Shown one piece after another: positions 1 through 64,000 of a DNA stretch of 64,000 bases. The stretch is from Sphingomonas lutea (lineage in GTDB: Bacteria; Pseudomonadota; Alphaproteobacteria; Sphingomonadales; Sphingomonadaceae): positions 1,198,501 to 1,262,500 of the forward strand of contig NZ_CP060718.1 in NCBI RefSeq assembly GCF_014396785.1, in the 5' to 3' direction. A model generated the notes under the pieces. That model made no database searches. It was not told where the DNA came from and worked only from the letters and a program-made list of their open reading frames with translations. The number at the start of each line of letters is the position of its first letter. The stretch's first letter is position 1. The position numbers and the translations under genes were made by a program.

Positions 1-441
1 CTCGTGGTGCAGATGGCGCCGCCGGCCGACGTGCTCGCGCTGTCGACGACCGAAGTGGACATCTCCAAGATTCAGCCGGGACAGGCGATCAAGACCAGCT
101 GGCGCAAACAGCCGGTCTTCATCCGCAACCTCACGCCGGCCGAGATCCAGCAGGCCAATGCGACGCCGCTGGGCGAGCTTCGCGATCCGCAGTCGCTGGC
201 CGACCGGACCAAGCCCGGCCGGCAAAATTGGTTGGTGACGTTGGGCGTGTGCACCCACCTCGGCTGCGTCCCGCTGGGCGTCGGCGAGGGTGAAAACCGC
301 GGGCCGTACGGCGGGTACTTCTGCCCGTGCCACGGTTCCGCCTATGACACCGCCGGCCGCATCCGCACCGGCCCGGCGCCGCTCAACCTGGCGGTTCCGG
401 AATATGCATTCAAATCACCGACTGTCGTTCAGATCGGCTGA
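1..441 (+). CDS. petA: Ubiquinol-cytochrome c reductase iron-sulfur (Rieske) subunit, 5'-truncated
   Basis: High-potential 2Fe-2S subunit of the cytochrome bc1 complex, which passes an electron from ubiquinol to cytochrome c1 on the periplasmic side of the inner membrane. Both cluster-binding boxes are visible: CTHLGC (about residues 83-88 counted from the codon at base 4) and CPCHGS (107-112), giving two Cys and two His ligands plus the second Cys pair that forms the disulfide typical of bc1 Rieske proteins. The reading frame is open to the window edge, and the N-terminal twin-arginine signal and membrane anchor expected of the family are missing, so the true start lies upstream. It ends 14 bases before the cytochrome b start, as in the usual petABC operon. 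Confidence 0.97.
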
Positions 442-455
442 GGGGGCAGAGCAGA

Positions 456-1772
456 ATGAGCTTTTCCTGGGCAAAGCCGTACGAACCCAAGACGGGACTG
501 GGCCGCTGGTTCGACGAGCGCCTGCCGCTGCCGCGGCTGGTCTATGGCGCCATCGGCGGCGGGTATCCGGTGCCGCGAAACCTTAATTATTTCTGGAACT
601 TCGGCGTCCTTGCCGGTGCCTTCCTGATGATCCAGATCGTCACCGGCATCGTGCTTGCGATGTGGTATTATTCCAGTGTCGACGGCGCCTTCAATTCAGT
701 CGAGCACATCATGCGCGACGTCAATGCGGGGTGGATGATCCGCTACCTGCACATGAACGGCGCCAGCTTCTTCTTCATCGTTACTTATATCCACATCTTC
801 CGCGGCCTTTATTACGGGTCGTACAAGGCGCCGCGCGAACTGGTGTGGATGCTCGGCCTCGTCATCTACCTGCTGATGATGGCCACGGCCTTCATGGGCT
901 ATGTGCTGCCGTGGGGCCAGATGAGCTATTGGGGCGCGCAGGTCATCACCGGCTTCTTTTCCGCCTTTCCGGTAGTGGGTGAACCGCTTCGCGTCTTCCT
1001 GCTCGGCGGCTTCGCGCCGGACCAGGCAGCGCTGACGCGCTTTTTCTCGCTCCACTATTTGTTGCCGTTCGTGATCGCAGCCGTCGTGATCCTGCACATC
1101 TGGGCACTGCACATTCCGGGGTCGAGCAACCCGACCGGGGTCGACGTGAAGACCGAAAAGGACACGTTGCCCTTCCACCCCTTCTACACCGCCAAGGATG
1201 GCTGGTTCGCCGCCGCCTTCCTCGCGCTGTTCGCGCTCGTCACCTTCTTCGCGCCGAACATGCTTGGCCACCCGGACAATTACATCCCGGCCGACCCGCT
1301 GGCGACGCCGGCGCACATCGTGCCCGAATGGTATTTCTGGCCGTTTTACGCGATCCTGCGCGCCTTCACGGTCGATTTCATCCTGCCGGCCAAGCTATGG
1401 GGCGTGCTTGCGATGTTCGCCGCGATCCTGCTGCTGTTCTTCCTTCCGTGGCTCGACAAGTCGCCGGTGCGGTCGGGCAGCTATCGCCCGGTGTTCAAGC
1501 GCTTCTTCTGGATCCTGGTCGTCGACGTCATCATCCTTGGGATCTGCGGCGTAAAGCCGGTCGAGCAGCCGTGGATCGCCATCAGCCAGGTCGCGACCAT
1601 GTACTATTTCCTGCACTTCCTCGTGATCTTGCCGCTGATCGCGAAGTTTGAAACGCCCTTGCCGCTGCCGAATTCGATTACCGAAAGCGTCCTTCACGGC
1701 GAGGCGGCGGAGGCAGCCCCCGCCGGGCAATCACCACGGCCGGGATCGGTCGCTACGGCAACGGCCGAATAA
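456..1772 (+). CDS. petB: Cytochrome b of the bc1 complex
   Basis: Membrane-embedded diheme subunit that carries the quinol-oxidising (Qo) and quinone-reducing (Qi) sites. The four heme-ligand histidines are at H99, H113, H200 and H214, with the invariant 14-residue spacing in each pair. The Qo-site PEWY motif is at residues 290-293. Eight hydrophobic segments can be followed through the 438 residues, the usual length for an unsplit alphaproteobacterial cytochrome b. The C-terminal tail of about 25 residues is rich in Ala, Glu and Pro and is probably not conserved. It is the second gene of petABC, 15 bases upstream of cytochrome c1. Confidence 0.98.
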
Positions 1773-1787
1773 GGGGACAGACGGGTC

Positions 1788-2711
1788 ATGGTCCGGTTCA
1801 TCGGTTTCATCGTCGGCCTCGGTCTGGCCGGCATCCTTCTGATCTCGCTCTTCGTCGGCGCGGCGGACTATTTTTCCACCCCGCATGAGGAGACGGCCCA
1901 GCACGCGCTGCACGAGCATGCCAAGCCGCTCAAGCTGGCGAGCGACGGCCCCTTCGGCCATTTCGATAACCAGCAACTGCAGCGCGGCTTCCAGGTGTAC
2001 AAGGAAGTGTGCGCAGCCTGCCACGGCCTGAGCCTCGTGTCGTTCCGCGACCTGGCGGCGCTCGGCTACGAGGAGCCCGAGATCAAGGCGATCGCCGATC
2101 AGTGGGCGACCGAGGTGCCGAGCATCAATCCGGACACCGGCGAAGCGTCAACGCGCAAGGCAATTCCGTCCGACCGTTTCCCGAGCCCCTATGCCAATGC
2201 GGTCGCGGCTCGCGCGGCGAACAATAATGCGCTTCCGCCCGACCTGTCGCTGATCACCAAGGCGCGAGAGGGTGGGGCAGCCTACACCTATTCGCTCCTG
2301 ACCGGCTACCGGCCGCAGACCGCGGACGAGGTCAAGAGGTTCCCCGACGCCAAGACTCCGGCGGGGCTTCACTACAATCCTTATTTCCCGAACCTCAACA
2401 TCGCCATGCCCCCGCCGCTCACCAGCGAAGGTCAGGTGACGTATGCCGACGGCACGAAGTCGACTGTCGATCAGATGGCGAAGGACGTCACGGCGTTCCT
2501 GGTGTGGACCGCCGAGCCGAAGCTTGAGAACCGGCACGCGACGGGCCTTGCCGTGGTGATCTTCCTGATCGTCGCCAGCATCCTTGCCTATTTCGCCTAT
2601 CGGAACATCTGGGCCGAAGCGAAGCGCAAGGTGCGCGTGACCGGGGCGCTTGACCCCAAGAACCAGGCGAAGAGCCGCGCGGCGAAGGGCGAAGAGGGCA
2701 TCGCGGGCTGA
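1788..2711 (+). CDS. petC: Cytochrome c1
   Basis: Membrane-anchored c-type heme subunit of the bc1 complex that takes electrons from the Rieske protein and hands them to soluble or membrane cytochrome c. The heme attachment motif CAACH is at residues 75-79, and a methionine within the NIAMPPPL stretch is the probable sixth ligand. There is an N-terminal hydrophobic segment (about residues 4-26) and a C-terminal anchor (about 254-277) followed by a basic tail, as expected for the family. With 307 residues it is a stand-alone cytochrome c1, not the b/c1 fusion found in some alphaproteobacteria. Last gene of the operon. Confidence 0.97.
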   Translation: MVRFIGFIVGLGLAGILLISLFVGAADYFSTPHEETAQHALHEHAKPLKLASDGPFGHFDNQQLQRGFQVYKEVCAACHGLSLVSFRDLAALGYEEPEIKAIADQWATEVPSINPDTGEASTRKAIPSDRFPSPYANAVAARAANNNALPPDLSLITKAREGGAAYTYSLLTGYRPQTADEVKRFPDAKTPAGLHYNPYFPNLNIAMPPPLTSEGQVTYADGTKSTVDQMAKDVTAFLVWTAEPKLENRHATGLAVVIFLIVASILAYFAYRNIWAEAKRKVRVTGALDPKNQAKSRAAKGEEGIAG

Positions 2712-2718
2712 GCCCGCG
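2702..2718 (+). terminator. Possible terminator hairpin at the end of petC
   Basis: A perfect 7-bp GC-only stem (cgcgggc / gcccgcg) whose 3-base loop is the petC stop codon TGA. There is no T run after it, so if it acts in termination it is not a canonical intrinsic terminator. The following 93 bases to the next start hold nothing else recognisable. Confidence 0.35.
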
Positions 2719-2811
2719 CTTCATCTGCGGGAAAGCTGCGCAAGCGTAGAAACAGAGCGAGCACGCGCGAGTCGCCGTGCGCTTTGAACCTTTTACCTGT
2801 GCAGGTGTGTC

Positions 2812-3387
2812 ATGCGTAATTTGAAACTTGGTCTGGTCGCTGCGGCGGCGGTCGCGCTCAGCGGCTGCGGCTATGGTTTCGGCCCAGGGCTTGGCGTCGG
2901 CGTCGGCTACAACAGCGGCTACGGCGGCTATTACGGCAATTACGGCGGCTATGGATACAGCCCGTATGCCGATCCCTATTTCGGCTACGGCTCCCGTTAT
3001 TCGTACGGCTACGGCCCATACGGCTATAATTATGGCGGGTACGGATCGCCCTACGGCGGCGGCTGGTACAACGGCTATTATTATCCGGGCAGCGGTTACT
3101 ACGTCTATGACCGCGACCGCACCCGGCGTCGGTTGAGCGACGCCGAGCTGGCGCAATGGCGCCAGCGCGTGTCGTCGACCCTGGCCGACCGCATCCGCGA
3201 ACGCCGTGGCGACACGATCGGCACGCAGAGCGTTCGCCGTATCCGCACCGACAGCGTCGAGCGCGCGCCGCGCTCGACCACCCGCATGTCCAACGGCGAA
3301 GGTCGTGAACGCGTGCGTGAGTCGCTTCGCCAGCGCATCGAACAGCGTCGCGCCGAGCGCGCCGCTCGCCAGCGCGACGACAATTAA
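2812..3387 (+). CDS. Gly/Tyr-rich lipoprotein of unknown function
   Basis: A 191-residue protein with a lipoprotein signal: a short basic start, a hydrophobic Ala/Val run and the lipobox LSGC, so Cys20 would be lipidated. Residues about 20-100 are a low-complexity array of Gly-Tyr repeats (GGY, YGG, YGYG) with many Pro and Ser. The last 80 residues are charged and rich in Arg, with predicted helical character. Proteins of this composition are common in sphingomonads but I know no function for them. An outer-membrane or surface structural role is a guess from lipidation and composition. The gene stands alone between petC and a convergent MaoC gene three bases away. Confidence 0.8.
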   Translation: MRNLKLGLVAAAAVALSGCGYGFGPGLGVGVGYNSGYGGYYGNYGGYGYSPYADPYFGYGSRYSYGYGPYGYNYGGYGSPYGGGWYNGYYYPGSGYYVYDRDRTRRRLSDAELAQWRQRVSSTLADRIRERRGDTIGTQSVRRIRTDSVERAPRSTTRMSNGEGRERVRESLRQRIEQRRAERAARQRDDN

Positions 3388-3390
3388 GGA

Positions 3391-3852
3391 CTAATCCGCC
3401 GGCGTGCCTTCGGGCCGCCGGCGGATCAGCACGATTGACGTGTAGCGCATGACCGGGACGCCGTCCTGGTTGGTGACCGTCGTTTCTGTGCGGACGGCGC
3501 CAATATCGGGCTTGCTGCGCGAGGGCGTCTTTTCGACGATCTTGCCATGCACGGAGAGCGTATCGCCGGGATAGACGGGCTTCAGCCAGCGCAGGTCGTC
3601 GATCCCGGGTGAGCCGAGGCCGGCTTGCTCATGATCCACCGAATAGCGTGCCAGCACGGCCATCGTCATCGCGCAGGTGTGCCAGCCGCTCGCCGCGATC
3701 CGCCCGAAGTGCGTCTTGGCGGCTGCTTCATCGGATAGGTGGAAGGGCTGCGGATCGTATTTGCGGGCGAACTCCAGCACTTCCTCCCGCGTCACGTGGT
3801 AGACGCCGAAGTCGGTTTCCGCGCCCACTTCCAGATCTTCGAAATATCGCAT
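3391..3852 (-). CDS. MaoC family dehydratase
   Basis: 153-residue single hot-dog-fold protein of the MaoC/R-specific enoyl-CoA hydratase family. The hydratase signature is visible around residues 31-58: Y-D-x-Q-x-F-H followed by a small-residue loop G-x-I-A-x-S-G-W-H. In characterised relatives the Asp and His of this region activate water for addition to an enoyl-CoA. The substrate cannot be told from sequence; fatty-acid or PHA-related enoyl-CoA is the family norm. It starts at an ATG and is transcribed away from the sulfotransferase gene, with 47 bases between the two starts that must hold both promoters. Confidence 0.88.
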   Translation of the reverse strand: MRYFEDLEVGAETDFGVYHVTREEVLEFARKYDPQPFHLSDEAAAKTHFGRIAASGWHTCAMTMAVLARYSVDHEQAGLGSPGIDDLRWLKPVYPGDTLSVHGKIVEKTPSRSKPDIGAVRTETTVTNQDGVPVMRYTSIVLIRRRPEGTPAD

Positions 3853-3899
3853 GGTGCTGGCGCATAGCGGGCGCGCCGGCTTCGCGCTACGAAACCGCC

Positions 3900-5498
3900 G
3901 TGGCGAGCGAAATCCAAGCGAACAACCGATGGCATCCGCGCCTGATCGAGGCGGCTATGGCGCTGAACGAAAACCGTCTGGATATCGCCGAGCGCCTGCT
4001 CAAGCCGCATCTCAAGGAAGATCCGTTCGACGTGCGTGCGATCCGCATGTTGGCCGAACTTGCGGCGCGAATCGGCCGGCTGAAGGACGCCGAGACCCTG
4101 TTGCGCCGCGCGCTCGAGATTGCGCCAGATTTCACTGCCGCCCGCGCCAATCTGGCGATGGTGCTTGGCCGGCTGGGCCGTCCGGCCGAGGCGTTCGAGC
4201 TGCTTGACGAGATCCTGCTCGCGGAACCTGACGGACTTGGCCATCTCAACCTCAAGGCGGCGACGCTGGGCCGCCTGGGTGACTTCGAAGAGGCGCTGAA
4301 ACTTTACGAGGAGGTCCTGCGGCGTGTGCCGCGGCAGCCGCGGCTGCTGATGAGCTATGGCCACATGCTGAAAACGGTGGGCCGGCAGGACGAATCGGTC
4401 GATGCCTATCGCAAGGCGATCGCGTTCCAGCCGACGCTTGGCGAGGCTTGGTGGAGCCTCGCCAACCTCAAGACCGTGCGCTTTGGCGCGGACGACATTG
4501 CCGCCATGCGTAGCGCGCTGGATGCCCCCGACCTCAAGGACGACGACCGCTTCCACCTCGACTTCGCGCTCGGCAAGGCCCTGCACGATGCCGGCGAGAG
4601 CGACGCGGCATTTGCCCACTACGCAGCCGGAAACGCGCGGCGGAGGACCTACCACCCGTTCCATCCGGGTGAGTTGACGGCGCTGGTCGACCGTTCGATC
4701 GCGCTCTTCACAAGCGAGTTGCTTGCGAGGCCCGGCGGCTCCGCCGCGCCCGATCCGATCTTCATCCTGGGGATGCCGCGGGCGGGTTCGACGCTGGTCG
4801 AGCAGATTCTGTCGTCGCACAGTCAGGTCGAAGGGACGGCGGAATTGCCCGACATGCCTGCGCTTGCGCGGGGACGGGGCAGATATCCCGCGTCCGCGGC
4901 CGACATGACGGACGAGGAGCGGAAGGCGACTGGTGAATCCTACCTGGAGCGTACCGCCATCCAGCGGCGGACCGATCGGCCTTTTTTCATCGACAAATTA
5001 CCCAACAACTGGATGTTCGTGCCCTTCATCCATTGGGTGCTGCCCAATGCCAAGATCGTTGATGCCCGTCGTCACCCGCTGGGCTGCTGCTTTTCCAACT
5101 TTCGCCAGCACTTCGCGCGCGGTCAGGACTTCACCTACGACCTCGTCGACCTTGGCCGCTATTACGCCGACTATGTGCGTTTGATGGCGCACGTCGATGC
5201 CGTGCTCCCCGGGCGCGTGCACCGCGTGATCTACGAGCGCATGGTCGACGATACTGAAGCCGAGGTCCGGGCGCTGCTCGACTATTGCGGGCTCGAGTTC
5301 GAGCAGGCGTGCCTTGATTTCCACAAGACCGAGCGCGCTGTTCGCACACCCAGTTCCGAACAGGTTCGGCAGCCGATCTATCGCGACGCGAAAGACGAAT
5401 GGCGCGCGTATGAGGCGCACCTGGGACCACTCAAACGGGCTCTGGGTCCCGTCCTCGATACCTATCCGGATGTACCCGCGACCTTATCGCAACGGTAG
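3900..5498 (+). CDS. TPR repeat sulfotransferase
   Basis: About 532 residues if started at the GTG at 3900. The open frame continues further upstream, but that part is antisense to the MaoC gene and is unlikely to be coding. The N-terminal half (about residues 15-260) is a row of tetratricopeptide repeats (A-x-x-x-L-x-x-A-L/P pattern). The C-terminal half is a PAPS-dependent sulfotransferase: the 5'-phosphosulfate loop is in GMPRAGSTLVEQIL, and a 3'-phosphate-type motif is in DARRHPLGCCFSNF. It would move sulfate from PAPS to a hydroxyl or tyrosine. The acceptor is unknown. In sphingomonads and caulobacters such genes are often found beside TonB-dependent receptors, as here, which suggests receptor-linked or surface-polymer sulfation (inference). 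Confidence 0.87.
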   Translation: MASEIQANNRWHPRLIEAAMALNENRLDIAERLLKPHLKEDPFDVRAIRMLAELAARIGRLKDAETLLRRALEIAPDFTAARANLAMVLGRLGRPAEAFELLDEILLAEPDGLGHLNLKAATLGRLGDFEEALKLYEEVLRRVPRQPRLLMSYGHMLKTVGRQDESVDAYRKAIAFQPTLGEAWWSLANLKTVRFGADDIAAMRSALDAPDLKDDDRFHLDFALGKALHDAGESDAAFAHYAAGNARRRTYHPFHPGELTALVDRSIALFTSELLARPGGSAAPDPIFILGMPRAGSTLVEQILSSHSQVEGTAELPDMPALARGRGRYPASAADMTDEERKATGESYLERTAIQRRTDRPFFIDKLPNNWMFVPFIHWVLPNAKIVDARRHPLGCCFSNFRQHFARGQDFTYDLVDLGRYYADYVRLMAHVDAVLPGRVHRVIYERMVDDTEAEVRALLDYCGLEFEQACLDFHKTERAVRTPSSEQVRQPIYRDAKDEWRAYEAHLGPLKRALGPVLDTYPDVPATLSQR

Positions 5499-5586
5499 CG
5501 CAACAATCGTTCTGCCGGATGCCGAAGGCATGTTGACAAGGCGCGGCCGCTCTGTCGCAATCCCGACATAAACAGAGGGGAATGGA

Positions 5587-8295
5587 ATGACGGACCGCAC
5601 GTCGCGTTTGGTTGTGATCGGGTTGCTGGCGTCAACGGCAATGGGCTCCGCAGCCTTCGCCCAGGTCTCCACTTCGCCGGCCGACGCGACGCCCGAGTCG
5701 CCGACGACGCAATCGCCCGCGCCGGGGACGAACGCCACCAACGTGACGTCCAACCCCGCCGTTCAGCAAGCGCAGGACGGGCTTGTCCCCGACGAAACCG
5801 AGATCATCATCACCGCGACCAAGCGCGAGGAAAACCTGCAGGACGTCCCGATCAGCGTGCAGGCAATCGGCACGCGGCGGCTCGACCAGCTGAACATCTC
5901 CAACTTCGAGGATTATACGAAGCAGCTTCCGTCGGTCAGCTTCCAGACCGCGGCGCCGGGCTTCACGACCGTTTACATGCGCGGCGTCGCCACCGGCGGC
6001 GACGGCAACCATACGGGGTCGCTTCCGTCGGTTGGCTTCTACCTCGACGAGCAGCCGGTCACGACGATCGGGGGAACGCTCGACGTCCACATCTACGACA
6101 TTGCCCGGATCGAGAGCCTCGCCGGACCGCAGGGCACGTTGTACGGCGCCTCTTCGCAGGCGGGCACGATCCGCATCATTACCAACAAGCCGGAGATCGG
6201 CGTTACCGCGGGCCGCGTGGATGCCGAACTGAATAGCGTCGCGCATGGCGGAGTCGGGGGCAGCCTCGAAGGCATGATCAACTTGCCGATCAGCGACCGC
6301 ATGGCCTTCCGCGCGAACGTCTTTTACCAGCGCGACGCCGGCTACATCGACAATGTGTTCGGGGAGCGGGCTTATTGCGGAAGCAAGGTCTTTGGCCCGG
6401 ACGGGGACGATGACGATCTCCTCCCCGATTTGATCGGATGCGATCGCACCGATGGTATCCAAGTCGATAATGCCGCGTTCGTCGACGACGATATCAACGT
6501 CAACAAGACCTATGGCGGCCGTGCGGCGCTGAAGATCGATCTTGACGATAATTGGACCGTCACGCCCCAGATCATGCACCAGAACAGCAAGACGCGCGGC
6601 GTCTGGTTCTTCGACGATCGTCTGGGCGACCTGGAGACGCAGCGGTTCCGTGAAGAGCCGGCCAAGGACAAGTTCACGCAGGCCGCGCTCACCGTCGAAG
6701 GGAAGGTCGGCAACTTCGACATCACCTATGCCGGCGCGTACATGCATCGTCCGAATTCGGGTGTCAGCGACTACACCGACTATGCCGACGCTTATGATGC
6801 TTATTACGAGAGCGTCGGCGGCATCGCGAATTACCAGTATTTCGTCGACGATGCGGGCGGTCCCATCGACATCCGCCAGTACATCACCGGCGGCAACAAC
6901 TTCAAAAAGCTAAGCCAGGAACTGCGCGTCGCATCGCCGCAGGAGAATGCGCTGCGGTTCATCGGCGGCCTGTTTTACCAGCGGCAATCGAATGACATCC
7001 TGCAGGAATATCGAGTCGACGACCTTGCCGCGGACCTGTCGGTCAACGGTCGTCCCGGAATTTTGTGGCTGACCAAGCAAAAGCGCATCGACCGGGATTA
7101 TGCCATCTTCGGAGAGCTGAGCTTCGACGTTACGCCGCAGATCACGCTGACGGGCGGCGGACGCTATTACAAGTTCGACAATACCGTGTTCGGTTTTGCC
7201 GGCTTTGGCCGTGACCCCTTGTTCATCCAGGATGCTGACGGGGACCCGCTGCCCGGCTCGCCGCCGCCGAATGCGGTCGGAAGCACCCGGACCGGCGTTG
7301 CCCAATGTTTCACCGTCGATGGCGATTCCCTGCGCGAATCACAGATCGGTGGCACCGACACGACCCTCATCCTCGACGGCAAGCTTGATGGGACGCCCTG
7401 CATCAACGTCGCCACCTTCGAAAATGGGGAGCTCAAGCCCAAGGCGAGCAAGGACACGGGCTGGACCTATCGTTTCAACGGCACATGGAAGCCGCGCGAC
7501 GGGCTAATGTTCTATGCGACTCGGTCGAAAGGCTATCGACCGGGCGGCATCAACCGCCAGCCGGGCCTGGCGCCGTACAACGCCGACTTCCTGATCAACA
7601 ATGAGCTTGGCTGGAAGACGACCTTCGGGCCGTTCCGCTGGAACGGCGCTATCTACCACCAAGTGTGGGAGAAGTTTCAATTCAGCTTCCTCGGCGAAAA
7701 CAGCCTGACCGTGGTGCAGAACGGGCGCGATGCGCGGATCAACGGCATCGAAACCGACATCAACTATACCGCGGGCGGGCTGACGCTGAATGCCGCGGCG
7801 GCCTTCACCGATGCCAAGACCAAGGACAATATCTGCGGAGTCGCCGCAGATCCGGAGCCCGATTGCGACCTCATCCTAGTCGAGGACGACCCACTGACGG
7901 TGGAAGATGAGGAGGAGCGGGACGAGATCGTCGCGCCCAAGGGCACGCGCCTGCCGATCACGCCCAAATTCAAATTCTCGGCGACCGCGCGCTACGCCTG
8001 GAACATGGGCGCGGGCCGGGCGCATGCGCAAGCCGGTCTGTCATACCAAGGTTCCGCGCGCTCCGCCTTGCGCACGGACGACCAGGCGATCACCGGGACA
8101 CTTAGATCCTACGCCCTGGTTGACCTGTTCACAGGCTATACGTGGGGCAATTACAACGTCGAACTGTTCGGCACGAACATCTTCGACAAGCGCAACGAAT
8201 TGTCGCGCGGTGTCGGCTGCAGCATCTGCACCAACGTCCGCATCTATCCCGGGCGACCGCGCACCTTCGGACTGCGCGCGGGGATGAAGTTCTAG
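5587..8295 (+). CDS. TonB-dependent receptor
   Basis: 902-residue outer-membrane active transporter. A signal peptide (residues 1-25, ending AFA) is followed by a Pro/Thr-rich spacer and a TonB-box-like segment EIIITATKREENLQDVP, the start of the plug domain typical of sphingomonad receptors. The plug runs to about residue 220 (LAGPQGTLYGASSQAGTIRI). The rest alternates aromatic strands of the 22-strand barrel and ends in the terminal phenylalanine (RTFGLRAGMKF) used by the BAM machinery. Asp-rich insertions occur in probable surface loops (about 260-300 and 760-780). The substrate is not evident. A good ribosome-binding site (aggggaa) precedes the ATG. The sulfotransferase immediately upstream may be co-expressed. 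Confidence 0.95.
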   Translation: MTDRTSRLVVIGLLASTAMGSAAFAQVSTSPADATPESPTTQSPAPGTNATNVTSNPAVQQAQDGLVPDETEIIITATKREENLQDVPISVQAIGTRRLDQLNISNFEDYTKQLPSVSFQTAAPGFTTVYMRGVATGGDGNHTGSLPSVGFYLDEQPVTTIGGTLDVHIYDIARIESLAGPQGTLYGASSQAGTIRIITNKPEIGVTAGRVDAELNSVAHGGVGGSLEGMINLPISDRMAFRANVFYQRDAGYIDNVFGERAYCGSKVFGPDGDDDDLLPDLIGCDRTDGIQVDNAAFVDDDINVNKTYGGRAALKIDLDDNWTVTPQIMHQNSKTRGVWFFDDRLGDLETQRFREEPAKDKFTQAALTVEGKVGNFDITYAGAYMHRPNSGVSDYTDYADAYDAYYESVGGIANYQYFVDDAGGPIDIRQYITGGNNFKKLSQELRVASPQENALRFIGGLFYQRQSNDILQEYRVDDLAADLSVNGRPGILWLTKQKRIDRDYAIFGELSFDVTPQITLTGGGRYYKFDNTVFGFAGFGRDPLFIQDADGDPLPGSPPPNAVGSTRTGVAQCFTVDGDSLRESQIGGTDTTLILDGKLDGTPCINVATFENGELKPKASKDTGWTYRFNGTWKPRDGLMFYATRSKGYRPGGINRQPGLAPYNADFLINNELGWKTTFGPFRWNGAIYHQVWEKFQFSFLGENSLTVVQNGRDARINGIETDINYTAGGLTLNAAAAFTDAKTKDNICGVAADPEPDCDLILVEDDPLTVEDEEERDEIVAPKGTRLPITPKFKFSATARYAWNMGAGRAHAQAGLSYQGSARSALRTDDQAITGTLRSYALVDLFTGYTWGNYNVELFGTNIFDKRNELSRGVGCSICTNVRIYPGRPRTFGLRAGMKF

Positions 8296-8317
8296 CGCCG
8301 GTGGTGGACCCATCGCC

Positions 8318-8911
8318 GTGCTGGCGCGTCTGGCACGGCTGATGGACCGTAACAAAGTTGTCATGTTGGCGGCGCTGCTCGCGCTGTGGCTGGTGATGTT
8401 GCTCGGCGGCGCCGGCGATGTCGATCGCGGGCTGCTGCTCAAGGCCTATTCGGCCGACCACGCCGTGCTCGAGCCGGTGGCGCGTTTCATCACCTTTTTC
8501 GGTGAGTGGTACACCGCCGTCGCGTTCACGCTGGCGGGCGCGGGGTGGATGGCGTGGCGCGGCCTACGGCGCGAGGCGTTCATCCTGCTCATCGCCTGCG
8601 CCACCGGCCGGATCCTCGTCATCCTCGAAAAGGACTGGTTCGCCCGGCTACGCCCCGACGAGCATATGCGCCTGGTTGAAGTCAGCTCGCATTCTTTCCC
8701 CAGCGGGCATTCGAGCAACGCGATGATGGTCTATCTGGGGATCGCCCTGCTCGGCTTTACCGGGCGCGCCAGACGGATCGCCATGGGCGTTGCGCTGGCC
8801 TTGATAGCCGCCGTCGGGGTCAGCCGGCCGATGCTTGGCGTGCATTGGCCGAGCGACGTCGTGGGTGGCTGGTCGTTCGGGCCTTCTGGCTGCTGTTCAT
8901 CATCTGGCTGA
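8318..8911 (+). CDS. PAP2-family phosphatase, 3' end apparently frameshifted
   Basis: Membrane phosphatase of the type 2 phosphatidic acid phosphatase family (lipid phosphates, undecaprenyl-diphosphate and similar). All three catalytic motifs are present: K105-x6-R112-P, P128-S-G-H131, and S169-R...H176...D180, where H176 is the expected nucleophile. Several membrane segments are visible. The last dozen residues (SFGPSGCCSSSG) do not look like a membrane protein. Reading one base differently after about 8879-8881 (a GGG run) gives a natural final membrane helix (AFWLLFIIWLSDYL) and a stop near 8977, overlapping the end of ychF. A one-base loss in the G run, real or a sequencing error, is the simplest reading. 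The start is GTG at 8318; an ATG at 8342 is an alternative. Confidence 0.85.
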   Translation: MLARLARLMDRNKVVMLAALLALWLVMLLGGAGDVDRGLLLKAYSADHAVLEPVARFITFFGEWYTAVAFTLAGAGWMAWRGLRREAFILLIACATGRILVILEKDWFARLRPDEHMRLVEVSSHSFPSGHSSNAMMVYLGIALLGFTGRARRIAMGVALALIAAVGVSRPMLGVHWPSDVVGGWSFGPSGCCSSSG

Positions 8912-8936
8912 GCGACTACCTGGCCCCCGCGGGCCG

Positions 8937-10037
8937 TCAGACGTTGAAGCGGAACAGCATCACGTCGCCGTCCTGAACGACATATTCCTTGCCCTCGGCG
9001 CGCATCTTGCCAGCGTCCTTGGCACCCGTTTCGCCGTTGCAGGCGAGATAGTCGGCATAAGCAATCGTCTCGGCGCGGATGAAGCCGCGCTCGAAATCGG
9101 TATGGATCGCGCCGGCGGCCTCGGGCGCCTTGGCGCCGTTGCGTACCGTCCAGGCGCGTGATTCCTTGGGGCCCGCGGTGAAGAAGGTGATGAGGCCGAG
9201 CAGTTCGTAGCCGGCGCGTATGACGCGCGTCAGGCCGGTTTCCTCAAGGCCGAGGTCGGCGAGGAAAGCCTGGCGCTCCTCCTCGGGCAGGGTGGCAATT
9301 TCGGATTCGATCGCGGCGGAGACGACCACGGCCTTGGCGCCTTCCGACGCCGCCTTTTCAAAGACCTTCGCGGAGAGCGCATTGCCGTCGGCCGCATCGC
9401 CTTCGTCGACATTGCAGACGTAGAGCACGGGCTTGCCGGTCAGCAGCTGCGCGCGGTGGAGCGCGCGGGCTTCCTCGACATCCTTGGGCTGGGTCAGCCG
9501 CGCGGGCTTGGACGCGCGCAACAGCTCGAGCGCTTGACCGAGCACCGAGGCTTCGATCTTGGCGTCCTTGTCGCCCTGCTGGGCCTTCTTGACGAGATTT
9601 GGGACGCGCCGCTCGAGGCTGTCGAGGTCGGCGAGCATCAGCTCGGTCTCGACCGTCTCGGCATCGGCGATGGGATCGACGCGGCCCTCGACGTGCGTGA
9701 CGTCGCCGTCCTCGAAGCAGCGCAAAACGTGGACGATCGCATCCACCTCCCGGATGTTGGCGAGGAACTGGTTGCCGAGCCCTTCGCCCTGGCTGGCGCC
9801 GCGAACGAGGCCGGCGATGTCGACGAATTCGATCTGCGTTTCGATCGTCTGGGCCGACTTGGCGATGGCCGAAATCTTCTGCAGCCGCTCGTCCGGCACC
9901 GCGACGCGGCCGACATTGGGCTCGATCGTGCAGAATGGATAATTGGCCGCCTGCGCCGCCGCGGTTTCGGTCAGCGCGTTGAAGAGCGTGGATTTGCCGA
10001 CGTTCGGCAGGCCGACGATGCCGCAGCGAAAGCCCAT
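8937..10037 (-). CDS. ychF: Redox-regulated ATPase YchF
   Basis: 366-residue Obg-family P-loop NTPase that, unlike its relatives, prefers ATP (its G4 motif is N-x-x-E in characterised members). It binds ribosomes and acts in translation and stress responses. The P-loop GLPNVGKST is at residues 9-17, the switch and G3 region (DIAGLVRGASQGEGLG) is at about 74-89, and a C-terminal TGS/ubiquitin-like domain ends in DVMLFRFNV. The length is standard. In related genomes it sits beside pth and rplY. Here those genes lie 3.5 kb away on the same strand, with three unrelated genes between. Confidence 0.97.
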   Translation of the reverse strand: MGFRCGIVGLPNVGKSTLFNALTETAAAQAANYPFCTIEPNVGRVAVPDERLQKISAIAKSAQTIETQIEFVDIAGLVRGASQGEGLGNQFLANIREVDAIVHVLRCFEDGDVTHVEGRVDPIADAETVETELMLADLDSLERRVPNLVKKAQQGDKDAKIEASVLGQALELLRASKPARLTQPKDVEEARALHRAQLLTGKPVLYVCNVDEGDAADGNALSAKVFEKAASEGAKAVVVSAAIESEIATLPEEERQAFLADLGLEETGLTRVIRAGYELLGLITFFTAGPKESRAWTVRNGAKAPEAAGAIHTDFERGFIRAETIAYADYLACNGETGAKDAGKMRAEGKEYVVQDGDVMLFRFNV

Positions 10038-10126
10038 AAGTGCGAAAAGTCCTAACGGTGGATGAAGCGCGTCGTAACGCGAAGTTCAGCGCCCCCTAGG
10101 CAATCCGCAGTACGATTTCCACCATC

Positions 10127-11134
10127 ATGGATTTGTCGATGCGCAACCTGCCTGTCCTGCTTGCCGCCTGCGCCAGCTTTACTGCTGCCGTGCCGGCCGC
10201 TGCGACTGTGTCTCCGCCGACCAAGGAAGACATCATCATTTCAGGCAAGCGCCAGGCGCTCGAAGAGCGTGCGCGCGTCGCGTTCAGCGATCGCGGCCTG
10301 ATCGAGAAATTGCGCGACTGGCGCAAGAATTGGGGCTTCATACTGGTCGGGGACGAACGGTCAAAGGCGCCGCCGCGGCTGCTGATCAAGGACGAATATG
10401 GATGGTACGAAGTCCGCCCAGGTCAGACCAAGCGCCTACCGCAGCCGCTGGGCCACGAGCTCAACCGCCTGCTGAGCAAGAGCGACCTGTGGGCCGAGGA
10501 TCCCTATAACTTCAAGGCGGCATGCCGCGGGACCCCGCGCTATTTCGTCGTCATGCATGGCGGCCAGGACCGGTTCGGGCGGCTGGGTTGCGGCCCGGAA
10601 GGTATTGCCGCGCGCGTAGCGCGAACGGCAGAGGCTCTTCGCGTCCTCCCCGGCGAGGTGCGGACGACCGCCACGCCTCAGCCCGAGCAACGGCCGCGTC
10701 CGCCCGGCGCCCCGGACGTTTACTGGAAGGCGTCGAGCGAGGTCACGGCACAGATCTTCGAAATGGCCGCGGCGTGGGACCGCAAGACGTTCGCGGGCTT
10801 CGTCGAACCTTATGCCGAGGACGCCATCGTCGAGCGCCCCGACGGGGTGACGCGGGGGCGCAAGGCGATCGTCGACTGGGCGCGCTATTTGCAGAATTGG
10901 GACGGGCCTTATTCGCCGGACGACCGCAAGTTGGCCGTCCACCAGATCGTGAGCAAGGTGCAGCCGGGCGTCGGCGTGTTCTACACCACGCATGAATTCC
11001 GTTGGGAGGAGGGCGGCAAGCCCCTGCGCCAGACCTACAGCACCCTCTGGCGCGATTACGGCGGGCTGTGGCGGATCGCGCATGAGCGGATCAGCGAGGT
11101 CAAGCCTGTGACGGCACGCCAGCCGATCCGCTGA
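10127..11134 (+). CDS. Secreted NTF2-like (SnoaL) domain protein of unknown function
   Basis: 335 residues with a signal peptide (about residues 1-27, ending in an Ala-rich cleavage region). The central part has no domain I recognise. The C-terminal 130 residues resemble the NTF2/SnoaL cone fold: helices around F-x-x-A-A-A-W-D, the strand Y-A-E-D-A-I-V, the phrase G-R-K-A-I-V-D-W, then closing strands ending W-R-I-A-H-E-R-I. Such domains bind small ligands or act as dimerisation modules; no catalytic residue is obvious. The start at 10127 is followed by a second ATG at 10139 that would give a cleaner signal peptide. It stands alone, convergent with the following oxygenase-like gene. Confidence 0.7.
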   Translation: MDLSMRNLPVLLAACASFTAAVPAAATVSPPTKEDIIISGKRQALEERARVAFSDRGLIEKLRDWRKNWGFILVGDERSKAPPRLLIKDEYGWYEVRPGQTKRLPQPLGHELNRLLSKSDLWAEDPYNFKAACRGTPRYFVVMHGGQDRFGRLGCGPEGIAARVARTAEALRVLPGEVRTTATPQPEQRPRPPGAPDVYWKASSEVTAQIFEMAAAWDRKTFAGFVEPYAEDAIVERPDGVTRGRKAIVDWARYLQNWDGPYSPDDRKLAVHQIVSKVQPGVGVFYTTHEFRWEEGGKPLRQTYSTLWRDYGGLWRIAHERISEVKPVTARQPIR

Positions 11135-11707
11135 TCAGCGGAAGTTGAAGCTGACGCTGAGGCGCTCGCTCTTGCTGGTGCCGGAACGCACTTCGTGTCG
11201 GAGCCAGCTTTCCCACAGCAGCAACAGGCCGCGGCGCGGCTCGACTGTAACGAAGGTGTCCGGACGCGTCGGTGCGGCCATCATCAAGGGCAGGCGAGGG
11301 TCTTCGAAGCGGATCGCGCCCGCGCCGCGCGGGACCTCGACATAAAGGGTGCCCGAGATCACGCTGTGCGGGTGGATGTGTCCACTATGTTGTCCACCGC
11401 CTTTCAACAGATTGACCCACAGGCTGTCGAGCTTTGGCTTGGCACCGTCGAATGCGCACTCCTTGGCGAAGGCAGCTGCATGTTTGGTCAGGAGCCTCGC
11501 CAAGTCTGCGAAGGCGGGGTCGCGCCGGGGCAGGTCGTCAAGCGAGGCGTAGCTGGTGTAGCCGCGGTAGGCGTGGTCGGCGCTCCAGCGGCGCCCGGCG
11601 TCATCGTCGGTCGCCAGGCTTCGAATCGACCGGGCCAGCTCGCCCAACAGCGCGTCGTCGCCGATATCGGCCTCGTACAGCTCGGTAGCGAAAAGTGCCC
11701 GCGTCAT
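11135..11707 (-). CDS. Putative 2-oxoglutarate-Fe(II) oxygenase family protein
   Basis: 190-residue protein resembling the small 2OG-Fe(II) oxygenase-like family (TIGR02466 type). The region QHSGHIHPHSVISGTLYVEV would supply the proximal metal ligands. Downstream, WLRHEV supplies a distal His, and the following Arg-Ser stretch the 2-oxoglutarate contact. The jelly-roll strand pattern (GTLYVEVP, GAIRFEDPR, GLLLLWES) fits. The substrate is unknown. The C-terminus SVSFNFR is characteristic of this group. It diverges from the TIR-TPR gene, with 44 bases between the two starts. Confidence 0.8.
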   Translation of the reverse strand: MTRALFATELYEADIGDDALLGELARSIRSLATDDDAGRRWSADHAYRGYTSYASLDDLPRRDPAFADLARLLTKHAAAFAKECAFDGAKPKLDSLWVNLLKGGGQHSGHIHPHSVISGTLYVEVPRGAGAIRFEDPRLPLMMAAPTRPDTFVTVEPRRGLLLLWESWLRHEVRSGTSKSERLSVSFNFR

Positions 11708-11751
11708 GACTCCTCGTTAGAGTCCTGATATCCGGTGCGAAAGGGGCAGGG

Positions 11752-13536
11752 ATGGGCCACGTCTTCATCTCCTACGCAAGGCCGGACGAAGCCAGAGCGT
11801 CGCGCGTTGCCGATGCGCTTCGCGGACAAGGCTACGAGGTGTGGCGCGACGACGAATTGCCCGCGCACAAGGCCTATACCGAAGTCATCGAAGAGCGGCT
11901 GAAATCGGCGCAGGCCGTCGTCGTCCTGTGGTCTGCCGAGGCAGTGAAGTCCGAATGGGTGAGGGCGGAAGCCGATGTTGCCCGCAACGCCGGGACGCTG
12001 ATCCAGGCGACCCTCGATTCGTCGATGCCCCCGCTGCCGTTCAATCAGATCCATTGCGCGCGGATCGAGGGCTGGACCGGCGATCCCAAAGCCGCCGCCT
12101 GGGCCAAGCTGAGCGCGAGTGTCGCGGCGCTTGCCGGGCCAACGGCCGCGCGAGAGGAAGGACGGCGCCCGCCGCGCCGCGAGCGGTCGATCGCCGTGCT
12201 GCCCTTCCAGAACATGAGCGGCGACCCGGAGCAGGAATATTTCAGCGACGGGATCAGCGAGGACATTACCACCGACTTGTCCAAGATCTCCGCGCTGCGG
12301 GTGGTCGCGCGGAACACTGCCTTTACCTTTAAGGGTCAGTCGGTCGACGTGTGCGAATGCGCGCGCAAGCTGAACGTCAGCCATGTCCTTGAAGGCAGCG
12401 TCCGCAAGGCCGGCAACCGGCTGCGCATCACCGCGCAGCTGATCGACGGCGCGACCGGCGACCATCTGTGGGCCGAGCGCTATGACCGGGAATTGACCGA
12501 CATTTTCGCCATCCAGGACGAGATCACCAAGGAGATCGTCGCAGCGCTGAAGTTGAAGCTGCTGCCCGAAGAAAAGAAGGCGATCGAGGAGCGCGGTACG
12601 AGCAGCGCCGAGGCGTACAATTACTATCTGATGGCCAGGCAATATTGGCTGACCGGCAATCATGGCGACAGACGCCGCGAGGAAAGGGTCGTCCGGCTGT
12701 GCGGGCGCGCGTTGGAAATCGACCCGCAATATGCACAGGCATTGGCACTCATGGCGCTGGCCCAGATCAGCCTGCGGTTCGGCTTCGGCGATACGACGCA
12801 GGACGGCTTGCCCACGGCCGAAAAGGCGCTGGCGATCGATCCCAGCATTGCCGTCGCCCATTCGGCCAAGGCGCGCTTCTTCCTTGAACAAGGAAGGCAT
12901 GCGGAGGCTAACCGCGAAATCGCCCGAGCGCTCGAGCTTGAGCCTGAGTCATGGGAGGTGAACAAGGAGGCGGGGCGGGTCAGCCTCTCCCAGCGGCGGA
13001 TCCCTGAAGCGACGCGTTTTTACGAGAAGGCCGCGCAGCTCATGGAAGGCGACTTCCACACCTGGGCGATGCTCCTCACTTGCTATGAGGCCGCCGGCGA
13101 TCGGGACAAGGCGCGGCACGCCGGCCGAATGATGTTCAGTGAAGCGCAGAAAGCCCTGGAAAAGGATCCGAGCAATGGCGCCGCCCTGGGGATCGCGGCG
13201 GGCGGCCTGGCGGCTATGGGCGAGGTCGAGCGCGTCAAGGAGTGGATCGACAAGGCGATGCTGCTCGACGGCGGCAACCTCAACATGCGCTACAATTTCG
13301 CCTGCGTCCTCGCGGCGCAGCTAAACGACGTCGAGGGTGCGATCGCATTGCTGGAGACCACCATCACCCGCGCCTTGAGCAGCCAGGTCAGGCTTGCGGC
13401 GACCGACCCGGACCTCGACAATCTCCGCGGCAATCCGCGTTTCGAAACGATGCTTGCCGACGCCCAACGCCGCGTCGGTCTGGCACCGGGATCGCCTAAT
13501 CCGACCCCTGAAGCCGAAGCGCCACCTCGCTCATGA
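11752..13536 (+). CDS. TIR domain - TolB-like - TPR protein
   Basis: 594 residues in three parts. Residues 1-125 form a TIR domain: HVFISYARPDEARA is box 1, and an SAEAVKSEWVRAEAD stretch holds the Glu that is catalytic in NADase-type TIR domains. Residues about 140-270 are the TolB-like/FlgO-like segment found in adenylate-cyclase-associated TPR proteins (RSIAVLPFQNMSGDPEQEYF through DEITKEIVAAL). Residues about 285-570 are tetratricopeptide repeats. Proteins of this layout are widespread in alphaproteobacteria and their role is not settled. Signal transduction or an NAD-linked defence role are both possible. It overlaps the convergent pth gene by 41 bases. Confidence 0.88.
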   Translation: MGHVFISYARPDEARASRVADALRGQGYEVWRDDELPAHKAYTEVIEERLKSAQAVVVLWSAEAVKSEWVRAEADVARNAGTLIQATLDSSMPPLPFNQIHCARIEGWTGDPKAAAWAKLSASVAALAGPTAAREEGRRPPRRERSIAVLPFQNMSGDPEQEYFSDGISEDITTDLSKISALRVVARNTAFTFKGQSVDVCECARKLNVSHVLEGSVRKAGNRLRITAQLIDGATGDHLWAERYDRELTDIFAIQDEITKEIVAALKLKLLPEEKKAIEERGTSSAEAYNYYLMARQYWLTGNHGDRRREERVVRLCGRALEIDPQYAQALALMALAQISLRFGFGDTTQDGLPTAEKALAIDPSIAVAHSAKARFFLEQGRHAEANREIARALELEPESWEVNKEAGRVSLSQRRIPEATRFYEKAAQLMEGDFHTWAMLLTCYEAAGDRDKARHAGRMMFSEAQKALEKDPSNGAALGIAAGGLAAMGEVERVKEWIDKAMLLDGGNLNMRYNFACVLAAQLNDVEGAIALLETTITRALSSQVRLAATDPDLDNLRGNPRFETMLADAQRRVGLAPGSPNPTPEAEAPPRS

Positions 13537-14071
13537 AGCGGGCGTCATTGCCTTCGGCGAGCCAGCCGGCCTCGCTGGCGATCGCGGCGAGGAGGTCCGC
13601 CAGCGGCTCCATTTCCGACTTGGCGTAATTGCCGAGGACGTAATTGGTCACCCGATCCTTGTGCCCCGGATGGCCGATGCCGATGCGCACGCGGCGGAAA
13701 TCGGGGCCGAGCGCGGCATTGATCGAGCGCAGGCCGTTATGGCCCGCGACCCCGCCGCCGACCTTCACCTTGACCTTCATCGGGGCAAGGTCGAGCTCGT
13801 CATGGAATACCGTCAGCGCGTCCTCGTCGAGCTTGTAGAAGTGCAGCGCCTGCTGAACTGAATCGCCGCTGACGTTCATGAAGGTCTGGGGCTTGAGCAG
13901 GAGGATGCGCTGCTGCGCGATCCGCCCTTCGGACACGAGCCCGCGAAACTTCTTCTGCCACGGGCCGAAGCGATGGGTGTCGGCGATAAGGTCGGCCGCC
14001 ATGAAGCCGACATTGTGCCGGTGCATCGCATATTGCGCGCCGGGATTTCCAAGGCCGACCCAGATTTGCAC
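13496..14071 (-). CDS. pth: Peptidyl-tRNA hydrolase
   Basis: 191-residue enzyme that cleaves the ester bond of peptidyl-tRNAs released from stalled ribosomes. The N-terminal signature VGLGNPGAQYAMHRHNVG carries the catalytic His20 and Asn10. The central FHDELDLAPMKVKVKVGGG and GHNGLRSI segments carry the catalytic Asp and the tRNA-contact residues. Length and order are canonical. It lies downstream of rplY, from which it is separated by a large inverted repeat. Confidence 0.97.
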   Translation of the reverse strand: MQIWVGLGNPGAQYAMHRHNVGFMAADLIADTHRFGPWQKKFRGLVSEGRIAQQRILLLKPQTFMNVSGDSVQQALHFYKLDEDALTVFHDELDLAPMKVKVKVGGGVAGHNGLRSINAALGPDFRRVRIGIGHPGHKDRVTNYVLGNYAKSEMEPLADLLAAIASEAGWLAEGNDARFMSEVALRLQGSD

Positions 14072-14081
14072 GAACTTAACG

Positions 14082-14185
14082 CCCTCCCCCTCGATGGGGG
14101 AGGGTTGGGAGGGGGTGCGGGTGGAGACCGCGCAGCCTATCCGGAGGCGTCACCCACCCCAACCCCTCCCCATCAAGGGGAGGGG
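14082..14185. repeat. Intergenic palindromic repeat between rplY and pth
   Basis: A long imperfect inverted repeat. The left arm (14082-14122) is C/G-run rich, built around ctccccctcgatgggggag. The right arm (14151-14185) is its near reverse complement, built around cctccccatcaaggggagg. A 28-base spacer lies between. Each arm also contains its own small hairpin (ctcccc..ggggag). Elements of this make-up recur between genes in sphingomonads. Here it would form a strong structure in the rplY-pth transcript and could act as a processing or attenuation site (inference). Confidence 0.8.
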
Positions 14186-14196
14186 CTCGCTCATGA

Positions 14197-14874
14197 TCAG
14201 GCGTCTTCGCCGCCTTCTTCCGATCCGCCTTCGGCCCCTTCGCCCTCTTCACCATCGACGGTCGGGACGGCGTCAGCCTCAGCCGCTTCGTCTTCTTCCG
14301 ACTTCATCGCCGACGGGGCGACGATGGTGGCGACGGTGAAGTCTTCTTCCGTGTTCGCCGGGGTCACCCCGTCCGGAAGCTTGACCGCGCTGATGTGGAT
14401 CGAATCGCCGATCTCCAGCCCGTCGAGCGGGATGTGGATCTCGCTCGGGATGTTGGCCGCGTCGCAGACGATCTCCAGCTCGTGGATGACCGTGTTGAGC
14501 ACGCCCCCGCGCTTGAGGCCCGGCGAAGCATCTTCGTTGTCGAAGCGCATCGGCACCGCCACGTTGACCTTGGTGTGCTCACTGATGCGCAGGAAATCGA
14601 CGTGGATCGGGCGGCTCGACACCGGGTGGAAATCGATCGCCTTGGGCAATGTGCGCGTGGCCTTGCCGCCGACGTCGATCATCACGACCGAGTTCATGAA
14701 GTGACCCGACGAAAGCATCTTCGACAGAAGCTTTTCTTCGACGTGGATCGACAGGGGATCCTTCTTCTGGCCGTAAACCACGGCGGGCACCCGTCCGTCA
14801 CGACGCAGTTCGCGGGAGGCTCCCTTGCCAGCCCGGTCGCGCGTCTCGGCGGGCAGCGTCAGCTGTTCGCTCAT
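14197..14874 (-). CDS. rplY: 50S ribosomal protein L25/general stress protein Ctc
   Basis: 225 residues from the ATG at 14874 ([13 protein letters not shown]), the start that matches the family. The open frame continues upstream but without homology. It has an N-terminal L25 domain that binds 5S rRNA ([10 protein letters not shown] motif) and a C-terminal TL5-type beta domain (about residues 95-185). A highly acidic tail of about 40 residues (Glu/Gly/Ala) follows, common in alphaproteobacterial Ctc proteins. It is followed by pth on the same strand, a classical pairing. Confidence 0.95.
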
Positions 14875-14994
14875 TTTTGCGGTATCCTCGAATAAAAGTG
14901 ACTTCCCGCCACGCCTCCAGGGATGACCACGGCCGGGAAGGGCGCGCCCTAGTCCAGGGCGGCGCAAAAGCAAGTTTGCGGCGGCCCGCGGCGC

Positions 14995-15792
14995 TTAGTT
15001 GAGGCGGGAAGACTCGATGCCCATTTCGGCCAGGCGGACGAGAACGCTGTCCTTGCCCGCGAGATGCCCGGCGCCGACCGCGACGAACACCGTGCCAGGG
15101 GTCTGCATCCGCGCCGCGATCCAATCGGCCCAGCGCGAGTTCCGCTCCGCGAACATCATGCGGTAGAGATCGGGCGACGAGCGGCGCAATTGGTCGATCA
15201 TCTGGACGAAGATCGCCTGGTCGCCACGCTTCCATGCATTCTGCAGTTCGACCATCGCCTTCGACAGCGCAGGCATCGCGCGCTGCTCGGCGGGACGTCC
15301 GCCGGGTGCCGCCTTTGCCGGGGCGGTGGCTGGCATGCGCGCAAACATGGCGAGCTGCGATTCCAGGGTCTCCAGGCCTTCGACCGGCTTGCCCGCGTCG
15401 TCGGCGGCGCGGCGAAGCACCATGTCGGCACCGTGGGCGACGCTTAGGCCCTGCGACTTGCCGGCCTTGATCGCCATCTTGGTCGTGCCCAGGAAAGAAG
15501 CGGAAGTGGTGACTTGCGGGCCCGGAAGCGCCGGCGGCGGACCGGCGAGGGCCGGGTCCGACGCGGGCTCGGGAATGACCGTTTCGAGCACCAGTTCAGC
15601 CGATTGATCGAAGGCGGTACGGACGTCGTCGTTGAACCAGTCGGGCTTGCCATCGAGTGCGTGGAAGGTGCCGAAGATGTAAACCCGGGTATCGCCGTCG
15701 GCGACTTGGAAGATCGCTGGTTCGGCATCAGGCAGGGACGCCGCCCCGGGAGACGCGGCCGCGATCGCTGCAGCCAGAGTCATGATTCCCAT
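14995..15792 (-). CDS. TraB/GumN family protein (copy 1)
   Basis: 265 residues with a hydrophobic signal-like N-terminus. It shows the TraB/GumN pattern: VYIFGTFHALDGKPDW near the start (a GT-x-H motif) and a second conserved block near the end, GTVFVAVGAGHLAGKDSVLV (G-x-G-H-L-x-G). These two His-containing motifs are proposed to bind metal for proteolysis in the erythromycin-esterase/TiKi-like fold. Bacterial members are mostly uncharacterised. A second, longer paralogue lies 240 bases away on the same strand, so this pair probably arose by tandem duplication. Confidence 0.85.
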   Translation of the reverse strand: MGIMTLAAAIAAASPGAASLPDAEPAIFQVADGDTRVYIFGTFHALDGKPDWFNDDVRTAFDQSAELVLETVIPEPASDPALAGPPPALPGPQVTTSASFLGTTKMAIKAGKSQGLSVAHGADMVLRRAADDAGKPVEGLETLESQLAMFARMPATAPAKAAPGGRPAEQRAMPALSKAMVELQNAWKRGDQAIFVQMIDQLRRSSPDLYRMMFAERNSRWADWIAARMQTPGTVFVAVGAGHLAGKDSVLVRLAEMGIESSRLN

Positions 15793-16030
15793 CCGTCAGC
15801 CCTCCCTCAAAAGGCCGAGCCGGCACGGTTGGCGAAACGCACAGGAATGGCGCCGCGGACACCCGCTTGCCAGGCGCCCCCACGCCGACATTCCCGTCGC
15901 GTATCGAACCCCCCAGCCCGACACCCTCAAGCGAGCATGGTCACTAAGGCGTTAAGAAATGTCTAGCGAATTCCACGCATTGTGAATTTAAAGCGACGAA
16001 TTGAGACGAGCGCCGCCGCGCCACCGCGAG

Positions 16031-16933
16031 TTACTGGACGCGGCGCACCTTGAACCCGCCGTCCTTCAGCATGTCGATCAGCGAATCGCGCCCCGCGAGA
16101 TGCCCTGCGCCCACCGCGACCATGACCGACCCCGGGGTAGCCATCCGCCGCTGCACCCAATTCTTCCAATTGGCATTGCGGCGCTTCATCAGGATTTCCT
16201 GCAACGCGGGCGAGGCCGCCATCTGCTCGTTGAAGGTGCGGGCAATTGCCTGGACGTCGCCACGCGACCAGGCGGCGACCATCGCCTGGAATTCCTTGCT
16301 CATGTCCTGCGGCGGCTCGATCGCGCCTTCGAGCAAGGCCCGCTGCGCCGGTTCGGGAAGCGCGTCGAAAAAGCTCAACTGATCGCGGTTGGTTTCGAGC
16401 TGCCCGACCGTCTTGCCCTGCTGGGTGAAGGTGGTGCGGAGCGCGGGTTCGACCCCCTGGCCGGTCTTGAGGCCCATTTCGCGAAATTGCGTGCCGAGCA
16501 GCATGAACGCCGCGGCCCACGTTTCCATGCCGTCGAAATTGGCGCGCGGAATGCCGCTCTTGGCGATGGCGGCCTCCAGCGCAGCGCGCTTGGCGGCGGG
16601 AACGCGCGCGGTGATCGGCGGCTGGCCCTTCGAAAAGCCCAGGCCGGCGAGCGCACCGAGCATTTCGTGCGGATTGCTTTCATCGACGATGGTTTCGACG
16701 ACGAGCTGCTGCGAGCCCGCCACCGCTTGTTCGAAGCGCGGGGTGCGCCAGGCATAATTGTCGGGCAAAAGGTGGATGGTGCCGAACAGATAGACCGTCG
16801 TGTCGGAATCGCTGACTGCCCACAACGCCGGCTTGGGCGCGGGCGCCTTGGCCTGTGCGGGGGCCAGTGGCGCAGCGGCGAGGAGGCCCATCGAAACAGC
16901 GGCCAAAGCCCGCCGCAGCAGAGATCGGATCAC
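16031..16933 (-). CDS. TraB/GumN family protein (copy 2)
   Basis: 300 residues with a clear signal peptide (residues 1-28, ending AQA). The two family motifs are VYLFGTIHLLPDNYAW (GT-x-H) and SVMVAVGAGHLAGRDSLIDML (G-x-G-H-L-x-G). It shares with copy 1 the order of motifs, an LVVET-type segment after the first motif, and the closing L-x-x-x-G-x-x-V-x-R. It is the promoter-proximal copy and diverges from glyQ across 127 bases. A secreted metal-dependent hydrolase is inferred from the family; the substrate is unknown. Confidence 0.87.
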   Translation of the reverse strand: MIRSLLRRALAAVSMGLLAAAPLAPAQAKAPAPKPALWAVSDSDTTVYLFGTIHLLPDNYAWRTPRFEQAVAGSQQLVVETIVDESNPHEMLGALAGLGFSKGQPPITARVPAAKRAALEAAIAKSGIPRANFDGMETWAAAFMLLGTQFREMGLKTGQGVEPALRTTFTQQGKTVGQLETNRDQLSFFDALPEPAQRALLEGAIEPPQDMSKEFQAMVAAWSRGDVQAIARTFNEQMAASPALQEILMKRRNANWKNWVQRRMATPGSVMVAVGAGHLAGRDSLIDMLKDGGFKVRRVQ

Positions 16934-17060
16934 AGGCGTTCGTCCTTTCGCGGCGATACGTGGGGATCAGCGGTAAGGGGCGCAAGCTTAACGGCCAGTT
17001 GCACGGCATCGCGGCATCGGCCAAAGCCGCGGCTTCACGCTAACCGTACGGATCGATCGC

Positions 17061-17918
17061 TTGAGCCTGAGTTTCCAGGACCTGATACTGACGCTGCATC
17101 GCTATTGGGGCGAACGCGGCTGCGTCATCCTTCAGCCTTACGACCTGGAAATGGGGGCGGGGACATTCCATCCGGCGACGGTCCTGCGCGCGCTCGGCCC
17201 CGATCCGTGGCGCGCCGCCTATGTCCAGCCGTGCCGCCGGCCAACCGACGGTCGCTATGGCGAAAACCCCAACCGCCTGGGGCACTATTACCAATATCAA
17301 GTGGTGCTGAAGCCAAGCCCGAAGGATCTGCAAGAGCTTTACCTCGGCAGCCTCGACGCCATCGGCATCGACTTCACCAGGCATGACATCCGCTTCGTCG
17401 AGGATGATTGGGAAAGCCCGACGCTGGGTGCCTGGGGCCTCGGCTGGGAAGTGTGGTGCGACGGAATGGAGGTCACCCAGTTCACCTATTTCCAGCAGGT
17501 CGGCGGGTTCGAATGCCGGCCGGTCACAGGCGAGCTGACCTACGGGCTCGAGCGGCTGGCGATGTACATCCAGGGCGTCGATAACGTCTTCGACTTGCGC
17601 TTCAATGACGCCGGCGTCAGCTACGGCGACGTGTTCCTGGCAAATGAGCGGCAGATGTCCGCTTACCATTTCGAGACCGCGAATACCGAGGCGCTGTTCG
17701 ACCTGTTCCGCAAGGCAGCCGCGGAATGCGAGAATTGCCTGTCGAGCAACCTGCCGATCCCCGCCTACGAGCAGGCGATCAAGGCCAGCCATGTGTTTAA
17801 CACGCTGCAGGCGCGCGGCGTGATCTCGGTCGCTGAGCGGCAGGCGTACATCGGCCGTGTGCGCGACCTGGCGAAGGCGGCATGCGGGGCATGGATCGAG
17901 CGGGGGAAGGGCGTCTGA
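17061..17918 (+). CDS. glyQ: Glycine--tRNA ligase alpha subunit
   Basis: Catalytic alpha subunit of the bacterial alpha2beta2 glycyl-tRNA synthetase. The N-terminus [20 protein letters not shown], the motif [10 protein letters not shown] and the [16 protein letters not shown] block are signature regions of GlyQ. The 285 residues match the usual size. The start appears to be TTG at 17061; no ATG fits the conserved N-terminus. Its stop codon overlaps the ATG of glyS (TGATG), so the two chains are translationally coupled. Confidence 0.97.
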
Positions 17919-19921
17919 TGGCCGACTTCCTGCTCGAACTGCTGTCCGAGGAGATCCCGGCGCGGATGCAGGCGCGGGCGCGCAATGATCTGGCGAGGAT
18001 GTTCGCCGAACGCCTCGACGAGGCGGGCCTGGCGCGGGGCGCGGTGGATGTGCATTCGACCCCGCGGCGGCTGGTGCTCGTCGCGCGCGATGTCGCCGAC
18101 CGGACCGAGGCGTCGCGCGAAGAGATCAAGGGCCCGCGCACCTCCGCCCCCGATCAGGCGCTCGAGGGCTTCCTGCGCAAGACTGGGCTGACGCGCGACC
18201 AACTGGCGGAGCGCGACGGGGTCTGGTTCGCGATAATCGCGCGCGAAGGCCGCGCCGCTGCCGACGTCATTGCCGAGGCGGTGCGGCGGATCGTCACCGA
18301 TTTCCCCTGGCCCAAGTCGATGCGCTGGGGCGACGGCGACCTGCGCTGGGTGCGGCCGCTGCAGGGAATCGTTGCCTTGCTCGGCGAGGAAATCGTGCGG
18401 ATCGAAATTGACGGCGTGACTAGCGGCGCGAGCACGGTCGGCCACCGCTTCCACCATCCGGGACCGATCACCATCGGCAGCGCCGACGATTATTTCGAGA
18501 AATTGCGCGCCTGCCACGTGATCGTCGACCAGGACGAGCGCGAACGGATGATCCGCGAGGGCGCGGCGAAGGCCGCGGCGGATGCCGGGCTGAGCCTGAT
18601 CGAGGACGAAGGGCTGGTGGTCGAGAATGCGGGGCTGACCGAATGGCCGGTGCACTTGCTCGGCCGGTTCGATCCCGAATTCCTTGACGTTCCGCGCGAA
18701 GTGATCGTGCTCACGATGCGCACCAACCAAAAGTATTTTGCCTGCGCGGGCGCGGATGGCGGGCTGGCCCCGGCGTTCGTGTGCGTCGCCAACATCGACG
18801 CGAAGGACGGCGGCGCCTCGATCGTCGAGGGCAACAAGCGCGTGCTCGCCGCGCGCCTCGCCGACGCGCGCTTCTTCTGGGAGCAGGACCTGAAGGTGCC
18901 GCTCGAGGAGCAGGCTGCGAAGCTTGAGCAAATGCTGTTCTACGAAGGGCTCGGTTCGCTACATGAGAAGGCGGAACGCGTCGCGCGCCTGTCCCGCGAG
19001 ATTTGCACGCATTGGTTTAAGGAACGCGATCCCGATACGGCTTATCGTGCCGGACTGCTTGCGAAGGCGGACCTCGCTTCGGCCATGGTTGGAGAGTTTC
19101 CCGAACTGCAGGGTGTGATGGGCAGTTACTATGCGGAACGTGGCGGGGAAAAGCCGGGCACCGTCGCTGCTTTGCGCCAGCAGTATCAGCAGTCGGTTGA
19201 GGGCTGCATCCCGGCTTGCGTCGCGCTGGCCGACCGGATCGACACACTCGCCGCGTTCTTCGCCAGGGGGATCAAGCCGACGGGATCGAAAGATCCGTTT
19301 GCGCTCCGTCGCGCCGCGCTGGGCATCATCCAGACGATCATCGTGAACGGAACGCGGCTACGTCTGCGTGAGGCGTTCGGCATGGCTGAAGCCAAGGTCG
19401 ACCAAAAGGAGATCATGGATTTCTTCGCCGATCGCCTGAAGGTACAGCAGCGCGAGGCTGGTATTCGGCATGACCTGATCGACGCCGTCTTTGCGCTTGG
19501 CGGCGAGGATGACCTCATCCGCTTGCTCGCCCGGGTGAAGGCGCTGCAGGCGTTTGTGGAGACGCCCGAGGGACGAGACCTCCTCGCGGGTTTCAAGCGG
19601 GCGGCGAATATCCTGAAGAAAGAAGAGGGCAGTTGGACCCCGGATCAAGTCCGGGGTGACGGTGAAGTCGCGCCAGAGGAGGCGGCGTTGGTTGCAGCGC
19701 TTGATGCGGCGGAGCCGAAGGCTTCGGCCGCGATCGAGGCCGAGGACTTTACCGCGGCGATGGCTGCACTCGCGTCGCTGCGCGGGCCGATCGACGACTT
19801 TTTCGACAAGGTGACCGTCAACGACCCGGACGCGGGCACACGGGCGCGTCGGCTGGCGCTGCTTGCGCGATTCCGTGACGCGGTGAACCGCGTCGCGGAT
19901 TTCTCGAGGATCGAGGGCTAG
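17918..19921 (+). CDS. glyS: Glycine--tRNA ligase beta subunit
   Basis: 667 residues from the ATG that overlaps the glyQ stop. The N-terminus [18 protein letters not shown] is the standard GlyS beginning. The HD-like and anticodon-binding parts follow (for example IKPTGSKDPFALRRAALG). The beta chain binds tRNA-Gly. An oddity at residues about 572-582 is the segment SWTPDQVRGDG, encoded by a palindromic repeat (19637-19657) that looks inserted in frame in a variable linker before the C-terminal domain. Confidence 0.97.
   Translation: MADFLLELLSEEIPARMQARARNDLARMFAERLDEAGLARGAVDVHSTPRRLVLVARDVADRTEASREEIKGPRTSAPDQALEGFLRKTGLTRDQLAERDGVWFAIIAREGRAAADVIAEAVRRIVTDFPWPKSMRWGDGDLRWVRPLQGIVALLGEEIVRIEIDGVTSGASTVGHRFHHPGPITIGSADDYFEKLRACHVIVDQDERERMIREGAAKAAADAGLSLIEDEGLVVENAGLTEWPVHLLGRFDPEFLDVPREVIVLTMRTNQKYFACAGADGGLAPAFVCVANIDAKDGGASIVEGNKRVLAARLADARFFWEQDLKVPLEEQAAKLEQMLFYEGLGSLHEKAERVARLSREICTHWFKERDPDTAYRAGLLAKADLASAMVGEFPELQGVMGSYYAERGGEKPGTVAALRQQYQQSVEGCIPACVALADRIDTLAAFFARGIKPTGSKDPFALRRAALGIIQTIIVNGTRLRLREAFGMAEAKVDQKEIMDFFADRLKVQQREAGIRHDLIDAVFALGGEDDLIRLLARVKALQAFVETPEGRDLLAGFKRAANILKKEEGSWTPDQVRGDGEVAPEEAALVAALDAAEPKASAAIEAEDFTAAMAALASLRGPIDDFFDKVTVNDPDAGTRARRLALLARFRDAVNRVADFSRIEG
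19637..19657. repeat. Short palindromic repeat inside glyS
   Basis: A perfect 8-bp inverted repeat (accccgga / tccggggt) with a 5-base loop (tcaag), preceded by tgg and followed by gacgg. The sequence tggaccccggatcaagtcc is a familiar dispersed intergenic element of sphingomonads and relatives. Here it is read through in frame and encodes WTPDQVRGD within GlyS. Confidence 0.75.
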
Positions 19922-20238
19922 GCTCTCCGATCGTCGGTCGGGCGACGGTCGGCGCTGTCGCGGACGCCGTCACCGTCGATGTCCCGCGAGGTCGGGCCGC
20001 CGCGCGCCGCGGCGCCGCGCAGGCTGTCGCGTTCACGCCATTCGCGTTCCTGGTTGGCCCAATTCTGCTCGCGCTCCTGGTGGGCGCGCTCAAGCTCCTT
20101 GCGGCGATCGATTTCCGCGTTGTAGCGGGTCTTCCACTTCTTGCGCCCGCCGGCGGTGAGGAACACGCCGACAAGAAGCCCGAGGACGAACACTAGGGCG
20201 CAGATCACCCACAGGTTCGGATCGTTCATGATATTCAT
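19918..20238 (-). CDS. Small membrane-anchored protein of unknown function
   Basis: 106 residues: one N-terminal membrane helix (about residues 8-29), then a basic/charged coiled-coil-like stretch (KKWKTRYNAEIDRRKELERA), then an Asp/Arg-rich tail with a short calcium-loop-like DIDGDGVRDSADRR motif resembling a type-3 thrombospondin/EF-hand-like repeat. The first ATG is at 20238, with a second at 20229. It converges with glyS, overlapping its end by four bases, and lies downstream of tadC on the same strand. Confidence 0.65.
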   Translation of the reverse strand: MNIMNDPNLWVICALVFVLGLLVGVFLTAGGRKKWKTRYNAEIDRRKELERAHQEREQNWANQEREWRERDSLRGAAARGGPTSRDIDGDGVRDSADRRPTDDRRA

Positions 20239-20271
20239 TCCGCATCCCCAACAGCGCTGGTGTTGAGGCGA

Positions 20272-21333
20272 CTACGCTCGGGCGGGCCGCTGCGTTCCCC
20301 AAGCGCCCCCGGGCACGGCCCGGGGGACGAAGGGATCAGCCGTTGATGAAGCTGTCGCTGATCGAGCAGGCAGCCGGCCGAGGATGACGATGAACAGCAC
20401 CGGCAGGATGAAGCAGATCAGCGGCACGGTCATGATCGCGGGCAAGCGGGCAGCCTTCTCCTCCGCGCGCATCATTCGGGCGTGGCGGAACTCTGCAGAC
20501 AGCACGCGCAAAGCCGAAGCGAGCGGCGTACCGTACTTTTCGGTCTGGATCATGGTCGTGACCACACCGCGCACGGCCTCCAGGTCGACACGGTTGGCCA
20601 GGTTCTCGAACGCCATGCGGCGCTCGTTGAGGAAGCCAAGCTCAATCGCAGTGAGGCCGAATTCGTCGCCAAGCTCAGGATAGGCCTTGCCGAGTTCCTT
20701 GGACACACGGGCGAAGGCGGCATCGACGGTAAGGCCCGCCTCGGCGCAGATGACGAGCAGGTCGAGCGCGTCGGGAAGACCCTTGCGGACCGCGTTGCTG
20801 CGCTTGGTCACCTTGTTCTTGAGCCAGATGTCCGGTGCCTTGTAGCTGCCGACGAGCGAGCCCGTGACGGTCATGTAGCGGCGCAGCGCCGACCAATCGG
20901 GGAAGACGTCGAAGACATAGATAGCGAGGATCGCGCTGATCCCGATCACCACCGGCAGCACGAAGCGCGCGAAGATGATGAAGAACGCCAGGTCCTTGGT
21001 GCGGATGCCGGCCTGCATGAGGCGCAGCTGCGTCTTCTTGATCTGGTCGTCCTGCAGCATCTTGAAGCTGCTGAGGATCGAGCGGACCCGGTCGGCCGCT
21101 TCGTTCTTGTTGGTCAGCTTCTTGCGCTTGTTGGTCGAGGCAACGATGCCCGCTTTCAGCTGCTCGCGGCGCTCGTTCAGGGCCTTGACGCGGCGCGCCA
21201 TCGGGTCGCGCACCGTCGTCGCGGCGTAAATGGCGAGGAGCACGGCGAAGGTTGCGACGGCGCTGAGCACCGTCGCGATCCAGATCACGTCGAAGCCGAG
21301 AAGGGTAGGGCCAGTTGGCGGCGGTGCTTGCAC
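20272..21333 (-). CDS. tadC: Type II secretion F-domain protein TadC (tight adherence), 3' end apparently frameshifted
   Basis: Polytopic inner-membrane platform protein of the Tad/Flp pilus, a homologue of GspF. The T2SF domain is seen at about residues 175-310 (LPDALDLLVICAEAGLTVDAAFARV and later TEKYGTPLASALRVLS). After VLFIVILG the frame runs into [11 protein letters not shown], unlike any TadC. Adding one base at the CC pair near 20374-20378 restores a natural ending PAACSISDSFING with a stop at 20336. The extra tail in the given frame is encoded by a palindromic repeat, which supports an indel. It pairs with tadB, 10 bases upstream. Confidence 0.88.
   Translation of the reverse strand: MQAPPPTGPTLLGFDVIWIATVLSAVATFAVLLAIYAATTVRDPMARRVKALNERREQLKAGIVASTNKRKKLTNKNEAADRVRSILSSFKMLQDDQIKKTQLRLMQAGIRTKDLAFFIIFARFVLPVVIGISAILAIYVFDVFPDWSALRRYMTVTGSLVGSYKAPDIWLKNKVTKRSNAVRKGLPDALDLLVICAEAGLTVDAAFARVSKELGKAYPELGDEFGLTAIELGFLNERRMAFENLANRVDLEAVRGVVTTMIQTEKYGTPLASALRVLSAEFRHARMMRAEEKAARLPAIMTVPLICFILPVLFIVILGRLPARSATASSTADPFVPRAVPGGAWGTQRPARA
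20306..20326. repeat. GC palindrome downstream of tadC
   Basis: A perfect 9-bp inverted repeat (cccccgggc / gcccggggg) with a 3-base loop. It falls just after the frame-corrected tadC stop and could be a terminator-like hairpin or another copy of a dispersed palindromic element. No T run follows on either strand. Confidence 0.6.
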
Positions 21334-21343
21334 GTCTTCCCCC

Positions 21344-22309
21344 TCAGATTTCGAAGTTGACCATCTTGGCCATGATGAGCACCCCGATGCTCATCCATAC
21401 CAAGCCGCCAAGGCCGGCCACCATCAGCCGCTGGTCGGTGAAAAAGCCGTCCATGTATCCCGGGTTGATGAACCACACGAGGCCAAAGACGATGAAAGGC
21501 AGCGAGCCGACGATGTAGGCCGAAGCCTTGGATTCCGAGCTCATCGCGCGGATCTTCAGTTTCATCTGCGCGCGCTTGCGCAGCACGTCGGCAAGGTTGG
21601 AAAGGGTCTCGGCCAGGTTGCCGCCGGTCTCGCGCTGGATGGCGAGCGTGATGACAAAGAACTGGAATTCCGGTGTGCCCAGACGATCCGCCGTTTCCTG
21701 AAGCGCCGCTTCCATCGTACGGCCAATTTTCATCTTGTCCGACACCGCCCGGAATTCGACGCCGACCGGCCCTGAAACCTCACCGGCAACGATTCCCAGG
21801 GTCTCCGTGATCGGAAGGCCCGAGCGAAGTCCGCGCACCATCAGCTCAATGGCGTCAGGGAAGTTCGTATTAAACTTGTTCACACGCCGTTTGATCATCC
21901 GGCCGACGACGAAATAGGGCACGCCGATGCCGACGAAGAGGCCGAACATCGCTGACAGCAGGAACGGCGCGCCGCGGAACGTCAGAAGACCCGCGACAAC
22001 GACGATCACGCCAAGGCAGATCGTGGCATATTTCGCCAGGCTGATTTCCTTGCCGGTCATCTCCAGCCGGCGGCGAAGAAGCGCGGGCTTCGGGATCAGG
22101 GTCGAGGCATAACCTTCGATCCGGCTGTTCCGCTGGGCCATGAGCTTGCGAATCTGCGCCTGCGCATTGCCCGCAATGACGTCGCCGTGCCGTTCCTTGA
22201 CGAGTTCCATGCGGCGCTTGAGCGCCTTTGATGCCGACGGCCCCTGAAACGCCGCAATGGCGAGCAGAAGGGCGCTACCGACGCCAGCCAGGATGATCCA
22301 GAAGAGCAT
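21344..22309 (-). CDS. tadB: Type II secretion F-domain protein TadB
   Basis: 321-residue inner-membrane platform protein partnering TadC in the Tad/Flp pilus machine. It has an N-terminal membrane segment, a cytoplasmic region rich in basic residues, two central membrane helices (about residues 95-145) and a T2SF domain (FPDAIELMVRGLRSGLPITETLGIV, then FFVITLAIQRETGGNLAETLSNL). Two further helices lie at the C-terminus. In most tad loci the ATPase gene cpaF/tadA lies immediately upstream. Here cpaE is directly upstream, with only 59 bases between. Confidence 0.95.
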   Translation of the reverse strand: MLFWIILAGVGSALLLAIAAFQGPSASKALKRRMELVKERHGDVIAGNAQAQIRKLMAQRNSRIEGYASTLIPKPALLRRRLEMTGKEISLAKYATICLGVIVVVAGLLTFRGAPFLLSAMFGLFVGIGVPYFVVGRMIKRRVNKFNTNFPDAIELMVRGLRSGLPITETLGIVAGEVSGPVGVEFRAVSDKMKIGRTMEAALQETADRLGTPEFQFFVITLAIQRETGGNLAETLSNLADVLRKRAQMKLKIRAMSSESKASAYIVGSLPFIVFGLVWFINPGYMDGFFTDQRLMVAGLGGLVWMSIGVLIMAKMVNFEI

Positions 22310-22368
22310 GATCGCCTTCGCCTCTCGTCAATTCCGCCAGTGCCTAAGCCCCGGCGAACGGTCACTTG

Positions 22369-23637
22369 CTAGGCTGCCTGCGCCTTCGGCTTGGACAGCT
22401 TGGACATCAGATTGTCGACCAGCGACTTGGCGCCGGCCGCCGCGCTGGATTCCCCCGTCGCACCCTCTTCGCTGCTATGGTTGAGAACCATTCCCGACAG
22501 GGTGGAGAAGGGCGCGGCCATCTTGCCGCCGGCGACTTCCGCCATCGGCTTGCCAAGCTTGGCCGCCTGGGCGGCGAGCTTGGCGTCGTACGGGAAGACC
22601 AGGTCCACGCCTCGTTCGATCGACTGCTCGAAATCCTTGCGGCTGATTTCCAGAGCGCCGCCTGAGGGGACGCCATTGGCAACCACGATCACCTTGGTCT
22701 GCGGCGCGTTCGACTTGAGCCAGGCGAGCACCCGGATGGTGTCACGCGTGGCTGCCAGCGTCAGCTCCGCGACGACGACCGCGACATGCGCGTCGTGAAC
22801 GAGGTGCGGGTACTGGATCATCATGTGCCGGGGCAGGTCGAGCACCGTCGATTCGAAGGCGTTGCGCATTTCTTCCTGCAACTGGAAGAACGCGGTGCCA
22901 TCGGTGACCAAGGGCTGGTTGATCGGCGCTTCCGCCGACAACACCGACAGACGCTCGTTGGCGCGAACCATGGCGCGTTCGATGAACAGGCCGTCGATGC
23001 GGCTCGGATTCTCGATCGCGTCGGTGAGGCCGCGGCCCGGTTCCAGATCGAGCGCCAGGGCGCCGGTCCCGAAATGGACGTCGAGGTCGAGCAGCGCCGT
23101 CGAACGGTGCGCACGTTCCCCAAGCAACCAGGCGATCGAAGTCGCCATGGTCGAGGCGCCAACGCCGCCGCGGACGCCGATCACGGCGGCCATGACGTGC
23201 GGCTTGTCGGCCTGTGCTTCACCGCGCGGACCCGACAAGATCATCTGCGCATGCGCGAACGTGTCGCGCAGCTGATCCACCGTGAACGGTTTCAGCAGAT
23301 AGTCGTGGATGCCGCTGGCGACCAGATCGCGGTACAGGCGCACGTCATTGACGGTACCTGACGCGATGACGATCGTCCCCGGCTCGCACACCTCGGCGAG
23401 GGCATTGATGTCGCTGAGCGGATCGCCCGATTCGGACAAGTCCACGAACAGGATGTTCGGGCTGGCCGAGACCGAGAGCGACTGGACCGCGTTTCGCAGT
23501 CCGCCCTTGTTGACCTTCTCCGGACTCCAGCCGTGCTCAACCGCGACGGGACGGAGCATGTCCGCCGTCGCATCGTCACAGACGAAGGCGGTGAACGGAT
23601 CGCGCAGACCAGCGCGTGACTGAAACGGAGCGTTCAT
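22369..23637 (-). CDS. cpaE: Pilus assembly protein CpaE/TadZ
   Basis: 422 residues from the ATG at 23637; the open frame continues upstream into cpaD without homology. The N-terminal 130 residues form a receiver-like domain (NILFVDLSESGDPL, IASGTVNDV). The rest is a MinD/ParA-type ATPase with a deviant Walker A (GVRGGVGAST) and the segment STALLDLDVHFGTGALALDL. CpaE/TadZ directs the Tad machine to the cell pole. The stop of cpaD lies 3 bases upstream of the start. Confidence 0.94.
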   Translation of the reverse strand: MNAPFQSRAGLRDPFTAFVCDDATADMLRPVAVEHGWSPEKVNKGGLRNAVQSLSVSASPNILFVDLSESGDPLSDINALAEVCEPGTIVIASGTVNDVRLYRDLVASGIHDYLLKPFTVDQLRDTFAHAQMILSGPRGEAQADKPHVMAAVIGVRGGVGASTMATSIAWLLGERAHRSTALLDLDVHFGTGALALDLEPGRGLTDAIENPSRIDGLFIERAMVRANERLSVLSAEAPINQPLVTDGTAFFQLQEEMRNAFESTVLDLPRHMMIQYPHLVHDAHVAVVVAELTLAATRDTIRVLAWLKSNAPQTKVIVVANGVPSGGALEISRKDFEQSIERGVDLVFPYDAKLAAQAAKLGKPMAEVAGGKMAAPFSTLSGMVLNHSSEEGATGESSAAAGAKSLVDNLMSKLSKPKAQAA

Positions 23638-23639
23638 GC

Positions 23640-24260
23640 TTAATTGCCCTTCGTATTGACGCTTTGCAGACCCTTGGCACCGGTCGGCGGAGCGCTGCGA
23701 TACATCTGGATGGCCCGCGCGGCGGTCGACGCGTCCTGCACGCCGTTGCCCTCGCGCCCATGGATCAGGTCGACCGGATCCGCGATCATCGCCGCCAGAT
23801 TCGAACTCACGGCGCAGCCGAAGTTGGACATCTGCTTGTTGGCGAAATTCGGCTGGGCCTTCGTATCCCAATTGGGACAGCCGGGGACTTCGGCACGGCG
23901 GCGGCTGACAATCACGCGGACTGCGTCCGGGCGCACAGCGCCAGCAACCACGGGGGCCCCGGGTTGGACCATCATGCCGTAACGACCGGCGACCTGGGCA
24001 ACCCGCGCACGGGCGTCGTCGGAAAACGGCCCGTCGACGTAAAGCGTATCGCCGTAACCAAGACCGAGGCCCTGAAACCAGCCGTCGAGGCGTTCGGCCT
24101 CACCTGGGGCGAGCGAACCACCTGGGGCAGCCGCGTCGAACACGAAGTCCTGGCTGGTCACAACCGGCACGTGAACCGTTGCGAGTCCGCGCTCGGGCGT
24201 GTCCGTCTTGCACGCCGCGACCGTTGCGCAAAGCGCGATGAGGAGCAGTTTGGAACGCAT
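23640..24260 (-). CDS. cpaD: Pilus assembly lipoprotein CpaD
   Basis: 206 residues from the ATG at 24260, giving a good lipoprotein signal (MRSKLLLIALCATVAACKTD). The longer reading from 24293 would bury the signal. The body has the CpaD pattern: RVAQVAGRYGMM, RPDAVRVIVSRRRAEVPGCP, an N-x-x-F-GC-x-x-x-NLAAMIADP stretch and ARAIQMYRSA near the end. CpaD is thought to assist assembly of the CpaC secretin in the outer membrane. It is packed between cpaC and cpaE. Confidence 0.93.
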   Translation of the reverse strand: MRSKLLLIALCATVAACKTDTPERGLATVHVPVVTSQDFVFDAAAPGGSLAPGEAERLDGWFQGLGLGYGDTLYVDGPFSDDARARVAQVAGRYGMMVQPGAPVVAGAVRPDAVRVIVSRRRAEVPGCPNWDTKAQPNFANKQMSNFGCAVSSNLAAMIADPVDLIHGREGNGVQDASTAARAIQMYRSAPPTGAKGLQSVNTKGN

Positions 24261-24289
24261 CGTGGCATCCTTCCTGAAAGAGGCGCGGG

Positions 24290-25858
24290 TCACAGCTTGA
24301 AGCCCGGAGCGACGGCGGCCGCGCCGCCGATTGCAGGGGCGCTGCTCATCGCCGGGGACGGCAGCGGCTGGGCCGGAATGGCCGTCGGCTGGACACCGCG
24401 AGGTCCGGAAACCCCGTCGTACGTCTTTCCTTCGAGGATACGATCGGTATCCGTCGGCACCCGGTAGCCGTCCGTCGGCAGCGCAAGCTGCTTGGACGCA
24501 GGCCGGACCAGGTACGGCGTCACGATGATGACCAGCTCCGTCTCGTCCCGGCGGTAGGCGGTCGAGCGGAACAGCGAGCCAAGGATCGGCAAGTCGCCGA
24601 GGAACGGCGCCTTTTCGACCGTGTTGGTCACGCGGTTGCGAAGGAGGCCGCCGATCATGAACGATTGGCCCGAGCCCAGTTCGACCGTGGTTTCGGCGCG
24701 ACGCGTGGTCAGCGCCGGGACCAGGAAGTTGTTGAGCCGGACGGCGCCTTCGTTGGACAGTTCGCTGACTTCCGGTCGGACGCGCATCGAAATGCGGCCA
24801 TCCGCCAGAACGATCGGCGTGAAGGCCAGGCCGACACCATATTGCTTGTATTCGATGGTGATCGATCCAAGCGACTGAGACACCGGGATCGGGAATTCGC
24901 CGCCCGCGAGGAAGCTTGCGGTTTCGCCCGACAGCGCAGTCAGGTTCGGCTCCGCCAACGTCTTCACGCTGCCGTCATTTTCGAGCAGGTCGAGGGTGCC
25001 GAGCACGTCGAGGCCAAGGATCTTCCCGAACATGCCGATGGACGTGCCGTCGGCGATGGTCTTGAAGCGAACGCTGTCCGTCCCCGGAAGGGCGCCCGTG
25101 ATCGGATCGATCTCACCGGTGATCGTGCCGCTGATGGGATCATAAACCCCAGGAACGGTGCGGATCGATCCGGGATCGCCGCGGCCGATGCCGCCAAGCA
25201 GGCCGCCGCTCCGGTCGCGAGTCAGCAGGTTGACGCCGACCTCCTTGATCAGCGTGCGGTTGATTTCAGCGATGCGGACGCGAAGATTCACCTGCAGCGG
25301 AGTCGCCGTCTTCAGTCGGTTGATCGGCACGATGTCGAGCACATCGCCATCTTTCTTGCCGGGATTGAGGTAGGCGGCGACCAGGGCTTGCGCCTGCGCC
25401 GCATCTTCCGGCGAAGCGACCGTCCCGTTCATTACCGCGACCTGCCCGATGGGCGTCACAGTGATGTTCGATTCGGGCATTGCGGCGCGAAGCACCTCGT
25501 TGACCGATGACAGGTTCTGGCTGACACGGACGTTGGTCGCGTAAACTACCGACCCGTCGGCCGCCGTCGCGATCAGCGTCGCTTCGCCGGATTTCTTCCC
25601 GAACAGGTTGAGCTGGCGCGCGTTGGTCACGTGGACATCGGCAACGTCGGGGTTGGATACCCACACGTCGGCAATCTTGCGCGGCGCGTTGACGACCTGG
25701 CCTTCGCCGATCGACAGGACCGTCACGCCGCTGGGGCGATAGGTCCGCGACGACTGGGCGTCCGCCGGAAAGGCCGTGCCGACGGTGCCCATGGCGATGG
25801 CCAAAGCGGCGAAGGCCGTGCCGAGGCGTGCCCGGCGAGTGATGTTGCGATTGGTCAT
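24290..25858 (-). CDS. cpaC: Outer-membrane secretin CpaC/RcpA
   Basis: 522 residues from the ATG at 25858, the start that leaves a proper signal peptide (cleaved after about residue 34, ADAQ). There is an N-terminal pilus-associated N domain (GEGQVVNAPRKIADVWVSNP) and a BON/N1-like segment. The secretin domain covers about residues 200-440, with the signature VPALTTRRAETTVELGSGQS and GLLRNRVTNTVEKAPFLGDL. It forms the outer-membrane channel through which the Flp pilus passes. The C-terminal 70 residues are Pro/Ala-rich. Confidence 0.95.
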   Translation of the reverse strand: MTNRNITRRARLGTAFAALAIAMGTVGTAFPADAQSSRTYRPSGVTVLSIGEGQVVNAPRKIADVWVSNPDVADVHVTNARQLNLFGKKSGEATLIATAADGSVVYATNVRVSQNLSSVNEVLRAAMPESNITVTPIGQVAVMNGTVASPEDAAQAQALVAAYLNPGKKDGDVLDIVPINRLKTATPLQVNLRVRIAEINRTLIKEVGVNLLTRDRSGGLLGGIGRGDPGSIRTVPGVYDPISGTITGEIDPITGALPGTDSVRFKTIADGTSIGMFGKILGLDVLGTLDLLENDGSVKTLAEPNLTALSGETASFLAGGEFPIPVSQSLGSITIEYKQYGVGLAFTPIVLADGRISMRVRPEVSELSNEGAVRLNNFLVPALTTRRAETTVELGSGQSFMIGGLLRNRVTNTVEKAPFLGDLPILGSLFRSTAYRRDETELVIIVTPYLVRPASKQLALPTDGYRVPTDTDRILEGKTYDGVSGPRGVQPTAIPAQPLPSPAMSSAPAIGGAAAVAPGFKL

Positions 25859-25859
25859 G

Positions 25860-26906
25860 TTAGCGAGCTCCCACCGGAACGACGGTGACATTGTTGCCGC
25901 GAGTGACTCGGACAGCGGGTCCGGTCGGAGCGGGCGCGGCGCCGGGTGCTCCTGCGATGGCTTGGCCAAGTCCCTTGCCGAAGCCGGCCATGGCTGCCGC
26001 CATTTTCGAAGCTTCGTCCTGCTGGCGCGCAGGCACGGTACGGCGCTGGAAGCGCGACACGTCGCCACCCGTGCTGAAGGTCGGGTTGGCATCGAGAGGC
26101 CGATTGGCGACGGCGAGCAGCATCTGCCGCTCCTGCGCCGGGTTGACGCCCGCCGGAACCTTGACCTCACCGGCTGCGACTGCACGCTCCAGCTCGGCCG
26201 TGCTGTCGGCGATCGAGCGCAGGGACAGCGACAGGGTGCCGACGCTCTGGGCGACGACGATCTTCTCGGCCAGGCGGGGCGTGACTTCGATGGTGACATT
26301 GGAGAAGGTCCGGACCTGGGTCTTGCCTTCCGCGTCGGTGCTGCTGATGCGCTGGTCGGTCGCAAGCACGCGAATGTTGCGAACGATGGTTTCGGATACC
26401 TTCAGCGGGTCGCCGTCACCGCCACCCTTCACTTCCTGGGTGAGCACCATGTCAACGCGATCGCCCGGGAAGACGAAGCCGGCGACGCCGGTCGAGGCAT
26501 TCACGGGAACGGTGATGGCGCGCATGCCGGGGCTCAGCGCCGCGGCTAGGAAGCCACGATCGTTGGGACCAACGAGCGAGCCGCGCGTGGCCGGCTGGCC
26601 AGCCGTCAGCGCATAGCGGACGACGGTGCCCATCAGCGCCTTGGGGTCGCCGTCGGGCGCGCCTTCGACATAATAGGCACCCTGCATCAGTTCCTTGGGC
26701 CACGGCTGATAAGCGAAGCTTTCGGCGTCGATGATCGTGCCGACCGGCAACGACTTCTTCGCGACCAGAACCTTGGGTCCGTCAGGGACGGGCGCGGCCT
26801 GAGCCTGCTGCGCCCCAGCACCAGCGAACATATTCTTGGCCATGACCGCGGTGACGACCGCAATGACCAGCGCTCCTACGAGCAGAGCGATCTTCTTTAC
26901 ATTCAT
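25860..26906 (-). CDS. cpaB: Flp pilus assembly protein CpaB/RcpC
   Basis: 348 residues with an N-terminal membrane helix (about 5-24), a SAF domain (KVLVAKKSLPVGTIIDAESF, near residues 45-65, typical of CpaB) and the RcpC-like portion (AITVPVNASTGVAGFVFPGD, VDMVLTQEV). CpaB is a periplasmic component that cooperates with the secretin. The last 60 residues are Ala/Gly/Pro-rich. It sits directly upstream of cpaC with one base between them. Confidence 0.94.
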   Translation of the reverse strand: MNVKKIALLVGALVIAVVTAVMAKNMFAGAGAQQAQAAPVPDGPKVLVAKKSLPVGTIIDAESFAYQPWPKELMQGAYYVEGAPDGDPKALMGTVVRYALTAGQPATRGSLVGPNDRGFLAAALSPGMRAITVPVNASTGVAGFVFPGDRVDMVLTQEVKGGGDGDPLKVSETIVRNIRVLATDQRISSTDAEGKTQVRTFSNVTIEVTPRLAEKIVVAQSVGTLSLSLRSIADSTAELERAVAAGEVKVPAGVNPAQERQMLLAVANRPLDANPTFSTGGDVSRFQRRTVPARQQDEASKMAAAMAGFGKGLGQAIAGAPGAAPAPTGPAVRVTRGNNVTVVPVGAR

Positions 26907-26952
26907 GGCGCTATCGCCTCCCCTTCGAGGGCCCCCAGTTCAGCCTCACACA

Positions 26953-27423
26953 TCAGGCAAATTGGTTAAGAAACCGTTGGGCGAGAATGACGAGACCACC
27001 GGACGCAATGGCGACCCCATATGGAATTTCGGGCTTTCCCGGCCGATTCTTGAAACGGTGCCAGGCGACGATCCCCAACGTCAGCACGCCGCCCGCGACC
27101 GACATCAGGACCAGCATCTTTATGGTCGCATAAGGCGGGAACCACAGCGCGAGCGCTGCCGCGAGCTTGACGTCGCCGCCGCCCATGAGCCCTGCATAGA
27201 AGGTCGCGGCGAACAGCAGGAAGACGACGACGGCCGCCGCGACCATCAGCACGATCTGGCCGAAGGTGAATTGCGCCGCATACCAATAGAGTGGCGCGAG
27301 CAACGCGACGGCGAGATTCAGCTTGTTGGAAATCGTGAAGGTACGAATGTCGACGACCGCGGCGATCACCAGCAGCAGCGCCAGGATTCCCATCAGAATT
27401 CCGGTAAAGGCGACGTTGATCAT
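26953..27423 (-). CDS. cpaA: Prepilin peptidase CpaA/TadV
   Basis: 156-residue A24-family aspartic membrane protease that removes the leader from Flp prepilins. The start ATG at 27423 (MINVAFTGILMG) is chosen because the upstream extension is hydrophilic and antisense to the next gene. The two catalytic aspartates are in VVDIRTFTI (about residue 25) and in the GxGD-type motif MGGGDVKL (about residue 86). Several membrane helices are visible. First gene of the tad operon in this window; no Flp pilin gene is found upstream of it, where a divergent oxidoreductase begins instead. Confidence 0.93.
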   Translation of the reverse strand: MINVAFTGILMGILALLLVIAAVVDIRTFTISNKLNLAVALLAPLYWYAAQFTFGQIVLMVAAAVVVFLLFAATFYAGLMGGGDVKLAAALALWFPPYATIKMLVLMSVAGGVLTLGIVAWHRFKNRPGKPEIPYGVAIASGGLVILAQRFLNQFA

Positions 27424-27474
27424 GACCGCCACCCCTAGACGGCGCGGCTTTCCAATTCGTAACCGGGCCACGCA

Positions 27475-28548
27475 ATGCAGGATTGGGACGTCATCATCAT
27501 TGGCGGCGGGATCGCCGGAGCGAGCTTGGGCGCGGCCATCGCGGAAGCGCGCCGGACGCTGATCGTCGAGGCGGAGGCGCACTGCGGCTATCATGCCACG
27601 GGGCGATCGGCAGCCTTCTGGCTGGAAAGTTACGGGGGGCCGCAGGTGGCGAAGCTCACCGCCGCCTCCCGCACGTTCCTTGAAGCGGGCGGGTTCCTGC
27701 GGACACGCGGAGCGCTTCACGTTTCACGGACCGGGCCGCCGGAGGCGCCGGTGGGGGTCGATTCCCGGCCGATCGACCGCAACGCCCTCGAGCGGATGCT
27801 ACCCGGAATCCGGCCCGAATGGCGGCACGCGATTCTGGAGCCAGGGTGCGCGGATATCGACGTCGCGGCGCTTCACGCTGCCTTCCTGGCCGACTTCCGA
27901 GCGTGCGGCGGGATTGTCGAGCCGGGCCGGCGGCTGGCCCGCGCGCATCGCGACGGCGGCCGCTGGACCGCGCACTTCGACGATGGGGACACGCAAACGT
28001 CGGCCGTCCTCGTCAATGCCGCCGGCGCGTGGGCCGATGCCGTGGCCGAGGCCTGCGGGGTGCCGCCACTCGGCCTGGCCGCCAAGCGGCGAACGATGGT
28101 CCAGCTTCGCGTCGGCCAACCGGGCCTGCGCGACCTGCCGCTGGTCGACGATCCTGAGGGCACCTTTTATTTCAAGGGCGAGGGCGACCGTACGATCTGG
28201 CTCAGCCCGCATGACGAGATCGCCACCGACCCATGCGATGCGGCGCCGGAGGAGATCGATGTCGCCATCGCGATCGACCGTTTCGAGCAGGTGGTGGACT
28301 GGCCGGTCGAGGCCGTCGAGCGGCGCTGGGCAGGCTTGCGCACCTTCGCGCCCGACCGGCTCCCGGTCTATGGCTTCGACCCCCGCGCCGACGGATTCTT
28401 CTGGTGCGCGGGGCAGGGCGGGTTCGGGATTCAGACGTCGCCCGCGGCCGCGCGGATGGCGGCGGCGCTGCTGACCGGCGATCCGCCCGATCCGATGGTC
28501 GCGCATATCAATGCGGCGACGTTCGCGCCGGGGCGCTTTGCGCCGTGA
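27475..28548 (+). CDS. FAD-dependent oxidoreductase (DAO/glycine oxidase family)
   Basis: 357 residues. The Rossmann FAD-binding motif DVIIIGGGIAGASLGAAIAE is at residues 5-24, followed by an acidic residue after the second strand (LIVEAE). The GYHATGRSAAFWLESYGGP segment and the C-terminal GQGGFGIQTSPAAARMAAAL block are typical of D-amino-acid dehydrogenase/glycine-oxidase-like proteins. It oxidises an amine or amino acid with FAD; the substrate is not clear. It diverges from cpaA with 51 bases between starts. Confidence 0.9.
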   Translation: MQDWDVIIIGGGIAGASLGAAIAEARRTLIVEAEAHCGYHATGRSAAFWLESYGGPQVAKLTAASRTFLEAGGFLRTRGALHVSRTGPPEAPVGVDSRPIDRNALERMLPGIRPEWRHAILEPGCADIDVAALHAAFLADFRACGGIVEPGRRLARAHRDGGRWTAHFDDGDTQTSAVLVNAAGAWADAVAEACGVPPLGLAAKRRTMVQLRVGQPGLRDLPLVDDPEGTFYFKGEGDRTIWLSPHDEIATDPCDAAPEEIDVAIAIDRFEQVVDWPVEAVERRWAGLRTFAPDRLPVYGFDPRADGFFWCAGQGGFGIQTSPAAARMAAALLTGDPPDPMVAHINAATFAPGRFAP

Positions 28549-28595
28549 CGGCACCGGCGGCGACCGTGCGCGTTTCAGACGCGAAGGAGCCGATA

Positions 28596-29000
28596 ATGAG
28601 GTGGACCGCAATCACGCTCACCAGCCTGGGCCTGGCCACAGCGTCGCTCGCCGCCGTTGCCGGACTTCCCGCAACGCCGAGCGCAGCCCAGCCGGCGCGG
28701 CAATGCTTCAACGCCTCGGCCATTCGCGGGTTTGAAACGCTTCCCGGGGGGCTCGTGCTGATGCGCGCCGGCGGCAACCGCACCTTTGCGCTGCAAACGC
28801 TGGGCGACTGTCCCGACTTGAATTGGGCGCGCGGCATCGGGGTGCGGACCTTCGGCGGCGGATCGTGGATCTGTTCGGGCCTCGACGCGCAGCTGGTCGT
28901 GCCGAGCCCGATTGGCGCACAATATTGCGCGGTACGCGACGTGCGCTGGATCAGCCGGGAGGAGGCCCGCGCCCTCCGCCAGAGCCGACGCCGGCGCTAG
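28596..29000 (+). CDS. Small secreted protein (DUF6491-like)
   Basis: 134 residues from the ATG at 28596, which has a strong ribosome-binding site (aaggag) six bases upstream. A signal peptide covers residues 1-32 (ending SAAQP). The mature part has three cysteines ([33 protein letters not shown]). It resembles the small DUF6491-type exported proteins of sphingomonads, whose function is unknown. Its end overlaps the end of the convergent rnhA by four bases. Confidence 0.78.
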
Positions 29001-29467
29001 GTCGCCGCTTTCTGCCGGTCGGCCGCCGCGCAGGCGAGGGCATCGACGCGATCGTTTTCCGGATGGCCGCTGTGGCCCTTTACCCAATGCCATTCAACGC
29101 GGTGCGGCTCGGACGCCTCGATTAGCGCCTGCCAAAGCTCCGCGTTCTTGACAGGTTTCTTGTCGGAGGTACGCCAACCGTTCTGCCGCCAGCGATGAAT
29201 CCACTTGGTGATTCCATCACGGACATATTGGCTGTCGGTATGGAGCTGGACACGGCACGGGCGCTTGAGCGCTTCGAGCCCGCGAATGGCGGCGAGCAAT
29301 TCCATGCGATTGTTAGTCGTCAGCGGCTCCCCGCCCGACAGCTCGCGTTCCTTGGCATCCGTGCGAAGAAGTGCGGCCCAACCGCCCGGTCCCGGATTGC
29401 CGCGGCACGCGCCGTCGGTGAACATCTCGACAGCAGGCAGCGACGTCACGTCAGGCGACAAGCTCAC
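28997..29467 (-). CDS. rnhA: Ribonuclease HI
   Basis: 156-residue endonuclease that degrades the RNA strand of RNA-DNA hybrids. The four metal-binding acidic residues are in [16 protein letters not shown] (D), [11 protein letters not shown] (E), [13 protein letters not shown] (D) and [11 protein letters not shown] (D). The catalytic-loop His is in [10 protein letters not shown]. The N-terminal dozen residues vary in the family. The start overlaps the 3' end of ispH by 17 bases, so the two are co-transcribed. Confidence 0.97.
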
Positions 29468-30395
29468 GCGGCAGTTTGAAGACCATTCGTTCTGGATTGT
29501 GGTCGGCTTCTTCCTCCGTGACGTGGAAGCGCTCCTCGAGCGCTGTCATCACCTCCCGAACGAGAAGCTCGGGGGCGGACGCACCGGCCGTGAGGCCAAT
29601 CGTGTCGGGCTGGCCGAGCCATTCCCAATCGATATCGCGTGCGCGCTCGATCAGCCGGGCGGGGACGCCGAGCCGCTCAGCGACCTCGGCGAGACGAAGC
29701 GAATTGCTGCTATTGGGCGCGCCGATGACCAGGATCCGTTCGCATTTCGCAGCGATCGCCTTGACCGCCGCCTGCCTGTTGGACGTGGCGTAGCAAATGT
29801 CCTCGCTGCGCGGCGCCAGAATGTTGGGAAAACGCGCCGTGAGCGCATCCACTATCTCACGCGTATCGTCGACTGAGAGCGTCGTTTGCGTAAGGAAAGA
29901 CAGATTGTCGGGATCCGCCACCTCGATCTCTGCGACGTCCTCCACCGATTCCACCAAGGTCATCGAACCCGGCGGCACCTGTCCAAACGTGCCGATCACT
30001 TCGGGGTGGCCGGCGTGGCCGATGAACATGATGTGCCGCCCGTCCTTGATCAGACGTTCCGCCTGCCGATGCACCTTGGACACAAGCGGACAAGTGGCAT
30101 CGACGTAAGACAGTCCACGCCCTTCGGCTTCCGCAGGCACTGACTTGGGCACGCCATGCGCGGAGAACACCACCGGACGGCCATCGGGCACGTCGGCCAA
30201 GTCCTCAACGAAAATGGCGCCCATGTCGCGCAGGCGATCGACGACGAAGCGGTTGTGGACGATTTCATGCCGGACGTAGACCGGCGCGCCATAACGTTCG
30301 AGCGCGAGCTCGACGATCTGGATTGCGCGGTCGACCCCGGCGCAGAAACCGCGCGGGGCCGCGACCAGCACGCGGAGATGGGGAAGCTCAGCCAT
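29451..30395 (-). CDS. ispH: 4-hydroxy-3-methylbut-2-enyl diphosphate reductase
   Basis: Last enzyme of the methylerythritol phosphate pathway. It reduces HMBPP to IPP and DMAPP with a 4Fe-4S cluster. The three cluster cysteines are in [24 protein letters not shown] and [13 protein letters not shown]. The conserved PEVIGTFGQ and [10 protein letters not shown] segments bind the substrate. Start set at the ATG at 30395 (MAELPHLRV, 314 residues); an upstream ATG at 30428 adds eleven unconserved residues. Confidence 0.97.
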
Positions 30396-30485
30396 TGCCG
30401 GCCCATGTAAGGCATCGCTTGCAGGCATAGAAGGGGCTTCCTATGAACGCCGCACCGCACCAGGCCGCCAAGGAATTCTCCCACC

Positions 30486-31118
30486 GTGAAGCTTCGTATC
30501 GCCGCTTTTATCGCTTTGACCGTCCTTAGCGGGTGCCGCACCCGCGGCGATTTCGTCGATGGCGGCGTCTATGCCATCCGCAGTTCCTGCCCGATCGCGG
30601 CGGTGCCGGCCGGCACGGGCGACGTGACGCTCTTCAATCCCGCTGGAAGCACGGATTCGACCGCGATCGACGTCACAGCGGCAATCAGCGATGTCCGTGC
30701 TGTCTGCCAGGAGGCTGGGGCCGATATGGTGTCGACAGTGACCTTCACGGTCACGGCGCTGCGCCGCGATGCTGGGCCGGCGCGGCAGGTGGTGCTGCCT
30801 TATTTCGATGTCGCGCTTCAGGGGGGCTCCCGGATCGTCGCCAAGCGCGTCGGCCAAGCCGTCATCAATTTCCCGGCCGGCAGCTTGCACGGCTGGACCC
30901 GCGTCCAGGCGAGCATTCGCGTCAACCGCGCCGCGGCGACCCTTCCGGCCAATGTGCGCGCCATCCTGACGCGACCGCGCAAGGCGGGGGATACGCAGGC
31001 GGCGGTTGATCCGCTGGCCGATCCCGGTGTGCGCGCGGCGGTTGCCAATGCGACGTTTGAACATTTGGTCGGCTTCCAGCTGACGCAGGACCAGCTTCGC
31101 TACAACGCAACGCGCTAG
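30486..31118 (+). CDS. Lipoprotein of unknown function
   Basis: 210 residues starting at GTG (30486). The N-terminus MKLRIAAFIALTVLSGCRTR has a lipobox LSGC, so Cys17 is the probable lipidation site. The rest is moderately hydrophobic with beta-rich character (STVTFTVTALRRDAGPARQVVLPYFDVALQ) and a VGQAVINFPAG motif. I recognise no domain. Similar lipoproteins with an ALRRD..PARQV region are common in sphingomonads. It lies upstream of the glycine riboswitch and reads in the same direction, but is unlikely to be part of that regulon. Confidence 0.75.
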   Translation: MKLRIAAFIALTVLSGCRTRGDFVDGGVYAIRSSCPIAAVPAGTGDVTLFNPAGSTDSTAIDVTAAISDVRAVCQEAGADMVSTVTFTVTALRRDAGPARQVVLPYFDVALQGGSRIVAKRVGQAVINFPAGSLHGWTRVQASIRVNRAAATLPANVRAILTRPRKAGDTQAAVDPLADPGVRAAVANATFEHLVGFQLTQDQLRYNATR

Positions 31119-31203
31119 CATTTCACCGAAAGGCCGCGTTGACTCCGTCCGTGGCGCCAGCCAAGGCACCGCGGTCGCCGGACGCGCAAGCGCCCGGAAG
31201 GCC

Positions 31204-31366
31204 GCGCGGGAGAGTTTGCAGCGAAAGCTGCGACGCCGAAGGAGCAACCGCCCCCGGAATCTCTCAGGCACCCAGGACCGCGCGCGCCTGACAGTCTGGA
31301 AAGTGTCCCGGTCATTCGGGGCCGCCGAAGGGGTAAAGCTCTCAGGCGCTAGGGACAGACGGGGGC
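31204..31366 (+). promoter_or_regulatory. Tandem glycine riboswitch upstream of gcvT
   Basis: Two consecutive glycine-aptamer halves. Aptamer 1 (about 31207-31280) has gggagagt, then gcgaaagctgcgacgccgaa, ggagcaac, the ggaatctctcaggc core and ggaccg. Aptamer 2 (about 31289-31362) has tctggaaag, ccgaaggggtaa, ctctcaggcgc and agggacag. These are the conserved blocks of the gcvT RNA motif, in order and at the right spacing. Glycine binding is expected to switch on the glycine cleavage operon that begins 58 bases downstream. The 305-base gap between the lipoprotein stop and gcvT is mostly this element and its expression platform. Confidence 0.95.
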
Positions 31367-31423
31367 GATGGCCGATGCGCCCGTTTCGGGCGTTGAGCCG
31401 TCGTCACCTGATGCGGAGCGCCC

Positions 31424-32560
31424 ATGAGCCAGGACGATCATCACCCGACCGACGCAGCGCCGCTTGCAAAACTGCCGCTCGATGCGTGGCATCGCGCCCA
31501 CGGCGGGCGGATGGTGCCTTTCGCGGGCTACGAAATGCCTGTGCAATATGAAGGCATCATGGCCGAGCATCTGTGGACGCGCGAAAATGCCGGCCTGTTC
31601 GATGTCAGCCATATGGGCCAGCTGCTGATCCACGGCCGCGGCGCCGATGCGGCGCTGGAGAAGCTGCTCCCCGCCGACCTTCTCGGCCTGGGCGACATGA
31701 AACCCAAATATTCGCTGCTGCTCGATGACGACGGCGGGATCATCGACGATCTGATGGCGACGCGGCGCGGCGACGATTTCTACGTCGTCGTCAACGGCGC
31801 TACCAAGCATGGTGACATCCAGGAATTCGAGCGGCGGCTGCCCGGCGGGGTGGTTGTTGACCACATGAAGGAGCAGGCGCTGCTCGCGCTTCAGGGGCCG
31901 AAGGCGGCGGAGTTGCTGGAAGGCATTGTGCCGGGCGTGGGCGAGCTTGGCTTCATGCAGGGCCGCGCATTCCACTGGGACGGACAGCCGCTGTGGATCA
32001 GCCGTTCGGGCTATACCGGCGAGGATGGGTTCGAGATTTCGGTGCCCGCAACGCAGGCCGAGAAGCTGGCGGACGCCCTCGTGGCCAACGATGCCGTGAA
32101 GCCGATCGGGCTTGGCGCGCGCGATTCGCTGCGGCTCGAGGCAGGATTGCCGCTCTATGGGCACGACCTCGACCGGGCGACGACGCCGGTGATGGCCGGG
32201 CTCAACTTCGCGATCAACAAGCGCCGCCGCGCCGAGGGCGGCTTTCCGGGAAGCGTTCGCATCCTCGCCGAGTTGGAGAATGGCCCGATCCAAAAGCGCG
32301 TCGGCCTGCTCGTCGAAGGCCGCCAGCCGGTGCGCGAGGGCGCGATGGTCCTCGACCGGGAGGCGAATGAGGTCGGCAAGGTCACCTCGGGCGGTTTCTC
32401 GCCCTCGCTGCAGCGACCGATCGCCATGGCCTACGTTCCGGCCGCAATGGCCGAGCCGGGGGCGCAGGTGAAGCTGTCGCAGCGCGGCAAGCTGTTTGCC
32501 GCGACCGTCGCGCCGATGCCGTTCGTCCCCCACAAATATCACCGCAAGGGAGCCGCTTGA
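31424..32560 (+). CDS. gcvT: Glycine cleavage system T protein (aminomethyltransferase)
   Basis: 378 residues. T protein transfers the methylene group from aminomethyl-lipoyl H protein to tetrahydrofolate and releases ammonia. The characteristic segments are [30 protein letters not shown] (about residues 58-67), [14 protein letters not shown] and [20 protein letters not shown], which binds folate and holds the catalytic Asp region. The stop overlaps the gcvH ATG (TGATG). First gene of the riboswitch-controlled operon. Confidence 0.98.
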
Positions 32561-32931
32561 TGAGCCTCTATTTCACCAAGGAGCATGAATGGATCCGGGT
32601 CGAGGGCGACACCGCGACCATCGGCATTTCCAACCACGCGCAGGAAGCGCTGGGCGACATCGTCTTCGCCGAGGTGCCCGAAGCCGGCCGCAAGGTCAGC
32701 AAGGGGCAGGAGGCCGCGGTGGTGGAGTCGGTCAAAGCCGCAAGCGACGTCTACGCGCCCGTGTCGGGCGAGGTGGTCGAGGGCAATGCCGCGGTTGCCG
32801 ACGACCCGTCGCTGGTGAACAGCGACCCCGAAGGCGAGGGCTGGTTCTTCAAATTGAAGCTCGACGATCCGGGTGAGGTCGAGGGGTTGATGGACGAGGC
32901 CGCCTATCGCGAGTGGATTGCGACGCTGTGA
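32560..32931 (+). CDS. gcvH: Glycine cleavage system H protein
   Basis: 123-residue lipoyl carrier. The lipoylated lysine is in [16 protein letters not shown] (about residue 61). The N-terminus [14 protein letters not shown] and the C-terminal [13 protein letters not shown] are canonical. The ATG overlaps the gcvT stop. Downstream, a palindromic repeat and a methyltransferase gene separate it from gcvPA. Confidence 0.98.
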
Positions 32932-32956
32932 TATTTCGCTTGCCCGCCGCCCTTTT

Positions 32957-33024
32957 CCGTTCGTCCCGAGCGAAGTCGAGGGACGCGCGTGCACAGGTGC
33001 CTCGACTGCGCTCGGCACAAACGG
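32957..33024. repeat. Palindromic repeat between gcvH and the methyltransferase gene
   Basis: Inverted repeat with arms 32957-32981 (ccgttcgtcccgagcgaagt and on) and 33000-33024 (its imperfect reverse complement, ending ctcggcacaaacgg) around an 18-base spacer. This is a well-known type of dispersed sphingomonad repeat. Its right edge runs directly into the ribosome-binding region (gagcgaggg) of the next gene. Confidence 0.75.
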
Positions 33025-33036
33025 AGCGAGGGTGAC

Positions 33037-33780
33037 GTGAGACCAACCTCGACCAGCGATTGGGATGCCGCGGATTATGCGCGGGTGGGTGGTTTCGTGC
33101 CCGCGCTCGGCCAGGCCGCGCTCGACCTCCTCGACCCGCAGCCGGGCGAGCATATCCTCGACGTCGGCTGCGGCGACGGGTCGCTGACCTTGAAGATCAA
33201 GGAAGCAGGCGCGGATGTCGTCGGCATCGACAACAACCTCTCGATGATCGCTGCGGCCAAGGCAAAGGGCCTCGATGCGCGGCTGATGGATGCCGCCGAT
33301 CTCAAGTTTGCGGAAGCGTTCGACGCGGTATTCTCCAACGCCACCTTGCACTGGGTGCTCGACAAGGAGCGTGCGGCGCGCGCGATCTGGTTCGCGCTCA
33401 AGTTCAAGGGCCGCTTCGCCGGCGAGATGGGCGGGGAGGGCAATCTTGCCCATCTGCGCGAGTCGCTCGACGACGTGCTGGTTGCCAGCGGCTACGGCCC
33501 GCCGACCTATGCCGCCAACTGGTATCCGAGCGTCGAGGAGTTCGTCGCAATTTACGAGGCGGCGGGATTCAAGGACATCGACGCGCGGCTGATCGAACGG
33601 CCGACTCCACTCGAGCATGGCGTCGCCGGCTGGGTGACGACCTTCCGCAAGGGCTGGCTCGACCGCGCCGGCGTGCCGCAGGCCGAGCGCCAGGCGATCG
33701 CCGACGCCGTCGCCGACCGCGCCGGCACCCAAACCGCCGATTACGTCCGCCTCCGCTTTACGATGAGAAAGCCGAACTGA
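33037..33780 (+). CDS. Class I SAM-dependent methyltransferase in the gcv operon
   Basis: 247 residues from the GTG at 33037, 8 bases after gcgaggg. The open frame extends into the upstream palindromic repeat, which is unlikely to be coding. SAM-binding motif I is [15 protein letters not shown] (about residues 39-53). The acidic end of strand 2 is in VVGIDNN, and motif IV is [13 protein letters not shown]. It resembles trans-aconitate/malonyl-ACP methyltransferase-like proteins; the substrate is unknown. Its stop overlaps the ATG of gcvPA (TGATG), so it is truly part of the glycine cleavage operon. Confidence 0.88.
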
Positions 33781-35138
33781 TGCGTTACCTGCCCCTCTCT
33801 GATGCCGATCGCAGCGCGATGCTACAGGTCGTCGGCGCCGGATCGATCGACGAATTGTTCAAGGACGTGCCGGCCGAAGCGCGGCTGACGGGGCCGATCC
33901 ACGGCCTGCCGATGCATGCGTCCGAAATGGCGGTTGAGCGGCACATGATCGCTTTGTCGCGCAAGAACATGGCGGCGGGCGACGTGCCCTTCTTCCTGGG
34001 TTGCGGGGCGTACAAGCATCACATCCCGGCGAGCGTCGACCATATCATCCAGCGCGGCGAGTTCCTCACCAGCTACACGCCCTATCAGCCCGAAATCGCG
34101 CAGGGCACGCTGCAGATGATGTTCGAATTCCAGACGCAGGTCGCACGCCTGCTCGGCTGCGAAGTCGCCAATGCGTCGATGTACGACGGATCGACCGCGA
34201 TGTGGGAAGCGATCCTGATGGGTCACCGCATCACGCGGCGGAACAAGACGATCGTCTCGTCTGGCGTTCACCCGCATTACGTCAATGTCGCGACGACGAT
34301 GGCCAAGTTCACCGGCGACGCGCTCGATACGTCGCTGCCCGAACTCGACGCCACCAGCGATGTCGAGCGGCTGCTGGGCAAGATCGACGGCGAGACCAGC
34401 GCGGTCGTCGTCCAATATCCCGATATCCTCGGCCGGATCACCGACCTGACGCCGATTGCCGAGGCCGCGCATGCCGCCGGCGCGCTGCTGATCGCGGTGA
34501 TTACAGAGCCGGTCGCGCTGGGGCTGATCAAGTCGCCGGGCGAGATGGGTGCGGACATCGTTGTCGGCGAGGGGCAAAGCATCGGCGTCGGGCTTCAGTT
34601 CGGCGGACCGTACGTCGGCCTGTTCGCCTGTCGCGAAAAGCATGTCCGCCAGATGCCCGGGCGGCTTGCGGGCGAGACGGTCGATGCGGAGGGAAAGCGC
34701 GGCTTCGTGCTGACGCTCTCGACGCGCGAGCAGCATATCCGGCGCGAAAAAGCGACGTCGAACATCTGCACCAGCTCGGTGCTGTGCGCGCTCGCCTTCA
34801 CCGCGCACCTCACCTTGCTCGGCGAGAAAGGGCTGCGGCAGCTGGCACAGTTGAATCACGCGCGCGCGTGCGAGGTGGCGGCCCGGCTCGTCGCGATTCC
34901 GGGTGTCGAGCTGGTCAACGACGGCTTCTTCAATGAATTCACGCTCCGGCTTCCGGTCGAAGCGCGGCCCGCAGTGCACGCGATGGTCGAGCGCGGGGTG
35001 ATCGGGGGGATCTCGCTTGGGCGGCTCTATCCGGGGATCGACGCTCTCCAGAACGGGTTGGTGGTCGCGGTTACGGAGACCGCGACCGACGCGGATATCG
35101 ATGCGCTGGAAGCCGCGCTGAAGGAGGTGGTGCGATGA
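33780..35138 (+). CDS. gcvPA: Glycine dehydrogenase (decarboxylating) subunit 1
   Basis: 452-residue N-terminal half of the split P protein, as is usual in alphaproteobacteria. Typical segments are [50 protein letters not shown] and the C-terminal [11 protein letters not shown]. The pyridoxal phosphate lysine is in the other half (gcvPB), and both are needed for glycine decarboxylation and transfer of aminomethyl to the H protein. ATG overlaps the preceding stop, and its own stop overlaps gcvPB (ATGA). Confidence 0.98.
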
Positions 35139-36829
35139 CCGTCAATCCGTCGGGCTGGCGGCCCTCGACCCCCGCCAATGCTGAAGGCGAAGCGCAGACG
35201 GTGACCGGCAATCGCGCGCTGATGCTCGAGGAGCCGTTGATCTTCGAGATGGACGGCGCCGACACGACTGGCGTCGATTTCGACGAATTCCTCCCCGGGA
35301 CGGGGAGCGGGACCAGCGAAGCTGGGGGAGGGGCCGGCGTGACGGGCTCCAGCCCCCCTCCGTCAGCGCTTCGCGCTGCCACCTCCCCGTCCCGGGGAGG
35401 ATCGCGCATCGGCGGCCTCGAACGCACCGCGCCCATCGGCCTTCCCGGCCTGTCCGAGCCCGAAACCGTGCGCCACTACACGCGCCTGTCGCGGCAGAAT
35501 TATGCGATCGACCTGGGCCTGTTCCCGCTCGGATCCTGCACCATGAAGCATAATCCGCGCTTGAACGAGAAGGTCGCGCGGCTGCCCGGCTTTGCCGACG
35601 TCCATCCGCTGCAACCGCAGGAGACGGTGCAGGGCGCGCTCCAGGTGATCAACGAGCTGGCCTTCTGGCTGCTCGACCTGACCGGCATGCACGGCGTGGC
35701 GATGAGCCCCAAGGCGGGCGCGCATGGCGAGCTGTGCGGGCTGCTGTGCATTCGCGCGGCACTCGAGGCGCGCGGCGACAAGCGCGAAGTCGTGCTCGTC
35801 CCCGAAAGCGCGCACGGCACCAATCCCGCGACCGCCGCTTTCGCTGGCTATCGCGTGGAAAACATCCCGGCCAATGCGGCGGGGCGGGTCGATCTTGACG
35901 CCTTGACGTCACGGTTGGGGCCGGACGTCGCGGCGGTGATGATCACCAATCCCAACACCTGCGGCCTGTTCGAGCCCGACATGAAGCGGATCAGCGACGC
36001 GGTCCACGCCGCGGGCGCGTTCGTCTATTGCGACGGTGCCAATTTCAACGCGATCGTCGGCAAGGTCCGTCCCGGCGACCTTGGCATCGATGCGATGCAC
36101 ATCAACCTCCACAAGACCTTTTCGACCCCGCATGGCGGCGGTGGACCGGGGTCGGGGCCGGTGGTCGTGTCCGAAGCGCTGGCGCCCTACGGTCCGCTGC
36201 CCTTCGCGGCCAAGATGCCCGATGGTAGCTTCAAGATCGTGGAGGAGGAAAGCGCGGCCGAGATGCACCCCGAGACATTCGGGCGCATGACTGCGTTCCA
36301 CGGCCAGATGGGCATGTTCACGCGCGCGCTGACGTACATCCTCAGTCACGGCGCCGACGGCCTTCAGCAGGTGGCCGAGGATGCGGTGCTCAACGCCAAT
36401 TACATCCTGCGCAGCCTCGAAGACGTGCTCGATGCGCCGTTCGCAGGCAGCGGGCCGTGCATGCATGAGGCCATCTTCTCCGACAAAGGCTTCGCCGACG
36501 GCGTCAGCACGCTCGATCTCGCCAAGGCGATGATCGACGAAGGCTTCCACCCGATGACGATGTACTTCCCGCTGGTGGTCCACGGCGCGATGCTGATCGA
36601 GCCGACCGAGACCGAGTCGAAGGCTGGCCTCGACCAGTTCATCGCCGCGCTGCGCTCGATCGCCGAACGTGCGCGCGCCGGCGACCCGGCGATGAAGGCC
36701 GCGCCCGTGCACGCGCCGCGCCGCCGCCTCGACGAAACACTGGCGGCTAGGAAACCGGTATTGAGCTTCCGACAGCCCGCGCCCGACGCCGCGTCTGCGG
36801 GCCTGAAGGAACCGGTGGGCGGCGGGTGA
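35135..36829 (+). CDS. gcvPB: Glycine dehydrogenase (decarboxylating) subunit 2, with in-frame repeat insertion
   Basis: 564 residues, PLP-binding half of the split P protein. The Schiff-base lysine is in [17 protein letters not shown] (about residues 325-341). The [19 protein letters not shown] and [15 protein letters not shown] blocks are canonical. The family is typically about 510-525 residues. The extra length comes from residues 52-89 ([12 protein letters not shown] and on), encoded exactly by a palindromic repeat at 35290-35400, placed between the N-terminal [18 protein letters not shown] and [17 protein letters not shown]. The insert sits in a linker and probably is tolerated. Confidence 0.97.
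35290..35400. repeat. Palindromic repeat element inserted in gcvPB
   Basis: A perfect 18-bp inverted repeat forms the ends: cctccccgggacggggag at 35290-35307 and its exact reverse complement at 35383-35400. The 75-base interior contains a second small palindrome (agcgcttcgcgct). The element is 111 bases, a multiple of three, and has no stop in the gcvPB frame. It looks like an intergenic sphingomonad repeat that landed in frame in a gene. Confidence 0.85.
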
Positions 36830-37308
36830 GCTGGGCCGGCCTCTTCGGACTGACGAACGTCATTGCCCTGATCGGTTGGGCGCTGCTTGCGGCGCTGCCG
36901 CGCGGGCCCAAGGTCTATTCGACGGTGATGTACGCTGGGGTGGCGATGCTGTGCCTGGCATATGCCGCGATATTCGCGGCGCTGTTCGGCGGGTTCGTCG
37001 ACCCGGTGCGCGTGCCCGGCGCGCCGGTGCCCGACCTTGGCGATTATTCGGTACGCGGCCTTCGCACCTTGTTCATGAGCGACGGTGCGATCGTGCTCGG
37101 CTGGACGCACTATCTGGCGTTCGACCTGTTCGTCGGCCTGTGGATCGCGCGCGATGCCGATTTGAAGGGATTTTCGCGCTGGGTGCAGCTGCCCGTGCTG
37201 TTCCTGACCTTCATGGCCGGGCCGATTGGCCTGCTCATTTGGCTCGTGATACGCGAGCGGCGGGCGCAGCAGGCGGCGAGAGCGAATGGCGACCGAGCGG
37301 CCCGATAA
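36826..37308 (+). CDS. ABA4-like (DUF4281) membrane protein
   Basis: 160 residues starting at GTG, overlapping the gcvPB stop by four bases (GTGA). Four membrane segments are visible. It has the family pattern: FGLTNVIALIGWALLAALPR at the start, VRGLRTLFMSDGAIVLGWTH in the middle (D/W/H conserved in ABA4-like proteins) and FMAGPIGLLIWLVIR near the end. Plant ABA4 acts in neoxanthin formation; the bacterial role is unknown. Its translational coupling to gcvPB suggests co-expression by the glycine riboswitch, without an obvious metabolic reason. Confidence 0.85.
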   Translation: MSWAGLFGLTNVIALIGWALLAALPRGPKVYSTVMYAGVAMLCLAYAAIFAALFGGFVDPVRVPGAPVPDLGDYSVRGLRTLFMSDGAIVLGWTHYLAFDLFVGLWIARDADLKGFSRWVQLPVLFLTFMAGPIGLLIWLVIRERRAQQAARANGDRAAR

Positions 37309-37371
37309 ATTCACCGGCGCGGCCCTACCATTTGCTAGGCCGGTCAGGACGCCGCTTTCTTGCGAATGCGC

Positions 37372-38004
37372 ATGAGCGACGAGCGGCGCTTTTACGAGCA
37401 GGAAAAGGCGGGCAAGCGCCGCTCGGCACCCGCTGCGCAGCGCAACCGCGAGCCAATTGCAGAGGTACTTCGCGCCTGGCTGCCGGCGACCGGACTCGTC
37501 CTCGAAATCGCGAGCGGCACGGGAGAGCATGCGATGTTTTTTGCCGAGCGCTTTCCTGCGCTCGATTGGCAGCCGAGCGACGTTCACCCGGACGCGCTGG
37601 CCTCGATCAACGGCTGGCGCGCCCAGAGCGATGTGAGCAATCTGCGCGGGCCGATCCTGCTCGACGCGGCGGCTCCGGACTGGCCGATCGAGCGGGCCGA
37701 TGCCGTGCTCAGCATCAACATGGTGCACATCAGCCCGTGGGCCTCGGCGATCGGCTTGATCGACGGCGCCGCGCGGTTGCTCGGGCCGGGGGCGCCGCTG
37801 ATCCTCTACGGGCCGTGGCTGAAGGACGATCTGCCGACCGCGCCGAGCAACGCAGCGTTCGATGCCGACTTGCGCCGCCGCGACCCAGCTTGGGGGCTGC
37901 GCCGGGTCGAGGACTTCGCCGAAGCAGCGGCGCGTGCGTTCGATCTGGTCGAAGTGCGGTCGATGCCCGCCAACAACATGATGCTGCTTTTCAAACGGCG
38001 TTAA
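37372..38004 (+). CDS. DUF938 family SAM-dependent methyltransferase-like protein
   Basis: About 210 residues from the ATG at 37372 (MSDERRFYEQ); an ATG at 37366 and an upstream TTG at 37360 are alternatives. SAM-binding motif VLEIASGTGEHAMFFAERFP, then WQPSDVHPDALASI and the INMVHISPW segment are signatures of the DUF938 family. The family is widespread and uncharacterised. It is not in the gcv operon: 63 bases of non-coding sequence lie before it. Confidence 0.88.
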   Translation: MSDERRFYEQEKAGKRRSAPAAQRNREPIAEVLRAWLPATGLVLEIASGTGEHAMFFAERFPALDWQPSDVHPDALASINGWRAQSDVSNLRGPILLDAAAPDWPIERADAVLSINMVHISPWASAIGLIDGAARLLGPGAPLILYGPWLKDDLPTAPSNAAFDADLRRRDPAWGLRRVEDFAEAAARAFDLVEVRSMPANNMMLLFKRR

Positions 38005-38038
38005 ATGAAGCTTTACCCCCCGCCTGTATGGCGGGCGG

Positions 38039-38452
38039 ATGGACGAGAGCAGCATGTCGCACAATCGGCGGTCGCGCCGGGCACCGGTGCTCCTGGCCGC
38101 TACCGTGGAAGTCGCGGGCGTGCCGCAGCGCGTCAACCTGCGTAACCTGTCGTCGGACGGCGCCCTGATCGAGGGCGATCATCTGCCGATCGAAGGATCG
38201 ACCGCATTCTTCCAGCGCAACGATCTGCGCCTGAAAAGCCAGGTGATCTGGGTCCAGGGCCGCTTTGCCGGTCTGGCCTTTGCCCGCAATCTCGAACCCG
38301 AAGAAGTGTTGCGCAATGTGCCCAAGCCCCGTCCGCGTATGCAGCCGGAATTTCGGCGTCCGGGACTTGCCTGTCGGCCATTGACCAACGACGAAAAGCG
38401 CATGGTCGAGCGGTGGATGACCATGTCACCGATGGGTTCACCAGGCGATTAA
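38039..38452 (+). CDS. PilZ domain protein (single domain)
   Basis: 137 residues. A PilZ domain covers about residues 8-95: the RxxxR-type arginines are in NRRSRRAP, and the second motif is in NLSSDGALIEG (D-x-S-x-x-G-like but with NLSSDG). These are the two cyclic-di-GMP-binding elements of the family. The C-terminal 45 residues (RPLTNDEKRMVERWMTM) are not part of the domain. An effector of c-di-GMP signalling is inferred. It converges with the next PilZ gene. Confidence 0.85.
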   Translation: MDESSMSHNRRSRRAPVLLAATVEVAGVPQRVNLRNLSSDGALIEGDHLPIEGSTAFFQRNDLRLKSQVIWVQGRFAGLAFARNLEPEEVLRNVPKPRPRMQPEFRRPGLACRPLTNDEKRMVERWMTMSPMGSPGD

Positions 38453-38460
38453 ACGTCGCT

Positions 38461-39102
38461 TCAGGATGCCGCGCGACGGTTGTCCTGCTGCCCGCGAAGC
38501 CAGCTCACAAGCATTGGCAGCCCCAACGGACGGGTGAAGTGGATGCCATGCGCCGCGCCATCCTTCCACCGGACGATCCCCTGTGCCGGGGGCAAGTCGA
38601 TGAGCGTGATCACGACCGATGCATTGACGGTGAGGTTCGCCGCGCCGACAACCATCATTCCCCCCTGCGAGATATTGGCGCCGGTCATCCGATGCACGGT
38701 ACCGTCTTCCCGAACCCAGGCGGTGCAATTGACCTCAACGCGCGGAATGCGCGGGCGCGGTCCATCTCCCGCCGCGGAAATCAGGTCGACGATGTCGATC
38801 GGCGCGTCGAAAGTGACGCCGGCGAAGTCATACTTGATCCATCGGACATAGCCCGAGATCTGCTCGCCCTGCTTAAGTTCGACGGATAACCGCGTACCCG
38901 CCGCAATGTCCGAATAGATGCGGATCATCATGCCGCCGGCGGAAACGTTGCGAATCAGGCAGAGCTCGCGCCGGTCGGCGAGGATGAGCGAGCCGACTCG
39001 AAGCAGACTCACATGGCGCTCGTCGTGGCGGCGCTTGAGTGGGCACGGCGCGTCTCCGCCCAAGGAATATAGGGTCGTTTCAACCGGCCGTTCGTCCAGC
39101 AT
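38461..39102 (-). CDS. Tandem PilZ domain protein
   Basis: 213 residues from the ATG at 39102 (MLDERPVETTL), which has ggggaagag upstream; an ATG at 39156 is a longer alternative. Two PilZ-like domains follow one another: the first around RHVSLLRVGSLI...IRNVSAGGMMIRI, the second around RIPRVEVNCTAWV...ANISQGGMMVVG. Each keeps the N-x-S-x-G-G-M part, but the first has a weakened RxxxR. Possibly only one domain binds c-di-GMP. Its end faces the end of the single-domain PilZ gene, 8 bases away. Confidence 0.85.
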   Translation of the reverse strand: MLDERPVETTLYSLGGDAPCPLKRRHDERHVSLLRVGSLILADRRELCLIRNVSAGGMMIRIYSDIAAGTRLSVELKQGEQISGYVRWIKYDFAGVTFDAPIDIVDLISAAGDGPRPRIPRVEVNCTAWVREDGTVHRMTGANISQGGMMVVGAANLTVNASVVITLIDLPPAQGIVRWKDGAAHGIHFTRPLGLPMLVSWLRGQQDNRRAAS

Positions 39103-39269
39103 GCACTCTTCCCCGATATTGCTCGACCCGGCGCGTCGCTTGGTCGAACCGGCCATACGTTACGGGCAAGGCTAGGTTAGGGGTCTTACCAGTTGGTTGC
39201 CGTGGCGCCGCCGTGGTGGAAAATGCTTCGATTTCGGCGGGGAAGCGGCGAAAAGGCGGAGAAAGCGAA

Positions 39270-40281
39270 ATGCGAACGATGACAGCACTGGCTTCGCTCG
39301 CGATGTCCTGGGGCGCGCTTGCGGCCAACCCTCTCCCGCCAACGACGCTTGAGGCGGTCAGTGAGCCGGGCGAGATCGATTCGACAACCCAGACGCAGGA
39401 TATTCGGTTCGAGAGCGATCGGGCTAACCGCATGACGGTGCCCGTACGGCTCGGCCAGGGCACCTATCGCTTTCTGGTCGATACCGGCGCGGACCGCACC
39501 GCAATTTCTCATCAACTGGCAAAAGACCTCAACCTGCAGGCGGGGCCGATGGCCACGTTGCACAGCGTGACCGGGATCACCTCCGTTGCCACTGCGACTG
39601 TGCCCGCCCTAGGGCTGAGCCAAAGGGAAGTGCGCATCGTCGATGCCCCTTGCTGGACCAGTCGCATATGGGGCGGACGGCATCCTGGGTGTGGATTCGT
39701 TGCGGTCGCAGCGCATTCTGTTCGATTTCGATGCGCAAACCATGTCCATCGTCCCCTCCGCCCGACCCGATTTCGAGCGAGAGCCCGGAAGCATTGTCGT
39801 CCGTGCCAGCCGCCGAAATGGCCGTCTGGTCATGACCAATGCCCGCGCCGATGGCCGCCGGATCAACGTCGTGCTCGACACCGGTTCGGAGATCACCATC
39901 GGCAATGAGGCTTTGCGGCAGGCGATGCTCAAGAAGCGGCAGCTGACCGATTCCCATCGCGTTGAAGTGCATTCCGTCACGGGTCACAAGATTGCCGGCG
40001 ATTACATGCGGTTGAAACGGCTGGAGATCGGTGGAGTCGAGCTCAATGACCTTGCCATCATTTTCGCGAATGCGCACACGTTCAAGAAGCTTGGCCTTCA
40101 GGATAAGCCCGCAGTGCTTCTCGGCATGAATGCGATGCGGGCATTCAAGAAGGTGTCGATCGACTTTGCCAACCGCAAGCTTCGTGTCGTCCTGCCCAAC
40201 CAAAGCGCGACGGACATGAGGATCGCAAGCTTGCCGCCCAGCCTGCGGCCGGCTGTCCAGCGAACCGGCCTGCGCTATTAG
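39270..40281 (+). pseudogene. Double-domain retropepsin-like aspartyl protease, frameshifted
   Basis: Two halves in different frames. The first (from ATG 39270) has a signal peptide (residues 1-19, ending LAAN) and the active-site triad FLVDTGADRTAIS. It loses homology at the CCCC run at 39646-39649. The second (readable from 39643) continues GPVAYGADGILGVDSLRS and holds the second active-site motif VVLDTGSEITIGN, ending at 40281. Skipping one C of the run joins them as ...VDALAGPVAYGADGILG..., about 336 residues, a normal size for the two-lobe exported aspartyl proteases of this group. Either a recently inactivated gene or a one-base sequencing error; both halves look otherwise intact. Confidence 0.85.
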
Positions 40282-40980
40282 GACGCGCGGATTTGCGGTT
40301 GGAAGGGACCGGGGCGCGGGCGCGCGGGAAAAACAAACTGACAATCTTCGGTCACGATAAGGCTTCGCGAAATGCGCCAGTACGCATTGGGGTGCGCGTA
40401 GCGGAAAAGCCCGGAAACCTCAGCGCCCGCGCCCCGTGGGTTGCGAGGGTAAACCGAACATTTCGGCGCCTACGACGATGGACGAGCTCCGTCGAACGAC
40501 CAGAACTGTATGATGAGGGGGAGGGCTTTTGTAGCGCGTCGAGAGGCGCTTCAGGGGGAGGGCGCCAAAAGCAGGACGAAGCGCTTGAGTTGTAAGCTGG
40601 CGAGGTCTGACAATTTTCTCCAAGGTCCCGCAGGCACGCAGCCTTGCCTAGGCTGATAATGCTTGTCTTGCGCGAAAGACTAAAAAACTTTCGCAAATGT
40701 CCGACTCACCGCCCCTGGGTACGGGGCCATTCCTGCTCGGTGCCCGGCTGCCGATGTCTGCCGATCGAATGCGCTCATGTTCGGAACGGATGGAGGCTTA
40801 GGCCTCAAGCCGTCAGACTGCTGGGTGTTAAGTTTATGCGCGTTTTATCATCAGATGCAGCACAGAATAGGAGAACGGAATTTTGAGTTGAAATTCGAAA
40901 TCTCAATGTCCCAATTGGCCCGAGAATTCGCGTGGAGATCTCCACATTGGGCCAAGCTTTCCAAGATGTGAGTATTCTAG
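40282..40980. other. Gene-free stretch between aspartyl protease and RiPP operon
   Basis: About 700 bases without a convincing gene. The only sizeable open frame (about 100 codons from 40293) has no start context or recognisable composition. The left half is GC-rich. The right half (from about 40810) is clearly AT-richer, unlike the rest of the window. It contains a 7-bp hairpin gcgaaag/ctttcgc (40672-40694) and a nested hairpin at 40915-40955. It may mark the edge of an acquired segment. Confidence 0.6.
40915..40955 (-). terminator. Nested hairpin downstream of the RiPP operon
   Basis: Outer 7-bp stem ttggccc/gggccaa (40915-40921 with 40949-40955) enclosing a perfect 14-base palindrome gtggagatctccac (40932-40945). 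It lies 26 bases beyond the stop of the last operon gene on the minus strand, followed by AT-rich sequence but no clean T run. A transcription-end role is plausible by position only. Confidence 0.4.
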
Positions 40981-41403
40981 CTAAGGCGAAGGAGTATATG
41001 GCCGATCCATCATCGCGCTCTCTCGCGAAGCCGCGAGTCGCTCCGCTGGCGAATCCAAGCGTGTGCCGAACAACGCCGGTCGCAACCGGGTCACGGCCAG
41101 CAAGATCGTAGGCAGCAAGATAGTGAGCACGATGTCCTTGGCACCTTCGCCAAATTGCATTCCTGGGCTTGGCCAGCGCTCGACGCGCAGATCGACCACT
41201 TCATTGGCCAACGCGAAAGCCAACACTGCAGCCCAGGGCAGCCAGGACGCTACGGTTCGGCGAAGGAGTGATGCAGCGATGAGCTGGATCAGGACCCCGA
41301 TAACGACGTGCAAACCATCATGGCTAATTGCTAGCGCATGCTCAATGAACAGCTTGCTCTCATACCACCCGGCAGTGGTGTGCGATAATTTGATGTCGAA
41401 CAT
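40981..41403 (-). CDS. VanZ-like small membrane protein of the RiPP operon
   Basis: 140 residues with three or four membrane segments. It begins FDIKLSHTTAGWYESKLFIE and includes the pattern HDGLHVVIGVLIQL and FALANEVVDLRVERWPSPGM, resembling VanZ-like or phage-holin-like small membrane proteins (His in helix 2, N-E-x-x-D in the next helix, then the loop before GAKDIVLTILLPTILL). The last gene of the operon, it starts 3 bases after the B2 stop, so it belongs to the same transcript. A role in export, immunity or anchoring of the product is a guess. Confidence 0.72.
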   Translation of the reverse strand: MFDIKLSHTTAGWYESKLFIEHALAISHDGLHVVIGVLIQLIAASLLRRTVASWLPWAAVLAFALANEVVDLRVERWPSPGMQFGEGAKDIVLTILLPTILLAVTRLRPALFGTRLDSPAERLAASRESAMMDRPYTPSP

Positions 41404-41406
41404 GGT

Positions 41407-41853
41407 TCAGCCTCGAGGTAGCAGGGGCAGGTAGTCGCGCACATCACCTCCGGTTACGACGGTGTCGCCGGAGATGAGCCAAGCATGAGCCTCAAACGGA
41501 TTGGCGCCGCTCTCGCGAATCCCGATTGCCACCCTAGATGGAATGCCGTGACGTCGGAGCCAGCGCTGTGCAGCAAGCGCTTGGATCAGGCAGTCGGCGC
41601 GCCACGGTACCCGGTAGCAGGCGCGCGCGATCGCAATGCCCACGCGATCAATCGTCACGTGAGGGTGATATGCGCGGGCGTGCGTGGGAGTATCGATGGC
41701 TGTCTCGAGCATCGTCTGAACGCTAGCGCGTCGGAGCGTCAACCGCGCACGGCCCAGTTCAACAGTTGCTGTTGCGAAATCGAGCCAATCCCCCCAGGTT
41801 AGGGAGAGAATGCTGCGCGATCGTGTCCGTTCATGCAGCGATGATAATCTCAT
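41407..41853 (-). CDS. Lasso peptide biosynthesis B2 protein (transglutaminase-like leader peptidase)
   Basis: 148 residues. Cysteine protease of the lasso B2/McjB C-terminal type, which cuts the leader from the precursor. The catalytic Cys is C88 in WRADCLIQALAAQRWLRRHG, the His is H123 in FEAHAWLISGD, and the third residue is probably D137 in TVVTGGDVRD. The FEAHAW and CLxxALAxQRxLRRxG patterns are diagnostic. Separate B1 and B2 proteins, as here, are the rule outside the McjB-type fused systems. The start codon lies 23 bases inside the B1 gene. Confidence 0.93.
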   Translation of the reverse strand: MRLSSLHERTRSRSILSLTWGDWLDFATATVELGRARLTLRRASVQTMLETAIDTPTHARAYHPHVTIDRVGIAIARACYRVPWRADCLIQALAAQRWLRRHGIPSRVAIGIRESGANPFEAHAWLISGDTVVTGGDVRDYLPLLPRG

Positions 41854-42109
41854 TAGTTCTCAAGTCTTCTAGGAACCGGCGCGTGTCTTCCTCGACCTGC
41901 GCCAAAGGTGCATCATACTCCCTAGCGATATTCGAACAGATCTGCCGAACGCTTTGACCTTCGTTCATCCCCTTCCAAATCCGAGAGGCTAATGGGTCCA
42001 TTCCGTAATAGGTCCCGCGCTTTATCTGCAGCAGGACTAGTTCGTTTCCAACCGCGTTGGCGAAGGCGTCAGGAGAGGGCTGCCACGCTTGATCAAGAAT
42101 ATCAGTCAT
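41831..42109 (-). CDS. Lasso peptide B1/PqqD-family leader-binding protein
   Basis: 92-residue PqqD-like winged-helix protein (RiPP recognition element) that in characterised systems binds the YxxPxLxxxG leader and presents it to the protease and cyclase. The LVLLQIKRGTYYGMDPLASRIW segment is typical (Y-Y-G-x-D/N-x-x-x-x-R-I-W), followed by helices VRQICSNIAREYDAP and VEEDTRRFLEDLRTNEII. ATG overlaps the kinase stop (ATGA). Its expected partner, the YxxPxLxxxG motif, is present in the precursor gene of the same operon. Confidence 0.93.
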   Translation of the reverse strand: MTDILDQAWQPSPDAFANAVGNELVLLQIKRGTYYGMDPLASRIWKGMNEGQSVRQICSNIAREYDAPLAQVEEDTRRFLEDLRTNEIIIAA

Positions 42110-42975
42110 GCAATTCCCTTATTTCCGGTAGCAACCGCCCCGGTAGCATGGTCTGTCACCGCTGCAATTACCTCAGGCAAGCCACTGTAGGACCGAGGGT
42201 AATCAATGCGGTAACAATTCACCGCGTCAGCCAGCTGGGTGAGCGCGTGGAAGTGCTCTCGATGGCGCCGCTCGTCGTCGAAATCCAGAATGAAGGCGTG
42301 ACTGATCAATAAGGGGATTGCTGGCAATGCCGCGAGCGGCTTGATGGCTACGCTGCTCGTTTCGTCCGAGCCCAGCAGATAGATCGCCCGGAGCGGTAGT
42401 GGGTGCACTTGAAAAGGAAGCGCAGGGCCGGTGCTCAGAAGCTGCTTTTCCTCCTGCTCGGCCGAAGATCCTTGCGCATCATGCAGGAGCGCAAGTTGGC
42501 TATCCCGCCAAAGCCTCAGCGCGGGGCGATTTGGGTTGGCGATGAACGTCGGGCCCGACCGTTCGATCCAGACACCGTCATCGGTTAGGAACGGATTGCC
42601 GGCACGCGCAAAGGCAGCCGCCAGCGTGGACTTGCCCTGGCCCGACGAGCCCACGAAGGCCACCGCAGCCTCCGAGACCGCCACAGCGCTTCCATGCAGC
42701 ACCAGCTTCCCATGGTGGCTTCCTAGCAAGGGAAGGACCTGGTTGTAATAAAGCCCGTCGATGACGTTCTCGCTCGCGCCATCGCAAGGGAAGCAGGTCA
42801 CGTCCGAGGATTCCAAGTTGACGATGAAGTCCGCTCGGTGCGGGAAGCGAAGCAAATATCCGCCGTCGGTCCGATAGAAAGAGAGGGTAACGACGCCCGA
42901 CTCGACGATCCATTGGTGGTAAGGCGATTGCGGTAACGGCCCCTGCGCGCGGCACGGCTCCAGATTGAGCCTCAT
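42106..42975 (-). CDS. HPr-kinase-like RiPP-tailoring kinase
   Basis: 289 residues. P-loop kinase related to the C-terminal domain of HPr kinase/phosphorylase. The Walker A motif GSSGQGKST is at residues 109-117, preceded by the family strand LVLHGSAVAV (H94) and followed by FLTDDGVWI (D132, D133), the region that binds Mg and the acceptor. In the paeninodin-type lasso systems relatives of this kinase phosphorylate the hydroxyl of the C-terminal Ser of the precursor. By analogy a Ser/Thr of this precursor is the acceptor (inference). Coupled at both ends by ATGA overlaps to the methyltransferase and B1 genes. Confidence 0.88.
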   Translation of the reverse strand: MRLNLEPCRAQGPLPQSPYHQWIVESGVVTLSFYRTDGGYLLRFPHRADFIVNLESSDVTCFPCDGASENVIDGLYYNQVLPLLGSHHGKLVLHGSAVAVSEAAVAFVGSSGQGKSTLAAAFARAGNPFLTDDGVWIERSGPTFIANPNRPALRLWRDSQLALLHDAQGSSAEQEEKQLLSTGPALPFQVHPLPLRAIYLLGSDETSSVAIKPLAALPAIPLLISHAFILDFDDERRHREHFHALTQLADAVNCYRIDYPRSYSGLPEVIAAVTDHATGAVATGNKGIA

Positions 42976-44093
42976 CCCTTGATGTTCCTGGAAAGCTCGA
43001 GTTCGGCAAGGCGCCTGATCTCATCCCGGCTGGCAAAAAGGTCGGGATGAGTACGGACGAGGTCCTCGACAATTTGATCGGTCGTTCGAACACCATCGAC
43101 ATATTGCAGCAGTGCTTTGCGAAACGCTCCGACAGGGCTCAGCTCCGCAACCTTGGGGCGGGTCGCCGGAAGCGTGCCGGGACCTATGATCATGCTGTGC
43201 CACGTCGACTGCCGATGGCGTTCTCCCGTCCTCGGCAGGCGAATCGTCCATGCGAGCAAGTTCGTGTCGGGCCTGAACACAACGCTCGCTTCAAGCGCGT
43301 CGCCAGCCTGTACGGCAACGGGACGTTCGAACGGAAGGAAAGCTTGGTCGCGCTTTATCGCATTTCCATCGAACGGTGAGTTGGACATCGAGACGGTCGC
43401 GGAAAGCGTGCATTCGAACCAGCTGACTAGCCCGTCGATCACGCCGTCGCGCTTCGCACGGAGCGTGGCCTCAAGCGTTAATTGCTCCGAGTTATCCTGA
43501 TAGAGATCCAATCGACCGACCTGGGCGGCTTCGGACAGGATGTCGTCCGCGCAGAAAGTCCGCGGATGTTTCATGTTGACGCCATGTTCGCGGAGCCAGC
43601 GATACTCGGCAGGAATGTTTGGTTGGCCCCACTCCTCGGCCTTCGTTCGGCACTGCGGCGCGTTCGCAGCGGCGAGGAAGAGTTGAAGACCTTCCGGAAG
43701 GATATTTCCGCCCGGCTTGAGGAAGCGCCGTCGGGCATCGCCCAATGTGTCGAGAATGCCGTAATCCACGCCGAAATGGCCGACGTGATCGCAGACGATG
43801 AGATCGACTTGTTCGGGAATGGTCGCACGGAAGCTCCGCTCACGAACACACGTATATCGGTCCGAAAGCCCCAGACGGGTCATGGTTTCACGAGCCAGTT
43901 CGATCGCATCTGTCTGGTCGATGCCCCAGACATGTCCTGCACCCGCCTTCAGACAGAGCAGGCCTAGGATGCCTACGCCGCATCCAAGGTCGAGAACGCG
44001 GTCGCCGGGCCGAACCGTCTCGGCAATTGCTTTGCAAAACAGTTGCAGGCGTACCTCATCGCTGAGGTACTCCAAATGTTCATCGAGAAGCAC
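42972..44093 (-). CDS. PRMT-like SAM methyltransferase with PqqD-like C-terminus
   Basis: 373 residues from a GTG at 44093; no good ribosome-binding site is seen, and the homology seems to begin slightly upstream, so an unusual start is possible. Motif I VLDLGCGVGILGLLCL (residues 33-48) and the layout HLEYLSDEVRLQLFCKAI plus a loop DHVGHFGVDYGILDTL resemble protein-arginine methyltransferases, but the two glutamates of the arginine-binding double-E loop are not kept (D/H instead). Hence a different acceptor, perhaps a carboxylate or hydroxyl, is likely. The last 60 residues (VGAFRKALLQYVDGVRTTDQIVEDL) look like a winged-helix/PqqD-like leader-binding module. The gene starts 35 bases after the precursor stop. 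Confidence 0.82.
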   Translation of the reverse strand: MLLDEHLEYLSDEVRLQLFCKAIAETVRPGDRVLDLGCGVGILGLLCLKAGAGHVWGIDQTDAIELARETMTRLGLSDRYTCVRERSFRATIPEQVDLIVCDHVGHFGVDYGILDTLGDARRRFLKPGGNILPEGLQLFLAAANAPQCRTKAEEWGQPNIPAEYRWLREHGVNMKHPRTFCADDILSEAAQVGRLDLYQDNSEQLTLEATLRAKRDGVIDGLVSWFECTLSATVSMSNSPFDGNAIKRDQAFLPFERPVAVQAGDALEASVVFRPDTNLLAWTIRLPRTGERHRQSTWHSMIIGPGTLPATRPKVAELSPVGAFRKALLQYVDGVRTTDQIVEDLVRTHPDLFASRDEIRRLAELELSRNIKG

Positions 44094-44128
44094 AATCGCA
44101 AAGGCGAAATCAGACGGGGCGATTGGCG

Positions 44129-44527
44129 TCAGGCGTGACTGATCCCCAGCATGCCATAATCGACACGGCGATAGCCGTTGGTGCCTACCGACACGGCGGC
44201 CGGCAAGACCTGCGCGACCTCGTCAGCCATGACACCGAACTGGCGCCCAACGCCGCAGGCCGCCTTGAAGGCGGGCTTGAAGTCGAAAAGGTAAAGGCCG
44301 ATCCCAAGCGGGTGATCCCCGACGCGAACGACGTTCTCCTTAGCCGCAGGATCCGACGTCATCGTCATTCCGGCAGTTGTACCCCCATCTGCTCCGGATC
44401 CCTCCCCGGTACGGGTGAGATCGCGGACATTGCCGAAGACGGTGAGTTTAGGCGCCTCGTACGCCGCCTTCACAGCTTCGAAGGCTTCATTCTGATCAGG
44501 AAGGCCGTTCGATTGCAGATCGTCCAT
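44129..44527 (-). CDS. Lasso-type RiPP precursor fused to a Peptidase_S74 autoprocessing domain
   Basis: 132 residues in three parts. Residues 1-39 are the leader with the lasso consensus in exact spacing: Y23, P26, L28, G32 and T38 (YEAPKLTVFGNVRDLTR). Since T38 is normally position -2, the core starts at T40. Residues 40-57 (TGEGSGADGGTTAGMTMT) are the putative 18-residue core, with Asp47 as core residue 8, a normal ring acceptor. Residues 58-132 are a complete Peptidase_S74 intramolecular chaperone domain: S58-D-P-A-A-K63 (the Ser/Lys dyad spacing of MYRF and phage tail-spike domains), LYLFDFKP, RQFGVMADEVAQVLP and GYRRVDYGML. Self-cleavage before S58 would set the core C-terminus. The gene lies between cyclase and tailoring genes; a clear ribosome-binding site precedes the ATG. 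Confidence 0.86.
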   Translation of the reverse strand: MDDLQSNGLPDQNEAFEAVKAAYEAPKLTVFGNVRDLTRTGEGSGADGGTTAGMTMTSDPAAKENVVRVGDHPLGIGLYLFDFKPAFKAACGVGRQFGVMADEVAQVLPAAVSVGTNGYRRVDYGMLGISHA

Positions 44528-44536
44528 ATCGTTAAT

Positions 44537-44541
44537 TCCTC
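44537..44541 (-). promoter_or_regulatory. Ribosome-binding site of the precursor gene
   Basis: GAGGA on the minus strand, 9 bases before the ATG and just after the cyclase stop codon. Together with the 15-base gap it supports 44527 as the true start and translation of the precursor from the operon mRNA. Confidence 0.7.
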
Positions 44542-44542
44542 G

Positions 44543-46429
44543 CTAACATTCTTGCTCGGAAAGCAAATCCCCAGCTGTCATGCATCCAAAGATGCCCCAC
44601 AACTTCCAAATGGGATTTCCTTCGTAAGACTCCGAGCGGTACGTGTCGAATAGTCGGTCTACCCCGCTTAGATCAAGATAACTCCTGACATCGGGTTTGG
44701 AGCCCTCGAAAAGATTTGCCATTCCGTCCAGCTGTCGGGCGAATGCGACGGTAAACTCCGCTTTAGTCATCCGATCGACCACCATGTCTGGCAGAAGGCC
44801 CGCAAGCGCCCGGCGATGCGTGTACTTGCCAATCGTGGCCTTTCTCTTGATTCGGTCGGGCGTAGCGAACGCAAATTCAATGAACCGCCTGTCGTGCAAC
44901 GGGCTTCGCGGTTCATACCCAGCACGAGCGGCCAGCTTGGTACCCAGATCGCTCGCGAAAGCCGAATAAGCATTGTTCAGCCATCGGCTGACCCCCCGCC
45001 GGTCGATGAACGTGCTGGCCACTACATCTGTGCCAGAAGCAGTGCGGCGGGCCGCTAGCAGCGACCTGAGTTCGGGCGATAGCCAATATGCCTCGTCGCG
45101 CCCCGATGCCGAAACCCGCCTGATGGTCCGAAGAGCCTTCCAAAGTGGAGGCGGGAGGAGTTCGGTGGGGCCGAAACGCAAGAACCACCAGGCGGTTTTG
45201 GCAAGACCGACGCTGGCGATGTCCTCGCGCAGACTTCGGCCAAGTCCAGACCAATCATGCGCGGCCAGTTGCTCGGCATAGTAAAGCAGATTGCCTTCGA
45301 GCCACTCATCGCCGCCGCTGCCGTTCAAGATGACGCGGCATCCGTCGCCCGTGGCCGCGGCCGCCATGCCGAGGCCCATCGCGCCATTCGGATAGGGCGG
45401 AATGTCGCAGTCGGCGCGGGAGCGCTCCTGGAACCAGCGTCGAGGGGGGAGGAAGGGCGGAACTTCCGCGATCGCTTGCCGGCTGTGCTGGCCAACGGCC
45501 CGGGCAAAGGCGATCTCGTCTGCCTCGCTACCCGTTTCTTCGAACTTGAGCGTGTAGCCCTTCAACGCCGGTGCGAGGAGGCGCCCCTCGTGCTGCAATT
45601 TGCTGGCTACCGCGAACACGGCGGACGAATCCAGCCCGCCGCTGACCTCACAGCCCAGACGAAGGTGCGACCGCGAGGATCGTCGCACACAATCGAACAG
45701 CAGCGTTCGGTAATGCTCGACGTAATCGTCGTCGTTCCTATAGTGAACGGTCACCCGTGACGGGGGCGACCAGTATTTGGAGCGCACCATTCCGTCCGGA
45801 TCCGCGCTTAACGCGTACGCGGCCGGGAGGCGCAGCACTTCCTGCCAGATCGTCTCATCCTTGCTGAGCACGATGCCTGCCATCAGCTCCGCGAACATTC
45901 CGCGGTTGGGACGCGCTTGAACGCCCCCTGCAAGGGCGCCGGCGATGTCGGAGGCAACAATCAGTCGTTTTCCGTCCCAATGATAATGGAGGGAGCGGCG
46001 CCCGGCGTGGTCGCGGGCGCAAAATGCGCGTTGCCTTCGTGAATCCCAGAGGACAAAGGCAAACTCTCCTTCGATGTGGTGCGGGCATTGCTCGCCCCAG
46101 ATTTCATATGCTCGCAGCACCAATTCGGAATCGGATCGCGTTCGCAAGCGTGCCGAGCGAGAGAGCAATTCGCGGCGAAGCTCCTCCCAATTGCTGAGGG
46201 TGCCATCCATCACAAGAACGATCGAGCCGTCGTCGGACTGCAAGGGCTGGCGCTCCTGGAGTGACTCCTTTGTGGTGCGCAGCATGCAATGGCCGAGGGC
46301 GGCCTGCTGGCTTGTCCAATGATCGATGCAGTCAGGGCCGCGATAGGCCATGGCTGACGTCATTCGCGCGATGAGATCCGGATCTACTGGACGACCATCA
46401 AAGTAAAATATGGCGGCGATCCCGCTCAC
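44543..46429 (-). CDS. Lasso cyclase (asparagine synthetase-like, C protein)
   Basis: 628 residues starting at GTG (46429), overlapping the ABC transporter stop (GTGA). N-terminal glutaminase-like domain (residues 1-180) and C-terminal ATP-dependent synthetase domain with the PPi loop SGGLDSS at 263-269 and a later NGSGGDEWLEGN. In asparagine synthetase residue 2 is the catalytic Cys; here the protein begins M-S-G-I, so glutaminase activity is lost, as in lasso cyclases. It adenylates the side-chain carboxylate of the ring Asp/Glu and closes the macrolactam with the core N-terminus. Located directly upstream of the precursor. Confidence 0.93.
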   Translation of the reverse strand: MSGIAAIFYFDGRPVDPDLIARMTSAMAYRGPDCIDHWTSQQAALGHCMLRTTKESLQERQPLQSDDGSIVLVMDGTLSNWEELRRELLSRSARLRTRSDSELVLRAYEIWGEQCPHHIEGEFAFVLWDSRRQRAFCARDHAGRRSLHYHWDGKRLIVASDIAGALAGGVQARPNRGMFAELMAGIVLSKDETIWQEVLRLPAAYALSADPDGMVRSKYWSPPSRVTVHYRNDDDYVEHYRTLLFDCVRRSSRSHLRLGCEVSGGLDSSAVFAVASKLQHEGRLLAPALKGYTLKFEETGSEADEIAFARAVGQHSRQAIAEVPPFLPPRRWFQERSRADCDIPPYPNGAMGLGMAAAATGDGCRVILNGSGGDEWLEGNLLYYAEQLAAHDWSGLGRSLREDIASVGLAKTAWWFLRFGPTELLPPPLWKALRTIRRVSASGRDEAYWLSPELRSLLAARRTASGTDVVASTFIDRRGVSRWLNNAYSAFASDLGTKLAARAGYEPRSPLHDRRFIEFAFATPDRIKRKATIGKYTHRRALAGLLPDMVVDRMTKAEFTVAFARQLDGMANLFEGSKPDVRSYLDLSGVDRLFDTYRSESYEGNPIWKLWGIFGCMTAGDLLSEQEC

Positions 46430-48108
46430 GCGGAGACCTTTTGAAGCCGTCGCTCGTCCGCCCTGAGTTCCCGGATTCGGCCGTCTTCGAGCGTCACGAT
46501 ACGATTGGCCAGGGCAAGCGTAGCGGGCCGGTGCGTGACTAGGATCACCGTGCGACCGTGAAGCGCATCGTTGCAGGCATCGATAAAGGCCTCTTCGCCC
46601 TCATCGTCAAACATCGAGGTGGCCTCGTCGAATATGATGATTGCCGGGTCTTTGATCAGTGCGCGCGCCAGCGCAATCCGCTGCCGCTGACCGCCGGAGA
46701 GGCGAAGCCCGCAGTCTCCAATGACCGTGTCCATGCCGTAGGGCAGGGAAGCGACGAAATCGAGCGCCTGAGCCAGCCGAGCGGCATCATCGATCATCTG
46801 TTGCGATGCACCGACCGCTCCGAACGCAATATTCTCCCTGATGGTGGCGTTGAACAGGAGTGCGCTCTGCGGAACCAGACCGATTCGGTCTCGCAGCGCG
46901 CTCAGGCCCATGGTCCGGCTATCCTCGCCATCGACGAAGATCGCGCCGACTTGCGGGTCGTAGTAGCGCATTAGCAGATTGATCATCGCGGTTTTGCCGG
47001 CACCGTTCGCGCCCAGGATGGCAATCCTTTCCGCAGCGCCGACCCGAAGATCGACACCGGTCAGGACGGGGTCGCGCCCAGCATAAGCAAAATGGACATT
47101 GCGAAATTCAATCGCCCCGTGCGCACGCGGTCGGCGCGATGCTTGGGCTGCCCCGACATCCTCAGTCGGCTCGGCCAGGACCGCACTGAGTCGGGCGAGC
47201 GCCCCGCGGGCCGTTTGAATTTGGCCGTAGAGGTGCGCCAGCGACCCGACCGGACGCGTGAGTAAGGCGGCGTAGAACATGAAGCTGAACAGCTCGCTGG
47301 CAGTCATCCGGCCGTCCGAAACGTCGTGGCCCGCGAACCATAGGACGGCCAAGGCGGCAAAAGCGGCTATCAAGCTAATCAGGGGGTCTAGGGCCGCGTA
47401 GATCCGGCCCTGCCGAACCATCAGGCCCTCAAGCTTGCGAACCGTCTGGCGATAGCGGTCGTACTGAGCCGCTTCCTGGCCGAAAGCCTTGGTCGCGGGC
47501 ACGATCTGCAGCGCTTCGTCCGAAAGCGCTATTGCTCGGGCGTCGGCCTGCTGGATCTGCACGGCAAGGCCTTGAAGCCGCCGACCGACGATCTTGGTGG
47601 CGAGGTAGAAAAGGGGAACGATGGTCGGGATAAGAAGTGCTAACCGCGCGTCGATGGTGAACATGACGATCATGGCCCCGATCGCAGTCAGCAGGCGAGC
47701 TGGAACTGCCACTAGGGTGACCGCGACGAATTCGCTCAGTTTGGCGATTTCGATCGTCATGACGGCAAGCATGTCGCCTTTGCCCCGGCTGTCGTGGAAA
47801 GCCATCGGCAATCGCTGCACATGATCGAAAATACGCTCGCGAAGCTCGGCAAGCAGGGCCGCGCTCATTCGAACCATGCGGTCGGCGGTGAGGAAGCTCA
47901 GCATTGCAATCGCAACGAGACAGGCGGCAAGGACGCCAACCGCCCCTTTCAAGGCGCCCTCTTGCCCGGTGACCATGGTGCCCAAAAGGTGTCCGGCCAT
48001 CCAGGGAACGACGAGAAGTACCACAGAACTCGCCGTGGTGAGGATCACCAGCAGCAGAAGCCGCGCCATATGCTGACGATTGAGGCGGAGGATCCGGAAG
48101 ATCGGCAT
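46426..48108 (-). CDS. ABC transporter, permease-ATPase fusion (lasso D protein)
   Basis: 560 residues from the ATG at 48108 (MPIFRILRLNRQ). The frame is open further upstream, but that would overlap the nucleotidyltransferase end by 100 bases. A six-helix exporter membrane domain (about residues 15-300) is followed by an ATPase domain with Walker A GANGAGKT (about 363), Q-loop VPQSALLF, signature LSGGQRQRIALARAL (about 468), Walker B IIIFDEATSMFDDEG and the switch VTHRPAT. No N-terminal C39 peptidase domain is present, so leader removal is left to B2. Exporter of the mature peptide and probable self-immunity factor, as in other lasso operons. Confidence 0.94.
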   Translation of the reverse strand: MPIFRILRLNRQHMARLLLLVILTTASSVVLLVVPWMAGHLLGTMVTGQEGALKGAVGVLAACLVAIAMLSFLTADRMVRMSAALLAELRERIFDHVQRLPMAFHDSRGKGDMLAVMTIEIAKLSEFVAVTLVAVPARLLTAIGAMIVMFTIDARLALLIPTIVPLFYLATKIVGRRLQGLAVQIQQADARAIALSDEALQIVPATKAFGQEAAQYDRYRQTVRKLEGLMVRQGRIYAALDPLISLIAAFAALAVLWFAGHDVSDGRMTASELFSFMFYAALLTRPVGSLAHLYGQIQTARGALARLSAVLAEPTEDVGAAQASRRPRAHGAIEFRNVHFAYAGRDPVLTGVDLRVGAAERIAILGANGAGKTAMINLLMRYYDPQVGAIFVDGEDSRTMGLSALRDRIGLVPQSALLFNATIRENIAFGAVGASQQMIDDAARLAQALDFVASLPYGMDTVIGDCGLRLSGGQRQRIALARALIKDPAIIIFDEATSMFDDEGEEAFIDACNDALHGRTVILVTHRPATLALANRIVTLEDGRIRELRADERRLQKVSA

Positions 48109-48118
48109 AGGGTGTGTG

Positions 48119-49231
48119 CTATCGTCGCGGTCTTGCAAGTTCGGCAAGCCGCCGCAGATACAGGCTGGGCAGCGGGCGATGCTCAAGCGCGCGATATTTG
48201 GCGCGCATGAAGCCTGCACTGGGGAAGGCGCGGGCGGTCAAGTAACGGAGTTTCCGACCAATTCCCCGGACTGCCCACCAATCGAGCCATGCGCGGCGCA
48301 ATTGGCCACCGCTGAAATATCGCGACGACTTGGACATCAGCGCCGATTCGACCCACTCAGGTGCAACTGGGCCGACGCGGTCGGAAGCGGCAACAAGGCC
48401 ATCGCGGCAGATCCGGGCAACCTGTTTGCTTTGCGCCAGCCGGCAAAATTCACGCCACTCAATTTCGGAGATCGATCGGCCGATTAGCGCGATGTCCCAC
48501 AGCCAGATCAGTCTATTGCCGCCGTAATATGTCTCGCCACCGACGAAATAGGGGGCGCAATCATGCAAGCCACGATGCAGTAACGCATGAAGAAGCATCA
48601 TCGGGCGGCTCGGAGCTCGGGCGGTTGCTGACAATCGAGGCAATGGACGCGCACCTGCGAACCAATCGTCGACCGAGAACATGCGATCGACTGCGGGCGT
48701 GTTCATCGCGCGCCAGTGGAGATCGATGCAATGCGTCGAGTTATCGGGCGCGAGCAAAAGCCAACTTTCCTGGAATCGCAGCTCGGGGGGAAGAAAGCCA
48801 TGATCTGACGGCGCCTCAAATCCACAATTGGTCAACAAGGAACGAGCGCATTGAAGATTCCGCTCGTGAATAAGAAGGTCGGTGTCGGCGCGTGCCCGTT
48901 CGGCAGGATTTTCGTAAAGATCGTAAGCGAGTGCGGTGCCCTTAAGCAGAAGGGTCGGGATGTCCGAGTCGGCAAAAGACTTCAGCAATGGTCGGAGCAC
49001 CGCCGCGTGCTGGAGCTCCCACATGGCCTGATCACGTGCGTCCGCGCGGACTTGCTCGCTAAGCTCCGCCGGCCAATTCGCGACAAGATCATCGCTGACC
49101 ATTTTCGTCCCGATACCATGATAGGCGAGGTGCTGTAGCGCGGCATTGGCCGGAATGTCGGGCGGAAGGGGCTCCGCTCGACGATTGCGCAATGCCTTTG
49201 AAAAGACGATGTCCAGTGCCTCATTTTTCAT
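48119..49231 (-). CDS. Nucleotidyltransferase-family protein (NTP_transf_5-like), first gene of the RiPP operon
   Basis: 370 residues. The core is LLLKGTALAYDLYENPAERA followed by RADTDLLI: a G-T/S motif and the D-x-D pair typical of the minimal nucleotidyltransferase fold (PF14907-like). Further down, HCIDLHWRAM and ALLHRGLHDC fit the same family. Members occur in several lasso operons, next to HPr-like kinases, where a tailoring role on the phosphorylated peptide has been suggested. The substrate is unproven. Transcription of the operon begins upstream of this gene. Confidence 0.85.
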   Translation of the reverse strand: MKNEALDIVFSKALRNRRAEPLPPDIPANAALQHLAYHGIGTKMVSDDLVANWPAELSEQVRADARDQAMWELQHAAVLRPLLKSFADSDIPTLLLKGTALAYDLYENPAERARADTDLLIHERNLQCARSLLTNCGFEAPSDHGFLPPELRFQESWLLLAPDNSTHCIDLHWRAMNTPAVDRMFSVDDWFAGARPLPRLSATARAPSRPMMLLHALLHRGLHDCAPYFVGGETYYGGNRLIWLWDIALIGRSISEIEWREFCRLAQSKQVARICRDGLVAASDRVGPVAPEWVESALMSKSSRYFSGGQLRRAWLDWWAVRGIGRKLRYLTARAFPSAGFMRAKYRALEHRPLPSLYLRRLAELARPRR

Positions 49232-49635
49232 AGCTGGCGCATCCTGTAATCGACTTTCGCAGCCACGACATCACTGATTGGTGCTATCAACGCGGCGGCC
49301 ATTCATGCTGGCAGTGGGACGAAATGAGGGGAAGCATCAATGCGAGGTGCGGAGCGGGGATTATTCAATCGAGGAACAATCGTCATCTCTGCAAGAACAC
49401 TTGGGAATACCAGTTGTGACCGGTTAAGCACGTAAGTAAGAGAAAAGAGCTTTGAGCCTGTCGTGGTGGCACCTGGAGGTTGCGGGGGCAGTCGGGCACT
49501 TGAGGATCTTGGTTTAAACCTATCAGCGAGGCAGTTGATCGTGCCGGGATCAATCCCGTGCGCCACCGTGTTTCCAAGTTCTAAAGTGCCTGCGTCCGAT
49601 CGCGCCCTCACTTGGGCCAAGGAGAGTGCAAATAC
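49232..49635. other. Divergent intergenic region between RiPP operon and polysaccharide locus
   Basis: About 400 bases between two divergent starts, so it must hold promoters for both. Short minus-strand open frames here have no homology I recognise, no start context and are discounted. I see no clear -35/-10 pair, repeat or RNA gene. Confidence 0.55.
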
Positions 49636-50799
49636 GTGAGCCAAAATGTCGTCATCACCGCCAATAGCGCCTGGTACATCGCGAATTTCCGCGCCGGCTT
49701 GGTTCGGGCGATTGCGGAGCGCGGAATGACGCCGGTGCTGATTGCACCGCCCGACGCGTCGGCGCCGTTCAGCGAGGCGGAGACGATCACGCTCGAGCTG
49801 GAGCGGTCGGGCACCAATCCGGCGCGGGATGCCGGCTTGCTCGGGGCGTTCGTGCGCGCATTTCTAAAGATACGGCCCGCCGCGGGGTTCAGCTTCACCA
49901 TCAAACCCAACATCTATGCTGCCATCGCGGGACGGATGCTCGGCACACCAGTGATGCCCACCGTCACCGGCCTTGGAACGGTTTTCATCAAGGGCGGCGG
50001 GCTGATGGGCCTGGTCGAGCGGATGTATCGCTTCGCCTTCAAGCGCTGTCCGGTGGTGTTCTTCGAAAATCGCCACGACCTAGACACCTTCGTCGAGCGA
50101 GGGATGGTTGACATCTCGCAGGCGCGGCTCGTTCCTGGTTGCGGGGTGGATTTGGAGCGGTTTGCGGCGACTCCCCTGCCGCAGGGGCGGTTCACATTCC
50201 TGCTCGTCGCTCGCCTCCTACGCGACAAGGGCGTGGGCGAGTATGTCGAAGCGGCGCGGATCCTTCGGGACAAGGGGATCGCTGCCAATTTCCAGATTCT
50301 TGGTCCGCTGGACGTAGGCAACCGCACGGCCTTCGCGCGTGAAGAGGTCGATCGGTGGGCCGCACACGGTCTAATCGATTATCTGGGCGAGGCGGCGGAC
50401 GTCCGGCCTTTCCTCGCTCGGGCAAGCGCGATCGTCCTGCCCTCCTATCGCGAGGGGCTTCCGCGAGCGCTTCTCGAGGGTGCGGCGATGGGCCGGCCGC
50501 TAGTCGCAACCGACGTCCCCGGCTGCCGCGACATCGTCACCGACAAGGTCGACGGCTTTCTTTGCCAGGCGCGCAGCGGGCCTTCTCTCGCTTCGGCGAT
50601 GGAACGTCTGTTATCCCTGTCGCGGGACCGGCAGGCCGAGATGGGGAAGGCGGCAAGGCGGACGGTCGAGCAGCGCTTTGACGAGCGCGGGGTCGTCGCG
50701 ACCTATCTCGATGCGCTTGATTGCCACGGCTTGCAGAGTCTGCCAGCGCTCTCTCGTCGCTCCCCGGCGCTGGCCGGCGACCCGACGTCATCCAGCTAG
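49636..50799 (+). CDS. Glycosyltransferase family 4
   Basis: 387 residues from the GTG at 49636, preceded by aaggag; a TTG at 49612 is in frame but unlikely. GT-B fold: the N-terminal half recognises the acceptor (NSAWYIANFRAGLVRAIAERG), and the C-terminal half binds the sugar nucleotide (LLVARLLRDKGVGEYVEAARIL, then PSYREGLPRALLEGAAMGRP, the E-x7-E-type motif). The VTGLGTVFIKGG stretch suggests the WbpH/PglA-like group. It transfers a sugar onto the undecaprenyl-linked repeat unit (inference from context). First gene of the polysaccharide operon. Confidence 0.92.
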   Translation: MSQNVVITANSAWYIANFRAGLVRAIAERGMTPVLIAPPDASAPFSEAETITLELERSGTNPARDAGLLGAFVRAFLKIRPAAGFSFTIKPNIYAAIAGRMLGTPVMPTVTGLGTVFIKGGGLMGLVERMYRFAFKRCPVVFFENRHDLDTFVERGMVDISQARLVPGCGVDLERFAATPLPQGRFTFLLVARLLRDKGVGEYVEAARILRDKGIAANFQILGPLDVGNRTAFAREEVDRWAAHGLIDYLGEAADVRPFLARASAIVLPSYREGLPRALLEGAAMGRPLVATDVPGCRDIVTDKVDGFLCQARSGPSLASAMERLLSLSRDRQAEMGKAARRTVEQRFDERGVVATYLDALDCHGLQSLPALSRRSPALAGDPTSSS

Positions 50800-50812
50800 A
50801 GGCTTTTCTCGT

Positions 50813-51856
50813 TTGGCGGCTTACTGGTTCCTGTTCGGCTTTGCCGCGTGCGGCGCGATGCTGGAGGCTCAGCGCGCGCCGAGCGCACCACGGTCAATCA
50901 ACGTCCTTTGGCTTGTGAGTGCTCTTGCGATCGCGACGATGGTCGGTCTTCGCGACGAAGTCGGCGCCGATTGGATCAGCTACATGCAGATGCTTGCGGG
51001 AGCCGGCCGAAGCTCGTTCGGCCGCGCTCTCGAGATTGGCGACCCCGGGTACCAGCTGATCAACTGGATGGCGTATCAACTCGGCGGAGGCATCTATCTC
51101 GTCAACATAATCTGCGCCACCCTCTTCGTCTGGGGGCTGTTCCGGCTTGCCGGCACGCAGCCGCGGCCATGGCTCGCGCTGCTGGTCGCGGTGCCTTACC
51201 TCATCATCGTCGTCGCAATGGGCTATACGCGCCAGGCGGTTGCGCTCGGGATCTTGATGGCCGGCCTCGCGAATTTCGTCCGTGGCGGGTCGACCATCCG
51301 AATCCTGCTTTACGTCGCCGTCGCCGCGCTGTTTCACCGAACCGCGGTGATCGCTTTCTGCCTGGTCGCCTTGGCCTCGGAGCGCAGTCGTTTCATCAAC
51401 GTCTTGATCGCCATCGCGGCCAGCTACTTCCTCTACGACATCTTCATCAGCGGCGAGATCAACGGCCTGGTGGAGCGCTACATCGAGGCGAAATATTCCT
51501 CGCAGGGCGCCGCGATCCGGATCGCGATGAACATGTTTGCCGCAGTGCTTTTCTGGCTGGCCGGCAGCCGCATGGAATTTTCGGAGCGGGAGCGGCGATT
51601 GTGGCAGAATTACTCGCTTGCCGCCGCAGGCCTCCTGTTCCTGCTGTTGGTGTTGCCCTCGTCGACCGCGGTCGACCGGATGGCGCTCTACATCCTGCCG
51701 CTACAGCTTGTGGTGCTGTCCCGCCTGCCGCTCGCCATCGGGCAGTTCACGGGGAAAATCGCCGTTGCGGGCTATCTGCTTCTGGTGCAGTTTGTGTGGT
51801 TGAACTTCTCCCAATACGCCAGGTACTGGGTGCCCTATCAGTGGGTTTTGTCATGA
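50813..51856 (+). CDS. EpsG/Wzy-type polysaccharide polymerase
   Basis: 347 residues if started at TTG 50813, 14 bases after the glycosyltransferase stop with agagg upstream. The longer frame starting at 50678 overlaps the previous gene. About ten membrane segments. The EpsG family pattern is visible: [18 protein letters not shown] in the N-terminal loop, [13 protein letters not shown], and [14 protein letters not shown]. The enzyme joins repeat units on the periplasmic side. It is the expected partner of the Wzx flippase further down. Confidence 0.88.
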
Positions 51857-51878
51857 GCCGAAGTCGATTGGAGCGTCT

Positions 51879-52760
51879 GTGAAGGGTATTGTCCTTGCCG
51901 GTGGAAGCGGGAGCCGGCTGTACCCCGCGACGCTCGCGGTGTCGAAGCAGCTGCTTCCCGTGTTCGACAAGCCCATGATCTTTTATCCGCTGGGTGTGCT
52001 GATGCTCGCCGGAATCCGCGAGATTCTCATCATTTCGACGCCAACGGACTTGCCGCGCTTCGAAGCCCTGCTGGGCGATGGCACGCGGTATGGGATCCGC
52101 CTGTCCTATGCCACCCAAACGGAACCGCGCGGCCTGGCCGATGCCTTCATCGTCGGCCGCGAATTCGTCGGCGACGATCCCGTCGCCCTGATCCTGGGCG
52201 ATAACATCTTCTATGGCGCGGGCCTCAGCCAGCTCGTCCAGCAAGCCGCAGCTCCGCAGACCGGCGCAACAGTCTTCGCTTATGCGGTGGAAGACCCCGA
52301 GCGTTATGGCGTCGTGGAGTTCGACAAGGCGGACGGCCACGCCGTTTCCATCGAGGAAAAGCCGTCGGAACCGCGATCAAACTGGGCCGTCACCGGTCTC
52401 TATTTCTACGACAATGACGTGGTCGATATTGCCGCCGGCCTGGCCCCGTCGCATCGCGGCGAGATCGAGATCACCGACGTGAACCGCGCCTATCTAGCGC
52501 GCGGAGACCTGCGTGTGGCACAACTCGGACGCGGCTTTGCCTGGCTCGATACCGGGACTCACGACAGCTTGCATGACGCCGGGTCGTTCGTCCGCACGAT
52601 CGAAAAGCGCCAGGGCATGAAGATCATGTGCCTGGAAGAAATCGCGTTGGAGCTGGGCTATCTAAGTCCGGCAGACCTGCGCTCGGTGGCGGACAAGCTC
52701 GGCTCCACCGATTATGCCGACTATCTCCGCCGCCGCGCGACCGAGCACGAAGATGCTTGA
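51879..52760 (+). CDS. rfbA: Glucose-1-phosphate thymidylyltransferase
   Basis: 293 residues from GTG 51879. First step of dTDP-L-rhamnose synthesis: dTTP + glucose-1-P gives dTDP-glucose. The nucleotide-binding signature [20 protein letters not shown] and [16 protein letters not shown] is at residues 3-38. [11 protein letters not shown] carries the Mg-binding Asp. The C-terminus [13 protein letters not shown] is conserved. Overlaps rfbC by 8 bases. Confidence 0.97.
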
Positions 52761-53304
52761 GGTTCGCCCGCTTGGGCTGGAGGGCGTGCTGGAGATCATT
52801 CCGCGAAAGCATGCGGATGAACGCGGCTTCTTTTCCGAAGTGTGGCGCGAGGACGCGTTGAAGGATGCCGGCGTCGACGTCACTTTCGTCCAGGACAATC
52901 ATTCTTTTTCCAAGACGCGCGGCGTTGTGCGCGGCCTTCATTTCCAACTGCCGCCCTTTGCACAAGACAAATTGGTGCGGGTCACGCGTGGCGCGATCTT
53001 CGACGTAGCCGTCGACATCCGTCGCGACTCTTCAACCTACGGACGCTGGGTCGGGCTGACCGTTTCCGCGGCGCAGTGGAATCAAATCTTTATTCCAAGG
53101 GGGTTTGCCCACGGCTTCCTCACCATCGAGGACGGTACGGAGGTCGTCTACAAAGTAAGCGCTCCCTACAGCCCGCAGCATGATCGCGGCCTGCGCTTCG
53201 ATGACCCTGCGATTGGGGTCGATTGGCCGCTCGACGGCGAACCGCTTCTTTCTTCCAAGGATACCGCGGCGCCGTTGCTCGCCGATCTTGAGACGGGCTC
53301 TTAA
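52753..53304 (+). CDS. rfbC: dTDP-4-dehydrorhamnose 3,5-epimerase
   Basis: 183-residue cupin-fold epimerase. The catalytic His is in RGLHFQLPP, and the catalytic Tyr in [14 protein letters not shown]. Start at ATG 52753, inside the end of rfbA, where the [20 protein letters not shown] sequence begins. Third step of the rhamnose pathway. Confidence 0.97.
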
Positions 53305-53307
53305 GGC

Positions 53308-54375
53308 ATGACCGCGATCAAATCGGTTCTCGTCACCGGCGGCGCCGGCTTTATCGGCAGCGCAGTCTGCCGCCTACTGGTTGGTGCGGGCTACCAAGTC
53401 ACCAATCTCGACAAGCTGACTTACGCTGCTGACTTGAAGTCGTTGCGCGAGATCGAGGACGCCGAAAATTACCGCTTCGTCGAGGCCGACATTTGCAATG
53501 GCGCGCGCATGGTGGAGCTGCTGGCCGATGTACGGCCCGATGCGATCATGCATCTTGCGGCGGAAACGCACGTCGACCGGTCGATCGACGGTCCGGGTGT
53601 GTTCGTCGAGACGAATGTTTTCGGTACGGTCGCCTTGCTGAACGCGGCGCTCGAAAATTACCGCGGCCTCGACGGTGAGCGGCAACAGCGCTTCCGTTTC
53701 CACCACGTGTCGACTGACGAGGTGTTCGGCGACCTGCCTTTGGACTCGGGCATCTTCACCGAGGAGACGGCATATGCGCCGTCATCCCCTTATTCGGCGT
53801 CAAAGGCCGCAGCGGACCACTTCGTTCGCGCCTGGCACGAAACCTACGGCCTGCCGGTGGTGATTTCGAATTGCTCCAACAATTATGGGCCGTTTCACTT
53901 CCCCGAAAAGCTCATCCCGCTAATCATTCTCAACGCCCTCGAAGGGCAGCCGCTGCCGGTATATGGGGACGGGCAGAATGTTCGCGACTGGCTGTTCGTC
54001 GACGATCACGCCCGGGCGCTCGAGGCGATCCTGACGCGCGGCCGCGTCGGCGAAAGCTATAACGTGGGCGGGCGCGCCGAGCGTTCCAACCTTGAGGTCG
54101 TGCACGCCGTTTGCGACCTTCTCGACGCGCGCAAACCACTGTCGGATGGCCGCCCGCGGCGCGACCTCATCGAATTCGTGAAGGACCGTCCTGGGCACGA
54201 TCGCCGCTACGCGATCGACCCAAGCAAGATCGAGCAGGAGCTGGGTTGGCGGTCGGAGGAGACGTTCGAAGCCGGGTTGGCGAAGACCGTCGACTGGTTC
54301 ATCGCCAATGAATGGTGGTGGGGGCCGATCCGAGCGCAACGTTATTCGGGGGCGCGGCTAGGCGGCGCCAAGTGA
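53308..54375 (+). CDS. rfbB: dTDP-glucose 4,6-dehydratase
   Basis: 355-residue extended short-chain dehydrogenase. NAD-binding VTGGAGFIGSAVCR is at residues 9-22. The catalytic segment is STDEVFGDLP, with YSASKAAADHFVR holding the Tyr-x3-Lys pair. GGRAERSNLEVVHAVCDLLD is a conserved late segment. Makes dTDP-4-keto-6-deoxyglucose, the substrate of RfbC. Its stop overlaps the GTG of rfbD. Confidence 0.97.
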   Translation: MTAIKSVLVTGGAGFIGSAVCRLLVGAGYQVTNLDKLTYAADLKSLREIEDAENYRFVEADICNGARMVELLADVRPDAIMHLAAETHVDRSIDGPGVFVETNVFGTVALLNAALENYRGLDGERQQRFRFHHVSTDEVFGDLPLDSGIFTEETAYAPSSPYSASKAAADHFVRAWHETYGLPVVISNCSNNYGPFHFPEKLIPLIILNALEGQPLPVYGDGQNVRDWLFVDDHARALEAILTRGRVGESYNVGGRAERSNLEVVHAVCDLLDARKPLSDGRPRRDLIEFVKDRPGHDRRYAIDPSKIEQELGWRSEETFEAGLAKTVDWFIANEWWWGPIRAQRYSGARLGGAK

Positions 54376-55259
54376 AGGTTTTGGTCACCGGGGCGCAGGG
54401 CCAACTGGCCCGCGCGCTTAAGGAATATGCCGCCTCCCGCCTAGACCTTGATTTATATGCCGTCGGACAGCCTCAGCTCGATCTGGCGGAAACGGGCGGC
54501 ATCGAGCCTTTGATACACGACCTGCGCCCCGACGTGGTAATCAACGCCGCGGCTTATACCGCCGTCGACCGGGCCGAGCGTGAGCCTGAGATGGCATTCA
54601 GAATCAACGCCGCGGCGGCTGGGGAGGTCGCGAATGGCGCGGCGTCGATCGGCGCGCCCATCATTCAGATTTCCACGGATTACGTCTTCGATGGTACGGC
54701 CACCGCGCCTTATTCGGAACAAGCGCCGACCAATCCCATCAACATTTACGGCCGGTCCAAGCTTGCAGGGGAGGACGCGGTTCGGGCCGTCAACGCGCAG
54801 CACCTCATTCTGCGAACCTCTTGGATATTCAGCCCGTTCGGCCACAATTTCGTGAAAACGATGCTCCGTCTTGCCGAAGATCGGGACGAGGTCTGTGTTG
54901 TGGCCGACCAGTTCGGCTGCCCGACAAGCGCGGATAGTCTTGCACTGGCAGTCGGCTGCGTCCTCGATCGCTGGATGGGTGGGGCGTCAACCGGCTTGGG
55001 ACAGACCTACCACGTGGCCGGAACGGGTGCCTGCACCTGGGCGGATCTTGCCGAGGAGGTGTTCGGTGCAAGTGCGGAGGCCGGGGGGCCCTCGGCAAAG
55101 GTGATCCGTATCACGACGGAAAAGTTCCCGACCCCTGCGCCGCGCCCGCGTTACAGCGTGCTCGCCAGCGGCAAGTTCGCGGCGGAGTTCGGCGTCGTGC
55201 TGCCCTCATGGCAAAGCCTGACCCGGCGCGTCGTCACTCGGCTGGCCGCCGGCCAGTGA
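54372..55259 (+). CDS. rfbD: dTDP-4-dehydrorhamnose reductase
   Basis: 295 residues from GTG 54372, overlapping the rfbB stop. NADPH-binding motif VTGAQGQLARAL is at residues 5-16. VVINAAAYTAVDRAE and STDYVFDGTATAPY are conserved, and the YGRSKLAGE stretch holds the catalytic Tyr-x3-Lys. Final step giving dTDP-L-rhamnose. The four rml genes are in the order A-C-B-D and tightly coupled. Confidence 0.97.
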   Translation: MKVLVTGAQGQLARALKEYAASRLDLDLYAVGQPQLDLAETGGIEPLIHDLRPDVVINAAAYTAVDRAEREPEMAFRINAAAAGEVANGAASIGAPIIQISTDYVFDGTATAPYSEQAPTNPINIYGRSKLAGEDAVRAVNAQHLILRTSWIFSPFGHNFVKTMLRLAEDRDEVCVVADQFGCPTSADSLALAVGCVLDRWMGGASTGLGQTYHVAGTGACTWADLAEEVFGASAEAGGPSAKVIRITTEKFPTPAPRPRYSVLASGKFAAEFGVVLPSWQSLTRRVVTRLAAGQ

Positions 55260-55453
55260 GCCAGGGAATCCTCTACGTCAGCTATGACGGAATGCTCGAA
55301 CCCTTGGGCCGGAGCCAAGTGCTCGCTTACCTCGAGCTGACCGGCGACGACGCACTTCCGGCGCGCTGTCGCCATACCGCGGTTGACCTATTCTCGCTGG
55401 GTCGCGGCGTTGCGGCTTATGCGCGGATTTACGATCAGATGGCCGCCAGCTGA
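55256..55453 (+). pseudogene. Internally deleted glycosyltransferase remnant
   Basis: A 65-codon frame beginning with a GTG that overlaps the rfbD stop. Residues 1-27 (GILYVSYDGMLEPLGRSQVL) are the N-terminus of a GT4 glycosyltransferase. Residues about 30-65 (HTAVDLFSLGRGVAAYARIY) match the extreme C-terminus of the same family (the A-x-x-L/F-S-L-x-x-G-V-x-x-Y helix). The roughly 300 residues between are missing, so the gene seems to have suffered one large deletion that kept the frame. No catalytic domain is left. The next glycosyltransferase starts 6 bases after its stop. Confidence 0.75.
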
Positions 55454-55459
55454 TCGCAA

Positions 55460-56530
55460 ATGCGCATCATCGCCTTCACCAAATATGATCGCGAAGCGGC
55501 GAGCACGCGGCAGCGGTTCCTGCAATATGGTCCCGCGCTCGCCGCCGCCGGAATCGCGCTCGACCATCGTCCGCTGCTCAGTAGCGCTTATGTCCGCAGC
55601 CTTGCAACGCACGAGGGTTTCTCGCGGGTTGAAATTGCCAGGCGCTACGCCGCGCGCTTGTCCGACTTGCTCGCGCCGCGCCGGCCCGGCGACATCTTTT
55701 GGGTCCATGCCGAGCTGTTTCCCTTCCTGCCATCGGCGGTGGAGCGGCTGGTGTTCCGACCGGGCGCGCCGGTGGTTTACGACTGGGACGACGCAGTCTT
55801 CGTGCCCTATCAGGAACATCGCCGCGCGCTTGTCCGGGGTGTGCTGGGCCGCAAGTTTGAACATGTCCTGGGCAAGGCTGCGGCAGTGACTTGCGGCAAT
55901 GCTTACCTCCGCGATTATTGCGCGCGCTTCTGCGAGCGCAGCATGATCGTCCCGACGGTCGTCGATACCGATGTGTACCGGCCGGCGGAACGCGGGGAGG
56001 GGCCGCTGACGCTTGGCTGGATCGGTTCACCCTCGACCTGGGTCAATGTCCGGCCCCTGCTGCCGACGCTTGCGCGATTCTGCCACGAGCATGGCGCGCG
56101 CTTCCGCGCCATTGGTGCGGGGAAGGTGGCGGCGGGCGATGCATCCGAAGGGCTCGAACTGGCCGATTGGGCCGAAGCAACCGAGGTTTCGGAGGTCCAG
56201 CGCTTCGACATCGGCATCATGCCATTGATCGATGGGCCGTTTCAGCGCGGCAAGAGCGGTTACAAGCTCATCCAATATATGGCGTGCGGGCTGCCCACGA
56301 TCGCCTCGCCAATTGGCGTCAATAGGCAGATCGTGACTCATGGCGAGACGGGATTGATCGCGTCGAGCGCCGATCAATGGACCGAAGCGCTCACGGGGCT
56401 CGCCGGCGACGCAGCGCTCAGGCGGCAAATGGGGCAGGCGGGCCGGGCGCGCGCCGTGGAATCCTATTCGCTGGCGTCACAGGCGCCGCGGCTGGTCGAC
56501 CTGTTCAGGAGCGTCGCCGGTTCGGGCTAG
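55460..56530 (+). CDS. Glycosyltransferase family 4
   Basis: 356 residues. N-terminal MRIIAFTKYDREAASTRQRF, then VVYDWDDAVFVPY (a D-D-A motif seen in this GT4 group), TVVDTDVYRP and the C-terminal RGKSGYKLIQYMACGLPTIA, where the donor diphosphate is bound. The overall order is typical of GT-B enzymes. The specific donor and acceptor are unknown. It follows the deleted glycosyltransferase and precedes a decayed region. Confidence 0.9.
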   Translation: MRIIAFTKYDREAASTRQRFLQYGPALAAAGIALDHRPLLSSAYVRSLATHEGFSRVEIARRYAARLSDLLAPRRPGDIFWVHAELFPFLPSAVERLVFRPGAPVVYDWDDAVFVPYQEHRRALVRGVLGRKFEHVLGKAAAVTCGNAYLRDYCARFCERSMIVPTVVDTDVYRPAERGEGPLTLGWIGSPSTWVNVRPLLPTLARFCHEHGARFRAIGAGKVAAGDASEGLELADWAEATEVSEVQRFDIGIMPLIDGPFQRGKSGYKLIQYMACGLPTIASPIGVNRQIVTHGETGLIASSADQWTEALTGLAGDAALRRQMGQAGRARAVESYSLASQAPRLVDLFRSVAGSG

Positions 56531-56534
56531 ATCT

Positions 56535-57300
56535 TCAGGCCGCGAAGCACCGGTGCGATGCCTGACCAATCGTCGACGAATCCGGCGAGGTCGTCTTCGC
56601 GCCGTTGCGCTGGAACATTGCCGCGACCGCGGACAGGCGCTGCGGATTTTCGAACCGTGGCGAGAACATATTGAACGTGTCGAGCACGACCCACTCGCGC
56701 GGCGCCTCCAGACACAGTCCGTGCGGAATCGTATTAGGTCGAGCAGGGGCATGAAACGTGTCAGCGCGCCAGCTTGGCCGCGCGCAGGCCCCCCGAGACG
56801 TGGACATCAGCCATCCGACGTTCTTTTCGATTAGTTTGAGCAGACGCACGTGATCCATCCATTTGGTTGGCGGTCGCAGTATTAGCGTGAAACTGGGTCC
56901 ACAAACCGCGCATCGGGTAGAAATCCAGGACAATCTCGCCGCCCGGCCGCGCCTTGGCGATCATCGTCGTGACCGACGCTTCGAAGTCGGGGGACGCTGA
57001 AGCACGCCCAGGCAAAACACCTTGCCGAACCGATTTCAATGGGCACGTCCTGTCGGGCGATGTCCTTGCGCTCGACAGCAAGGATTGGCTGGCGCGGTCG
57101 ACCAGCGACACAACCGTTTGTGCCGTCGGCTTAGAGCTGATGATCGTCGTCGTCACGCTCGATGCCGCGTTTGCTGCCTCGATCGATTCAGCGCAGCAGG
57201 TCCAGCGGGAGGTCGAACAGCTTGGCGTGTCGGGGCACAAACGCACAGTCGAGCCGGCGCAGGTCGCCCGCCCGTGGGGCACCTACGAGAGGGTCCGCGC
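56535..57300 (-). pseudogene. Decayed class I SAM methyltransferase
   Basis: Pieces of one methyltransferase are readable in several minus-strand frames. Near 57010-57060 is something like VFCLGVLQ followed by DFEASVTTMIAKARPGGEIV (56931-57000). Then comes DFYPMRGLWTQFHANT (56885-56935), and near the end REWVVLDTFNMFSPRFENPQ (56640-56700) and a helix AAMFQRNGAK. These are the motif IV, post-motif and C-terminal elements of the family common in polysaccharide loci. At least three frame changes and internal stops separate them, so it is not a single sequencing error. No intact gene covers this stretch on either strand. Confidence 0.72.
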
Positions 57301-57718
57301 TTCCAGACCAAGCCGATCATCGTGAGGCCGGGCAGCGGCTTCCGCTGCGAATGTATTACCACCGGTCGGAGCATTTTGATCGTGGTCAGCCGCATGGCCG
57401 AGGTGACGGTCGACGAGTGGAAAACCAGTCGACTACATCCCGGGGGGCACGGTGCACCGGCTTGGCCAAGCCGGCCGGCTCCCGTTGCACCTGATCGAAG
57501 TGCAGTGCGGCAGCAATCTGGGCGAGGATGACGTCGTTCGCCCCGAGGATACTTATGGGCGCGGATAGGGGCGCGGCCAGCGAGCTCGGAACCGCTCCTG
57601 AGCCGGCACCGTGAGAGGTGACAGCCCGTTGGTGCTTGAATCCCTTGCAACATGAAGGCATCAGCGTCCCGCCCAGGCTCTCGGAGCCGCGACAGCTTAA
57701 AAAAGGTTCGTTCTCAAC
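57301..57718. other. Gene-free stretch before gmd
   Basis: No convincing gene on either strand. The minus strand could hold further remains of the N-terminal part of the decayed methyltransferase, but I cannot align it with confidence. The gmd start is preceded by a weak purine stretch (aaaaaaggttcg). Confidence 0.5.
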
Positions 57719-58813
57719 ATGCTCGACGCTCGCAAGACCGCGCTGATCACCGGCGTGACCGGCCAGGACGGCGCCTATCTGGCTGAGCTGCTGCTCGCCA
57801 AGGGCTATGTGGTCCACGGGCTGAAGCGCCGAGCATCCTTGTTCAATACGTCACGGATCGACCATCTTTACCGCGACCCGCACGAGGAGGACGTGCGCTT
57901 CTTCCTCCACCATGGGGACTTAACCGACTCGAGCAACCTTATCCGCATTCTGCAGCAGACCCAGCCCGACGAGGTCTATAATCTTGCGGCGCAGAGCCAT
58001 GTCGCAGTGTCGTTCGAAGTGCCCGAATATACCGCGAACGCCGACGGCTTAGGCACGCTTCGCTTGCTCGAGGCAATCAGGATCCTCGGAATGGAAAGCA
58101 AGACGCGCTTTTACCAAGCGTCGACGTCCGAGCTGTACGGACTGGTCCACGAGACGCCGCAGACCGAGAAGACGCCATTCTATCCGCGTTCGCCCTATGC
58201 AGTCGCCAAACTGTATGGCTACTGGATCACGGTCAATTACCGCGAGGCCTACGGGCTCTATGCCTGCAACGGAATTCTGTTCAATCATGAGTCGCCGCTA
58301 CGCGGCGAGAATTTCGTCACGCGCAAGATCACGCGTGCGATGGCGCGGATCAAGCTTGGTCTCCAGGACAGGCTCTATCTCGGCAACCTCAACGCCTTGC
58401 GCGACTGGGGCCATGCGCGCGATTATGTCGAGATGCAGTGGCTGATGCTCCAGCAGGAAAATGCCGAGGATTATGTCATCGCAACCGGCGTCCAGTACAG
58501 CGTGCGGGACTTTGTCGCCGCCGCCGCGGCTGAACTAGGCATCAGTGTGCGCTGGGACGGCAACGGCGTGGAGGAGAAAGGTTTCGACTCAGACGGCAAT
58601 TGCATCGTGTCGGTCGACCCACGCTACTTCCGTCCAACCGAGGTCGAAACCCTGCTCGGCGACGCGACCAAGGCTCGGACGAAGCTTGGGTGGAGCCCGA
58701 AGATCAGCTTCGAGGAGATGGTGCAAGAGATGGTCCGCGAGGACCTGCGCACGGCAGAGCGCGACGAGTTGGTGAAGAAGCACGGTTATCACGTCAACGA
58801 CTTCCACGAATAG
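57719..58813 (+). CDS. gmd: GDP-mannose 4,6-dehydratase
   Basis: 364 residues. Converts GDP-mannose to GDP-4-keto-6-deoxymannose, the precursor of GDP-fucose, GDP-rhamnose, colitose or perosamine. NADP-binding [20 protein letters not shown] is at residues 7-26. The [15 protein letters not shown] segment is diagnostic. The catalytic region includes STSELYG and [15 protein letters not shown] (Tyr-x3-Lys). The C-terminal [20 protein letters not shown] is conserved. No partner reductase, epimerase or aminotransferase gene is seen next to it in the window. Confidence 0.97.
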
Positions 58814-58814
58814 G

Positions 58815-60350
58815 TTGGTGAGCCTGCGCTGGAACTTGGCGGCCGGATTAGCGCAATCCGTCTGGACCGCATTGATCGGGCTCGCTGTCGTTCCCTTCTA
58901 TCTGACGTATCTCGGGCTCGAGCCATACGGCCTCATTGGATTCTTCATGTCGATGCAGGCGCTATTCGCTCTGCTCGACATGGGCCTGACCCCTACGATG
59001 AACCGGGAGGTAGCACGGTGCCGCGCCCTGGGCGACAACCGCGACGCGCGCAACCTCCTGCATAGTTTGGGGATCGCATTCTGGGTCGTTGTCGTAGCGA
59101 TCGGGGCGACGACAGCATTCCTTGCGCCGTTGATTTCTTCGCATTGGCTAGGCGAAACCAGCCTGCCCCCGGGAGTGGTCTCTCGCTCAGTCGCGCTCAT
59201 GGGCATCGTCATCGCGCTCCGCTTCCCGGTGGGGCTGTATACTGGCGCACTGATGGGCGGAGAGCGCCTCGTCTTGGTCAGCGGCATCGGCATCTTCATG
59301 GTCACTTTAGCCAATGTCGGAGCGATTGTGGTGCTGGCGCTCGTATCTCCGACGATCGAGGCCTTCTTCGTCTGGCAGGCGGTCGTCGGGCTGGTCTGGG
59401 TGGCGACGGTTCAGATCGCGGCCTGGCGAGTGCTGTCGGGCAACGAACCCGCGCGCTTCGACAGGACCGGCCTGAAGCGCGTATGGCGTTTCTCGGCAGG
59501 AATAGGGGGCACTGCACTCTTCGGTACGATCTTCATCCACAGCGACAAGATCCTCCTGGCCAAGATCGTGTCTCTTGAAGAATTGGGCCAGTACACCCTG
59601 GCCGGCCTAGTGGCGCGATGCCTGTATTTGTTTCTGTCGCCGACCTTCAACGCCATCTATCCGCGCCTCACCGCGCTGTATACTAACGGCGACATCGCCG
59701 GGATGGTCAGTCTCTACAGGGATGGTACGCGACTTTTGATGGCGATTGTCTTTCCGGTCGCGGCCTACGTGGCGGTCTTCTCCGTCGAGCTGGTGACACT
59801 TTGGACAGGCAATGCGCAGCTCGGGGAAAGCCTGTTCTGGGTCCTTTGCTACCTGCTCCTGGGGACAGCCCTGAACGGGGCGATGCACTTCCCGTATGCG
59901 CTGCAGCTGGCAGCAGGCAAAGCTCACATTCCGCTGATCATCAACAGCACCCTGATCTTCACCTACATACCGCTGCTCCTGCTCCTTTCGACCGATTACG
60001 GCATCACCGGAGCCGCGGCGGCCTGGGCCATCCTCAATGGGTTTTACGTCTTCTACGGGACATGGCTAACGCACCGCGAGATACTCAAAGGGGTCGGGTC
60101 GAGCTGGCTGATCCGCGACGTGGGCCTGCCGTTCATCGTCTCGGCAGTGCTGGTCCTTATGGGTGGAACTTTGATGCATTCGGCGATCGGATCGCCGTAC
60201 ACCGCGCTGGCGATCGGAGCCCTGTTGCCGTTACTGGCGTTCGGTGCCCTTGTGGCAACCTCGCACTCTTTCCAAGCGCTGGGTGAGGCCCTGCTGCCCC
60301 GCTGGATCATGAAATCGAAAACAGAAAGTAAGGGTAACGCATCATCATGA
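58815..60350 (+). CDS. Wzx-type oligosaccharide flippase
   Basis: 511 residues starting at TTG 58815 or GTG 58818, right after the gmd stop. Twelve or more membrane segments. MATE-like polysaccharide transporter pattern: NLAAGLAQSVWTALIGLAVV, GLEPYGLIGFFMSMQALFAL and MGLTPTMNREVAR at the start. It flips the lipid-linked repeat unit across the inner membrane and would work with the EpsG/Wzy-type polymerase upstream. Its stop overlaps the start of the next methyltransferase (ATGA). Confidence 0.92.
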   Translation: MVSLRWNLAAGLAQSVWTALIGLAVVPFYLTYLGLEPYGLIGFFMSMQALFALLDMGLTPTMNREVARCRALGDNRDARNLLHSLGIAFWVVVVAIGATTAFLAPLISSHWLGETSLPPGVVSRSVALMGIVIALRFPVGLYTGALMGGERLVLVSGIGIFMVTLANVGAIVVLALVSPTIEAFFVWQAVVGLVWVATVQIAAWRVLSGNEPARFDRTGLKRVWRFSAGIGGTALFGTIFIHSDKILLAKIVSLEELGQYTLAGLVARCLYLFLSPTFNAIYPRLTALYTNGDIAGMVSLYRDGTRLLMAIVFPVAAYVAVFSVELVTLWTGNAQLGESLFWVLCYLLLGTALNGAMHFPYALQLAAGKAHIPLIINSTLIFTYIPLLLLLSTDYGITGAAAAWAILNGFYVFYGTWLTHREILKGVGSSWLIRDVGLPFIVSAVLVLMGGTLMHSAIGSPYTALAIGALLPLLAFGALVATSHSFQALGEALLPRWIMKSKTESKGNASS

Positions 60351-61072
60351 GCATGGAAGTTCTTCAGAACCGACAGCAGATCGAAAGTTCGCGCCGTGAG
60401 CTTGTCCGGTGCGGCCTTTCAGCCGTGCCCGGGCCCGTAGAGAAAAAGGTCAAGGAGCTGATTACCCGCTCCCGTTTAGCGCGTCCGCTGATCGTAGGCG
60501 ATGTCGTCAAGAGTTGGGACGTCCTGAAGACGGTCCGCTTCCTCCAGGAGAAGATCCAAAAGTCCGACCCTGTGCTCGATATTGGCTGTTACGCCTCGGA
60601 GGTGATAGTTTCCCTACATAAAGCGGGGTTCGCCGATCTGACAGGGATTGACCTCAACGCCGAGCTACGTCGAATGCCACATGCGGACTCCATCCGATAC
60701 GTCCAGGGAGACTTTTTGGAAACTCCCTTCGAAGACGCCTCGTTCGCGGCCGTGGCATCTATCTCCGTCATCGAACACGGTTTCGACGCGGCCAAGCTAC
60801 TATGCGAAATCGCCCGCATACTCCGACCTGGCGGATATTTCACCGCTTCCTTCGACTATTGGCGCAAAAAGGTAGATACTAGAGAAACACGGTTCTTCGA
60901 CATGGACTGGCTGATCTTCTCGGAAGATGATGTTAGGGCGATGATCGATGTAGCGCGAGCAAACGGCTTTAAGCCTATCGGCGATCTTCGCTTCGAGACT
61001 TCGCAGAAGGCGATCAGCCACGGCGGATTCGAATACACCTTCGGCTGGATCGCCCTGCAGAGGTCGAGCTGA
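60347..61072 (+). CDS. Class I SAM-dependent methyltransferase
   Basis: 241 residues. SAM-binding motif VLDIGCYASEVIVSLHKAG (about residues 76-94; the usual G-x-G is C-Y-A-S-E). Then LTGIDLN, FEDASFAAVASISVIEHGFD and LRPGGYFTASFDYW. It probably methylates a sugar of the repeat unit or a glycan end (inference from position). It starts at an ATG overlapping the flippase stop. The glycine-poor motif I is unusual. Confidence 0.86.
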   Translation: MSMEVLQNRQQIESSRRELVRCGLSAVPGPVEKKVKELITRSRLARPLIVGDVVKSWDVLKTVRFLQEKIQKSDPVLDIGCYASEVIVSLHKAGFADLTGIDLNAELRRMPHADSIRYVQGDFLETPFEDASFAAVASISVIEHGFDAAKLLCEIARILRPGGYFTASFDYWRKKVDTRETRFFDMDWLIFSEDDVRAMIDVARANGFKPIGDLRFETSQKAISHGGFEYTFGWIALQRSS

Positions 61073-61075
61073 CGG

Positions 61076-62185
61076 ATGCGGGTATTGCTCGTCACGGGCT
61101 CGTTCCGACCTATGCGATGCGGGGTAGGCGACTATACTCGCCGGCTAGCGGGCGCATTAGCGGCCCGTGGCGACCTTGAGGTAGCTGTCCTCACCAGCAA
61201 GAGTGGAGAAGGCGAGCCTCCAATCGGTGTTCAGCGGTTTGCAATTGTCGACCACTGGAGCTTAGGAGCAGCGAAGACTGTCTGGAGACTGCTGAGGAGC
61301 TGGCGGCCGGCCGTCGTGCACCTCCAATATCCGACCCAGGGATACGGGTCGGGACGCCTGCCGCATTTCTTGCCACTCCTCGCCTGGGCTTCGGGCGCTC
61401 GCGTGGTCCGGACGCTGCACGAAGTGACTACTTGGGACAGGCTGGCGAGCGTAAAGCAGGTGGTCACCTTCGCCCTCCAAGCACTGGCGCCGGGAACGCT
61501 GATCGTTGTCCGACCCTCGTACCGTAGCATGCTCCACCCCTTGCTCGCTTGGATGACCCGTCCACGGCGCTATGTGTTCGTGCCAAGTGCCGCCTCCCTA
61601 CCGCGCAGCAGCCTTCACGGAGATTCTTGGGAGCGCGTTCGCTCGAGTTATCTAGGGGGAAAGCAACGGCTCATCGTCTTTTTCGGTTTCCTGTACCCGC
61701 CCAAGGGTGCCGACCTCCTGTTTGAAATCGCCGATCCGGCGACCGATCGACTGATCTTCGCCGGCGCAACGGGATCGAATGATGGCTATGTACGTAAGAT
61801 TCGCGAACTAGCGGCGAGTGAGCGTTGGCGGGGTAGGGCGGAGGTCGCCGGCTATCTCCCAGACGAGGACGCAGCTGACCTGCTGACGGTCGCCGATGCA
61901 GCTGTGCTGCCCTTCCGAGACGGAGGCGGACCATGGAATACTTCGATCCTTGCCGCCATCGAGCAGGAAACGCCGGTCATTACGACGGCCCTGGATGGTC
62001 CCCGGGAGGACTCAGAACGCGGCATCTATTTCGCGCGGCCGGGCAACATTGAAGAAATGAAGAAAGCGCTCGACCGGCTGGCTAGTCCCTCCGCTAGGCG
62101 CCCGCCGGTGATAGCCCGCAGCGATCCCTGGAGCGAGGTTGCTGCTCGCCATGTCGCCATCTACCGCGGTGGTAGGAGGAAATGA
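61076..62185 (+). CDS. Glycosyltransferase family 4
   Basis: 369 residues. N-terminal VLLVTGSFRPMRCGVGDYTR (the G-V-G-D-Y acceptor loop of GT4), HLQYPTQGYGSGRLPHFLP in the middle, FFGFLYPPKGADLLFEI and the C-terminal LPFRDGGGPWNTSILAAIEQ with the donor-binding E-x7-E-like part replaced by a variable version. GT-B type enzyme. Donor and acceptor unknown. Follows the methyltransferase after 3 bases. Confidence 0.9.
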   Translation: MRVLLVTGSFRPMRCGVGDYTRRLAGALAARGDLEVAVLTSKSGEGEPPIGVQRFAIVDHWSLGAAKTVWRLLRSWRPAVVHLQYPTQGYGSGRLPHFLPLLAWASGARVVRTLHEVTTWDRLASVKQVVTFALQALAPGTLIVVRPSYRSMLHPLLAWMTRPRRYVFVPSAASLPRSSLHGDSWERVRSSYLGGKQRLIVFFGFLYPPKGADLLFEIADPATDRLIFAGATGSNDGYVRKIRELAASERWRGRAEVAGYLPDEDAADLLTVADAAVLPFRDGGGPWNTSILAAIEQETPVITTALDGPREDSERGIYFARPGNIEEMKKALDRLASPSARRPPVIARSDPWSEVAARHVAIYRGGRRK

Positions 62186-63255
62186 CCACCGCATCTCCTA
62201 ACGGAACATCTCGCCTCCCGCGGCTCTCGATATGCATTCCAACGTACAACTTTGGCCAATTCATAGGCGAGACACTAAACAGCATAATTCCTCAACTCAC
62301 TGACGAAGTGGAGGTCGTTGTCGTCGACGGGGCCTCCACGGATGAGACTGAGCTGGTTGTGCGGGAGTTCCAACGGCTTTGCCCTGCGATCCGATATGTG
62401 AAGCTTCCACAAAAAGGCGGCATCGACCGCGATATGGCAACTGCCGTGGAGCTGGCTGAGGGAGACTATTGCTGGCTCTTCAGCGCGGACGACATCATGT
62501 TTTCCTGTGCGATCCGCACTGCACTGAATTGCACGAGGGGCGGGGATGACGTGTATCTCTGCACTCACGGAAATAGCGGCTTCGACCTGACTCTCCTGGC
62601 GCCGGATTATCCGGCATTTCGACGGCATAAGCGCTCAAGGTTCGAGTTGGACGATCCGGAATCGAGAAGGCGCTATTTTGCACTCGCTGCGACATCAGAA
62701 GCCTTCTTCAGCTTTATGGGAACTATAATTCTGAAGCGAGCTAAGTGGCGTTCCGTACCTCTGAACGAGGAGTATGTCGGCACCTGCTGGGCCCATGCCG
62801 CTCGGCTCTTGGCGATTGGCAAGACTTCTCTCACTGTGACCTATCTCGCCGAGCCGCTACTTACCCGCCGTGACGGGAACGATTCTTTCGCTGGTGGCGG
62901 TGTAGTCAAGCGCTTTGCTTTGGCCATTGATGGGTACAATCGTATCGCCGAAGACCTTTACGGACGCGGCAGCGAGGAGGCCAAGCACGTGCAGCGGGTC
63001 ATCCGCGGCGAGTTTGGTATTCGTCATTTTCTCTGGACAAAGGAGCTGACTCGCCAACAACCGGCGCGAGAAAGCCGGGAAGAGCTAGATCGCCTCGCCA
63101 AACGCAATTTCCGAAATGGACGGCTGCGCGGCAACGTCGAATACCTGGTATATAGATTGCTACCTGCTGCTCCCGTGTCCTTGGCAATCAAGGCGTTTCG
63201 GTCGGCGAGAGCGCAGTTGAGGAGGCTGCCTGCGAGACAAGGGCCGGGGAGATGA
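62182..63255 (+). CDS. Glycosyltransferase family 2
   Basis: 357 residues, starting ATG overlapping the preceding stop (ATGA). GT-A type: LSICIPTYNFGQFIGETLNS is at residues 11-30, VVVVDGASTDET holds the nucleotide-binding Asp, and GDYCWLFSADDIMF the D-x-D metal-binding motif. The RDGNDSFAGGGVVKRF stretch follows. It is related to the next gene: the same VDGASTD and GDYCWL phrases appear in both, which suggests a duplication within the operon. Confidence 0.92.
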   Translation: MTTASPNGTSRLPRLSICIPTYNFGQFIGETLNSIIPQLTDEVEVVVVDGASTDETELVVREFQRLCPAIRYVKLPQKGGIDRDMATAVELAEGDYCWLFSADDIMFSCAIRTALNCTRGGDDVYLCTHGNSGFDLTLLAPDYPAFRRHKRSRFELDDPESRRRYFALAATSEAFFSFMGTIILKRAKWRSVPLNEEYVGTCWAHAARLLAIGKTSLTVTYLAEPLLTRRDGNDSFAGGGVVKRFALAIDGYNRIAEDLYGRGSEEAKHVQRVIRGEFGIRHFLWTKELTRQQPARESREELDRLAKRNFRNGRLRGNVEYLVYRLLPAAPVSLAIKAFRSARAQLRRLPARQGPGR

Positions 63256-64000
63256 CCCGCCTGTCCATTTGCATGGTGACCCGCAACCGCGCCGGCTTCA
63301 TCGGCGAGACGCTCGACTCCATCCTTCCCCAGCTCACTCCCGATATCGAATTGCTCGTCGTCGACGGTGCGTCCACCGATTCTACGCCCGAGGTGATCGC
63401 GCGCTACCAGCGTAACTACCCCGCGCTGCGTTATTATCGGGAGGAGACCAATTCGGGGATCGACGGCGATTACGACAAGGCGGTCGGCTATGCCCGCGGT
63501 GACTATTGCTGGCTGATGCCCGACGACGATTTGCTGAAGCCCGGCGCCGTCGCGCGAGTTTTTGAGTTGCTGTCGGAGGAACCGGAGCTGGTGCTGGTCG
63601 ACGCCGAGGTCAGGGACGTCAAATTCGAGCGCCTTCTTGTCCCACGCCGCCTCTCGTTTTCAGGAGTGCGGCGTTACGGCCCGGGAGATGCCGATCGTTT
63701 CATGGTGGATGCCGGGGAGATTCTCTCATTCATCGGCTGCACGGTCGTGCGTCGCTCGTTCTGGGAGGCGAGGGATCGCAAGCGGCATTATGGCAGCTTC
63801 TTCGTCCACGTTGGGGTCGTGTTTGAAGCGCCGCCACGTTCGGCAATAATTTGCGGTGAAACGCTGATGAGCATCCGATACGGCAACTCAATGTGGACGC
63901 CGCGCCGCTTCGAGATCTGGGCCTTCTCATGGCCGAAGCTGATTTACGAAGCGCGCGGATATTCGGACGAGGCCAAGCGAGCGCTCATGCCCCGGCCGCC
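63252..64000 (+). CDS. Glycosyltransferase family 2, 3'-truncated by the window
   Basis: About 249 residues up to the window edge, with no stop. Start ATG overlaps the preceding stop (ATGA). LSICMVTRNRAGFIGETLDS, LLVVDGASTDSTPEV and GDYCWLMPDDDLLKPG are the GT-A signature blocks, the last holding the D-x-D. Similar in layout to the gene before it but with its own sequence. It continues beyond base 64000. Confidence 0.92.
   Translation, partial: MTRLSICMVTRNRAGFIGETLDSILPQLTPDIELLVVDGASTDSTPEVIARYQRNYPALRYYREETNSGIDGDYDKAVGYARGDYCWLMPDDDLLKPGAVARVFELLSEEPELVLVDAEVRDVKFERLLVPRRLSFSGVRRYGPGDADRFMVDAGEILSFIGCTVVRRSFWEARDRKRHYGSFFVHVGVVFEAPPRSAIICGETLMSIRYGNSMWTPRRFEIWAFSWPKLIYEARGYSDEAKRALMPRP

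What the first reader, a model, noticed from the sequence alone, without database searches (positions are those of the whole stretch)
44129..44527. Lasso-type RiPP precursor that carries its own Peptidase_S74 (intramolecular chaperone) domain
Seen: one 132-codon gene joins an exact lasso leader (Y23, P26, L28, G32, T38) to a full S74 domain (S58-D-P-A-A-K63, QFGVMADEVAQVLP, GYRRVDYGML). Known: S74 domains of phage tail spikes and of MYRF self-cleave just before the Ser of a Ser-x4-Lys dyad. Lasso precursors normally end with the core or a short tail. Inference: the domain either trims the core C-terminus by self-cleavage, or acts as a built-in folding aid or oligomerisation unit. I know of no described lasso system with this layout.
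Basis: partly seen in the sequence, partly recalled or inferred. Interest (0 to 1): 0.93.

Follow-up and report, generated by a model that had tools for sequence, protein, structure and literature searches.

The report
Lasso precursor with built-in phage cutter
A bacterial gene for a knotted "lasso" peptide carries, right behind the peptide, a domain borrowed from phage proteins that probably cuts itself off to free the finished peptide; many relatives share this layout, and our searches found no description of it.

Summary
The gene lies on the minus strand (44527..44129). Residues 23-43 match a lasso leader (NF033521, 24.6 bits); residues 58-112 match Peptidase_S74 (PF13884, 22.3 bits, just over cut-off). 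It sits in a complete lasso cluster. Searches gave 469 and 1028 related proteins; all 224 full-length ones held carry a lasso leader, an acid at core position 8 or 9, and Ser-x4-Lys.

The strongest evidence is a natural control: homologous clusters without S74 have the same kind of leader and core, and their stop codon falls where S58 stands (cores of 15-24 residues without S74, 16-23 with it). One relative has a stop in place of the Ser codon. So S58 probably marks the mature C-terminus; self-removal by S58/K63 is the best, unproven, mechanism.

It lacks the C-terminal coiled coil that MYRF needs to trimerise and cleave; podovirus ejection proteins share this form.

Side finding: a PRMT-fold methyltransferase without the PRMT double-Glu loop occurs in 24 of 24 loci with methionine in the core tail and 0 of 17 without (11 of those 17 are one close type).

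The parts
44129..44527 (-). Precursor gene A: lasso leader, core and short Peptidase_S74 domain (132 aa)
44411..44527 (-). Leader, residues 1-39 (Y23, P26, L28, G32; T38 at the -2 position)
   Evidence: NF033521 res 23-43; entropy 0.00-0.07 bits at Y23, P26, G32, T38 in 112 rows; profile resembles TbiA leaders, not significant alone. The cut after R39 is inferred from the T(-2) rule (recalled).
44357..44410 (-). Core T40-T57, TGEGSGADGGTTAGMTMT (18 aa); D47 (codon 44387-44389) is the predicted ring acceptor at position 8
   Evidence: Acid at position 8 or 9 in 224 of 224 full-length homologues held (218, 6); coordinates checked. An alternative 7-residue ring from G41 is not excluded.
44132..44356 (-). 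Short Peptidase_S74 domain, residues 58-132; S58 (44354-44356) and K63 (44339-44341) form the predicted dyad
   Evidence: PF13884; S58 and K63 invariant in 112 rows; fold matches to MyRF ICA (weak) and to viral ICA models
44543..46429 (-). Lasso cyclase C (asparagine-synthase-like, SGGLDSS P-loop)
   Evidence: PF00733, PF13537; NF033535 330 bits, below its cut-off of 525
42972..44093 (-). PRMT-fold methyltransferase with an altered double-Glu loop (CDHVGHFGVDYG)
   Evidence: PDB 1g6q 83 bits; family alignment
42106..42975 (-). HprK-related kinase
   Evidence: PF07475 below cut-off; TIGR04352 below cut-off
41831..42109 (-). B1, PqqD-type leader-binding protein (RRE)
   Evidence: PF05402 66 bits; NF033536 below its cut-off
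41407..41853 (-). B2, transglutaminase-like leader peptidase
   Evidence: PF13471 83 bits; NF033537 over cut-off
46426..48219 (-). ABC transporter, likely exporter D (the ORF start may be upstream of the true start)
   Evidence: PF00664, PF00005
48119..49231 (-). NTP_transf_5 nucleotidyltransferase
   Evidence: PF14907 105.6 bits

Best explanation
This is a lasso-peptide precursor with three parts: leader 1-39, core 40-57 and a short phage-type S74 domain 58-132. B1 and B2 bind and remove the leader, and the cyclase joins the T40 amine to D47 around the tail (inferred from the gene set and motif). The S74 domain then removes itself at T57-S58 through the S58/K63 dyad and releases an 18-residue lasso peptide, of the length that S74-less relatives reach by a stop codon. 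Before cleavage the folded domain may also protect the tail and act as a stopper. Shown here: the gene set, the ring acid, the invariant dyad, and the coincidence of S58 with the encoded C-terminus of S74-less relatives. Inferred: the macrolactam, threading, the cleavage itself, its timing, and any chaperone role.
For: (1) Complete B1/B2/C/ABC set beside the gene; in each of the 16 loci L003-L018 at least the cyclase or the HprK/B1 genes lie beside the precursor (L015 and L003 are cut by contig ends, L013 has an in-frame stop). (2) Acid at core position 8 or 9 in 224 of 224 full-length homologues held, with acids rare elsewhere in the core. (3) S58 and K63 have zero entropy in 112 rows, while residues 54-57 before S58 have 3.3-3.4 bits each. 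(4) 21 S74-less homologous precursors have cores of 15-18 residues (19 of them) or 21 and 24; 19 with S74 have 16-19 (18 of them) or 23. Endings match: window AGMTMT|S, L086 GGFMTMV-stop, L081 GGGSMTMML-stop, L016 TTMDMVP|S, L094 TTMDMF-stop. (5) L013 has TAG in place of the Ser codon, with a recognisable S74 sequence behind it. (6) S74 presence changes at least 3 times on the cyclase tree, so such cores exist with and without the domain. (7) In MYRF, S587A or K592A abolishes cleavage (passages of PMC8326128).
Confidence: 0.55

Rival explanations
1. The S74 domain stays on. The product is a lasso-capped protein in which the folded domain is the stopper that keeps a tail poor in bulky residues threaded, perhaps as an oligomer.
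For: After the ring acid only 23 of 120 cores hold F/W/Y/H (which took the first S-x4-K and so mis-set a few boundaries). The helices that MYRF needs for cleavage are missing. Artificial lasso fusions to GFP and a leucine zipper work (passages of PMC8498205 citing Zong 2016).
Against: S74-less relatives end at the same position, several with equally Met/Gly-rich tails, so a stopper is not generally needed; the invariant S58/K63 pair would have no role.
Confidence: 0.2
2. The domain is a non-catalytic folding or solubility tag that ordinary host proteases or another enzyme remove near S58.
For: Trimer elements are missing; Pro sits at P1 in 44 of 218; other phage-type proteins carry the same short form at the C-terminus. 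Two ORF pieces of an aspartyl protease lie about 1.1 kb beyond B2 in the window (39039-40281 +).
Against: Zero variation at S58 and K63 while residues between and before them vary. The aspartyl protease pieces have no match (E<=1e-3) in the ORFs of the 47 related loci, and the eight cluster proteins scanned include no peptidase besides B2.
Confidence: 0.17
3. The gene is not a lasso precursor: the leader is decoration and the protein is a small phage tail-fibre-like protein, as NCBI names it.
For: NCBI names such as 'tail fiber domain-containing protein'.
Against: Leader, ring acid and the lasso gene neighbourhood are conserved.
Confidence: 0.03
4. The S74 part is leftover phage sequence without function.
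For: S74 is sporadic and gained or lost at least three times; L013 is interrupted.
Against: Strong conservation, with invariant columns across 112 aligned members of 45-60% identity to the window protein.
Confidence: 0.03

Closest known systems
Conventional lasso precursors of Sphingomonadales with HprK/NTP-transferase genes (Erythrobacter type, L019-L025, and loci L079-L095)
   Same: Same leader motif, ring acid at position 8 or 9, homologous cyclase, B1, HprK and B2; core of similar length
   Different: Their precursors stop at the end of the core; no S74 domain
ICA/S74 domains of endosialidase tailspikes and MYRF
   Same: Ser-x4-Lys dyad, GVMADEV-like core motif, best though weak fold matches 7dc3, 3gw6, 3gud
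   Different: No alpha4 coiled coil and no alpha1; the cargo is a short RiPP core, not a trimeric beta-helix
Short S74 tails of podovirus ejection proteins (L096-L099) and of longer bacterial proteins of the same phylum (L035-L044, L049, L050)
   Same: Same short S74 form with S-D-x-x-x-K, ending soon after the V-x-Y motif
   Different: Carried by proteins of about 160-700 aa, with no lasso leader seen
Paeninodin and pseudomycoidin type tailored lasso clusters (passages of PMC8498205)
   Same: HprK-like kinase and nucleotidyltransferase beside a lasso cluster
   Different: Those kinases modify a C-terminal Ser of the precursor; here the precursor ends in His-Ala and the core end is internal
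Artificial lasso fusion proteins (Zong 2016, as cited in PMC8498205; the paper itself was not held)
   Same: A folded protein joined to the lasso C-terminus
   Different: Man-made, with a flexible linker, and no self-removing domain

Membership tests
Lasso peptides | Leader with the Y-x2-P-x-L-x3-G...T(-2) motif | tested here: met
   NF033521 24.6 bits; leader pattern in 223 of 224 full-length homologues by script, the last (P0216) with Cys for Tyr (the patterns allowed some substitutions)
Lasso peptides | B1 (PqqD/RRE), B2 (transglutaminase) and C (asparagine synthase) genes adjacent | tested here: met
Lasso peptides | Asp/Glu at core position 7-9 | tested here: met
   D47 is position 8; position 8 or 9 in 224 of 224
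Lasso peptides | Macrolactam and threaded topology of the product | not testable with these tools
   needs mass spectrometry or NMR
Peptidase S74 (PF13884) | Pfam gathering score | tested here: met
   22.3 against 22 bits; 54 of 54 A1 members match at E<=0.01
Peptidase S74 (PF13884) | Ser-x4-Lys dyad at the domain start | tested here: met
   S58/K63, invariant in 112 rows
Trimeric self-cleaving ICA domain (MYRF, endosialidase) | C-terminal alpha4 coiled coil for trimerisation | tested here: not met
   Residue 130 of 132 matches MYRF 679; zipper residues are 685-699
Trimeric self-cleaving ICA domain (MYRF, endosialidase) | Autocleavage before Ser | not testable with these tools
Trimeric self-cleaving ICA domain (MYRF, endosialidase) | ICA fold | tested here: inconclusive
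Protein arginine methyltransferases (neighbour gene) | Two catalytic Glu of the double-E loop | tested here: not met
   The 22 rows that cover the loop read C-D-[HQ]-[VI]-G...D in place of S-E-W-M-G...Y-E-S; the name and role of the loop are recalled
Paeninodin-type phosphorylated lasso peptides | C-terminal Ser on the precursor | tested here: not met
   Window precursor ends HA; Ser is last in 4 of the 120 homologues

The most novel reading that the evidence does not exclude
The S74 domain is a topological chaperone in cis. In MYRF the strand that carries the cleavage site threads through a 'donut' of beta-strands; here the same device would hold the lasso tail as the thread while the cyclase closes the ring around it, then sense completion and cut itself free. 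This would be an encoded helper for threading, a poorly understood step of lasso biosynthesis. Both models place T55-T57 in a strand next to the domain, at modest confidence (mean pLDDT 60 and 69 for residues 51-60), which allows but does not show this.
Probability: 0.13. Interest if true: 0.96.

Novelty: new variant of a known kind. Interest (0 to 1): 0.86.

Why it matters
A branch of lasso precursors, for which our searches found no description, ends not with a stop codon but with what looks like a self-processing phage domain. That would add a new way to define a RiPP C-terminus and give natural lasso-protein fusions to build on. It also makes the question of how the tail is held during threading testable by one point mutation (S58A). 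Members are named 'tail fiber domain-containing protein' or hypothetical in public data, so precursor searches that expect short ORFs may miss them. The linked methyltransferase/methionine pattern points to a further tailoring reaction that could be tested directly.

Full report
WHAT IS THERE. The ORF is on the minus strand, 44527..44129, 132 aa. Residues 1-39 are a lasso leader (NF033521, 24.6 bits, cut-off 19, residues 23-43). Residues 58-112 match Peptidase_S74 (PF13884, 22.3 bits, cut-off 22). Between them lies TGEGSGADGGTTAGMTMT. Under the usual rule that a leader Thr is at -2 (recalled), the core starts at T40 and D47 is position 8, giving an eight-residue ring; a seven-residue ring from G41 is not excluded. 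The gene stands in a minus-strand operon: nucleotidyltransferase, ABC transporter, cyclase C, precursor, PRMT-fold methyltransferase, HprK-like kinase, PqqD-type B1, transglutaminase-type B2. The cyclase, B1 and kinase fall below the NCBIfam equivalog cut-offs, so they are divergent members. G+C is 0.58-0.64 per kb in 41-49 kb, against 0.66-0.68 in 30-38 kb, but 50-60 kb is also low (0.59-0.66). None of the 36 other genomes of the genus, some of them incomplete, has the precursor: the one match, in G034, is a 250-aa ORF that looks phage-like by eye. Of 396 genomes of the order, 8 match the family profile at E<=1e-6; seven are lasso-S74 precursors (own genome included) and one, G395, is a different protein. 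This sporadic pattern suggests horizontal gain (inference).

NOT CHANCE. Two database searches gave 469 and 1028 proteins at E<=0.01; only the best 120 of each were listed, and 225 different ones are held. Of these, one (P0143, 85 aa) is an ORF fragment without leader. Of the 224 others, 218 were parsed by script and all have a leader, Ser-x4-Lys and an acid at core position 8 or 9. The six the script missed show the acid and the Ser-x4-Lys when printed. Acids are rare at other core positions. In 112 aligned rows S58 and K63 have zero entropy, residues 54-57 have 3.3-3.4 bits, and leader positions Y23, P26, G32, T38 are nearly invariant. A profile of 54 members finds MYRF ICA (E 0.0026) and a phage long tail fibre (E 0.0045) with its C-terminal part, and lasso TbiA leaders with its N-terminal part (E 0.15 and 1.7, not significant on their own).

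NATURAL CONTROL. I searched 336 genomes of the order for the cyclase; 21, own genome included, have a match at E<=1e-90. I fetched 17 of these neighbourhoods and joined them with the loci. Nineteen loci have S74 precursors and 21 have conventional ones with the same kind of leader. Core lengths: with S74, 16 (6), 17 (7), 18 (4), 19, 23; without, 15, 16 (14), 17 (3), 18, 21, 24. Eleven of the 21 are one close Erythrobacter type. Counted from the ring acid, 17 tails with S74 and 21 without do not differ clearly in length (Mann-Whitney p 0.07). Endings are alike: GGFMTMV-stop, GGGSMTMML-stop, FMAMP-stop, TTMDMF-stop against AGMTMT|S, GGIMTMAM|S, TTMDMVP|S. No credible S74 remnant lies in 700 nt downstream of the 12 conventional precursors tested. 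L013, a metagenome-assembled genome, has TAG in place of the Ser codon, followed in frame by a recognisable S74 sequence. On the cyclase tree (39 rows; L003 and L015 have no usable cyclase) S74 changes at least 3 times, 4 if L013 is scored as lacking it. The simplest reading is that S58 stands where the peptide ends, and that the domain is an add-on that comes off.

SECOND PATTERN. The gene next to the precursor has the PRMT fold by sequence (1g6q, 83 bits), but the double-Glu loop reads CDHVGYFGFDYG or close to it (23 rows; L009 is split there). Of 41 loci, the 24 with this gene all have Met in the tail after the ring acid, and the 17 without it have none. This holds within S74 loci (15 against 4) and within the rest (9, L013 included, against 13). 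Eleven of the 17 are the one close Erythrobacter type, so the loci are not independent: on the tree both traits need 7 changes, and on well supported branches there are 4 independent pairs, all concordant, too few for significance (sign test p 0.125). A methyltransferase acting on, or depending on, methionine is the obvious hypothesis; methylation of Met itself is inference.

KNOWN OR NEW. Searches of open-licence papers for lasso peptide with S74, intramolecular chaperone, endosialidase, tail fiber, Peptidase_S74 and autoproteolytic C-terminal domain, and for RiPPs with endosialidase, found no description in what I saw (three papers listed there were not opened). Subscription papers and preprints were not covered. 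NCBI names some members 'tail fiber domain-containing protein'. I file it as a new variant of lasso precursors: member of the lasso system by leader, enzymes and ring acid; member of PF13884 by sequence; not shown to be a trimeric, self-cleaving ICA domain.

Noticed in passing
window 42972-44093 (-) and 40 related loci: PRMT-fold methyltransferase lacking the PRMT double-Glu loop; its gene is present in 24 of 24 loci with Met in the core tail and absent in 17 of 17 without, 11 of the latter being one close type.
   Followed up: partly
L013 7923-8354: TAG stands in place of the S74 Ser codon, with an otherwise conserved S74 sequence in frame behind it; single MAG, unconfirmed.
   Followed up: partly
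L056 8255-8671 and L055 8285-8692: Orphan S74 lasso precursors with no cluster genes found nearby; L056 lies among metabolic genes, and its genome has a conventional lasso cluster elsewhere (L095).
   Followed up: partly
P0113, P0123-P0130 and others: A subgroup has longer cores with two or more Cys (57 counted among 224 full-length proteins held, enriched by the second query), hinting at disulfide-bearing lasso peptides.
   Followed up: no
window 39039-40281 (+): Aspartyl protease (PF13650, PF13975) in two overlapping ORFs of different frames, perhaps a frameshifted gene, near the B2 end of the cluster; no match in 47 related loci.
   Followed up: partly
L034 (602-aa ORF): A long bacterial protein with a PTAQEVAGVFSL motif also ends in a short S74 domain, so the module is shared beyond phage and lasso proteins.
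   Followed up: no
L002 1030-1779: Phage-like protein in a same-genus genome whose short S74 has Cys in place of the Ser (CDRRLK).
   Followed up: no
L015 5988-7178 (-): A second, conventional lasso precursor with its own HprK-like gene beside the S74-type one on the same contig.
   Followed up: no
window 49612-52760 (+): Polysaccharide-type genes (glycosyltransferase PF13692, EpsG-family polymerase PF14897, sugar nucleotidyltransferase PF00483) follow the lasso cluster on the other strand.
   Followed up: no
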